Of a DNA stretch of 64,000 nucleotides, positions 1 through 64,000 are shown piece after piece. Each line of letters begins with the position of its first letter. Position 1 is the stretch's first letter. Origin of the DNA: Xiphophorus maculatus. Its lineage: Eukaryota; Chordata; Actinopteri; Cyprinodontiformes; Poeciliidae. The notes below the pieces were generated by a model that saw only the letters and a program-made list of their open reading frames with translations, searched no databases and was not told the DNA's origin. Both the position numbers and the translations under genes were made by a program. The DNA lies in NCBI RefSeq assembly GCF_002775205.1, contig NC_036460.1:806501-870500 (forward strand), written 5' to 3'.

Positions 1-3000
1 ATGAAGGCTTAATACGTCCCTGCTTAACGACAAGGTATTCATTGTGTTTATTACAGAGGAGCTCAAGATATACCTAGAAACTAATACATCTACAGAAACA
101 ACACCTCTGATATTATGGGACTGTGCCAAAGCATTCCTTCGGGGCCGCATAATATCCTTCACATCTGCGAGGAAAAAACAGAAGAATGCTAAACAAAAAG
201 ATTTGGAGGACAAAATTAAAGAATTAGAGCTTAAACATAAAAGACACGCTTCAGCTAAAATCTTGAAGGAATTAAATGTAACCCGCAGACAACTAAACAG
301 CCTACTGTCAGATAAAGTAGAGGGCAACTTGAGGTTCACTAATCAAAAATATTATGAATATGGCCAGAAGGCTAGTAGGTTATTGGCATTTAGATTGAGG
401 AAACAACAGTCCTCCAACATGGTTCATAAAATAAAATCCCAAGAGTCTATAGAGACAAGACCTGACAAAATAGCAGAGGCCTTTGCAAAATTTTACAAAT
501 TATTATATACAAACACCGATACCTGTAATAATGACCAAGAGCTCACAGATTTTTTAAATAATATAAAATTGAACCACTTAACGGATGAGGCGGCGTTGAA
601 CTTAGATCAACCGATTGAGGAATGGGAGATCAAGCAGATAATTAAGTCACTTAAGAACAACAAAAGTCCAGGCCCAGATGGATTTACAAACGACTTTTAT
701 AAAACTTTTCTAGATCTTCTGGCCCCCCTGCTATTAAAAGCATATCACCATGCTTTAAAATCCAAAACTATGGCATCATCTTGGACAGAAGCCACTATAG
801 TAGTAATCCACAAAGAGGGTAAGGATCCTACAGACTGCCAGTGCTATAGACCTATATCACTGTTGAATACAGATTCACGCATACTCACAGCAATCCTAGC
901 AAGACGACTTAACAAATTCATCACCCAAATCATACATCCCGATCAGACAGGATTTATTGTAGGCAGGTACTATGCTGATAATCTAAGGCGCTTACTAAAC
1001 ATAACAAGCGTTCAAAAAGAGAGAAAGATTGAATCAGCAATCATATCCTTAGATGCCCAAAAGGCGTTTGACAGAGTGTCTTGGAAATACTTAATTCATA
1101 CTTTGAAATGTTTTGGATTTGGCCCACATTTTGTTGACTGGGTGCAAACACTTTACTCCTCTCCACAGGCAGCAGTTAAAGTTAATGGCTTTAGGTCTGC
1201 TAGATTTTCATTAGAACGGGGGTGCAGACAGGGGTGCCCGCTCTCACCCCTTCTGTTTGCCATTAGTATTGAACCGTTAGCCCAAATCATTAGAGATGAT
1301 GCTAATATTAAAGGGATAGAAATTAACAAGGAAGTACACAAAATCTCATTATATGCTGATGATGTATTATTGTATTTGACGGAACCTAAATCAACAATCC
1401 CCCACCTGGAAGAGCTCATCTCTCAATATGGATTTTACTCAGGCTACAAAATCAACATAGAAAACACGGAAGCTATGGATGTAAATGGCACAATTTCAGA
1501 CTTCATAAAAGTACAGAGTGGCTTTAAGTGGCCCAAGAACGGTATCAAATATCTGGGTATTCAAATACCTCCACTTCTATGTGACCTCTATGAGGCAATC
1601 TATAGCAAACTTCTACGAGTCATCAAAAATGACCTGGAGCGTTGGGATACACTCCCTATCTCTCTGATAGGTCGTGTTGAAAGTATCCGTATGAACGTTT
1701 TACCAAGACTACTCTATCTATTCCAGATGCTACCGGTGGAGATTCCCAAATCTACTTTTGACACTTTAGATAAAATGATAACTGGATTCATTTGGCAAAA
1801 AAAGTGACCTAGAATCAGATTGAAAACCCTGCAGTTACCTAAACCCAAAGGGGGCCTCAAACTCCCAAACTTCAAATATTATTACTGGGCTGCACAACTT
1901 AAACCCTTATTAGTATGGCTACAGAATAGTGCAGATACTCGTTGGCTGGAAATAGAGGAAAGCAGGTGCTCAATACCACTACAAACATTACCTTTCTTAG
2001 ATACTCCTGCAAAGGAAATGACAATCTGGACAAAAAACACCCTGAAAGTTTGGAACAAAATACAATCGGCTTTTAAATTATCAAAACAGATTTCACTTTT
2101 ATCAAATATAGGATATATAAAGACATTTACACCGAACAACTTAGATTCTGGGTTCAAAAACTGGTCTAATTATGGGCTATCTCATATCCACCAATTAATT
2201 AATAAGGGGAATTTCAAAACCTTTGAACAGATAAAAAGTGAATTTGGCCTCCCTAAGACGGACTTCTATCGATACTTACAACTTAGAACCTTTGTGACGA
2301 CACACAACAATTGGACTAAACTTCTTGAATCTACACCTATAGAAAATTTCCTAATGGACATACAAAGGGGAAAGGGAAATGATAAAGTAATTAGTAAAAT
2401 ATATGACTTGTTTCTGTCCATAAATGTGCACGATTCCACAAACATAAAGCATAAATGGGAGACTGAATTGCAGGAGTCAGTAGCAGGGGACACATGGGAA
2501 GAAATATGTACTGAAGCACAATTAACAACAAATTCTAATACATGGAGAGAATTCAAATGGAAAGTAATAGTCTGGTTTTTCAGAACACCAGCAATAACCA
2601 GTAAAATGGACCCAACACAACCCAGTCCATGCTGGAGAAACTGTGGGACGCAGAATGCAAATCATACTCATATCTTTTGGGCTTGTCCTAAACTAAGTGT
2701 ATTCTGGGAGGACATTTTTGAAGCTCTCAAGGTAATTTTCAGAAGAAATGTTCCAAAAACCCCCTTGGTGGCAATTTTGGGAGTAATACCCTTTGGATTG
2801 GAGAGGAAGGATGATAGATATCTTCTAAGAATCTTGCTCACAGCAGCATTGAAATGCATAACTATCAGATGGCTGAAGCCAGGACCTCCTACATATAACA
2901 CATGGATACAAAAAGTTTGGGACATTCATTTGATGGAAGAAATCACATATTCCTTAAGGCTTCAAAAAATAGTTGTTAATATAAGGTGGAGCTTCATACC

Positions 3001-3322
3001 GTTATTATTTCAGTGACACAATTACAGGATTGCCCTTTTGCACTTGTATGTTCTCTTGGGTCGGTCTAAAATACCAAGGTGTAAAAAACTTTAACTCAGG
3101 GGGGATTTAATCGTATGTTTTGTATTTATTTTATTTTGCTGTTATCTGTCTGTTGATTCCGTTCTGTTGTTCTGTAATCATTATTACATTTGTTAAGAAC
3201 ACCTACTGTCTCATCTCCTGTTGCCAAGTTATGATGCAGATGATAAATGTCAGTAAGAGACGGAAGAATGTAACCTTGAACATGTGTTGTTAAAAATAAA
3301 TAAAAATAAAGTTAAAAAAAAA
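1..3322 (+). mobile_element. L1-clade LINE, 3' part
   Basis: This is the 3' portion of a teleost L1-type non-LTR retrotransposon; its 5' end, including the endonuclease domain, lies beyond the left edge. Visible parts are the linker, the reverse transcriptase and the C-terminal zinc-knuckle region of ORF2, then about 300 bases of 3' UTR ending in an A-rich tail near 3290-3322. It lies antisense to the Delta-type gene and probably inside one of that gene's introns. Only a few disabling changes are visible in 3 kb, so it is a fairly young insertion. The matching target-site duplication cannot be checked because the 5' end is missing. Confidence 0.93.
2..3016 (+). pseudogene. L1 ORF2 (reverse transcriptase), two stops
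   Basis: ORF2 encodes the protein that nicks target DNA and copies the element's RNA. One frame runs across the whole stretch, broken by TGA at 2-4 and TGA at 1805-1807. The second lies where a basic K-R-rich linker is expected, and CGA to TGA decay of an arginine codon would explain it. The RT core is intact: the first catalytic Asp sits in LDAQKAFDRVSW (about 1051-1086), and the YADD box is at 1352-1363. The C-terminal CCHC knuckle (CWRNCG...HTHIFWAC) lies at about 2629-2690, as in vertebrate L1 ORF2. The piece from 1820 to 3016 stays in the same frame, so no frameshift is needed. Confidence 0.92.
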
Positions 3323-4235
3323 TGTTTGGGGTTTTTTTGCACCATCTTGTTTTAAAGCTTCAGTTGATTCAAACAATGAATTAAGCTCAACTCTACGACG
3401 CTCTAGCAGAGCCAGGAAACGAGTCTTTTCTTATGTTCTGGTACTTTTGTTATTCTGCTAATTAAACAACATGCTCAGAGCCCGGCCCTGATGCAACTCA
3501 CAGAAAGACTGACTGAAATAAAATACACTATTTTCTGTCATTTTTATTTTCTTTTTTAAAAATGAAAGCAAGAAAAAAAAATCTGATTAATCAAATGAAG
3601 ATAATCTGAGATTTAATTTGTAAGCCATATCCCTGGGATCAACATTTAAGGCCAACTTACATTTTGTTTCATGAAATCAAGGCATTTTAATTGTTTTAAG
3701 GATGCAGACATTAAGGGAACTGTTCATAAGATTGAACTAATGAATGAACTAAATGAACTAGTTCTCACTGAACAATAACAGAACTGAGGTAAGCCAAACA
3801 ACATGTGGTGCAGTTATTGCATTTATTACACAAAGTTAATGTGATGTTGGTCTAGTTAGAAAACTAGTTAAAGTTTTGATGCTAACGCAAAAATACTGCA
3901 GAAAAAAAACGGAACAGATTTTTAAGGATGTCAAAGTTCAATGATCATTTCCTCCATGCTCGGCTGATGAACTACTTGGTTGATGAACTTTTTGCTTTAT
4001 TGTTGTTTATTAATGTAATAACTATCTTGAGTAGCCAGCGACCAGCTTCCAAGATGGCCGCTGGCTAGGAGGGACAGTGTGATTCTTGCCTGCAATTTAG
4101 TGAAAATCTATTGAATGTCTGAAATACAACTCAACATCTAAGCAAATGTTGAAGTTTTGCACTTTGATTTTCAGCTAATGTTTGGATTTGTAGGACCATT
4201 TCTACCATGTTTTCAACTTTAAGCACTTTTTGACT
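3323..4235. other. AT-rich intergenic/intronic stretch, nothing assigned
   Basis: AT-rich sequence with homopolymer runs and no supported coding exon, RNA gene or transposon terminus. It is probably part of the long Delta-gene intron. A weak LINE 5' region may begin near 4040. Confidence 0.4.
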
Positions 4236-4237
4236 AC

Positions 4238-4770
4238 ATGTGTTTGAACAACCAGCAAAGGCCAAGTAGCAAAACGGCTCCAGGTTTAACGAGAAAGGAG
4301 GACATGGTGATTTCTGGACTCAAGACGACACACCGAACATACGGAGCACAACAGCAGGAGGCAATAAAGATGCAAAACCAGATGAGTTACTTTCTCTTGA
4401 TCAGCAAGTCATCAAGTTCTTCAGCAGCAAAGGGATTTTACTGGACAGTAAAACTATTGCTGCTTGTTATACAGCATGCCGCAAAAACCAAATACAAATC
4501 CAGATAAAAGGAGGAAAAGACCAAATACCTTCGATTTGTGAGCACAAAACACAAAACTGAACTGCTAAATGTTGTAAAAAAAACTAAATCATGTGTTAGT
4601 GAATGAACACCTTTGCTTACTGAATACAGGCCACATGGACCAGGAGCTGTAAGACACTGATAAAACTTAACGGTTCTCCTGAGAAGCCAAGGCGCCAACT
4701 ATTAGAAATCTCGTTGAGATGGAGAAATATAGATGAACAGAACAACATTCACTTGAACCCAACATTACAG
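4238..4770 (+). mobile_element. Decayed LINE ORF1-like remnant
   Basis: The plus strand reads through fragments that resemble the ORF1 nucleic-acid-binding protein of fish LINEs. One is KFFSSKGILLDSKTIAACYT (about 4409-4470), matching a 'KSKGIELDSKIVAACHTL'-type motif; another, after frame breaks, is IQATWTRSCKTLIKLNG (about 4624-4675). Stops and shifts make it non-functional. The endonuclease and RT fragments at 6.15-9.56 kb could be the ORF2 part of the same old insertion, split by later insertions. The family match is from memory of LINE ORF1 proteins and was not tested. Confidence 0.55.
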
Positions 4771-4889
4771 GGTTGTTTTGTATTTCTGTCTTTTGGTTCT
4801 GAACATACTGATGGAGGCGAACAACATATCATTTAGTCAAGAGTCAAAGAATTCAATCAAAGAGTTTTGATCTTAAAGATCATAGATGT

Positions 4890-5099
4890 GGGGCGTGCCG
4901 TGGTGGCGTAGCGGTTAGCGCGACCCGTATTTGGAGGCCTTGAGTCCTCGACGCGGCCGTCACGGGTTCGACTCCCGGACCCGGCGACATTTGCCGCATG
5001 TCTTCCCTCCTCTCCTTCCCCGTTTCCTGTCAGCCTGCTGTCATATAAGGGACACTAGAGCCACAAAATACCCCCTGGAGGGGTAAAAAAAAAAAAAAA
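4890..5099 (+). mobile_element. tRNA-derived SINE, copy 1
   Basis: The 5' part carries pol III promoter-like boxes: a box A-like TGGCGTAGCGG near 4902 and a box B-like GGGTTCGACTC near 4965. It ends in an A-run of about 18 bases. Flanks 4875-4889 and 5100-5114 match at 14 of 15 bases (AAAGATCATAGATGT against AAAGGTCATAGATGT), a target-site duplication. It belongs to the same family as the copy at 39378-39567. Confidence 0.85.
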
Positions 5100-5114
5100 A
5101 AAGGTCATAGATGT

Positions 5115-6150
5115 TATGATATAGAAGCTGATATAGATCCAGATTCAGTCATAAACAGTGAATATTATTGTGAAGCCAGTATTAATGTCTTTTAAATTCA
5201 CTTTAATAGTAGGAGCAGACACAGCAACTTTTCTCAGATTAAAAGCCACCTTCAGAAACCTGATGAGAATTTAGTTTGGCAGAAATCTGAGGAAGGTGGA
5301 TGAGTGAGATGAGCTGCTGGACTCTCTGGTCCAGAGTTTCTCAAACCTTTTCAGGCTGAGGATCACTTCACCATTTCACAAACGGTAACCTGAAATCGCA
5401 CCTTAATATATAATTCAACCTGAAATGAAAATATTAGCTGATGTTTTCTTAGTTCTTCCTAATGGAGAGTGGTGCTGCTTAATAAATGTGACGTCAGAGC
5501 CATGAACACGTCTACTTTGAGTTATTTACAGATAATGAAAGAGTCTAAACTTTCTAATGAAGTCAGACACGAGGAAATAAAAAAACAAGTTGTTCTTTAC
5601 TTCCAAGTGTTATGTGCATTAATAACATTTAGGGCTATTTGTGATTTAGAAGCACAATTAAAGAAAAACAGACTTGAGTTGCTTTAACAGAAACTAAAAA
5701 TCATTTTCTACACCATTAAATATAAAAATAATAAACCCATTTCTATCAATGGCATTTATCTACTGTGTTTAATTATTTAATTTCAGAATTTTTAATTAAA
5801 TAAAAATAATAATAGCTGTTGGTGTGGAAGCAGAGCATCATTCATTACCAAGCAAAGTCATAAAAACAAACAGTTCTGACTAACTGAGTCGATTCCTACC
5901 GCGTAGAGCCGTTCAAAGGAATCCATTCGCTAGTGAACGACAGCAGCTTCAGCTTCTTCTGCTCAGATAATATTCTTTCCATCTGCAGCTTTTCTTTTGA
6001 GTGACCCGTTTTTAAGCCAGTTCTCCGTCATTATTTTCACAATCCTTTGCTAAGCTAGCTGTAGCTTCGCACTTTGAGCTGACGTCACGGAAAATAAACG
6101 GTCGTTTACATGCAGTACCTGGCGGACCAGTAGGGGGCGGCCGCGGACCA
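5115..6150. other. Unassigned AT-rich stretch
   Basis: No supported gene. The only short ORF (5469-5687) has no recognisable domain. From about 5890 the base composition rises and may include the degraded 5' region of the LINE whose endonuclease fragment starts near 6175. Confidence 0.35.
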
Positions 6151-6527
6151 GCAGTGGCCCACCAGTTTGAGGAAGACTGGTGTGGATCAGATGTTCAGTC
6201 AGAACAGGTTGACGTCAGGTCTGGACTGAGATGGACGGTTGTTACTAAAATGACATTTTCAGTTGATAACTTGATGGATGTTAAAACTGAGGGTAATAAA
6301 CCTGAACATATTTTAATTAGTCGTGTTTATCGAAATCCTGGCTCTTCCATAGATGAGTTTAGCAAGAAAATATTAAATATTAGAGACGTAAGAAAGGCTC
6401 AATGAAAAGTTAACTTTTATTTGTGGAGATTTTCACATTGATTTGCTGAAATATAATGAGAATACTAAAACGACAGAATTTATAAAACAGTGTTTGGTTT
6501 AGGTTCCTGTCCATTAATATTAATACC

Positions 6528-8008
6528 CAGGGCCGGCCCAAGGCATAAGCAAACTAAGCAGCTGCTTAGGGCCACAGGGCCACCAACGGGCCCCTCAGTG
6601 CAACTGATTTAAAAAAATAAAAAATTTTAGCAATAATTTCTGTCATTATAATATCAAAAACACACAATTTCACTACAAACTGATTTGTTTTTACAATGAT
6701 ATATATTTGATAATGTATGTAGAAATTATTATTTTATTGATAAAAAGAAAACAGATAAATTGCTCTTGGGGCCCCTGGTGGCTGCGGTAGGTACCGCATG
6801 CTTCGCCGGTAACGAGCTGAACGTTCAGAGCATCCAAAGGTCCAAAGGTCCAAAGGTCCAAAGGTCCGGTCAGAAGTTAAGTAAGAAAAATAATGTCTCA
6901 AAAAAGGAGAAAAGAAAAAGGAAGAATAGAAAAAGCCAAGATAAAGGTTTTAATTAGCCTTGCTAATGTAATGTAATGTAAAAGATTAGTAAAGCTGCTA
7001 ACAGAACATTAGCTTGATAGCGACCTGGACCGGTCCAGTTCAGCAGTAAACATTTATGCTAGAGTTTAAACTTTAAATGAGTTGATTCTCATGGTGGCTC
7101 TGGATATTTCTGAGCTATTTTGGCTTCAAACCGTCTTTAATAAGAATAATTAAAACTTGTCAATGTTTGACATTGTTAGCTAAATGTTTGTCCGTCAGGC
7201 TACAAGCTGCTACATGATGAGCTGCTCTATGTTGTTTGCTGCTGAGCAAAATCATTTAGTGGCTAAAAACATTATTTTTACATCAACTTCTAAGTTATGA
7301 GAAACTTCTGTTAAAATCATTTGAAGGCTCAGAATCAGTCCGGTACCGGTACCGGTCCATATTCTCAGGGGAGAAAGACTCACCTGGTGTAAATTACATT
7401 TTAGCTGTTGGAGTAACGCTTAAGAGAAATTAATTTAATCAAAGGATGTCATGAATATGTGTAGAGCTGCACCGATTGCAGTTTTCTGGCCGATCCCTGG
7501 TTACCGATATTTAAAAGCCTGACCTGCTGATTAAGATTTTGGCTGATATGATTTTTTTTCTCTGAAATGTTGCTAAATGTAGCAAGAAAGTCACTGAGTT
7601 GGTAACAATGGGGTGAATATTGTTAGCTGTAAACGGTCAGACCTGGTGGGCCGGTCAGTCAAACGTCTCACTGCAGAGCAGAAGAGGACAGAGATGATTT
7701 TTAAACCTTTGCTGATGAAGATCAGATCAGCTTCACATGTAAGAATCAGCCGATAACGACGCCCCAAAATGAAGGAAATCGGCTCCCAGAAATCAACTGG
7801 TGGATAAATCAGTTGGTCAATAAATGTATCGTATTAAACATGTTTATAATGTAAACAGCACTTCCAGAGATGCAATAAGTTTATAGCAGGTGTGTAAATG
7901 ATCTAATATTCTAACTGCTGATTGCAGCCGGTCCACATTGTTAGCAGAACCAGAGGGCCCCAAAACCACATTAGGCTCAGGGCCCCATGGAGGTTTGGGC
8001 CGGCCCTG
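6528..8008. mobile_element. hAT-type non-autonomous DNA transposon
   Basis: Terminal inverted repeats begin CAGGGCCGGCCCAA and end TTGGGCCGGCCCTG, a hAT-like terminus. The 8-base flanks are TTAATACC (6520-6527) and CTGATACC (8009-8016), 6 of 8 matching, as expected for an aged hAT duplication. Removing the element and one flank rejoins the LINE endonuclease reading frame, which independently supports the ends. A lysine-rich short ORF (6760-6957) with a TCCAAAGG tandem inside may be a relic of the transposase N-terminus; no DDE catalytic core is seen. Confidence 0.85.
6829..6866. repeat. TCCAAAGG 8-bp tandem repeat
   Basis: About four to five head-to-tail copies of an 8-base TCCAAAGG unit lie inside the hAT-type element. 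It is a local expansion with no evident function. Confidence 0.8.
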
Positions 8009-8589
8009 CTGATACCTACACAAATAACGGAGCGTCACTGACTGATCATTTTTTAGGTCAATGTGAAAACAGTGGATGGTTCATCATTTGTTTACTATGT
8101 TGGATATTAGTAATCAGTTTCATTTAAATATGACAAAGCAAATGACTAATTTAGTTAGAATAAAATCACCTGAAGCTGTGGAAGAAATGAAAGCAGAATT
8201 ATAAACTATAATTGGCCAAATGTTCATGTTGATGATGTTAACCAGTCATATAATACGGTTTAGGAAATATTTGTAAGAATTTATAATCGTTATTGTCCCC
8301 TAAAAGAATAAACATCAGAAATACATCGACTCCCTGATTTGGCTTGTAAAAAGAAATACTTAAAAAGACAAATAATAATTTATAATATTATTAAACCTCT
8401 CATCTTTATTTGTAACAAATTGTTTTAACTGGAACTTTTCTGACAAAATGAAACCAGCAAAAGTTTTTCCATTAAACTGGAGACAAAGATTCACAGACTG
8501 CAGGCCGTCGTCACGGAAACCAGGATTCACTGAAACGTTGGAAAAATATTCGTAAAAACTTTTTAATAAAATAACAAACGGAATGAGCC

Positions 8590-8925
8590 GATCTAGAGTT
8601 TATAGATCTAGAGTTTATAGAGATAGTGTTTATAGATCTACACCAGTGGCCCCTGATTCCCGGCATCCTGCCTGTTTTAGTCTCTCCCTGGTTTAAGGCC
8701 CCTGGATCCAATGATGGTCCTCAGAGACTAAGAAGAACTTGGACCTGCTGAGACGGTTGTTGGTAAAACCAGGAACAGAATAAAACAGGCAGGAAGCCGG
8801 GATTCAGGGGCCACTTTGGGCTCCACTGGTGTAGAGCTTATAGATCTAGAGTTCATAGACATAGTGTTTATAGATTTAGTTTATATATTTAGAGATCGTA
8901 GATCTAGAGTTTATAGATCTAGATG
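8590..8925. repeat. TAGATCTAGAGTTTA-type repeats flanking a foldback
   Basis: Degenerate copies of a 15-base unit close to TAGATCTAGAGTTTA occur at about 8590-8640 and again at 8832-8925, on both sides of the inverted-repeat unit at 8641-8831. The unit contains overlapping palindromes (AGATCT, TCTAGA). The layout suggests the foldback inserted into, or arose with, this array. Confidence 0.7.
8641..8831. repeat. Foldback (inverted repeat) element
   Basis: The left arm 8641-8693 starts CACCAGTGGCCCCTGATTCC. The right arm 8764-8831 is its imperfect reverse complement, ending GGGCTCCACTGGTG. Arms are 53-68 bases with a loop of about 70 bases, and the right arm carries small insertions. It could be a foldback or MITE-like insertion. 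No clear target duplication could be read because the flanks are repetitive. Confidence 0.75.
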
Positions 8926-9889
8926 TGACCTGTAGGTTTCATATCAGTGATTAAATAGTTACTAGAGTAATAGATTACAATATGTACAGATTAATAAAGT
9001 CCAACAGTAAAATCTTTTCCTCAAGGCTCAGTAAATTATTTAGACTTTATTTAAATGATATTTTGAAGTTTATAATGTTTGAAGATACAAATGTGAAATA
9101 ATGAAAACAATAGAAAACCTGGTTAGATTACACTAACTTATCAGTAAATGAAGGAAAAACTAAGTTCATGTTTTCTCTGGTAATCGGATCTATAATCGTG
9201 TAAAGTTGAAAGTCATCGAGTTTATGAGACAATTTTAGGGATTATTATAGACAAACTCAGCTGGAAGCCTCATATTGAACATATTAGAAATAAAGTTGCC
9301 AAAACTATTGGAATATTGTTTAAAATAAAAGATTTAATAAATTCTAAAGCCTTGCATATCATATTTTCCTCTTTAGTTTTGCCTTATTTGTCTCAGAAAT
9401 CTGAGAAAATGCAAGTAAAAAAATATCGATAATTTAGTTCAGTTGCAAAAAAGCTAATAGGATTATTAATAAAGTGCATATCATGAAACAACTAATAAAC
9501 TCTTTATTCTAAGTAATACTTATTGTACATATAAAACTATTGGAAATAATGTTTAAAGCTCTGAACAAACGTCTTGCTGCTGGTAGAGAAATGATTTAAG
9601 AGAAGAGAGAATAAATATAATTCATGAGGTTTGTTAATATTTGAGGATTCAGATAAAAATTAAACGTGTTGAACTGAAACTGAATGATGATTAAAATGTA
9701 AAATGATCAACTCTATTCTGTTTTGTAGACGCATGTTTGGGTGAAATGTTTCTGCTTTAGCTGCAGATCTGATTCAGCCCAATGCTTTTTGGTAAATGAT
9801 GGTTTGTGATGAAACATTGAAAAACAGATTTCTAAGTTATTTTGTGAACATTTATTGCATTTAGTTTTGATTGAACCTGTTTTACTTTA

Positions 9890-10440
9890 GAAAAGTATTC
9901 ACACCCCTGGAACATTTGCACATTTTGTTTCATTCTAACCATAAACATAAAAATATTTCATAGGAACTGAATGTAATACCATTATGAAGTACAAAGAAAA
10001 TAAAACCTCAACACAATTTTTACAAATAAACTGAAAAGTGCGGTGTGTAAATGTATTCAGCCTCCTTTTTTCTGAATTCAACCAGTTGCCTTCAGAAGTT
10101 GCCTGATGGTTGCTAATGACTCGCTGAGTCCAGCTGTGTGTAATCTAATCTAATCTAATCTAATCTAATCTAATCTAATCTAATCTAATCCCAGTGTTAT
10201 TCCAGCTGCTCTGTGACGCCTCAGAGGTTCAGAGATGATCTGGAGCAAACGGCATCATGGAGGAGCAGCAGAGCGCTCAGGAGGTTTACAGCAGGCTGAG
10301 GCTTTGAGCGTCTCACCGTCCAATCAGAACCCAGCGTCTGACCCAATGAGACCAAATATGGAAAAGCTCCAGGGTGTGAATACTTCTGCCAGCCTCCAAT
10401 CAGAGCTGAACTGATTCTGTTTGGACTGAGAGTCAAAAAT
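9890..10440. mobile_element. Old DNA-transposon-like repeat
   Basis: Begins with AAGTATTCACACCCCTGG and holds phrases such as TGTAAATGTATTCAGCC and GAATACTTCTGCCAG. The 'tattca(c/t)acccct ... gaatacttttgc' pattern recurs at about 19740, 53275 and 58230. At two of those places it sits beside a WPSQSPD-like Tc1 transposase fragment, so a Tc1/mariner-type origin is likely but unproven. Confidence 0.5.
10141..10190. repeat. (TAATC)10 microsatellite
   Basis: Ten uninterrupted TAATC units, directly visible. Confidence 0.97.
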
Positions 10441-10714
10441 GGTCAAGAAATTGGTGAAACTAAACAGAAACATTTTTTATTTTAATAAAAAATGTTTCTG
10501 TTTAGTTGGACCAATTTTTTTATTTATTTTTTATTTTTATTAAACAAAATGCCGTTTTGTTTCTGAGTTTTATCATCAGATTTATTGCTGAGTCGGTAAA
10601 CTTGCTGTAAAGAACTTTTTCTATTTTGATTGGATGAATTTTGTGGCCCTCTCTCACCCCCTCCATGAAGCAGCAGGTTTCTGTTTTCACGCTAACCTGC
10701 AGGACACAGCGCTG

Positions 10715-10772
10715 TTAAAGGGGTGGGGCGGGGGCCGGTCAGGGCCGGTCGGGGGCCGGCCAGGGGCCGACT
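10715..10772. repeat. GGGGCCGGTC-rich GC block
   Basis: Short imperfect GC-rich tandem (GGGCCGGTCAGGGCCGGTCG and similar) in otherwise AT-rich intron sequence. It has several overlapping spurious ORFs and no supported gene. Confidence 0.6.
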
Positions 10773-10954
10773 GTTTAACCCAAACCAAAAGCAACAGACC
10801 TCAGAGCCAAACACACACACACAGCAGACGACAGCATCTTTCACCAGAAGTGACTCTGGTTTGATGACCTGTTGCCATGGCAATGGCAGAGGACAGTGCG
10901 GCTAGGCTGAAGCTAAAGACGCGCCGCTCTCCCAGGACTCGGAGATTAACTCAC

Positions 10955-12209
10955 GCTCGGTGCAGTAGTTGCCCTCCCAGCCCTCCAGGCAGCGGCGCCG
11001 GCCCTGGGCGTCGCAGCGGTAATGGCCGAAGTCGTCGCTGCGCGGCCGGCACAGGGTGGAGCAGTCGTCGCCGTGGTAATTCTCCATGCACACCACCCGG
11101 TAGGAGAAGCTCAGCTCGCTCTGGTTGCCCTGGTGGAGCTGCTGCGACCACTCCTCCCCGACCGCCTGGCTGCCGAGGCGGGACGCCCGGCTCAGCAGCC
11201 GCGGCCGGTCGCCTGGGCAACAAGCAGACAGAAACATGGCGGAGTCACGATCAGCTGGGCTCAGCCTCTTCCAACTGCTTCAACTCAGAGAAAGTAAAAC
11301 GGCTTTCCACAGGAAAACTTTCCCAGCATCCTCTGCTGTATCTGCAGGCCAGATGTTTTCCACCTCTGGGAAGATTAAAGTTTAACCAAAACTTTCAGAA
11401 TAGATAAAAACAGCAGATAAATCTACGCGTGATTTATTTGATCATTTTATCTGAATCCTTAAAGATTGGAACATTTCTTTCTTTAAAAAATGATCAAAAC
11501 CCAAATAAAAGTGTAAACAGTGGGACGTTGTGATGCTGAACGATGTAAACATGTTTTCTGTCGCCCCCTGGCGGTCAGGGCGCGGCGCTGCAGCTTGTCG
11601 TTACCTGTGGACTTTCCACCTGAGCAGTCTGAGGTCCAAACCTCCAGGATCAGCGAGAAGGAGCCCTGCAGCGAAACAATCATCAATAATCAATAAACCG
11701 TCAGTGACGTGCTGACGTCACACGGCTCGCTGTCACAGTTTTCTCCAAACATTTTCAAATCATTTCCGTTCTCGATTCAGACAGAACCGTTCACCTAAAC
11801 GGAACCGGTCCGGTTCCGGTCACTCACCGGCCACTTGAAGGAGACGTTCACCTTCATGGGCGCGCTCCCGGAGATGGAGCCGGGGTCCGCGGGGAGCGCG
11901 GCGCTGCTCGCGTTCCCGTACGTGCACGGCGGCTCCGGGCTGATGACGCTCTGCGAATGTTTGAGGCACATGCGGAAAAAGATGCGGCAGTCCCGGTTCT
12001 GGTCGCAGATGCTGCGGGAGCTGCTGAAGGTCTGGACCTTCAGCTCGAACACGGCCTTGGTGGACCGAACCTGGAGGGGGGGGCAGTGAGGGAAACTTCA
12101 GACTCTGTGCGTAAAGGCGCGGGACTCCCGGTCCGGCCCGTCAGAACCTGTCGGAACCACTCACCGTCTGCACCGGCACCGCCAGCAGGAGCAGGAACAA
12201 CCGCAACAT
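10955..12209 (-). CDS. dlc: Delta-type Notch ligand, first four exons
   Basis: Encodes the N-terminal part of a single-pass Notch ligand. Coding exons, read on the minus strand, are 12209-12165, 12070-11828, 11665-11605 and 11212-10955; all junctions are GT-AG and phases agree (0, 0, 1, 1). Residues 1-15 (MLRLFLLLLAVPVQT) are a signal peptide. An MNNL domain follows (VFELKVQTF, CRIFFRMCLKHSQ, SFSLILEVW). The DSL domain spans about residues 154-200 with all six cysteines and CRPRSDDFGHY, the Notch-binding module. Wording is closest to fish DeltaC as I recall it. The EGF repeats, transmembrane and cytoplasmic exons are not found between 1 and 10954, so the next intron is at least 10.9 kb or the gene is truncated. 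The start ATG is the only one ahead of a signal peptide. Confidence 0.87.
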
Positions 12210-12454
12210 GTCTGAGCGCCGCTGCCCCCGATGCTCGCTGATCTGCGCCAAAAATAAAACCAAAATAATGCGGAGGAACAAAACCCGAACCGCAGCGAGG
12301 AGAGAAGAAGAAGGAAAAGTAGAAAAAGTAGCAGAAGAAGAAGAAGAAGAAGAAGAAGTGGCGGGTTTCAGGTCTGATCTGCTTTCTGCGCTGAAAAGAA
12401 AGTGAAGTGCGGCTGTTTGAACTCTGGACTGCGGCAGCTGCGCTCTCACCTCCG

Positions 12455-12462
12455 CTTTATAG
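12455..12462 (-). promoter_or_regulatory. TATA box of the Delta-type gene
   Basis: CTATAAAG on the minus strand, about 245 bases upstream of the ATG, in a GC-rich context. A start site near 12425-12430 would give a 5' UTR of about 220 nt that contains a CTT/GAA run (12325-12358). Predicted from position only. Confidence 0.6.
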
Positions 12463-13763
12463 CGAGGAGGGGGGAAGGGGGAGGAGCCGGAGGGGGAGGG
12501 GGTTCCTGAACCAGAGGAGCTCGGTTCCGATCCAGCAGACATAATGGATCTCCTGTTCTGATGCTAGAACCTGTAGAGCAGCTCTACAGGTTCGGTCCGG
12601 ACCGACCCAGAACCCGACCTGCTTCCAGGTCATCAACCTTCTGGTTCTGAATCACGTCACACTCAACAAAAACCAGAAACCGTTCTGAAAACTGTGGTTC
12701 CGTTTGGACCCGTCATGTTCTGAATGGCTCCAGAACCGAACTTGTTCTGGCAGCCAATCAGGAAGCAGCTTTCATCTGATCACCCGACCCAACAGAACTG
12801 ACACCAGAGTTCTGGTTGTGGAGGTCAGCGCCGAGTGGACCGGTTCTGGTTCTGGAGCCGTTCCTCTCTGGATGCAGAACCGGAACCTGGTTCTGAGGTC
12901 AGGAGGTTCTGTCTGCTCTCACCTGGACCGAACCTCGTGTAGAACTGAGAATCAGTACAGAACCTGCAGCTGGTTCTGGTTCTAACAGAACCGCTGAGTG
13001 TGTGGGCCAGGTGAGCCGCAGACAGGTATGCCCAGCGTGTGCGCATGCTCACAAACCTACTTCTTGTTCATGTGTTAGCTCAGAAAGCAGCGCGTGCCAC
13101 GGCACGAGGCGCTCACACGCACGCGCCTTCATCATGATTAAGCCGATGAGTGACGGCAGGGCGCGTGCAGCGCGCACGCGCCGCCAGGAAGCGTCATCAG
13201 ACTGGTCATTTGCGCATATTCGATCGCGCGCCATCTGCGGATCGATGAGACTCTTTAGGCGCGTGCTGCGAACCTCAGCGGCGCTTTGATGGGAGAAGTT
13301 AGTGCTCCCTTCCTGCTCTGTGATTGGCTGTCGGTCAGCTGACCGTCCTTTCATCCTAACTTTCACCTCCTTCTTTCCGCGGTGTGAAAACTATTGATCA
13401 CTGCGCCGTTTGGTTGGCAGGCGGGAGGCACGAGCTCCTGTTGAGGTGCGAACCTGGTGCGTGCGGCGCGTGCCCGCCGGGGGAGGAGGTGGTTGCCCTG
13501 GAGACCGTGGGAAAGTCTGCTGAGGCGCCGGAACCGACACCTGAACGGAGCGACGCGAGGACGTGATGGACCGAATCTAACTGCTGATCCGGAAAGAAGA
13601 ACCGGTTCCCTTGGACCCATGCTGCCAGGAACTGGGTCCTGAACAGAATCGTGTGTGGTTCTGCTGACTCAAGAGTTCTAGTTCTGGACCAAGATGGGTC
13701 CAAAATGTTCCTCAGTTTAAACTGAAAACCATCAACATGGAACAACCACAGAGCTGGTTCTGG

Positions 13764-14070
13764 TTCTGGTTCTGTTGGACCTCAGTGTTGATCATATCAC
13801 TGAACCAACTGGAGAACTGGGTCGGACTCTCCGGTCCAGAACTCAAGTGGTTCCAGTCCGACATGAAGAACTGGGATTTCTCTGTTTCAACAGGCACCGT
13901 CTCATCAAGAGGTCAGAGGTCACCTGTGGGGTTCCCCAAGGCTCCATCCTAGGACCCTCTGGTTCAATAAGCTCCCACTGGCTCAGGCTACAGCAGGAAA
14001 TAAGATCAGTTACCATGACGACGCAGAGGATAACACATTCAGACTTCATGAGTTCTGCCCCAAAGTGACA
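13764..14070 (+). mobile_element. LINE reverse-transcriptase fragment
   Basis: Across frame changes the plus strand reads LENWVGLSGP, EVTCGVPQGSILGP and a YHDDAED-like decayed YADD region. These are the fingers-palm motifs of CR1/L2-type fish LINEs. It is a short, dead fragment. Confidence 0.8.
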
Positions 14071-14549
14071 CCAGGAAAAGAAAAGATGAAGCAAAACGAA
14101 ATCAGTGACTTTGTAACAACTAAAGGATCCTGGTTTCTAAAGCCTCAGATCAGAAACTCATCCAGGCTGGAGCGATTATTATGGTCTGGATGATCAGTTT
14201 CAGCGTCTCCGGTTACATTTCATCATGAAGCTCAAATGCTGCAACACAAACTTCAATGGAAAAAGGGAAACGGAGGTTGATAGTTTTCAAAGTAAATTAT
14301 ATTTTTTAATAAAATATTCAAATTAAAATGAGACAGAAACACCGAGGCTGGAGCAGAGCGGTTCCGAGCCTCTGCTGACCACCATGTTGGATCCGGGTTG
14401 ATCATTTTTAACCAAATGGAAAGTTTTAACGCGCTTTGTTTTGTTCTAACTGGTTCCGTCGAACTGCGCTGTTTGGACCCGGTTCTGATCCATTTCAACT
14501 GGAATAAAGTATCGCGAAAGTTCCTCTTCCTCAGTCTGCGCGGGGGGGG

Positions 14550-14551
<2 letters not shown>

Positions 14552-14613
<62 letters not shown>
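14552..14613. repeat. (TG)31 microsatellite
   Basis: Uninterrupted TG run preceded by a G-run. Confidence 0.97.
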
Positions 14614-14615
<2 letters not shown>

Positions 14616-15909
14616 GAGCGTGGGGGTTTCACACCTACCTGCTGACCGTCTGGAAGGTGACAAAACGTCGCGCGACCTCCTGTTCCCGCCACGCGCCGCG
14701 GCCCTTTCATGCTCCCCGCGGCGGCGCGCGCACTTCTCGGCCTCGTGCGAACTGCGGCTTTTGTTTGGCGCAGCTGTTTGCGGCAGGAGGCTGCGGGTGT
14801 GAAGCTGGGAACGTCCGCGGCTTCCTGACTCCCACCGTTTGATGCAGAGCCGAACCCAGCGGCGGTTCTGGTTCTGACCCAGCAGCTTCCGTTTCCAAAC
14901 AGAACCGTGTACGGCCCGGTTCAGCCAACCGAACCAAGTGTAGGGCCGGTCCAGAGGAGACGCATTAATTTTTGCCAGATATAGTACCAACCGAACCAGA
15001 ACCGCGGACCCAGTAATATAAAACGTTCATAAAGTGGAGATTCTGCTGAAAACCAACAGAACCGACTTTTATTTCAACTGCTGATAGAAACCAGCAGAAG
15101 GTTCTGATGAACTGTCTGGTTCCGACCAGGACCGACCCGGTCTTCGCAGCTCTACTCAAACATCGGGTCTCAGAACCAGCAGGTCCAATCATCATCATCA
15201 TCGTTATTTCTGATTCAATAGTTTTAGGTTCTTTGATTTATTTATCAATAAGTTAATATTCCAGGTTCTGACCCAACAGAACCGGCTTGAACAGAGAAAA
15301 ATGTTGACATTTAAGCAGAAAATCTGGAAACAAAAGTTCTGATAAAATTCTGATCCAAAACTAAGAAGTTTCATTTTTAGTTTTAACCTTCATCGACGGT
15401 TCCGGCTCGGATCAGGTGTCCAACAGAACCAACGGGGGCCCACAGCATGACGCCACCTCTGCCAGACGTTCAGAAACGTTCTGATGACTCATGGAAGAAT
15501 CGCAGGGCGGCCGGTTATCAATCAATAATTAATAATTAATAATCAATGTTCTGGTTGAAAATCTGATTTATTCCAGTAAATATCAGAATATTACATCAGA
15601 CCAATAAAAAGTTCTGGTTCTGATCCAGCTGAGTGGACGGGCCAGCAGATGCAGAGAAAGTTGAGTGGAAGGAAGAAGGCTGAGTTTATTTTTAAACTTT
15701 TTATTGGTCTGATGTTCTGAAGGTCCGGTTCCATCCCAGAACCGGGCCTGCCGGGCTCAGCTGCTCCTCCTGCTGGTGAAAAGTCGCAGCACATGTTTGT
15801 TTCAGAGCTTTATGAGGCCAACAGAACCGCAGCAGCAGCTCCTGCAGGGTCCCAGTCCGGTCCGGTCCAACGTCCACCAGAACCGCTGCTCACGTCTGAA
15901 CATCAGTGA

Positions 15910-15915
15910 TTTATT
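15910..15915 (-). terminator. Candidate poly(A) signal of timm50
   Basis: AATAAA on the minus strand, about 245 bases past the timm50 stop codon. Further AATAAA-like sites lie near 15684-15705, so alternative 3' ends are possible. Confidence 0.5.
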
Positions 15916-16158
15916 CTGTCAGAGTTACTGCACCCCCTGCAGGACGGGGGGGAAGCCGATACCAGGTCCGGTCCAGGGCGGAGGAGAACCAGAGCCAGTT
16001 CTGGTTCTGGTTCAGCCGTCGATCTCCAGCAGGTCCAAACTCACCTGGGTCCAATCAGGACACACAGAGAGGAAGGGGGCCGGGGCCTCCAGAGCCCCGC
16101 TCCGCTTCCAGAACCCGACCTCCGGGTGGAGCGGTGTGGGTGGGAGGTTCTGCGGGCC

Positions 16159-25219
<9,061 letters not shown>

Positions 25220-25235
25220 CTTGGATCCTAGCGTT

Positions 25236-25300
25236 AGCTGCCGGTGAGTGCCTGTGACGTAAACCCAGAGGACAGAGCTCCTGATTGGCTGGAGCGTCTG
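25236..25300 (-). promoter_or_regulatory. Probable timm50 promoter
   Basis: Immediately upstream of the timm50 ATG is a CpG-containing stretch with a CRE-like TGACGTA (about 25254-25260) and an inverted CCAAT box (GATTGG, about 25282). No TATA box is visible, which suits a housekeeping gene. Confidence 0.5.
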
Positions 25301-25460
25301 TGAGTGGCAGGCGCGAGAGGCAGTAACAGAAGTGTGGAATCACGTGGTTGAAAGAGCAGGTGGGTTCTATAAAAATTGAACCAATCAGAAGTGAAAGTTT
25401 GTCTGACCTTCGATTGCGAAAGAAAAGCGGCCATGATGCTTGATGGTAACGTGCCCAAAG

Positions 25461-26753
25461 AGTATGGCAGGCCGTTTTAACATGAAGTTGGTTTCACTAC
25501 GCTTACGCTCAATACATCTTAATTTGGTTAATGACTAGACATATTAGCAAATTGAGACACCTCTAATTATATCATGACTGAGAAAATACATATTTGATAT
25601 CTCTCTAATTACATTCCGACTAGTATAAATAATAATATGTTTAATTTATGTTATTACATGTTGAGATCTCATTGGTCTACAAAGGTCTTAAACCAAAACA
25701 AGCATTTACAATGGAAATAAATAAACATCTAAGAAAGTGAAACAAAAATGTTGCTAAATAGAAATGTCTTAGTGGACTGTTTATGTCCCGAATGTCAGTG
25801 AAGGTTTTCCATATTCATATATCATGAAGTTACAGGGAGGCTTCAGTTCAATAAATGACTATCTGTAAAGTAATTTAAAGTAACTTTGAGATATCTTACC
25901 TTTTGCTGTGACTAGTTATTCCTCCAATTAAAGTTATTGTACATTTCTTTTTAGATGTTATACAGATCTGACTAATACAAATTAAATTGCAGAAATGTTG
26001 AAGCAAACTAACTTACAGATACCTGGATGAAATTGTATTTTTGGCTCCAAATGAATTAGAGATATCTTTAGCAGACATCTATTTGTCTTGAATTAACATT
26101 CTGACTAGTCAGAGTGATATTAATGATATCTTGAATAATTATTGCTTAGTCAAAGCTTTCCAGATGTATGTGATATTTTGAAATTTCAAGAAAAAATTCA
26201 GAAGTTTCAACTTCTGGATGGGTTGACAGCAGAAGTAAGCTGGTTTTAAGTGCATTATGTTTATCAGAAAAGAATAAATAAATAAATTCTCTGCAGATTT
26301 CTGAAAAGTCTTCACATTAATGAAGTTTGCTTTCTCCTCATTTACTGATGAGCTTTTACTGACAATTTTGTGCAGGAAATCTAAATTCTGCAGGCAACTG
26401 TTGGGACAGCCCACGGGCAGCACTGGGGGGGTTATGTATTGTTCTTGGTTCTCATATATAAAAATGTCATTTTGATGAGCCGTAATTACATTCTAGATGT
26501 TTTGTATTGTAATTCTGGATGTTTGCCCCTTCAAATGATAAATCCAGTGCCAGCATTTGAGACTTCCTGAAAGGTATTTTGATCTGGCAAAATGTCCTTG
26601 AAGATATCTTGACTTATTCTTATTACTAGTCAAAATGTAAATGCATGAATTAAATTCAGGATAGTCAAACTGTGGTTCTCACTTTAGATATCTAGAGTGT
26701 AATTATAGATCGTTAGATGGAGACCATTTTATGTAAAATAGCTTGCCATAACT
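25461..26753. mobile_element. 1.3-kb DNA transposon with 10-bp target duplication
   Basis: Exact direct repeats GTGCCCAAAG lie at 25451-25460 and 26754-26763. The element starts AGTATGGCAGGCCGTTTTAA and its other end, inverted, reads AGTTATGGCAAGCTATTTTA, about 75% matching over the first 25 bases. The interior is AT-rich with repeated GATATCT and ACTAGTCA words and no transposase. A 10-bp duplication is unusual for hAT (8) or Tc1 (2) and closest to Mutator-like elements (commonly 9-11); the family is not identified. Confidence 0.82.
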
Positions 26754-26763
26754 GTGCCCAAAG

Positions 26764-28370
26764 GGCGTCTTTACGTGACGTCATCACAATTTAAACGCTT
26801 TGGGAAACTCTTCGTCCACCTCTAGGTTCAGTTCTATCCCATAATAATCCAGGTTTGATGCTCATGGAAAAGATTTAAAGGTTACAGAAAAATAGTTCAG
26901 TTAGGTTGAATATTTAGTTGCTGCTACAGTTAATCTGACTGAGGACAGGAAGTTTTTATGATCTGGAGGATATCTATGGCTGGAGAACATGAACTCACTG
27001 GATTCTGCTGCTGACTTCTGCTTGGTGTCATTTGGAGGATGAAAAAAATATTAGAGATTTAATATTTAATTCATTTAACCAACAGGAGCCTGAGCTGTGG
27101 ATGGAAGAACCACAGCCTGCTGGTCACACACTGCTGTGGGACGGCATCCTTCACTCTTCAGCCAACACAGGGAACTTAAACAAAGGTTGAACTGAGAATA
27201 ATTACATCCAGTGATTTATGAAATACCAAAACTAGATCAATTAGAGCAGAAAGGAGATTTATGAAAGGCCTAAGAACTGAGCGCAGACATGATTCACTGT
27301 GGCAGAAGAGAAGAAGAAGAATGAAGCTAGATACTGGGCCCAGACCACAGCCAGGGATAGAAAACTGGTTTCTAGAATATAAAACCTCCATCTGCTCCAA
27401 CCACGTGATAATCAGTGGGGCTGATTTGGAAATACGACAAGATGGCCTGGAGCAGAATCTGAGGCTATTAGAGGCAAAATACATGTGGGTTTTGTTATTG
27501 CAATATGTGCGTAATAGTGTGATGTAGGAGCTGCAGGATTTGGTGCATTGATAGTTTATCGCTGCAGTAGATCAGCTGATTTAAACGCCTGGTTCATGGA
27601 GTAATGAGAAGGTTCTGAGGAGAGAAGATGAAGGTCATCTCTGAAATCATCATCATCTTCAGCCAAGTGACATTTCTGTCTTCCTTTCGCATCTGAAATT
27701 ACAGAAAAAGTAGTCGTTAATCAAATCTATTAAAGCAAAGATTCCAGTTGTGTCATATAAATAGAATGAACCACCAGTAATGTTCATTCCAGACAATCAT
27801 CCCCGACTGGCAGCAGGATCTCCGGTCCCTTCCTGTCCATCTTCACTCGTTAGGCAGCAGAGTACTTCCCCACTCTGCCTTGACCTCTGCTGGAGTCAGG
27901 ATTTTTCCCTGCGCAGACCGGTCCACTCCGCCTGGCTGGACTCAGCAGAGAACAGATGGAACCAGACAGACCCGCTTTGCTTCAGGGTTGGAACAGGGGT
28001 GTGGTTTCATTTCTGGAACTCAATCGGATCAGTTTCCGTTACAAAGTCATTGAAGGTTTGCTGTGAATTGAAGCTGCAGACACAAACAATCTCATTTCAA
28101 AGAAGGAAGCCCAATAAACGCATCATTTTAGGCCAGTATAATACTTAACATTAAATAATCCGAGACCAAATCAGAACCAGCGCTTCACGCCAATATTAGG
28201 CGGCGTTAGCTTGTGAACCAAGCTGGCAAGAAACACAAACTAGCACCCTAAAACTAAATATTTATTGTACACGGGTAGCTAAATTACTATTAACAGCTAA
28301 CAATGACTAAGTCTCTATGATGGCCAGAAAAAAGATTTTGAAGGCAGATCACTAATGCTAGCTAGCTTTG
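26764..28370. other. Intergenic, no gene recognised
   Basis: Upstream of timm50. A CRE-like ACGTGACGTCATCA is at about 26774-26787, next to the target duplication. ORFs at 27261-27527, 27176-27484 and 27780-28148 lack recognisable domains. From about 28100 the text resembles a decayed repeat leading to the pogo-like element. Confidence 0.4.
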
Positions 28371-28460
28371 CTAACATTCCGGACTACAAGCCGTTACTTT
28401 TTTCCCACCCTGAACCAGGCGGCTTGTAGCCCGGTGTGGCTTTTCTGTGGATTTTTCTTC

Positions 28461-30705
28461 AATAGAATAGAATAGAATAGAATTACTTTATTCATCCCAG
28501 CAGGGAAATTATTCCGCAGTTACAGCAGCATAGAGACAAGACACACAACAACCACCACTGAGTAGCAATTGTAGACAAAATAAAAATAAAATATAACATG
28601 CTGTCAATATAAAAGCAGCTTAGAGCAGTCCTTGCAAGGATTCAAAAAATGCAGATATGTATATGTAAATATATGTACAGCAGTGTGCCACAGTACAGTT
28701 GTGCAAATTGTACTGATTAGTGCAGAACAATGATTTAGCTTTTATTGTACAGTGAGATGGCATGTGGCAGGAAGGATTTCCTGTATCTGTCCCTACGACA
28801 GCGGAGCTGGAGCAGCCTATGTGAGAAGGTGCTCCGCTGTCTGTCCACTATGTGGTGGAGAGGGGGCTGTTTATTGTCCATCATAGACAGAACCTTCTTC
28901 AGTGTCCTCCTCTCCACCACAGTTTCCAGGGACTCCAGCCTTAGTCCCAGTACAGAGCCAGCTTTCCTGATGATTTTGTCCAGTCTATTAGAGTCGCTGG
29001 CTCTGATGCTGCTTCCCCAACACACAGCAGCAAAGAAGATGGCGCCGGCAACAACACTGTGATAAAAGGTCTCCAGCATCTTGCTGCACACATTGAAGGA
29101 TCTCAGCTTCCTTAAAAAATAGAGTCTGCTCATCCCCTTCCTGCACACAGCGTCAGTGTTAGATGCCCAGTCCAGTCTGTTGCCGATTACAACTCCCAGG
29201 TATTTGTAATCCTCCACCTCCTCCACCACTTCCCCTTTGACCTTTAGTGGCCGTGAAGGTATCTTCTTCCTTCTGAAGTCAATCACCATCTCTCTGGTCT
29301 TACTAATGTTGAGCCTCAGGTGATTCTGGTCAGACCACTCCACAAAGCCGTCCACCAGTGTCCTGTACTCCCCCACCCCTCCAGCCCCTATACACCCGAC
29401 AACCGCTGAGTCATCAGAAAACTTCTGTAGGTGACATGATTCAGAGTTGTACTGGAAATCAGTGGTGTACAGGGTGAAGAGAAAGGGAGAAAGCACAGTT
29501 CCCTGTGGAGCTCCTACGTCACTGACCACCACATCAGACAGGACACTGCCCAGACGGACAAACTGTGGCCTGCCTGTCAAGTAGTCAGTAACCCAGGAGA
29601 TCACTGAGTCGTTGACACCCATCCTCCGCAGCTTCTCACCCAGCAGCAGAGGCTGGATGGTGTTGGAGGCACTGGAGAAATCAAAGAATGTGATTCTCAC
29701 AGTGTCTCCTCCACCATCCAGGTGTGACAGTGCTCGTTGCAGCAGGAAGATGACGGCATCGTCCACTCCTAAGTGGGGCTGGTAGGCAAATTGCAGGGGG
29801 TCTAGAAACGTCCTCACCTGAGGCCTCAGCTGGGCCAGGACCAGTCTCTCCATGACCTTCATCACATGAGATGTGAGAGCAACTGGTCTGTAGTCCTCTG
29901 GGTCGGATGGCCTTGGCTTCTTGGGAACAGGAACCACATGTGATGTCTTCCACCGCAGCGGGACTCTCTCCAGCCTCAAGCTCAGGTTGTACATGTGTGC
30001 CAGTACAGGGGACAGCTGGATGGAGCAGGTCTTCAGGATCCGTGGTGTAATGCCATCAGGTCCTGCAGCCTTCCCCTGGTGTAATCGCTCCAACTGTCTC
30101 TTAATCTGGCCTGTAGTCACCGTTAGCTGGGGGTAGGTGTTGTTGTCTGCAGTGGAGATGGGGGAGGAGGGGGGGGCTGAAGGAGAGGGATGGTGTGCAG
30201 GAGAATGCAGGTAGGTGGTTTGAACGACTTGGGGCAGTGTGGATGTGTGGGGGGCTGGTGGTGGTATGGGAGTAGCAGGAGGTGAGCTAAACCTGTTGAA
30301 AAACTGGTTAAACTGGTTTGCTCTATCGAGGCTCCCAGATGTCTGTGTGTCCTTCCCCTTCATTCCAGCGATGTTCTTCATTCCTTTCCACACATCTCTC
30401 ACACTGTTCTGCTCGAGTTTGGACTCAAGCTTCCTCCTGTAGTTGTCCTTGCATGTCCTCAGTGTCTCTCTGAGTTCACGCTGGACTCTCCTCTGCTCCT
30501 CCTTATCTCCAGACCTGAAAGCCATCTTCTTTTTGTTTAGGTCACTTCAGGTCGCTGGTAATCCAGGGTTTGTTGTTGGAGAAGCAGCGCACGGTCCGGG
30601 CTGGCATGACAGTGTCCTCACAGAATCTGATGTAGTCCGTGATGCAGTCAGACATGTTGTCTATGTCCTCCCCATGAGGCCCACAGAGCACATCCCAGCG
30701 GCTTC
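28461..30705 (-). mobile_element. Rex1-like LINE (5' truncated)
   Basis: CR1/Rex1-type non-LTR retrotransposon on the minus strand. The 3' end is an (ATTCT)n tail (28461-28482) preceded by CTGGGATGAATAAAGTA. The same 3' end occurs alone at 46491-46590. It is 5' truncated near 30705, inside the linker before RT (WDVLCGPHGEDIDN). Confidence 0.88.
28735..30705 (-). pseudogene. Rex1-like ORF2 (RT), one frameshift
   Basis: The main open frame is 30525-28735 (596 codons). The frame upstream (30705 to about 30545: DVLCGPHGEDIDN, VRCFSNNKPWITSDLK) joins only after a one-base shift near 30540. RT motifs include GKAAGPDGI, YRPVALTS, FDFSSASN (usual Phe replaced by Ser), GAPQGTVLSPFLF and FSDDSAVVG in place of YADD/FADD. 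Endonuclease is missing through 5' truncation. It would have acted in copying its own RNA at the integration site. Confidence 0.9.
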
Positions 30706-31126
30706 AACCACCAGGGGGCTCTCTAGCAGGAAGTGAATAATTGGAAATCAAAGAAGAAAGGGCTGCTTTTCATTTATTACCTGTACATGCTAGCAGCAGG
30801 CACGACGGAGAAATGTTTTCAAACTCATTCCTCTCATCATGGAAACAACACGAAGTTCATATGATGCAGCTTTTGAGTTGAAGGCTATCAATCTGGTAGC
30901 ACAGATCGATAGCCGCTGCAGTAAGCGCGGCGTGAACTGACCCACGGTTCGGCGTTGGAGACGGAGGGCAGCAATAGCAGATTTATTAAGGACTCTGCCC
31001 TCTGCTGTGGAAAAGCGAGAGCGGTGGAGAGACCAGCGGCTTATATATGGATGTTTCCAGTTTTTAAAAAAACTTTGTGGATGAGGCTTATAGAAAGGTG
31101 AGCTCTATAGTCTGGAAAATACGGTA

Positions 31127-32860
31127 GATTGTTGCTCGGTTTTATGTTGGTGATATTTCTACGGCTGTGGTCTTGAAGTTAAATGCCGAGGCCGGCTTCG
31201 AGAACTGTGTTCAAATTTGATGAAAAGTGGTTCAATTTAGTTTTTAAACTAATATTCAGATTATTTCCGTCAAGATAAAAGTTTCTTAGAAAGCAGTGTT
31301 TTGTGGTAAAATGTGTTTATTAGTGAGAACATTTAAAAACATGAAGCATAAAACATTGACTATTTTACATAGAAAAGAAACAATTCTGTCAGAACCACCT
31401 TACAATAATCAGATAGAAGCTGAACAATAACCTGCCTGATCCGGTTCTACTGAAATGTATTTCTGCTTCTCATTAAAAGCAAACATGTCTGTTTCTGTTC
31501 CTTCCAGGCGCTAGCAGACGCTCTTCATTCAAACCCAAACAGGACGAAGGTTCTGCCTCCGGGAGGCGGGCCTTCATCATGAACACCCAGCTCCCGTCAT
31601 GGCCGCCTCAAACAGAGCACAAGCGACATGTGAAGACATAATCATAAAGTTTATGTTTTTATCCTAAAGACACTGAAATAAAATGATTTGCTTATGTTTC
31701 CATCAGGATGTTAAACCCGAGCGTCCTTTCAGGAATAATCCGATTTAAGCTCCAACATGACCAGGAGTCCTTTCCACCAAGCTGGTTCTGCTACCGATCT
31801 GCAAAAACCAGGGGCCTAAATGAGTCAAATAGCCAATATGAGTCGGTACCACTTTGAGTCCAGAACCGGTACTGATCTGAGGTTCTGTTACCAGGAGAAG
31901 GACGAGGATTCAGCATGATGAGTCTGAGCTAATCGTGAGAACCAGCTCAGACCAAACATGGCTTCCTGCTGAAGTCTGGAGCACTGGGCTGGTTCAGAAC
32001 TGGATCAGAACTGGATCAGAACCAGGACAGGTGGGCAACAGAAGATCAGAAAACCGGCATGATTCTGGTTGGAGTCACATAAATATCGATAAAACCGGTA
32101 ATCGGTTCAGATCTGCTGAGCTTTCAGTCAAACTTCTGATTATTTGAAAACTGAAAGGTTTTAATTAGCAGCTGATGTTCCTTTCAGAAGCGCCTGGTTA
32201 TTAAAATAAATAGAAAACTACAAATAAATATCAGTTCAGCACCTTAAAATGCAGAAGCGGTTCTAATAACAGCTAATATTTACAGACGAAAGGAACTCGT
32301 ACACAAGACTTCAGCCTCTTTGTGGCAGTAACAACATACTGCAGCCAGTCCTTTAGGGGCTGGCCTTTGACTAGGCCTTCTGACACGTTATAGTCAATAT
32401 CAAAGCAGCTTATTGATCAAAGGACTTAAATGCTCTAATTAGTCACTAACTGAATCAATCCACCAGTTTTCTGTTCAGTCTAACCATTAATTCGACTGGA
32501 CTTGTGGTTAGAAGGAGGAACTGCATCCTGTTAAATCTGGCTGTGGATCAGACGGAGCTGGTCTTAGGATAAGTGTTTATTCGGTTTGTTTTCTCTTCCA
32601 GATCTGATCTCTCCCATAAACATTACAGCTAAAACGGTTTGTATTTTCCCAGATAAACAACTCGATAACCTGAGAAACAACTAAAATGATCCGCGGATCA
32701 TTTTATCAACAGCGGATCAACAGTTACACCTTTTGGTGTAACTGTCCACAAACAGATTCCATGAATGAAATACCATTTCTGTTCACAAATCACATTAATT
32801 TCCAAACAAACCTGAAAAGTGTATTGGTTGGGTTAGTTGTGAACTCTAATTTTCTCCATA
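31127..32860. other. Downstream region of zinc-finger gene 1
   Basis: No coding exon recognised. Minus-strand AATAAA candidates at about 32574-32579 and 31312-31317 could end the 3' UTR of zinc-finger gene 1. The region 31730-32110 is rich in GGTTCTG/CAGAACC words. Confidence 0.4.
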
Positions 32861-32869
32861 GTTGCCTTT

Positions 32870-35800
32870 CTAGGCAACTTTCTCTTCTCTGTGGATCTTC
32901 ATGTGTGTATTTAAGGTGGACTTGCGGTTAAAGTGCCGTCCACAAATGTCACAACCAAATGGTTTTTCTCCAGTGTGGATCCTAACGTGTCTGTCTAAAC
33001 TGGTCTTCAGGTTGAATCTATACCCGCAGACTTTGCAGCAGAAGGGTTTCTCCCCTGTATGGATGATCATGTGTTTCTTCACACTGGGCTTCGCTGTGAA
33101 CCTTTGCCCACAGAGATGGCAGCCAAATGGCTTCACTCCCGAATGCACTCTCATGTGTTTGTTTGCAGCTGATTTGACCATGAATCTCTTCCCACAGAAA
33201 TCACAGGCATATGGTTTCTCCCCAGTGTGAATTCTCAGGTGGAAGGTCAGGTCGGTTTTGTTGGTGAACCTCTTGCTGCACTGAACGCAGCCAAAGGGTT
33301 TCTCTCCTGTGTGGACCTTCATGTGTCTGGTTAAATGCGACTTGCGGCTGAATCGTTGTCCACAGACGTCGCAGTTGAGCGGCTTCTCTCCGGTGTGGAT
33401 TCTCTGGTGGGTGTTTAGATGCGACTTGGATCTGAAGTCTTGTCCACACACGTCACAGCTGTAGGGTTTCTCCCCTGTGTGAATCCGAATGTGTGCTTTC
33501 AGATTCGCCTTGTAGAAAAATTTCTGCCCACAGAGATCACAAACAAATGGTTTTTCTCCGCTGTGGATTCGCAGGTGTGAATTCAAGCAACTTTTACTGG
33601 TGAACCTTTTAGTGCACTGGTTGCAGCCAAACTGCTTTTCTCTGATTGGTTCCTCTCCAGAGTGGGCTTTCATGTGTCGGTTCGCTGCCGACTTGTCCTT
33701 GAATCTTTGCTCGCACATGTCGCAGCCAAATGGTTTCTCGTCAGAATGAACTCTCTGGTGTGAGTTGAGGCGGCACTTACTAGCAAACTTTCTGCCGCAT
33801 TTCTCACACTGGAAGGGTTTCTCCCCAGAGTGGATGGTCATGTGTCTGTTCAGGTGAGACTTTCGACCAAATCTTTGCTTGCAGACGTCGCAGCCAAACG
33901 GTTTCTCCCCTGTGTGGATTATTGTGTGAAGGTTTAAGTGACTTTTTCTCTTGAAACTTTTCCCACAGATGTCACAACTAAAACATTTCTCCTCCTTCCC
34001 GTCAGGTCTTTGTTGTGAATGACTTGCCATGTGACTCTGAAGGGAGCGCTTGGAGGCGAACCGTTTACTGCACTCGGCGCAGCTCCAAGCTCTGCTGGGA
34101 ATTCTCCCCTTCACCTTGCGAAAGCCGCTCTCCTCACAGTCGTCTTCACTCCCTTCGGTTTCAGCCTCGGAGTCTGACAAGGGCTTGAGTTGAGCGTCAG
34201 AATGGTTCTCATCATCACCCTCCTCTTCCTCGCTGACCTCAGTGTCTGAAGAGCTGGAAGTGTCTCCATGTGTGTTGGGATCTGAGATCCTTCTGGATCT
34301 TCCTCCTTCTCCATCCTCTTCATCGCTTTCTGACTTCATCTGGTTCACCGAGCTGATGCTAGGGAGAGCGCCCAGTAAGACCGGAGGCTTCTCCTCCTCT
34401 TCCTCATCTTCGTCCTCACTCTTCACTCTTCTTCTGGTGCTCTCCATCTCCTCATTCATGTCCAGCTGCTCCCCCGCCACACTGTCCCAGAGCTCCTCCT
34501 GCTCCTCCTTGATCCGGACGGGTTCTGGGTCCCAGTCAGAGCGGGGCTCCTCCGGGGAATCTTCTCTGACGGTGGCAGTGGGACGAACGTCTGCAGGGAA
34601 CCACAAGATGGACGTTACAAGCATCTGCTCAAGTCGATGTTGAAAACATACAGAAATAGAACAGGAGCCACTAGAAATGAACCCAACATGTTCATTCTAA
34701 TCAATTAGTCTCCTCAGCTTCACTCACACCGAGCCTGGTTCTGATTCTGCTAGAACGTCCTGGAGTTGTTTCTTTCCACTGTCGCCCTGTGCATCCCTTG
34801 GAAGAATCCATCCATTTTCTAACACCTTGTCCCTACTGGGGTCAGGAGGAGCTGCTGCCTGTCCAGCGAGAGGCGGGGTCACCTGGACAGGTCGCCAGCC
34901 TGTCGCAGGGCAACACAGAGACAGACAGGACAAACAACCAGGCACACACACACACACACACACACCCCTAGAATTTAGAGAGACCAATTATCCTGACAGT
35001 CATGTTTTTGGACTGTGGGAGGAAGCCGGAGAAGCGGAGGGAACCCACCATGCACAGGGAGAAAATGCTAACTCCGTGCAGAAAGACCCGGACCAGGAAT
35101 CGAACCCAGGACCTTCTTGCTGCAAGGCCACCGTGCCACTGTGCCACTGTGCAGCCCCCCTAGGAAGAATAACTCCTCTAATAACTGAACCAGAATCTGA
35201 ACCTACTGAAGCTAAAACTGTCAGAAACTGACATGTTATACATATACAAGAAAATCCATTTCTGCTAACATTGCATGTTAGAGTAATGACATGAAACAAG
35301 AAAAACTGAAATATTAAAGCTTTTTCATAATTCCAACTTGAGACAACGTGATTTTTTGATCGTTTTGAAATAGGAGCAATAAAATGTTTTCTTGTTGCCT
35401 GAGAATTAGCAGCATCAACAAAAGGTTTAACAGTTTCAATCCTGAAGCTCCTTGTGGATGTAATTGGCATCAATTACAATAACTGTCAGCGCAATGTTTA
35501 CATTTATATTCTCTAATTGATTCAACGTCTGATTAGCAGCAAAAACGAAAGTTTGTTGCATAATGGGATATAAATTTATATCCTACTGCCTCAAAGGTCT
35601 TAGCTTCAGAAATCAGGGCAGAATAACTGGTGCAGTCACAGCTAACCTGCGACTTATTTTAATTTATGTTTACATTTAAAACTCTTGTTCTTATTTTCTG
35701 TCCTGTTGTGTTTCTCTAATAAAACTTTGGGAAACAACATCGCGCCAAACTGTCTCTATGTACAGTTCAGTGTGTTAATAATAATGAATAGAAGGAGAAA

Positions 35801-36113
35801 GCATGTTCTGTATTTCCCGCTCTCATTACTTCCGAGTTCATTGAAAGGTCACGCGGATAACGACGTTAACGTCAAAAGTCAGTCTGACTTTTACCGTAAT
35901 AACCGTGTGAGCGGAGCTAATTTTAGCATCGAGCTAACCTCCGCTGTTTTGACTGAAGCAGCTCCCGGCCTGCAGCTCCCATCCCGGATGAAGAAGGTAA
36001 ATCTCCAAACCTGATGTGTGCAGCCGATGTTCGGGGCTGAAAGCAGCATCCAGTATTTCGTGTCTCTGCTCCTCTGCTGCATCCAGTCGCTGTTTGACCT
36101 GCTGTCTCCACAT
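32870..36113 (-). CDS. C2H2 zinc-finger protein 1 (14 fingers)
   Basis: A probable DNA-binding nuclear regulator. Exon 1 is 36113-36011 (34 residues, MWRQQVKQRLDAAEEQRH...RLHTS, phase 1); exon 2 is 34590-32870, giving 607 residues. The donor (GTTTGG) is weak but the phase fits. After exon 1 comes VKEE/IKEEQEEL-type acidic sequence (Asp/Glu/Ser-rich, about residues 40-190), then 14 C2H2 fingers (CxxC...HxxxH) mostly joined by TGEKP-like linkers. The linker between fingers 5 and 6 is longer (EEPIREKQ). A SINE sits in the intron. The first exon and promoter are nearly identical to those of zinc-finger gene 2. It resembles the large teleost family that pairs a short helical exon with a DV..(K/R)EE exon; no orthologue can be named. 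Start ATG is the first in frame after an upstream stop. Confidence 0.82.
34803..35160 (-). mobile_element. tRNA-derived SINE, second family, copy B
   Basis: Reading the minus strand: a tRNA-like head with box B-like GGGTTCGATTCC, then GGAGTTAGCATTTTCTCCC, CCTCCCACAGTCC, a TG run and CCCTGCGACAGGCTGGCGACC. Flanks share GGAAGAAT (34800-34807 and 35163-35170). It lies in intron 1 of zinc-finger gene 1. Same family as 54411-55009. Confidence 0.82.
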
Positions 36114-36400
36114 CTCTGCTAGCTTTTCTCTCTCCAAACTTTCCTTTAACAGTTACTGAGCAGTTCCAGCTGAGCCTCAAACCGTTTCTCTTCTTTCCAG
36201 GGTTCACCAACTGCTGCTGTTTCTGTCTTACAGCTTTATTAACTCTCCCGCTGCTGCTCCGTGGACAGAAACCCGAGAAAACACGGAGGACGGCGCTCCA
36301 ACTGCCGCCATTGTACCGGAGAGAAGCACGAGTCTGCGCACTGGGGTCAGAGGCTGGAGCCGCCAATCACGGAGTAGAACACCAGGAAGTCCCGCCCACA
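35957..36400 (-). repeat. Duplicated promoter + exon 1 block, copy 1
   Basis: 444 bases matching 45819-46262 at all but one position (36292 G against 46154 A, a CpG-type change). It covers exon 1 of zinc-finger gene 1, its intron donor and about 290 bases of 5' UTR/promoter. The flanks on both sides are unrelated. Confidence 0.95.
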
Positions 36401-36910
36401 TTAAGTTTCGCCACACGTTTCGTTGCCGCCATGTTCCGAGTGGCATTTTCTTCACAATAGAAGCTGAATTTGTAGCACATTTCTTTGCAAGCTGTTTATT
36501 CTGTGATGCATTTGAAATGCAGTATATTTTTAAATACATCGAATAATTAAATTAACTTTAATGTGATGAAATAAGTACCCAGTACTACAATGTACCCAGT
36601 AAAAGTTAAACATTTCTAGACCTCCATTGACACAAAAGGTGTATTTTAAATTTCATTTAGACTAATTAATTTTTTTTCCAGCTAGTTGAGCATTTTAAAA
36701 ATAGAACTTTAACTGCATCGTTTAAATTAAATCTAAATGCTTCAACTATTACAGTGAAAGTTGCACAATAAAATAAAACTGAGAAAGTGTATATATAATA
36801 ATTAAATCATGTCTCCAAATTGATATGAAATATTTTGGTTTCCTATTGAAGGATCAATAATTATCCATTCAGCAAGTTCCTTGTTCTTTTTAATGTAACT
36901 CATCCAACGT

Positions 36911-39235
<2,325 letters not shown>

Positions 39236-39377
39236 ATTATATAAAAACATTTTAGCAAAAGCTGCTGTTTGAATTGCTGGATTTTTTTCTTTTAATAGGG
39301 CTGATCTAAATGTACTGATAAAACAAAAACAGTGAAAAATGCACAATGTTCAACAGATTAGAAATTAAAGCAATTTG

Positions 39378-39567
39378 GGCATGCCGTGGTGGTGGAGGGG
39401 TTAGCGCGACCCACATTCAGGCAAACGTAGCAACGCAGCCGTCACGGGTTCGACTCCTGGACCCGACGACGTTTACCGCATGTCTTCCCCCGTTTCCTGT
39501 CAGCCTACTTTGAAAAAAGGGACACTAGAGCCCACAAACAGACCCCTTGTGGGGCGATAAAAAAAAA
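39378..39567 (+). mobile_element. tRNA-derived SINE, copy 2, with exact TSD
   Basis: Same family as 4890-5099 (GCATGCCGTGGTGG..., box B-like GGGTTCGACTCC, tail of A). Identical 18-base target duplications AGAAATTAAAGCAATTTG lie at 39360-39377 and 39568-39585, which defines both ends. Confidence 0.92.
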
Positions 39568-40171
39568 AGAAATTAAAGCAATTTGTCTCCAGTAATTAAA
39601 GAAACTTCAAATCTCCAAGAACGTTCAGTTGTTCTCCCCCATCATCTTTTCTGATTGTCCAGCTCAGAGGACAGGGAAGGCGGATGCAGTCCACATGGAG
39701 TCTCTTGTTGGTCGTAACAGAAACTATCCCACATCTGTGCAGGAAGTTGAGTCTTCCTTGAGTGTCATGCCACAGCAGCATCAGAGGAAACACTGAATGT
39801 TTTGCTCCAAACACACACAAAAAAATCAACAAATCTCAGGACTTTGAATTTGATTAAACGTGATGATTTATTTATTTTTTCAAAGTTGTGTCCGTTGACG
39901 TATTTACGACAATCAGCTGAAACATTAGGACCACAAACAGCTGCAGGCCGGCTAACATCTTCCTCACACTGTCTGGAGGGCAGACGGGTTCTCACACACT
40001 TGAAGGTTCTGGCAGAATGAAAGCCAAGTTCTGTTGGACCACCTTGATTTGAAATAAAAACTTAAAGGACTTTGGACCTCTGAGCAGCAGTCTGGTTCTG
40101 GTTCTCCTCAGCCCATGTTCTGGACCCGTCTGAGCACCGTGGGTCTAGATGTTCTGATTCGGTCTGTTACT

Positions 40172-40505
40172 ATGTTAGCTCTAGCTACTGGTGTTGGCTC
40201 CAGCTAATGGTTTTAGCTCCAGCTAATGGTTTTAGCTCCAACTAATGGTTTTAGCTCCAGCTAATACTGTTAGCTCCAGCTAATGGTATTAGCTCTAGCT
40301 ACTGGTGTTGGTTCCAGCTAATGGCACTAGCACCAGCTACTGGAGTTAGCTCCAGCTAATGCTATTAGCACCAGCTAATGGTGTCAGCTCCAGCTAATTG
40401 CACTAGCTCCAGCTAATGGTGTTAGCTCCAGCTAATGGTTTTAGCTCTAGCTACTGGTGTTGGCTCCAGCTAATTGTTTTAGCTCCAGCTAATTTTTTTA
40501 GCTCA
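40172..40505. repeat. 18-bp minisatellite (TTAGCTCCAGCTAATGGT)
   Basis: About 18-19 imperfect copies of an 18-base unit near TTAGCTCCAGCTAATGGT. Variants (CTCTAGCTACTGGTG) recur in higher-order order. It starts about 390 bases past the stop of zinc-finger gene 2 and may fall in its 3' UTR. Confidence 0.93.
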
Positions 40506-40894
40506 TGGGTCTAATTCATGAGACTCATTGAAGAGAACCAATGATGTTTTGTCCTTCAGAAAACAAGCCCACAGATCACCATTGGCTCCTTGTTTCAGAC
40601 AGTAGGGGGCGCTGCTGGTTACAATGGGATGTGCTGACCAAAGATAAGCCTGTTTAAAATTCAGCTGAGTCTTTGCTGCTGAGACGACGGCAGATACATC
40701 AGCACTTTTCTCAACAATCTGATAAAATCGACTATCGATTATTGTCTGTTCTGCTCGTGATTAAATGTTTCTGAAACCAAATACATTTTTCATGAAAAAA
40801 AAGAAGCTAAAAAAGTTCTGGAGTAAAGACCCATTTAATTTGCAGTGATCTAAGTCAGAACATGTCCGCGTTTTTTCCTCAACCATCGGAGTAT

Positions 40895-43800
40895 CTAAAG
40901 ATTCTTCCCTGCTGCATGGGTTCTCATGTGCATGTTTAGATTTCCTTTTCGGTTAAATTTTTGTCCACAAACATCACAACTGAACGGTCTGTATCCTGTA
41001 TGGATTTTGATGTGGCTGTTTAAATTTGACTTTTGGTTAAACCTTAGTCCACAAAAATCACAGGCGTAGGGTTTGTCTCCTGTGTGGATCCTTACATGTG
41101 TCATTAAAACTGACTTTTGGTTAAATCTTTGTCCACAAACTTCACAGCTAAAAGGTTTGTCTCCTGTGTGAATAATCATGTGTCTGTTTAAAGCAGATTT
41201 GTGGGTAAATCTTTGTCTGCAAACGTCACAACCAAAAGGTTTCTCATCAGCGTGGCTGCCCATGTGTCGGTCTAAATGTGCCTTTCTACTAAATCTTTGT
41301 CCGCAGACATCACAAGCAAATGGTTTTTCTCCTGAGTGGATTTTGATGTGTCTGTCTAAATAGGCCTTTTCATGAAATCTTTGTCCACAAATGTCACACC
41401 CAAAAGGTTTCTCTCCTGTGTGAATTTTCAGGTGTCTGTTTAAATGGGATTTCCTGTTAAAACTTTGTCCACAAACATCACAGCCAAACGGTTTCTCCCC
41501 GCTGTGGATTTTCATATGTCTGCTTAAATGTGTTCTTTGGCTGAACGTTTGTCTGCAGACGTTACAAACAAATGTTTTTTCTTCTGAATGGATTATGATG
41601 TGTTGGTCTAAATAGGACTTTTCATCAAATCTTTGTCCACAAACCTCACAGCCAAACGGTTTCTCCAAAGTGTGAACTTTCACATGAACTTTGAGATGGT
41701 TTTTCTTGGTAAAACTTTGACCACATTCAGTACATTTAAAACATTTCAGATCTGTCTGGACTTCCCCCTCCTGGTCCATGTTTGTATTCTCTCTGAAGCC
41801 TTTGCAGTCATTCTCATTGCCTTCATCTTCTGACCCAGGGTGGTTCACCTCATCGTCATCATCACTGATCTCTGTCTCTGAAGAGCTGGAAGCGTCTCCA
41901 TGAGGGTTTCGATCCGGATTTATGGTGCATTCTGCTCCTCCATAGCCCTTTTCTGCTTTCAGGTTCTGCTGAGCTGAGCTGCTGCTTGGCAGTTCTTCAT
42001 CTTCTGTTTGATGAAGATGAGAGATCAGAGGTTCCTCTTCATCATCTTCACTCTTTATGAGAACAGCAATGACTGGAGATCTGGAGGCATCAGCCTCCTC
42101 CTTCATGCTGAGCGGCTCCCCCTGCTGGCTGCTCCAGGGTTCCTCTTCTTCCTCCTTTATGTGGACGGGTTCTGGATGGTTCTGGTCCAGATCAGGACTT
42201 GGTTCTTTTTTAACCAGCAGAACATCTGCAGGAAGCATAGAAACATTTATGTACATAATGAACAATGAAACCTGTTAACATAATAAAGACAGTGAAATTT
42301 ACTAGGCCTGTCACAATAACAAATTTTGCTGAGCGATTGTCTCAAAAATTATTGCAATAAACGATAATATTGTCTGAAGACCTTTTTACACTGATATAAT
42401 GGAAATGACGTAATAATGATGTGATTTCCTGCCAAAGATAAATACACTTTATTTTCAGAAGAATATTTAACACTGGAAATGATAAACAAAATAAACAAAA
42501 CAACCAAAAATAAAAACAAAATGGATTCTCAGTCTCCATTAACAAAAAATGTACTTGATAAAAACTAAACAACATAAAGCCAAAGTGGAAATAAATACTG
42601 CATTCAACCAAAAGAGTGCAGATTATGAAGTCTGTATATTATGTTGCCCTTCAGTAATAATTAGATTTAAATAGAGAAGATGGGCACATCGACAACCTGA
42701 TGCAATAATTCACACTACATGATTTTTGCTCCTATTTTTCCCCTTACAACAATCTTAGATCGTTGGTCTTCCTAAGATTGTCGCTTACTATTTCATAACC
42801 GATCATCCTGTAGTTTGTGGTGTGTTACGGTAGATCGTCGTTGCCGCTCTGATCTAAATCAGGGATTTTCCCCGACTAGGAGCTTAACGCTTCCTGTTGA
42901 ATGTGACAGGCAGCCAATCAGAAAGCCTGCATTCCTTCATTCAGTGTCATCAACAGAAAGAGAAAAAGGCCGGAAGAGACGATAATGCCGATAATTAAAA
43001 TCAGGTCAATAGTTTTAATTTAGCGTACGATTAATTGATTTATTGTTTATCATGACAGGCCTAAAACTTATTAATGAAATTATAATTATTACATAATAAA
43101 GCATTTTTAACTTTCAGGAACAATAAAACAGTCAACTGGAGCTTCTGAGATAAACAGGTAGATATTGACATGTAGATATGCAATGCGCCTTTTTCTCAAA
43201 TGTCCTAATCTGCTTTAAAGTACGCAGCACTGAGTTAACAGTCAGCAAACCTCCTAAAGATGATTACTGCATCTTCTTCTTTAAGGAGGCTGCAGTGTCT
43301 AACACTATTAAAGAGACATAAATCAGAGAAGGGTTAGTGATTAAATTGCCTCCTTCTATATTTTTCTGAAATTCTAAAAATTAAACATAATTTTATGTTT
43401 GGGCGATAAACCAAAAATTAACCAAAACCAAGACTCATGACTTTGACCGACGTTATTTGGCCCTAGTCTGTATTTTCCATGTGTTTAAAAAAAGAATAGT
43501 TGTTTTTGTCTCTTTTGGCTGAGAATAGGCAGGCTGCGCTCCTGTCTCTTTAAGACGCTGCGCTGATCATGTGATCAGCCAATCTGAAGCAAGAAGTGAA
43601 CGAGACGGTGAAATTGAGAAAATGGCGGATGAAGCTGCGGCGGTAGAGCCAGTCAGGGAAACACTATGGCTACAGCCTGGACACCTCCTGTGATGTGAGC
43701 TTTATTTTGAAAAGTAAGGATCGGGGGCGTGGCTTATGTTCCGCAGACGGGCGCCATGAGCTGGGCGCCATGAGCTGGGCGCCATGAGCTGGGCGCCATG

Positions 43801-45975
43801 AGCTGAGCGCCTGATACGGCAGGTCTCCGGGCTGAAGCTTCAGTTCAGAAATCTGTTCAGTTGTTCAACAACTCTTAACTAGTACACAAGTTCTTTATTT
43901 ATTTTCAGATGCTGAAGTCCAACAGAACCAGAACCAACCTTCTGCCACTGTCTGTGTTTATATGGATGTCCTTGAACCCTTTGACTAGGTAACCATGGAA
44001 ACCAGACTGAAAGCAGCTGCTTAAATCACCTGATGAGAGCCAGGAGTTTATTATTCAGGTCAGATGGATGAAGTGGGTCGGATATCCAGACAGCAGGAAG
44101 AGGAGCTTCATGGGTTCTTTTGTAGTTAAGTGTTGAAATTGAGACATTTCTCTGCATTTGTCATGTTTGGGTACATTGGTACTGGATTTATTGTGGATGT
44201 GCAGATTAATCCTCTAATTTTTAAAAAATTTCTCTGCAAAAAAGTTGGCAGTAATTGCATTACATAGTGAAGCAAATGCATATTTTTAACTACCTTTTTT
44301 AAAAATCCTTTGTAATAATTTCTTTATTACCCATTATAATTTTCAGCTTTAATAGTTGCTTATTTTTGAATTTGTTTATTGATGTTTCTCAGTGTTTCAC
44401 GGCTCTGGACTCCATCTGTTCAGCTGGTTAAACCTGGACTCATTTAGTCATTTAAACAGTGAATGAAACCCAATTTATTAGTGAAAACACAGAACGTGTT
44501 TCTTCAGGAAATAATAATCTGTCATTGAGTAGCTTCAGCTCTTGACAGAAAATGGCTTGTTGATCAATGGAAGCTAATAATCCTTTTATCAGCCTTTCAT
44601 GTCGTCAAACTTTAAACAAACATGTTCTCTGACGGATCTTCTTAATGGACCTTACCACAGGGCCGCGTTTCATTGGCTGATGCCCATTCTACGTGGCCGT
44701 CTCACAAACACACTTAGCTTCCCGTTAGCTAAGTACAGCATAATGGCAGAACTGATACAACTTGTACACCTTGCAGCCTGTCTGCTACACAGTCTTACGT
44801 TAGCTAAACAGATCAATATGCAATGTGTCTGTATCTGACATACACTAAAGGTTTTATTTTAGCAGAAAAGGCTTTGGACTAAACTGTTACTCCTGTTAGC
44901 CACGTTAGCACCAAGTACAGCTAGTCAGTCAACCATCGCTGTGTTCAGGGAAGCTCTGATTAATAATCAAGAAATAAATATCAAGCCTGGAAACTTGATA
45001 TCGTAACGGACTGAATGTTATGTTTTTAACGTCTTTGCTCGTCTTACGGGGCGCAGGCGGTTGCCACGGTAACAGGTGTGCTTAAACTACAGAGAGAGAG
45101 AGAGAGAGTAAAAAGGTAGGAGTGGTTTTGAGTTGATCACCTGTTCAGGTTATTTTACCTTTGTTTCCCTTTGCTGTGGCTCATTACAGCCGCTGTAGTT
45201 TCTAAACGTTGGACTAATTACCTCGTTAGTTTGTGAGTTTACGTCATTCACAACAAACATCAAATAGAACAAATATATTTCATAAATTTTAACAAACAAA
45301 TGGCTTCTACCGCGGTAATTATGTGAAATTAAATGAATTATATCCCAACTTCAGAAGATTTGCCTTTACCTTTACAGAGCTCTTTGGTTCCTCCTATCAG
45401 TCTGTAGCTTCTCATATTGAGGTCAAAGTTCAGATCTACCATAACTGACTGACACCTGCTGGCCTCAGGTTTGCAACCAGCTTGTGACTGAGAAACCAGT
45501 AACCTCCTCCCAGTTGATGACATGAACTTGTTAGTTCCTCTGTCCATTTAGCAGCTGATTTATTGTGAAAATCCGCTAGAAATGATTCACTAATCAGTCA
45601 TGTTTACATAGAAACAACCAGGCTTTGTTTGTGAGACTTGCGGTCACGTGGGTCGGTTGTGGGCGGAGCTTGGTAAGGTCCATGCAACACAAACTGTCAG
45701 AATGAAAATAAACTTTTGCTTCATTGTAAATGTGCGGCGGCCATATTGGATAAACTCCTAGTTCTGCATCCAAAGAGCATCAAGGACCAACAGCTTCACA
45801 TGTTCTCCTAGAGAACCCAGCAGCTCCCGGCCTGCAGCTCCCATCCCGGATGAAGAAGGTAAATCTCCAAACCTGATGTGTGCAGCCGATGTTCGGGGCT
45901 GAAAGCAGCATCCAGTATTTCGTGTCTCTGCTCCTCTGCTGCATCCAGTCGCTGTTTGACCTGCTGTCTCCACAT
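40895..45975 (-). CDS. C2H2 zinc-finger protein 2 (10 fingers)
   Basis: Tandem neighbour of zinc-finger gene 1 and in the same orientation. Exon 1 is 45975-45873 (same 34 residues as gene 1); exon 2 is 42225-40895, giving 477 residues. Exon 2 starts with D-VLLVKKEPSP and an IKEEEEEPWSSQQGE-type motif, then an acidic/Ser region and 10 C2H2 fingers (first CTECGQSF..., last CDVCGQKFNRKGNLNMH), linked mainly by SGEKPF/TGEKPF. Expected to act as a sequence-specific nuclear factor. Its fingers differ clearly from those of gene 1, so the two probably bind different sites. A hAT-type element starts 77 bases upstream (minus strand) of the exon 2 acceptor, and a TIR element (44645-45683) also lies in the intron. 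Confidence 0.82.
42303..43063. mobile_element. Non-autonomous hAT-type element, short copy
   Basis: Starts TAGGCCTGTCACAATAAC and ends ATCATGACAGGCCTA. Flanks AAATTTAC (42295-42302) and AAACTTAT (43064-43071) match 6 of 8. Compared with 21632-22894 it lacks about 560 internal bases but has about 39 bases (42781-42819) that the other copy lacks. It lies in the intron of zinc-finger gene 2. Confidence 0.85.
43064..44640. other. Intron of zinc-finger gene 2, mostly unassigned
   Basis: No exon supported. ATGGCGGATGAAGCTGCGGC at 43622 looks like a start region, but its frame stops after about 22 codons. A 15-bp tandem lies at 43749-43808. Confidence 0.4.
43749..43808. repeat. 15-bp tandem, four exact copies
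   Basis: Four copies of GGGCGCCATGAGCTG, end to end (60 bases). Confidence 0.95.
44645..45683. mobile_element. TIR element, ATGGACCTTACCA ends
   Basis: Left end ATGGACCTTACCACAGGGCC; right end, inverted, ATGGACCTTACCAAGCTCCG. The arms are diverged but align over about 60 bases, up to a shared GTCTCACAAAC. No clear flanking duplication beyond a possible AT. The interior shares phrases with 50750-51500 (CCAGCCTGGAAAC; GAGTGGTTT-GAGTTG; TTATTTTCCCTTTGCTG). No transposase seen. Family unknown. Confidence 0.65.
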
Positions 45976-46262
45976 CTCTGCTAGCTTTTCTCTCTCCAAA
46001 CTTTCCTTTAACAGTTACTGAGCAGTTCCAGCTGAGCCTCAAACCGTTTCTCTTCTTTCCAGGGTTCACCAACTGCTGCTGTTTCTGTCTTACAGCTTTA
46101 TTAACTCTCCCGCTGCTGCTCCGTGGACAGAAACCCGAGAAAACACGGAGGACAGCGCTCCAACTGCCGCCATTGTACCGGAGAGAAGCACGAGTCTGCG
46201 CACTGGGGTCAGAGGCTGGAGCCGCCAATCACGGAGTAGAACACCAGGAAGTCCCGCCCACA
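45819..46262 (-). repeat. Duplicated promoter + exon 1 block, copy 2
   Basis: Partner of 35957-36400 at a constant offset of 9862 bases, with one mismatch (46154). It contains exon 1 and the promoter region of zinc-finger gene 2. Confidence 0.95.
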
Positions 46263-46490
46263 CAGCGCATCAGCGAGACGTTAACATGTCTGCCATATTG
46301 GGAGGGTCATGTAAGCAATTATGGGATTTTTGATTATTTAAAAGGCGTTTATAGTTTATATTTGACGTGCAAATAGATTTTGTCTCTGTTTGAAACTGAT
46401 TATTCGCCTCAATAATTTGTAGTTGGTAGTAAAACAAAAAACAGTGAATCTTAAATTACCAAGCATAAATTTGTCTTCTTTACTTTACTT

Positions 46491-46590
46491 TGCTACTCAG
46501 TGGATGTTGTGTGTCTTGTCTCTATGCTGCTGTAACTGCGAAATAATTTCCCTGCTGGGATGAATAAAGTACTTCTATTCTATTCTATTT
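46491..46590 (+). mobile_element. Solo 3' end of Rex1-like LINE
   Basis: About 100 bases nearly identical to the reverse complement of 28461-28560, ending CTGCTGGGATGAATAAAGTA and (TTCTA)n. It is an extreme 5'-truncated insertion. Confidence 0.88.
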
Positions 46591-46858
46591 AATGAAATTT
46601 TAAACCAATTCCAATAAATTCATGTGCCAATATGACTTGCATTTACTGTTCATAGTTTTTTGCTGTAAATTTGGTCTTTCCTATAAAGTGTGATAATTGG
46701 GATCAAAAATGCGTATTTAAGTGGAGCAGTATCTCAGCTATTATTGGACTGGATTACTCTATTTCCTGAAGATGAATGTTTTATCACTTTCCAATCAGAG
46801 GCAGCTGTTTCAGATCCTCCTGGCTCCGCCCCCTCAGGTGGTCATCACCTAAGAAGGA

Positions 46859-47131
46859 CCTCGCTGCAGCAAACAGGAAGGGCGGAACGGACCGCTGTCA
46901 GTCTCAGACCTTATTTGGAAATGGGACCATTGCACTCCGGAAGTAAAGGGGGCGCTATTTGCTATATTATCCGTGGCCTCCATTTTTTATTTTCTTTTGA
47001 AATCTGATATCTTCACCTTTAGGAAGGATTTTCACTCTCAGCATGAATTTGAACTTCTCTCTTTTATTTACTTCAGCGCAGCTCACAGTTTTTAACACAT
47101 TCTGTAGCTTTCTGTGAACTTCTAAATCTAC
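46859..47131 (+). repeat. Inverted repeat, left arm (273 bp)
   Basis: Matches the reverse complement of 48362-48635 at roughly 90%, with a few small indels. It contains GACCATTGCACTCCGGAAG and GGGGGCGCTATTT. The two arms could be ends of one 1.78-kb element or two copies of a repeat in opposite orientation. Confidence 0.9.
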
Positions 47132-48361
47132 ATGACATTTAAACAATATCCTTTTACATTATAAATAATATCTATATATCTCCATCAGTCATAGGAGGAA
47201 CTAATGAAATAAGGAGGCAAGAAAAACAACACGATCAACTATAATAAAAATACAATTTGCAACGTATACATAAGAAATTTAATTGAGCAAAAGTCAATAA
47301 CAAACAAATGAATTAGATTCACAGTAGAAGAACACAACAGGTTTGTTTTTACAGTGCCATGTAAATTATTCTGAGACTTTTTGTTGGTAGATTCTTATAT
47401 ATAGGAAAAAATAAAATGAATCTAATTAGTCTATCAATGTGGAAATTTTCTTTCGACTCTAAAACGATAAATCATATTCATAGAATCACCTTAACAATTT
47501 GTTAATAGAGCAAAACACTTAGCAAGCAATAGGTAAATGTTATCATTTAGTTTGGTTAAGAATAATTATTCACTGTCAATAAACAATTTCTAATAGATGT
47601 TCTTAGTTACCAGAGGAAAACAGTAACACCTTCATGAGCTCAGAGGCTCAAACTGACAGAAAACAAGATGGATGCTATGTACTAAAATATTTCTGCCATC
47701 TTTCATGTTCTTTCAGCAAACAGTTGAGAGAGTCGCTTTTGGTTTTACTATTACCTGCTATTATACCTGCCATAGAAAGTTTTTGTAAAAGATTGTCTGT
47801 TAATCTGCAGCTCATGTGACCAAAACAGGCGAGGAGATGAAAAGTTAAAACTTGAGTTAAAATGTTGTTTTAACTTGAGTTGAGTTAAAACTCTAGTTAG
47901 AACGTTAGGTTTTAACATTTTAACTCAACAACCTCTAACTAACTAGAGGTTGTTAAGTAGACAACTAGAGGTAACCCCAAGATCACTGGGTCTTAAAAGA
48001 CGGAGTCTCTGAGAACAGTTCTTAAAAATATAACCAGTATTTTCAGCAAAGTTGAGCTGACTGTCCAGAAAGGACACAAGGAATTTAAAATTAGCCACAG
48101 TTTCAACAGGTTGGTCATCAAGTGAAACTGGAATCACTTTCAGGTTTTGTTTATGTCATTTAATTAGCTCTACTTCCTAAAGGAATGAAAAGGTATGTTC
48201 TTTTGTAAAGGAGTTTATTTTTAAACTTCCAGTAATGTCATAATTAATAATAAATATTAAAGACTTTGTGGTATTCTGATTTAGTAATGTAATTATATTA
48301 GCTGTGTTACCACCCCACGCCACTAGAGGCAGTATCAGGCCCGAAAAGATGCGACTAAGGA
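47132..48361. other. Spacer between the inverted arms
   Basis: AT-rich spacer of about 1.23 kb. It holds a LINE RT fragment (47943-48137) and a small imperfect repeat rich in AACTCTAGTTA/TTAACTTGAGTT around 47840-47970. No transposase. Confidence 0.45.
47943..48137 (-). mobile_element. LINE RT thumb fragment
   Basis: One open stretch reads VSLDDQPVETVANFKFLVS, then LDSQLNF and KNCSQRLRLLR, matching the 'VE.FKYLG..ID..L.F....K..QRL..LR' region of L2/CR1 reverse transcriptases. Isolated and short. Confidence 0.75.
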
Positions 48362-48635
48362 GTAGATATAGAAGTTCACAGAAAGCTACAGAATGTGTTA
48401 AAAACTGTGAGCTGCGCTGAAGTAAATAAAAGAGAGAAGTTCAAATTCATGCTGAGTGAAAATCCTTCCTAAAGGTGAAGATATATCACAGATTTCAAAA
48501 GAAAATAAAAACGGGAGACCGCGGATAATATAGGAAATAGCGCCCCCTTCACTTCCGGAGTGCAATGGTCCCATTTAAAATAAGGTCTGAGACTGACAGC
48601 GGTCCGTCCCGCCCTTCCTGTTTGCTGCAGGGAGG
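48362..48635 (-). repeat. Inverted repeat, right arm (274 bp)
   Basis: Reverse-complement partner of 46859-47131. Both arms lose similarity at the same outer point (CCTC-CTGCAGC). Confidence 0.9.
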
Positions 48636-49281
48636 TGAACTTGCATCAGCTGAGCAGCAGGTGTTCAGTGGAGCCCAGCTCCCCTCGCCTGATGAACCCG
48701 GGAGAAAGAGTGGCCATTTTGGAGGACAGATTCTGAAGAATCTCATCTTTCATTTATTATTCATGATAAATGTGTATATTTTCACATTCCTACCAAAGTT
48801 TGCTGTTAATTTTTGCTGTAAATTTATAAACTGGAAACTCAAGGTTTCAAGGTTTTGTTGAAATTATGAATATTTTATTTTCAATCATATTTTTAGTCTG
48901 TTTCTGTAGCAAATGAGCGTAAAAAACCATTTCAGTAGGGGTAGGCGAGTACAAGCTTTGGCTTCAGCCTGTTCCTTTTGAAATTAAATTTCCTTTTTTG
49001 GTAAATTATGAGTTTGTTCATTGTTATGTTTTTGTTTCCTGTGTTTAATGTTGACAACTTAAAATAAAGTGAGTTGATTGAAAAATCAAAATAATTGGGA
49101 GTTTTTCTCCATTTGTCCTGCTGCCAACGTGAGGACAACCTGAGCAGGATGTCAATAAATAAAGAGCCGGAACCGACCAGATCAGAACCAACGGCACCGA
49201 CTGGGTCAGAACCTGGTTCCGGCCCTGCAGCAGGTCAGCGTGTCCTGCGTTCCGGTTCTGGTCAGATGGGCAGTAGGAGGG

Positions 49282-50665
49282 TCAGAACCGTGAGGCTTGA
49301 TGTTGCTGCTGAGACCCGGTAGGGGGATTCTGCTGGTGGTTCTGCTGTAGGTTCTGGTCCGGTCCGGGCGGTCCGCTGCTGGTTTTGTCCCTCAGCATTC
49401 GCAGCGCAGTCTCAGAGAAGTCTCTGAGGACGTCCACGGCGTCCCTCTGCAGCTGCAGCGACTCCTGGACGAACTCCTGCTGGTTCTCCACCAGCAGCTG
49501 GACGGACCGGGTCAGAACCTCCAGGGAGCGCGACACCGAGCCCAGCAGCAGGCGGCCCGCACGCTGCTGCTGGAGGCTCTGGGAGGACAGCCGGGATGGG
49601 GACGGCCGGGACGGGAGCGACGGGACGGGAGCGACGGGGCGGGCGGCCGCTGCCGACGAAGAGGAGGAGGAGGAGGGAACGGCGCCCCCTGGAGGGAGGC
49701 TGCAGGACTTCTGGTTCTGGTTCTGGTGAGTCCTGGAGTACGTGAAGACGGGTCTGATCCTCTGCTTGACGTCCTGGGAGGACGGACCTGGAGGAGAGAG
49801 GGGGGAACTGAGGATCAGAACCTTCAGCAGGGCCTGAGGTCCGGAACCTTCAGAACCTTCAGCCGGGCCTGAGGTCTGGAACCTTCAGAACCTTCAGCCG
49901 GGCCTGAGGTCCAGAACCTTCAGAACTCAATTGCAGTGGAATGTTCACAGAACCAACACAAAATTGAGCCAATTTCGCACCGATTTTCTAAATTTTTGAG
50001 ACGGGTGAATATTTACGTGACGCCGATCTCATCCTCTGATCGTTTCTACTTTAGCAAAGATCTATAAATCATCTCTGTCCTCTTCTGCTCTGCAGTGAGA
50101 GGACAGACTGACCGACAGACCGACCCACCAGGTCAGGTCTGCAAGCCTGTAGTCATCAGTAGTGACCTCACTGTGACCAACAGAGACTTTCTTCCTATAT
50201 TTAACGACATTTCAATCAAAAAAGATTTCACTGGCTAAAATTGAAATCGGCAGGTCAAACCTTTTATAGATTGATAATCTGTGAGAATCTGCAGTCGGTT
50301 CACTGACCATGTAAGATGACGGCTCATGTAAAACTTTATCTCACTTACTTGAAGGTCTAACTGTGACTTTAACTAGACCAAAACCTCACATGTCAAAAAC
50401 AGGAAGCACTATTTTTAGTGCTTATCCTAAATCCATAAGACTCAGGATATTTGTTCTTTTAAAGAATATCAGTAAAATGCAACGACATTCTAATTTCACA
50501 AGCTGATGTTTTATTCTCAGAATATTAGTTTGCTACTAATCGTCAAACTAGGACAACTTGATAACAAGGTTCAAGGTGTCATATTTCACAGGTCATTGAA
50601 CAGTTTAATAAACAAATGTCCATGTGCAGCGAGGCGACCGACACACACACACACACACACACACG

Positions 50666-50713
<48 letters not shown>

Positions 50714-53700
50714 GTCAGATCATGGTCACCATTAGAGCAGCAGTTTAAATGAGCCGATCAACCAGCGCTGAGTTCAGATCATCTTACAATCTAAAAAAAC
50801 ATCCAGCCTGGAAACAGGAAACTGTTGAGGACTGAATGTGTTGCCCTTTGTGTGGGAAACGTTTGTGGGTTTTATGGTGATGGATCCTCATGCATATATC
50901 TGTTGGTTTGTTGCCATGGCAACGAGTCTGCGTGTAGCTAGCCGACAGAGAAAGTGAGGGAGGAGGGGATACGAGTGGTTTGAGTTGTTCTTTGACGGTT
51001 TTTCTGAGTTATTTTCCCTTTGCTGCGGCGCACTGCTCTAAATTAGAAGGTTTCATTTAGTTACCGGAACCGTTCTACCGGAACCGTTCTACCAGAACCG
51101 TTCTACCAGAACCGTTCTACCGGCTCCGGATGGCAAGGAGAAGAATCGTCTTTTTGCCTTTGCAAAATTTCTGGATGTAAACAATAACATGAAACGTGTC
51201 TAAATGGTACCAGCTAATAATGAATGATAAACTTGTTCTAACATGTTTCCTACATTTGCAGTGGAATCTTAACTATTGACTTTGTTCACACTGCAGCTGG
51301 TGTGATTTTACTTACTTTAGCTGCTGCGATGTTCAGAGCAGCTCAGCTCTGAGCTTTAGAGTCAGCAGGTCCGCTGCCTGTCTGCAGCTCCCGACGCGGG
51401 AAAACTTATATTTTCCCCTGGCGAAGCACAAAATGACTGGCTAGTCTCAACACGTTAGGCGGGTCCAACACTACGCAGCTTGGAGTCCATCAGTGACAGC
51501 TCAGGTCCTGCCAGAACCGTAGTTATCATTTTTATACAGATTTTAGTAAAACAAACTTAAAACAATAAATGAGCATCAATGGAAAATTAAAAATATTTTG
51601 AACGGATGGTGAAAAATTTACTACCTTTAGTTACTTTTTACTACCTTTTACTGGCCTTAATTTGAGCTCATTTAATTTGACTACATTTCTCTGCCGCGCA
51701 GAAACCCTGTTCCACCTGCATGTAGCAAAGCCTGCTAACCGTCTGGCTCTCATCCAGTTGGTTGCTGTCTTCACTTTGTTGGCTTTCAAAGTTTCTGCCA
51801 TTTTGCTTTGTTACGGTACTGGTGAGGCATTATGGGTAAAAGGCGCATTAAAAGGATCGATTTAAAGCGTTAATGAATTCATGTCGGGCCATTCAAATGA
51901 AAATCGATTCAAATCGATTACTGGATGTTTGAAACCCGGCCTTGGTCCAGACCCAACGGAACCAGCAGAAGACTGAATCCTTCATCATCATCATCATCGC
52001 CGTCTTACCTTCATCATCGGCCTGCTCGAACTCGGAGGAGGAGTGGATCAGCTCGTCTGCGAAACAACAACATCAGGTCAGCGGAGGAAGTAACTCCACC
52101 CAGGAGCTGCACAGGTCAAAGGTCAGGGAGCCAGCTAGCAGCTCTGCAGACCCCACACATGCTGGACTTGAGCTGCTTACACCTTTACCTTCAGGGCCGT
52201 TCTCACTGTGTGTGTGGCCCCGCCCCCAGGTGCATCAGTTATGGTAATTATTAGGGATGTGTTCATGGTACAATAAATTGATTGGAACATTAAAGACACA
52301 AATGTTGTAGAAATTAATCTCTGCCTACTTTTACCGCCATTTTTAAAGCGTAGGGCTTTAATCTGCTCACCGGGTTCGTTCTCCGGCGAGGACAGAGGCG
52401 ACATGTCGAAGGACAGGCCGTCGCCATGGGAACCGGAGTTCTCATTCAAGTTCAGGTAGGAATACGGCGCCGGCGGCTGCATCAGCGGACCCGTCTGGAG
52501 CGACTTGGAAAAGTCCTCGGCAGGACTCCAGTCCTGGTCGCTGCCGCCATCTGGGGACCCGAACACGACAGCAGCTGGTAAAAGACCGGGCCGGCAGGCA
52601 CGGCCATGTTGGTTCTGCGGCAGCCCAGAGCGAACAAACCACAAACGGGACGGCAGGTCGCCAAAAATGATCTGACACAAATCTTAGCTGAGACCAGATC
52701 TACTCAGGCTGAAGATCTGGAGGACAGAGGGCAAGCAGAAGGAGACATGGCTGCTGACCTCTGGAAGGACTCATCATCAGGATGCGATGCACCATCCGCT
52801 CCACCGGGCCCAGACGCTTCTTCCTCAGGTTGGAGCCGTTGGGGCCCCGCAGGGCCAGCAGCCGCCGCTTCCCGTCGCATTTCAGGTCCGCCCACTTCTT
52901 CATGATCTGCCGCGTCTGAGAGGAACGAAGAGGGAGCGATAAGATGAAGGCGGGCTGTGTTTGGCCCAGAGGGACGGAGGAGGACAGATGAAGAAAGGGA
53001 GACAAAGGGGGATGAGGAGGACAGAGGGACCGACCTCTCGGTGGTTCTCTCCCAGCCCGTTGATCCGATCCGTGATCTCGGTCCACTTCTGCTTCTTGGC
53101 GTCCACCGACACGCCGCGGTTAAACTTCTCTGGAAGAAAAACACTCAGGATGAGGATGATGATGATCATGAACTGCACAAATAAAGCCTTGATCCAATGG
53201 GCTACAATGGCCTAGTCAAAGCCCAGAGCTGAATCTCTCGCTCCAGTCTGACTGTTTCAGTTTCAGCCAGGCCCAGAAATATTCATACCCCCAGCAGATT
53301 CTGGCTGTGTTTTGATGTGCCGCCATGTTTCCTCTGAGCCAGTCGGGTTGGTGGGCGGAGCTCCAGATCAGCCTAAACTCTCCCTCCAGTTTACGTAAAA
53401 ATCAGCAATAACTGTGACTTTATTGGAAAAATGATCAAAACATTGTGTTGAAGTGATGCTCACTCCCACCTACAGGTGGTGGTATTTCTCTCCTGATGTC
53501 CTGATGGATCAAATCTGTTCTCCACGAGGGAATCTCGAAAATACCAGAAATATTTCTAAAGCAGCTCCACAAATTACAGAAATGATTGTTAAATACTGGA
53601 GGAACTGACTAAAAATACTTATAAATACTTTAATGAACTAGATAAAGATCCATTTATTATTTGTGACTAGCTTTGAATGAAAGTAATTTAAATTCAGGGC

Positions 53701-54288
53701 GTGAATAATTTGGGGTTAAAGGTTTTGCAGCAGAAGCTCAGACTCAGAAGCAGATCTTTATTTGTAGAAAATGGTCAAATGTTTAATTTTTGTTCTGCTT
53801 CATGTTTATTTATGTCATAAAAACCTACTAAGGTTTGAGATGAAAAGCGTCATGTTTAGTCCATGAGGCCTTCTGAGCGGTACGGTGGCCCTGCTGGTCC
53901 ACGTCCAGCAGCTCCGATTGGAGCTCTGGGGGATTTTTCAGGGATTCAAACAAAAATTTTGTTTTTGTTATGAATCATTTTTACTAAATGGAAATCTGAA
54001 TGACTCAGGAAGCTAAGATATTCAGGAGGAGACAGAAACGTTACTAACAGCATCACTGCACAGGTTCTGATGCGGTTGCCATGGAGACGGCGAGACAGAC
54101 CACTCACTGAGCAGGATGTGTCTGTTCTTCTTCACCTCATCCAGCAGCAGTTTCACCTCCGTGTAGGAGAACCGGGGTTTGGACCGGAACGCTTCCTTCA
54201 CTCCTCCATGGACGCCGTCTTCCTCGTCTTCGCCCCACGCCGCGTCGCCGCCGGGCGCCGCCATCTTCTGATCCTCTGGGAAATCCAT
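49282..54288 (-). CDS. Myb/SANT-like DNA-binding protein (MYPOP/NAIF1 type)
   Basis: Probable nuclear transcription regulator. Coding exons (minus): 54288-54108, 53129-53035, 52915-52759, 52550-52371, 52056-52009, 49787-49282; GT-AG, in phase, 388 residues. Residues about 38-113 are a Myb/SANT-like domain (Myb_DNA-bind_5 style) with three spaced Trp/aromatic helices: RFSYTEVKLLLDEV, KFNRGVSVDAKKQKWTEI, RQIMKKWADLKCDGKRR. A basic piece, LRKKRLGPVERMVHRIL, follows. The middle is acidic/Ser-rich (SPLSSPENEP, LIHSSSEFEQADDE). The last exon has a Ser/Ala/Pro tract and a predicted coiled coil (EVLTRSVQLLVENQQEFVQE...). Alternative start: ATG at 54384-54382 in the same frame; I prefer 54288 because an acceptor (CCTCCCTGCAG) sits just before it, implying a 5' UTR intron. 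It could be either of the two named families or a fish-specific relative. Confidence 0.83.
49814..49927. repeat. 35-bp minisatellite
   Basis: About three copies of a 35-base unit built from GAACCTTCAGAACCTTCAG and CCGGGCCTGAGGTC, right next to the acceptor of the last exon of the Myb/SANT gene. Confidence 0.9.
50640..50711. repeat. (AC)n microsatellite with ACGC interruptions
   Basis: About 72 bases of AC/CGCAC repeat. Confidence 0.95.
50750..51500. mobile_element. Diverged relative of the 44645-45683 element
   Basis: Shares ordered phrases with that element: CCAGCCTGGAAAC, GACTGAATGTGTT, GTTGCCATGGCAACG, GAGTGGTTTGAGTTG, TTATTTTCCCTTTGCTG. The termini are not clear (a CTTGGAGTCCAT phrase near 51480 may be the right end). 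Confidence 0.45.
51063..51120. repeat. 14-bp tandem (ACCGGAACCGTTCT)
   Basis: About four copies of ACCGGAACCGTTCT/ACCAGAACCGTTCT. Confidence 0.9.
53205..53300 (+). mobile_element. Tc1-like relic fragment
   Basis: GGCCTAGTCAAAGCCCAGAG (a WPSQSPD-like codon run) followed by AATATTCATACCCCC, the same pair of signatures as at 19530-19765. It lies in intron 1 of the Myb/SANT gene. Confidence 0.5.
53301..54000. other. Rest of Myb/SANT gene intron 1
   Basis: AT-rich intron sequence. Nothing further recognised. Confidence 0.4.
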
Positions 54289-54410
54289 CAGAACCGGGCC
54301 CAGACCTGCAGGGAGGACAGGAGGGACATCACTGAGCTGCTCCAGATCCGTCGCTGCTCCCAACAGACTCATGAAGTTTTCCATACAGCCCAGTTAAGTT
54401 TTCCATTAAC

Positions 54411-55009
54411 CGGGCTGCACAGTGGAACAGTGGGTAGCACTGTTGCCTTGCAGCAAGAAGGTCCTGGGTTCGATTCCCGTCCCAGAGTCTTTCTGTATGG
54501 AGTTTGAATGTTCTCCCTGGGCATGGTGGGTTCTCTCCCGTTCTACAGCTTCCTCCCACAGTCCAGAAACATGACTGTCAGGTTAACTGGTCTCTCTAAA
54601 TTCCCCCTAGGTGTGAGTGTGTGTGAGTGTGCATTTGTTTCTAATACCCGATGGGGACCTTTTTCCTGACATATACTACGTTGTGGGGACCCACTGCTCT
54701 TTGTGGGGACCGAAGCCTGGTCCCCACAAGGGGAAACGCTGTTTTTGGGTCAGGGGTCAGATTTAGGACTACGGTGTGAATTGAGTTTTGGTTGGTTAGG
54801 GTGTAGGCTGTAGAAATGAATGGAAGTCAGTGGAAAGTCCCCACAAAGATAGCCGTGCAAACGTGTGTGTGTGTGTGTGTGCATGGTTGTTTGTCCTGTC
54901 TATCTCTGTGTTGCCCTGCAACAGACTGGCGACCTGTCCAGGTGACCCCGTTTCTCGCACCAGCACCTCCTGACCCACCAGGGACAAGGGTGGAAGAAAA
55001 TGGACGGAT
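54411..55009 (+). mobile_element. tRNA-derived SINE, copy A, with an insertion
   Basis: Same family as 34803-35160: GGGCTGCACAGTGG head, box B-like GGGTTCGATTCC, CTTCCTCCCACAGTCC, then GTGTTGCCCTGCAACAGACT and a CCAGGGACAAGGGTGGAAG end. The TG stretch in the middle is interrupted at about 54641-54860 by a different repeat with GTGGGGACC/GGTCCCCAC words. Flanks share an approximate (T/C)CATTAAC duplication. Confidence 0.82.
54641..54860. repeat. GTGGGGACC-type fish repeat nested in SINE
   Basis: Contains TTGTGGGGACCCACTG, GGTCCCCACAAGG and AATGGAAGTCAGTGGAAAG, flanked by TG repeats on both sides. It looks like an insertion into, or a recombination between, TG tracts. Confidence 0.65.
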
Positions 55010-55022
55010 GTTCATTAACTGG

Positions 55023-56190
55023 AAGCAGAAAACAGAAATAACGACTGGAAAACATCAGTCTGTGTGTAACTAACCCACATAGTGTTTTCACTTAGTGATA
55101 AAGTTGCTGAAATAAATAGACTTTTTATTAATATTCTCATTTATTGAATGGGTTTCTGTAGATTTTCTTATGCTGCATATTTGACCTCACTGTAAGGTCT
55201 CTGTATTTTATTTTAATGCTAATCTGCATGAAGACAACAAGCAAACATTAAGCAGAATTCCCCTTCAAATCTGTAAGTTACTGTAGGTGAGTCTGAACAA
55301 TGATAAACTGTTTAAATCACAAAACTCATCCTTATAATTTTTAAAAAGTTGCGATGCAGCAGAAAACCTGCTGCTTCAGTTTCCTGAGGTGCTGCAGTTC
55401 ATTATCATCCAAAAGAAAACATACAAAGATATTTTCATCTGCTTGCTTTTCTGTTTGTTAGCAGAGCGAATAAATATATATTGATATGGAAGTAGCTGAA
55501 AACTCCACCAGGGGGCAGCATAACGGGGGCAGCTGGTCCTATAAAAGCTTAACGGCTTTCCGTGATATAGATGTACGTGATATAGATGTACGGTGTGTTT
55601 CTTTAAGAATGACTTCGCTTGTAGCGTTTTACACTTGCCTGGATGAACAAAGTTTGATTTGATGCAGAATTGAACGGAACTTTTTAGCTGAATTAAGGAC
55701 TATTAGAAGTATTTTTAGGGGATTCAGATTTATCCAAACTTCAGAAAAAGGTAAACATTTTGTTATATTTCATGTTTATTTGTAAATCATTCAATGAATG
55801 AATATGACTTGTTTTGAAAAAAAAAAGTAGAAAGCAAAACCAAAATATCTTGTTGAAAGCTTGATTTCAAAATGTTCATTGTAATATGTCAATATTAGTA
55901 ATATTTACATTTGGCCATTGGTTAGGCTAACCCTAACCCTAGACATTGTGAATGTAAATGTATTAAATAACGTCAGTTATAAATAACTAATAAATAACTT
56001 CAGCTTGTTGTTATTGTCTTAATTTTCGCATAATTTGAATAATTAAAGGTATTTAAATCTACTCAGGTTATATTGAAATATGAATTATTGCTGAAAGTGT
56101 TGCTATTCTGCCAGACGGTCGTGTTAAATGCGGAAGAAACAGTTTGCGTATTTGTTAACGTGCTAATTTATCTGATTTAAAACGACCGTT
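55023..56190. other. AT-rich intergenic stretch
   Basis: No gene recognised. An 18-bp direct repeat GTGATATAGATGTACG(G) lies at about 55562-55592. Confidence 0.4.
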
Positions 56191-56570
56191 GCGCCGGTCA
56201 CGTGTCCGCTGTGAGCCAATCAGCAGCGGTGCTGCGGGTCTTTGTTCAGCCTCTCCTCCCTGATGGTCGAGTCGGGCTGCGGCAGTCAGACTCTCCGCTA
56301 ATCTGCGCCGGTTTAAAGCGTTTTTCGGGCGGAGAACAACTCGTGATGGTCTCGGTGTGGACCCGGTCTTTATCTGGAATGTTCCGGCCGGTCTGGGCTC
56401 TGTTTTCCGGCGTCGCTCGGAGGGTTAATCGCGGCTCTCGGTGTCAGACATGGAGGACAAAACGCTGCTGGTTTTTCCTTCTGCTTTCGCATTTTCACCA
56501 TTCCTGTCGCGGAAGCTGAACTTCAGCTGTTTGTTTCGGGTAAATAACGACGCCACGCAGCGCTGATGTG
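56190..56570. promoter_or_regulatory. CpG-rich, promoter-like region
   Basis: CpG-rich block with an E-box CACGTG (about 56200), a CCAAT box (GAGCCAATCAG, about 56214) and GGCGG motifs. It could be the promoter (minus) of the Myb/SANT gene, which needs a 5' UTR exon upstream of 54288, or of an unrecognised plus-strand transcript. No TATA box. Confidence 0.45.
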
Positions 56571-57890
56571 AAGCAGAATGAGTCGAAAAATAATTACCAG
56601 TAAAATAAAAATGGCGCTGTTCTCCTCCTCCTCCTTCTTTCTCTGCGGTTCTCCCGAAACTTCGTTGCGCAGACTCCGCACTCGGTTTTTTCCTTTCCTT
56701 AAACGCGCAACATTTTTGCTCCAGCTGCGCGCCCCCTGCTGGCCTGGAAACTGTTTACACCAACCACTTCATTTCCACACAAAATGAAAACTGAACTATT
56801 TCAGCGGAGAACTTGTTTTATTCTAGTTACGGAACATCACAATTAACTTTCTTTGTCTGAAGTGAGTCTGAGATAAAGTTGTCTTTAAATGACGTCATGC
56901 ATGGGTGACAGTACAACTAATTGTCAATATGAGGGAAACGAATCAAAGCAACAAAGATGGATAAACATTACTGTAAGCATAAATATCAGAAAATATGGGT
57001 AGAGTTATAGAGGTTTGCAAAGTTGAAATCAAACATATTCATGTCGCATTCATTACATTTTGTGGGTTTAATGAAAGACATTAGTAGGATTTTTGTTAAC
57101 AATCTAATGATTTTCTAATTCTGAACGAATAAAGCATCCTTTCATTTTAACCGTACAATCCTAAATTCATTATAAAAACAAATAAAAACATAACATGAAA
57201 CAAAGAAGTCGCCCATTGTTTCTGATACAACTGAACAATTAAACATTTAATATTTCAAGTAATAATAATATTCTACTTTTTAGTATTTTCTTTTGGTGAC
57301 TCGTTAATGTGGAGCGCTTCGTTGTTTCACCTCCATTTCAGAAGATGCATGGGGAGGAAAGAAGATGGAGTGGCCGGCAGGGAGCAGTTCCACGTTCGGC
57401 CGCTTGGGGGCCCCAGTGATCTTTCTCTGAGAATAAACGCGTGTTTACCTCCTGGGCGCAATGCCCGACAACCCCGGAAGAGGGCGCCATGGCACACGTG
57501 TTTCCAGCCAGTCAGGAACATGAGAGGCGGTAGAAAGAGCTGAGGAGGGGGAGGGTTGACCAGTACTGGCCAAACTGGTAAGTGGACTGGTTTCTGGGAA
57601 TATCAGCAGCTGTTCCTGTTTCTATGATGTTCTAAACAGAAAAGAAAAATGATTTCCTCAAATAAGGAAACCTCATAAAGCCTGATCAGGTTGTGTCGGT
57701 TGCTGTTGGCGGTGCTGCTGTGGGGACCTGAAGATGCTTTATAGGGGGGAAAGTGAAGTGATTAAAAAAACCCTGCAGTCAAATTAAAGCACTTCTGGCC
57801 GCTAAAGAATTGAAAACAAATGAAAAGAGGAACAATGTCAGAGGTTCCTCTTTTGCTGTCTGCTCAGGACTCTAACCAGGTCAGCTGGTC
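56571..57890. other. Intergenic, downstream of the SNAP gene
   Basis: No coding exon supported. A second CpG-containing patch with CACGTG lies at about 57420-57510. Part is probably the 3' UTR of the SNAP-type gene. Confidence 0.4.
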
Positions 57891-57894
57891 TGTT

Positions 57895-59443
57895 CTACCG
57901 CCTCATGAGGTTGTTAGCTTTCTGGTTGGCGGCGTCGATGCGGGAGACGTTCAGGTTGGCCTGCAGACAAAGACAGGAAACAGGTGCTTCATTACAGGAA
58001 GAACAGTCTGGAATATTCTACGGTACTGGTATTTTTATTAAATTTATTGCCTGTTTTTCATGAATCAGTGGGAATTTGACGCTCCTGCTTCTGCATTGAC
58101 TGTTTTGTGGTATGTGAGTAAACGGGGCTGAATACGGTATCGTTTTTCTTTGACTTCATCTTTATGCAGTGTGTCTGTTCAACATAGTGAAGTTAGTGGC
58201 TGTAATAGAACAAAATGAGAAATTGTTCAAGCTGTGCGAATACTTTTGTGTGGAGTTTTTCCGCTGATTCCTACCTGAAAGTTATTATGTCTGGTTCACA
58301 CTAGACTAGACTTTAGACCGATTTTGCTCCGATTTTCCCTTCCACCAATCTTAAGAACGAACCGATTATTGTGATTGGCCTTAAAAATAATCGTCAGAGA
58401 TCTTAATGTCGTGTATTCAGAGTCATCCGGTCTAAAAAGAAAAACGTTGAGACGTTCAGATCTAAACTCCGGGATTTTAAACATGTTGGATTGTCTTGCC
58501 CTGACATTGCAGAGTGTGGTGCTCCCCAGCGATAATGCAGCCTGTTGAATCAGAAACGAGGTGATGGAAACACGGAGGGGAAACTAAAATGGCCGTGGCA
58601 CACCAGGAAGTCCGGTGAGACGTCTTTGTATCTTTTTTTCCCTCCGTTAATTTCAGTCCACAAACAATCGCTACTGCTTCTTCCCCTTCGGACATGTTTG
58701 TTTTCTCTGATTTCATATTTGATCTCAAGTGGCTTATAGAGATTTCCCGTCTGACTCTTGAATGTTGATGAGTGAAATCGGTCTGCGTGCGGTGTGTCGT
58801 CTTTGCTGTAGCACTGTAGGACCAAACCTGTTATTTCTATCATCATGAGTGGAGTCTCTCAGGTTTTTAAAATCTTGCCAGGGAACCAGGGATCAGTAGG
58901 GGTTAACTGGAGTGGTGATTCCCTGTTTGTTAGTGTTTTTAAAAACATTTTCCAGCTCTATCCTAACACTGAGGAGTCGTAGGTTTCATACCGCCTCCGT
59001 AATGCGGATGATCTGATCTTTCTGTGACTCCAGCTCATTGCCGATGTCCAGAGCCATGCTTTTCAGATTTCCCACGATGCTCCCCACGTGAGCCAGGTTT
59101 TCCTCCATCTCATCCTCTCTGGCGTCGTCCATCACCCTGAAACAAAGGAGGCAGTGTGTGTGTGTGTGTGTGTGTGATGACGTTGCATGTTTGAGCAGCT
59201 GCCTTGGGGAGTTAATGACGGCTTGGATTACCTCCAGGCTGTCAGAATAAAAGCAAACACCCACCAGGCTGCTACCTCGCTAGCTGCTCTGTGTACCTGC
59301 GGATGTGTCCTCCACTCATCATCATCTGCTCTCGCTGGTCGACGACCCGAGACGTTGGAGGCTGATTGGCTATAGCCCCATCCTGATTGGAGGCTCCGCC
59401 CCAAACTGCCTTGTACGCCCTGCTCTCCTCGAAGGCTTTCAGT
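57895..59443 (-). CDS. SNAP-25/SNAP-23 family SNARE, last three exons
   Basis: Qbc-SNARE of membrane fusion. Exons (minus) 59443-59297, 59136-58992 and 57960-57895 join in phase (2, 2, 0) and end in TAG. The first visible exon gives [15 protein letters not shown]...[10 protein letters not shown]...[15 protein letters not shown], the linker and start of the second SNARE motif. Next is [40 protein letters not shown] with the central Gln expected of a Qc helix. Last is [21 protein letters not shown]. Wording mixes SNAP-25 (NQDG, VVDEREQM) and SNAP-23 ([17 protein letters not shown]) features, so it may be a fish SNAP-25-like paralogue. Upstream exons (first SNARE helix and the palmitoylated Cys cluster) were not found before 64000 and probably lie outside. 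Confidence 0.9.
58270..58560. repeat. Relative of the interior of the 21.6-kb hAT-type element
   Basis: GGTTCACACTAGACTAG...TTTTGCTCCGATTTTCCC...CAATCTTA resembles 22018-22090 (TTCACACTACATGATTTTTGCTCC...). It is therefore a separate repeat family that is also nested in the hAT-type copies. Confidence 0.5.
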
Positions 59444-59704
59444 CTGAGAGAAGAAAGTGACCTCGTCAATGACCTCTAATTGTGTACAGCTGTTGATGTC
59501 AGGTATGGTATTGAGCATACTCAGTTCCTTCATATCTTCCCACCTGTTACACCAGATTTGATCCATTGTTCTCCAGACCTGTCAGAGTTTTTCTCTGGAC
59601 CCTGTTTCAGACCTGATTTCTTCCGATCCATGAAATTAAGCCTAATGTGTTTAAAACAAGGATTAAAGTAGGCAAAGTGGATAAAAGACGTTGGCCAGAT
59701 AAAT

Positions 59705-60965
59705 CAGAACTAAAAGTAATTAAAGCTGCAAGCAGCCTCGGGCGGCCCTCGCAGCAAGCGCCGCTCCGGCCTATTGGCCACCGCGGGGGTTCCGGCCACC
59801 GCAGAAGCTCTCGCACGTTTTCCAGAGCCGCAGCCCGCTCCCCACCGCAGAAGCTCCGCCGCAGTTTCCAGCATCGCCGCCCGCTAGCCGCCGCAGAAGC
59901 TGTCGCGCATTTTCCCCGCCCGTCCACCGGGCGACAGGCGTGAATGCGTTCGGCGGCGCTCCCCGACGACTGTCGAAAAATCTGGTGCAGATCGGTCGAT
60001 GCGTCGAGGAGATACGGATGATGTATTAACTTAGGGGGCGCAGTGGAGTCAAATTACATCTCAAACCCGTCGGGCTCTTTAGAGGTGAACAAAGATCATA
60101 CATATCCAGTTTGGTGCCAATCGGATGATCCACGCGTGAATTAGAGCCAAACGTATGCATATGGCGAGGGACTGATATTCGCCATTTGGCCACGCCCACA
60201 CGGTTCAGCCAGCAGCGAGCATTGACAGAGTTTATCAGCCGAATCATCTTGATTAGGTCAAGAGAGCCATAAACGGAGCTTTCCAAGGAAAAAAAGACAC
60301 TTCCTGTTCTGAGGGGGCGGGGCTTAGATGACGTCATAATATGATGACATAGGGTCGTCAAGGATCCCACCAGGGTCACTCGTGCAAAGTTTGGTGCAGA
60401 AGTTATCGACCGTTCACAGTAAAATACAAGACTTCCTGTTGTCAGAGGGCGTGGCCTACGTGATGTCATCATTTGACCATTGGATATTATTCTACACCCG
60501 AGGATGATCAATATCTCAAACTTTGGTGTCTCTGTGATTTTTTGTGTTAGAATTACAAATTATTTAATTTTTTCCTCTTTAATTCAACATTGAACTGTCA
60601 TTCCGTAGGGCCATGCTGCCCTCTGGTGTCGAATTACTGAAATAATGAAACTATTTCAGTAATTTCAGTAATTCGACACCAGAGGGCAGCATTGCCCTAC
60701 GGAATGACAAAGGATCCCCTTTGTAATTACATATTACACAGTCGATCACAGGGGAACTTTGACCCCTGCTAACCCCCCTTCAACATGCTCCAAAACTCAC
60801 CAATTTGATAACTTTAAATCAAACATGCCTTATGATCAGACTGACCGAGTTTGAAGCCGATCAATCGAAATCCCTAGGAGGAGTTCGATCAAATACGAAG
60901 GCTGTAAACGTCAAAATCGAGGTCAAATGAACTTCAATCTAAAATGGCCGACTTCCTGCGATACT
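59705..60965. mobile_element. Long interspersed fish repeat (family unnamed)
   Basis: Starts at about AATTAAAGCTGCAAGCAGCC and carries GTGCAGATCGGTCGATGC, GGGGGCGCAGTGGAGTCAAA, TGGTGCCAATCGGATGATCC, CACTTCCTGTTCTGAGGGGG, TGCTCCAAAACTCACCAA and AATGGCCGACTTCCTGCG. From memory, these phrases occur together in many teleost genomes. No ORF of a known transposase or RT. A 47-bp-arm hairpin is embedded at 60597-60708. Confidence 0.65.
60597..60708. repeat. 47-bp-arm palindrome
   Basis: Arms 60597-60643 and 60662-60708 are reverse complements with a single mismatch (CATGG/CATTG) and an 18-base loop. Arm text begins GTCATTCCGTAGGGC and includes CTGCCCTCTGGTGTCGAATT. Confidence 0.95.
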
Positions 60966-62560
60966 TGCACTATGACATTAATTTTAATTTCTGAGTGTCT
61001 TGGGAGCTCTACAAGTGTACAGGTCCTCTCCTTTTGCACATTTGAATTTGTATTTGTTTTTGCACTTCAACTGTTCCATATGCACTCATGCAACACATCC
61101 AAGGATTTGCATTATACTTTCATTACATTTTCAGTGTTTTAAAGCACCATTAATAATTATTTACAGATAAAGGCAATATCATACAGTTTTGTGTGAAAGA
61201 TTTAAAAATATTTGCAACTTCCTACACAAGTGAGACTTCCAAATAGTTATCAGTCCAGTATGAACCCAACCAAAATTTAAAGAACTTTGAAATCTTACTT
61301 TCAGGAGATGATTTATTTTCATTTCCTGTTTAATAGTTAAGGATTAGCATGGACTTCCTGTAGGGTTGACAGTGCTGTTGATGTAATTATTGTGCCCCAA
61401 AACAATTAAATAATAACATCAAAAAGTTCGATACGTTGTTTTTGTTTTGTTTAATTTTTTCCTAAATATAATAATGTGTGAGAGATTGTGTCAGTGGCAT
61501 TCATTAACTTGAAATACTTTGCAGGACGGCACTTTACGAAATTTAGTCCATTTACTTGTATTAGCTTGCCGGTAGATAAGCCACTTTCAATATGGCGGAC
61601 GCTATTACGTGTCGCAACAAGAGGCCGACCCGCTCAAGCAATAACTTCCGGTTTCAAAAGCACTCTCGTCCAATCAGCGATCTCTCAGGTCTCCAACTGT
61701 GACATGCCCTTTCCATTTTATTAATGTTGTAGTGGTTTCGTCAATGTTGTAGTGCTTTTGTTAATGTTATAGTGCTTTTGTAATTTGTAATTGTGGTTCG
61801 TTAATGTAGTGTTATGCATGTCAGGCCCACCGTTGGAAAACCCAGTTTCCACGTCGATCTCTTTGTCATATGTGGACTAATACTGCCCCCAAGTGGGGAA
61901 TTACTGAAATTGTTACAAAACAGTCTGCTGATGTACGACATACTTTATATTATTTGTAACCAAAATTACTGAATCTTTGTACTCTAACCCACAAAACACA
62001 ATTAGTAAAAACAAAAAAACAGACAATATCTAACAATTTATATTTACAGAATTATCATATATTAACATAGCCTATATCCCACAGATGCATTGTTCTGTAT
62101 TTAATGGGCTGCTTCGGATTTGTAAAAGGGTTTGGGAGAATTAATGTGTATCTGAACAGCTGAATTGATGCTTTGTCTGGTGTCTCATGCAGATATTAGC
62201 TGCCTAAGTCAAGCCCAACCGCTCATCCACGCACAAAAACTCTGGAGCAGGTCGGCAGATATAGCTGATGGATTAACCTAGGTTTGCAGTGGAGTATCAG
62301 ATGTGGTGTGTAATATAGACTGTGCTATTTTTGGAATATATATAGTTGCTTAAGTATGAACAGTTACCTGCAAAAGTGGTGCAATACTTCTTGGTAAAGC
62401 TTTTTATTTCCAATCATATCTAATTATTGATTTGAAAGTATCAATGTTTTTTATTATCAGTAATTGTTAATTTATATGTGTTGTAATTGCATAAATAATA
62501 TGAGGGTCATAATCATAAGGCTCAAGGCTGAAATGGGCGTTATTAAGAAAGGAAATCTTG
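60966..62560. other. Unassigned AT-rich stretch
   Basis: No supported gene. A phrase CTGCCCCCAAGTGGGGAATTACTGAAATTG (two pieces within 61884-61913) recalls the hairpin arm at 60597. A 20-bp tandem lies at 61724-61800. Confidence 0.35.
61724..61800. repeat. 20-bp tandem (TGTTGTAGTGCTTTTGTTAA)
   Basis: About three to four imperfect copies. Confidence 0.8.
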
Positions 62561-62584
62561 TTGTCCATCACAAACATTGTCCAG

Positions 62585-62876
62585 TTAAATTTGGGAAGAA
62601 GGGCGGGTCTTTCTCTTAGTCCCGCCTATTTTAGCTCGTCTTGTATAGTCTCAGATTCGCGGTCATTTTCTTTTATTGTACGACTGAATCAGAGACGTAA
62701 GTATTTTATGGTATTATTTGAATAATAAGTTAATGTTTTTATTGCGTTTTGTCTTTATAGTTGTTATTGTCTATATATTTTGTGTTTTCTAGAAAATGGC
62801 AGAATGTTCTCCATTAAAACTTAAATTAAGCGACCCGGACCTCAAAGCGGTCCAAAATGCTGCCCAGCTGGCTTGT
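62585..62876 (+). CDS. Candidate 5' end of an unknown plus-strand gene
   Basis: A GC-box-like region (GGGCGGGTC, 62603; CCCGCC, 62622) is followed by a possible 5' UTR exon ending at about 62693 with donor GTAAGTAT. A short intron ends in TGTGTTTTCTAG (acceptor at 62792), and an exon carries ATG at 62796. CDS 62796-62876 encodes 27 residues (MAECSPLKLKLSD...AAQLAC) and stops at a good donor, GTAAGTAT, in phase 0. No protein family recognised, and no next exon was found before 64000. The two consensus donors and the acceptor are the main support; it could also be the head of a transposon gene. Confidence 0.4.
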
Positions 62877-62882
62877 GTAAGT

Positions 62883-64000
62883 ATATTAGTTGGTAACTAA
62901 GTTTAAAAAAGTATTGTGTTTGGAAATTTGTGTATGAGGTTGTGTAGTGTTAAGTAGTTCGAATGACGGTAATTCTTTTTGGATATGAAAACATACCTGT
63001 GAAGTTTTAGGTTAGAGAATTCCATAACGTTCGCCTCCAGTGGGTACAACTACCTACGTAAAATGGAGGGGGGAGGGAGGGCCGCCATTACACTACGGAC
63101 AGGTGGACGTAAGTTCACGTAGTGGGATAAATGTAAGACTGGGGGGACAGAAGAAAGGAAGTAACGCGGCGTAAAGTCAGGGGATGAAGATGGAGGGGAT
63201 GGGGGGCAATACAGGGAAATATTAATATTGGAGCATGGCTAGAAAGATGGGTAAAATAAACTGTGGTTCCCGGCTAATACGGGAGACTTTACAGCTAATT
63301 ATTAAAAAGCTATAAAACATGGTATAGTCCAGAAAACTAAGTGCGGGGAAAGAAACATAACCTAAGTGCGGAGTGGATTCATGTGGGTATAAATGGTGCG
63401 ATTTGATTGTCAGGCGCATGTGGTTTATATTGAACTTCTATGTGGATCACCTCGAGGATTGTCGTGGTGCGTTTCGTTTGGCGTTGTGCGATTTGAACTG
63501 TATTGAGCGGTTAATGCTTTGAGCGCGTCCGACACTTCAATGTAAACCTTACGACCAAGGCGCGTTTTGTGGGCATATGTTTCGAAGTTGAAGCAAACAT
63601 GTCTTTGATATCAATGCAGCTTTAAATGTGTTTCATGTAAGACTAATTTCATTTGAAAGAAGTAGTTAAATTCTTTATTGATATTGCATAAAGATACAAT
63701 TACAATATTTTGTTGAAGGCATTCATAAGTTCAAATTATGAAACTATTACATTCCTAAACATCAACACAATAAAGGTAATATAAATATTGATATCTAATA
63801 AATTATTTCAGTTTTGATAGAATTATGCTAAAAAAGTGAAGCAAAAGAGAAGACCTATCAACTGAGAAAGCAATAGTAAAATGATGAAATTGTTTCCACA
63901 TAATTCAACAAAATTATTTTCTAGCAGCTTTGAGTAAACTTATTTTTCTTTTCTTATACACATAACAACTGCAGAGCCAGTTGTTATGTGTTTCATATGT
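62883..64000. other. Right-edge stretch, nothing assigned
   Basis: Intron of the candidate gene if real. GC-rich patch 63060-63200 (GGGGGGAGGGAGGG) then AT-rich sequence. No exon or repeat terminus recognised. Confidence 0.35.

Follow-up and report, generated by a model that had tools for sequence, protein, structure and literature searches.

In the 64,000-nucleotide stretch of DNA analysed here (the window), two zinc-finger genes, A and B, have an almost identical promoter and first exon in front of different finger exons, and the arrangement recurs in five further genes, C to G, on the same contig. We consider the best reading to be repeated interlocus gene conversion of promoter and exon 1 across this seven-gene cluster, in genes whose introns and fingers have diverged, and from comparison of the sequences we give it a probability of roughly 0.78; the conversion would be recent, and was probably repeated. 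The kind of process is a known one, concerted evolution by interlocus conversion, here apparently acting on the promoter and exon 1 of finger genes. The consequence would be a promoter and N-terminus in common and DNA targets private to each gene. In this way clustered DNA-binding genes could retain a single promoter and N-terminus even as their target specificities diversify. Trees built from exon 1 or the promoter of such genes would mislead, and short reads would be unable to tell the genes apart at their 5' ends.

The near-identical block and its genes

The features of genes A and B are as follows.

35957..36400, minus strand: putatively homogenised block of gene A (promoter, 5' UTR, exon 1 and first 54 intron bases); 444 of 444 bases equal to C and E, one difference from B and D
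45819..46262, minus strand: putatively homogenised block of gene B; 1 of 444 bases different from A, equal to D over 444
36067..36299, minus strand: block core of gene A (block positions 102-334, common to the seven loci); 232 of 233 positions invariant in seven genes
45929..46161, minus strand: block core of gene B; 232 of 233 positions invariant in seven genes
36011..36113, minus strand: coding part of exon 1, gene A (MWRQQVKQRLDAAEEQRHEILDAAFSPEHRLHTS plus the first base of a further codon); ATG and GT donor from the sequence, with an open joined frame of 607 aa
45873..45975, minus strand: coding part of exon 1, gene B, the same 34 codons as in A; joined frame open for 477 aa
32870..34590, minus strand: second exon of gene A, encoding an acidic spacer and then 14 C2H2 fingers (the latter at 32891-34081); Pfam zf-C2H2 6.7e-64
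40895..42225, minus strand: second exon of gene B, encoding an acidic spacer and then 10 C2H2 fingers (the latter at 40916-41734); Pfam zf-C2H2 5.2e-53

Exon 1 contributes 34 codons, from the ATG at 36113 (A) or 45975 (B) to a donor after 36011 or 45873, and exon 2 starts at 34590 or 42225, with the splice sites of both genes inferred from sequence alone. A recount agreed with the finger numbers in the original prediction (14 in A and 10 in B, C2H2, minus strand), and these C2H2 arrays place both among the C2H2 poly-zinc-finger genes. When the first 78 aa of the gene A protein were searched against solved structures, nothing matched. A 5' frame from the upstream ATGGCGGCA was rejected, as by eye it hits a stop and has no in-frame join to exon 2.

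The two blocks had been said to differ at 1 of 444 bases, and this is exact: the lone difference is G at 36292 against A at 46154 on the plus strand, a CpG site when the gene strand is read. The pattern had also been described as one of two genes, which holds for the pair but is too narrow, as there are seven such loci on the same contig of the assembly (C18). Five copies of the block are full (A to E, with 0-1 differences per 444 bases in pairwise comparison), one is at 91% and one is partial at 100%; the ungapped BLAST match of the block to G has 234 bases. The loci span 592 kb in both orientations, and a finger exon follows the block in 7 of 7. The sole variable core position in the seven-gene comparison, 109, is a CpG site. 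Genome-wide there are at least 10 block matches (all such counts being lower bounds), seven on C18 and three weak ones in a zinc-finger cluster on C1, and the exon-2 family matches found on C18 are likewise seven, in the same genes. The block was rejected as a transposable element or LTR promoter, since among the matches listed its copies occur only at those seven loci and, weakly, those three, and its gene-strand ends are TG and CT in place of TG and CA.

Tract ends and flanking homology

Two stretches border the blocks upstream.

36401..36445, minus strand: gene A's own promoter flank, with possible decayed family-promoter homology (ATGGCGGC); 1 of 1000 shuffles equalled the match to E
46263..46321, minus strand: upstream stretch of gene B common to C, D and E and more weakly to F, without a close counterpart in A; none of 200 shuffles equalled the B-C, B-D, B-E or B-F match

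The flanks had been called unrelated. Between A and B they are, with 3 of 10 bases identical in the first ten on either side and chance level beyond; across the whole set the description fails, because C, D, E and F have B's upstream flank in common with it, and C has a stretch just downstream in common with A. The B-E match runs over 45798-46321 at 99.0%. Upstream homology outside the tract was found in 10 of 10 pairs among B to F (0 of 200 shuffles as good), and downstream homology at the same level in A-C, B-E and F-G; none of the other 18 of the 21 pairs had a downstream match that at most 4 in 200 shuffles equalled.

The copies in F and G are shorter. F matches A without a difference over block positions 98-375, a 278-base run, before which it is diverged and gapped (28 of 50 at positions 1-50, 30 of 46 at 51-96); G is identical at 102-334 and then has its own exon-1 end (CGGCTGCACAGATTAG before GT, against CGGCTGCACACATCAG before GT). 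Both carry diverged native promoter or exon-1 remnants beside the tract. Identical runs as long were obtained in 0 of 10,000 permutations for A-F, E-F, A-G and E-G; the run tests inside the block alone for B-C and B-E, where there are 2 differences, were not significant (3075 and 2659 of 10,000). Pre-existing homology past the tract ends is clear in F and G; it is weak upstream of A, where the 45-base test against E gave the match noted above, unlike the longer (200-base) shuffle test, which gave none; and it was not found upstream of G in comparison with E (197 of 1000 shuffles as good).

With seven copies compared, gene conversion is the best-supported process because of the shorter tracts and native remnants in F and G and the decayed homology outside the tract. 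Conversion or a short duplication had been offered side by side in the original prediction; the F and G tracts and the outside homology favour the former, and a single short duplication is insufficient for F and G, though the sharp ends of A are still compatible with one. F and G have tract ends of their own, and the upstream ends vary among A to E as well. On the downstream side, A, C, D and B/E all stop at block base 444, an agreement that an inserted unit would predict and conversion alone would not; this counts against conversion alone, as does the sharp upstream edge of A.

These same features are what would be expected of a duplicative insertion, by template switching or ectopic repair, that placed copies of a promoter/exon-1 unit some 444 bases long in front of several finger exons as a new 5' end: A ends sharply on both sides, and past the common end at base 444 A, C, D and B/E each go on differently, making four continuations. 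We regard such an insertion as rather improbable. The F and G tracts are shorter and abut homologous promoter or exon-1 remnants native to those genes, and for some pairs decayed homology lies outside the ends. Moreover, tblastn of the window yielded no second exon-1 candidate, nor a leftover native exon 1 of gene B (E 0.28 or worse beyond the two blocks), and inspection of the A and B flanks by eye showed no target-site duplication.

An assembly or polishing artefact, with one true block copied onto the other loci, had been named as a further option; it is very unlikely, because the copies are of unequal length and lie at distinct positions along a 33-Mb contig. The seven loci differ in tract length and continuation, their joined frames are open, and polishing would hardly be able to make clearly diverged paralogues identical.

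Divergence outside the block

We find it scarcely credible that strong purifying selection has held an ancient promoter and exon 1 identical. The block does carry the promoter, start codon and exon 1, but identity extends to silent sites, UTR and 54 intron bases, and the C1 paralogues differ from it by 22-28% (in matches of at least 100 bases). The block region is free to change, since those paralogues are only 72-78% identical to it and two of them are 82% alike over 103 bases. The exon-2 leaders of the genes of these two are 83% alike, about as much as their first exons, so that there is no sign of homogenisation in C1. In a 20-kb piece of the C10 cluster, in which the first exons were not located, no common exon-1 island was seen.

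The near-identical tract lies in genes whose other parts are old and diverged, the pattern of concerted evolution. Exon-2 spacer dS is 0.21-1.18 for pairs of A with B to E and of B with C to G (for example A-B 1.18, A-C 0.89 and B-F 1.13), and is 0.58 for C-G. The exception is C, D and E, with dS of 0.01-0.03 and spacers 98.7-99.8% identical; the exon-2 leader is near-identical in all three, and their fingers are unlike. Gene B has a comparable island, past which identity falls sharply.

41965..42223, minus strand: second putatively homogenised island, 5' part of gene B exon 2, with D and E (C in the alignment); 98.5% to D and 98.1% to E over 259 bases

Between the introns of A to F the only resemblance lies in a part of B-E that carries repeats, at splice-site edges and in a single short inverted match between A and D. 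Different DNA targets under the same expression had been proposed; the predicted DNA-contact residues do differ, with no more than one quadruplet in common in any of the 21 gene pairs, and like expression would be expected. The exon-2 tree as drawn places A and F outside the C1 genes, without support; a single C18 clade is not rejected (p-AU 0.459), and a tree conflict is therefore not formally established.

Recent duplication of the whole genes had been judged unlikely, and the divergence of intron and exon 2 leads us to reject it as well; a recent segmental duplication of whole genes likewise fails for want of collinear near-identity across introns and exon 2. Recent whole-gene duplication followed by exchange of finger arrays, through unequal crossing-over inside exon 2, would account for C, D and E having exon 1 and the exon-2 leader in common but not the fingers. 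We give it next to no credence: the introns between the two islands (0.6, 6.2 and 3.6 kb in C, D and E) have no match at E 1e-3 apart from 18 bases at the splice-site edge in C-D, with none in C-E or D-E, and A, F and G combine the common exon 1 with old exon-2 spacers.

Possible mechanism and known systems

Under gene conversion, the copying would be repair on a paralogue template, confined to the islands where paralogues still align, since introns and intergenic DNA appear to have become unalike. A tentative suggestion, which we think possible without favouring it, is that in fish without full-length PRDM9 promoter-directed meiotic breaks make the promoter and first exon conversion hotspots in gene clusters. 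Promoter and N-terminus would then be constantly renewed, fingers and introns away from the breaks would diverge freely, and a self-maintaining repertoire of constant head and variable fingers would result. In swordtail fish without full PRDM9, recombination is described as elevated around transcription starts, CpG islands and H3K4me3 marks (PMC5519329), which could place conversion at promoters; that account concerns crossovers measured in hybrids, as against conversion between paralogues here. In our genome the SSXRD domain had no match over the cut-off (three weak ones, best E 3.59), in line with the absence of full-length PRDM9, although 0 of 14 control genomes gave a match and the search thus had no positive control. 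If true, the promoter-break idea predicts where paralogous conversion should lie in species with and without PRDM9-directed recombination.

Among the papers listed in literature searches, none is seen from its title or the opening of its abstract to describe promoter/exon-1 homogenisation in fish zinc-finger clusters. As portrayed in PMC5363842, mammalian KRAB clusters resemble the present one in that poly-finger genes are clustered, with a common effector part and diverging fingers; gene conversion is mentioned there a single time, among possible ways of duplication. In a protein of the D/E type the first 199 aa had no match in Pfam, KRAB included, which does not place these genes in the KRAB-ZNF family. 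The cyprinid FiNZ genes, as presented in PMC10547256, have two exons, a short N-terminal one and then a finger-array exon, and a first-exon start site similar across genes, for which one morpholino is predicted to cover 447 of 684 genes. They are described there as cyprinid-only, and the likeness is one of layout; 'gene conversion' has 0 mentions in that text. Teleost protocadherin clusters, for which regional gene conversion is reported in PMC1852091, are likewise tandem fish paralogues with one segment homogenised and a putative specificity segment diverse, and raised third-position GC in the homogenised part is a further likeness. According to that source homogenisation affects the 3' coding portion of a variable exon, whereas here it covers promoter, UTR and exon 1, and an intron lies between these and the diverse part.

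A shared promoter and first exon in seven zinc-finger genes

The original prediction described two zinc-finger genes, here A and B, that have a near-identical promoter and exon 1 and different finger exons. We found the two blocks to differ at 1 base in 444, with similarity absent directly outside both, and the finger counts were as predicted. The features of these genes in the window are as follows.

35957-36400, block of gene A
32870-34590, minus strand, gene A exon 2, 14 fingers; block lies 5'
45819-46262, block of gene B
40895-42225, minus strand, gene B exon 2, 10 fingers; block lies 5'

In each block a G+C-rich promoter region and a presumed 5' UTR, both inferred from position, precede 34 codons that open with a start codon and run up to a GT donor; the remaining 54 bases are intronic.

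The near-identity is not limited to two genes, as the blocks of A and B are two of seven such loci on the same contig (C18). A search of the block against the assembly (704,300,149 bases, 101 contigs, with the window at C18:806501-870500; counts are lower bounds) gave at least 10 matches: on C18, five full-length, one at 91% (70-444, + orientation) and one partial (234 bases at 100%), and on contig C1 three weak ones. The chain C18:806501-1070500, which includes 5,000 bases read as N, contains six blocks, each with one finger exon; these exons have 14, 10, 9, 14, 11 and 8 fingers in genes A to F. Gene G, at C18:449 kb, has 11 fingers 4.5 kb beyond its block. A and B are oriented one way and C-G the opposite. 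Joining exon 1 to exon 2 gives a single open frame in A and B, and the joined frames are open in 7/7 genes (464-627 aa), assuming an acceptor ending AAG for G and a donor after CCG for F.

A protein search with exon 1 and the exon-2 leader (the 5' part of exon 2) of B gave at least 33 matches: seven exon-2 matches on C18, which are genes A-G, six exon-1 matches on C18, and 20 on other contigs (C1 3, C10 10, C24 3, and one each on C45, C19, C22 and C5). In the related cluster at C1:31,029,501-31,049,500, which has three exon-2 leaders, two match each other at 95% and the third matches both at 83%; both exon-1 homologues found there have a stop directly after the ATG used by the C18 genes.

Block identity and divergence of the gene bodies

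Over the 444 bases of the block, any two of genes A-E differ at one base or none, and in the core common to A-G (block positions 102-334) 232 of 233 positions are invariant. The exception, position 109, is C/T at a CpG, with T in B and D. Exon 1 of D thus groups with that of B, and its exon 2 with those of C and E; we give the former little weight, because a single CpG site may have mutated twice. With zero differences in 444 bases, divergence is at most 0.0068 per site (95% bound); if rates are assumed to lie between 1e-8 and 3.5e-9 per site per year, this would place homogenisation at most 0.3-1.0 million years ago.

In most pairs the exon-2 spacers diverged long ago (dS: A-B 1.18, A-C 0.89, B-F 1.13, B-G 0.79; A-F saturated). 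Finger arrays are unlike: at the positions that we take to contact DNA, no gene pair among the 21 has more than one quadruplet in common, and that of C-E sits within their near-identical leader. Among A-F, introns (0.6-6.2 kb) did not align except at splice-site edges, in a repeat-bearing part of B-E and in a 34-base inverted A-D match. The C1 paralogues are 22-28% different from the block (matches of at least 100 bases) and 18% from each other over 103 bases, so the block region is not intrinsically frozen.

Low spacer dS among C, D and E (C-D 0.03, C-E 0.02, D-E 0.01; B-C 0.24) marks the exon-2 leader of these three neighbouring genes (C18:1,012,000-1,037,000) as a second homogenised island; their spacers are 98.7-99.8% identical, and their introns and finger arrays unlike. 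B has only the first part of this leader, about 260 bases at 98%, followed by a sharp break.

Ends of the shared tracts

We favour gene conversion of promoter and exon 1 (probability about 0.78) over insertion of a promoter/exon-1 unit ahead of the finger exons, which we consider unlikely. F equals A exactly over block positions 98-375 (278 bases), and over positions 1-96 it carries this promoter in a diverged and gapped form; G is identical over 102-334, beyond which the exon-1 end is G's own variant, with a GT in the corresponding place. Tracts that are shorter and joined to the gene's own diverged version of the region speak against an inserted unit. Identical runs of 278 and 233 columns arose in 0/10,000 permutations for A-F, E-F, A-G and E-G; on the block alone, the run test was uninformative for B-C and B-E (3075 and 2659/10,000).

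Homology beyond the tract was examined by local alignment (21 pairs, 200 shuffles). Upstream, 0/200 shuffles were as good for 10 pairs among B-F, and 4/200 for C-G; downstream, 0/200 were as good for A-C, B-E and F-G; the remaining pairs exceeded 4/200. No match was found upstream of A. A 45-base end-to-end resemblance of A to E there was equalled by 1/1000 simple shuffles; its absence in the local-alignment test makes conversion slightly less likely and insertion slightly more so. Upstream of G no homology was found (197/1000 shuffles as good). By these comparisons F and G clearly retain an older native copy of the block region; the common downstream stretch indicates one in A and C, and in B, D and E the upstream stretch suggests one.

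An inserted unit would yield a common end, and four different intron continuations (A, C, D, B/E) do begin at block base 444 (window 35957 and 45819), past which B and E agree for 21 bases more and A and D for two. A single donor whose homology was interrupted there, by an insertion or otherwise, would produce it too. Upstream ends vary, with 58 extra agreeing bases for C-E, 41 for C-D and D-E, 28 for B with C, D and E, and none for A. The original prediction offered conversion or a short duplication; conversion is the better supported, given the shorter tracts beside native remnants in F and G, and the shared end at 444 is the point that it does not fit.

Precedents, possible mechanism and surrounding repeats

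Conversion that homogenises one region of a gene has been described in teleost protocadherins (PMC1852091), and the C18 genes likewise have homogenised segments. The cyprinid FiNZ genes have the two-exon layout and alike first exon seen here (PMC10547256). The literature searched (titles and starts of abstracts) yielded no description of a fish zinc-finger cluster with homogenised promoters and first exons.

Swordtails have a PRDM9-beta gene without KRAB and SSXRD, and their crossovers are more frequent around transcription starts, CpG islands and H3K4me3 peaks (PMC5519329). For SSXRD, a search of the X. maculatus genome, run without a positive control, gave no match over the cut-off. Breaks might land on the cluster promoters and sometimes be repaired from a paralogue, which would homogenise promoter and exon 1; we hold this link only tentatively, and consider it rather doubtful. 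By itself it leaves the exon-2 island of C, D and E unexplained, and no such homogenisation was seen in the C1 cluster. Block G+C is 0.54-0.55 in A-E (flanking 500-base stretches, 0.27-0.47), with CpG observed/expected of 0.60-0.62; the raised G+C agrees with biased conversion, but also with any promoter.

Long open frames resembling LINE reverse transcriptase (by eye) lie at 5-3016, 28735-30546 and 36899-38832, one of them directly upstream of the gene A promoter. A minisatellite (40173-40504; 19-base unit, 17.5 copies) lies about 0.4 kb 3' of the gene B finger exon. A repeat at 42303-42781, in the gene B intron, and 21643-22894 has copies 95-98% alike and ends like those of a DNA transposon, as judged by eye; C18 has more copies around 1,034 kb and 1,067 kb.
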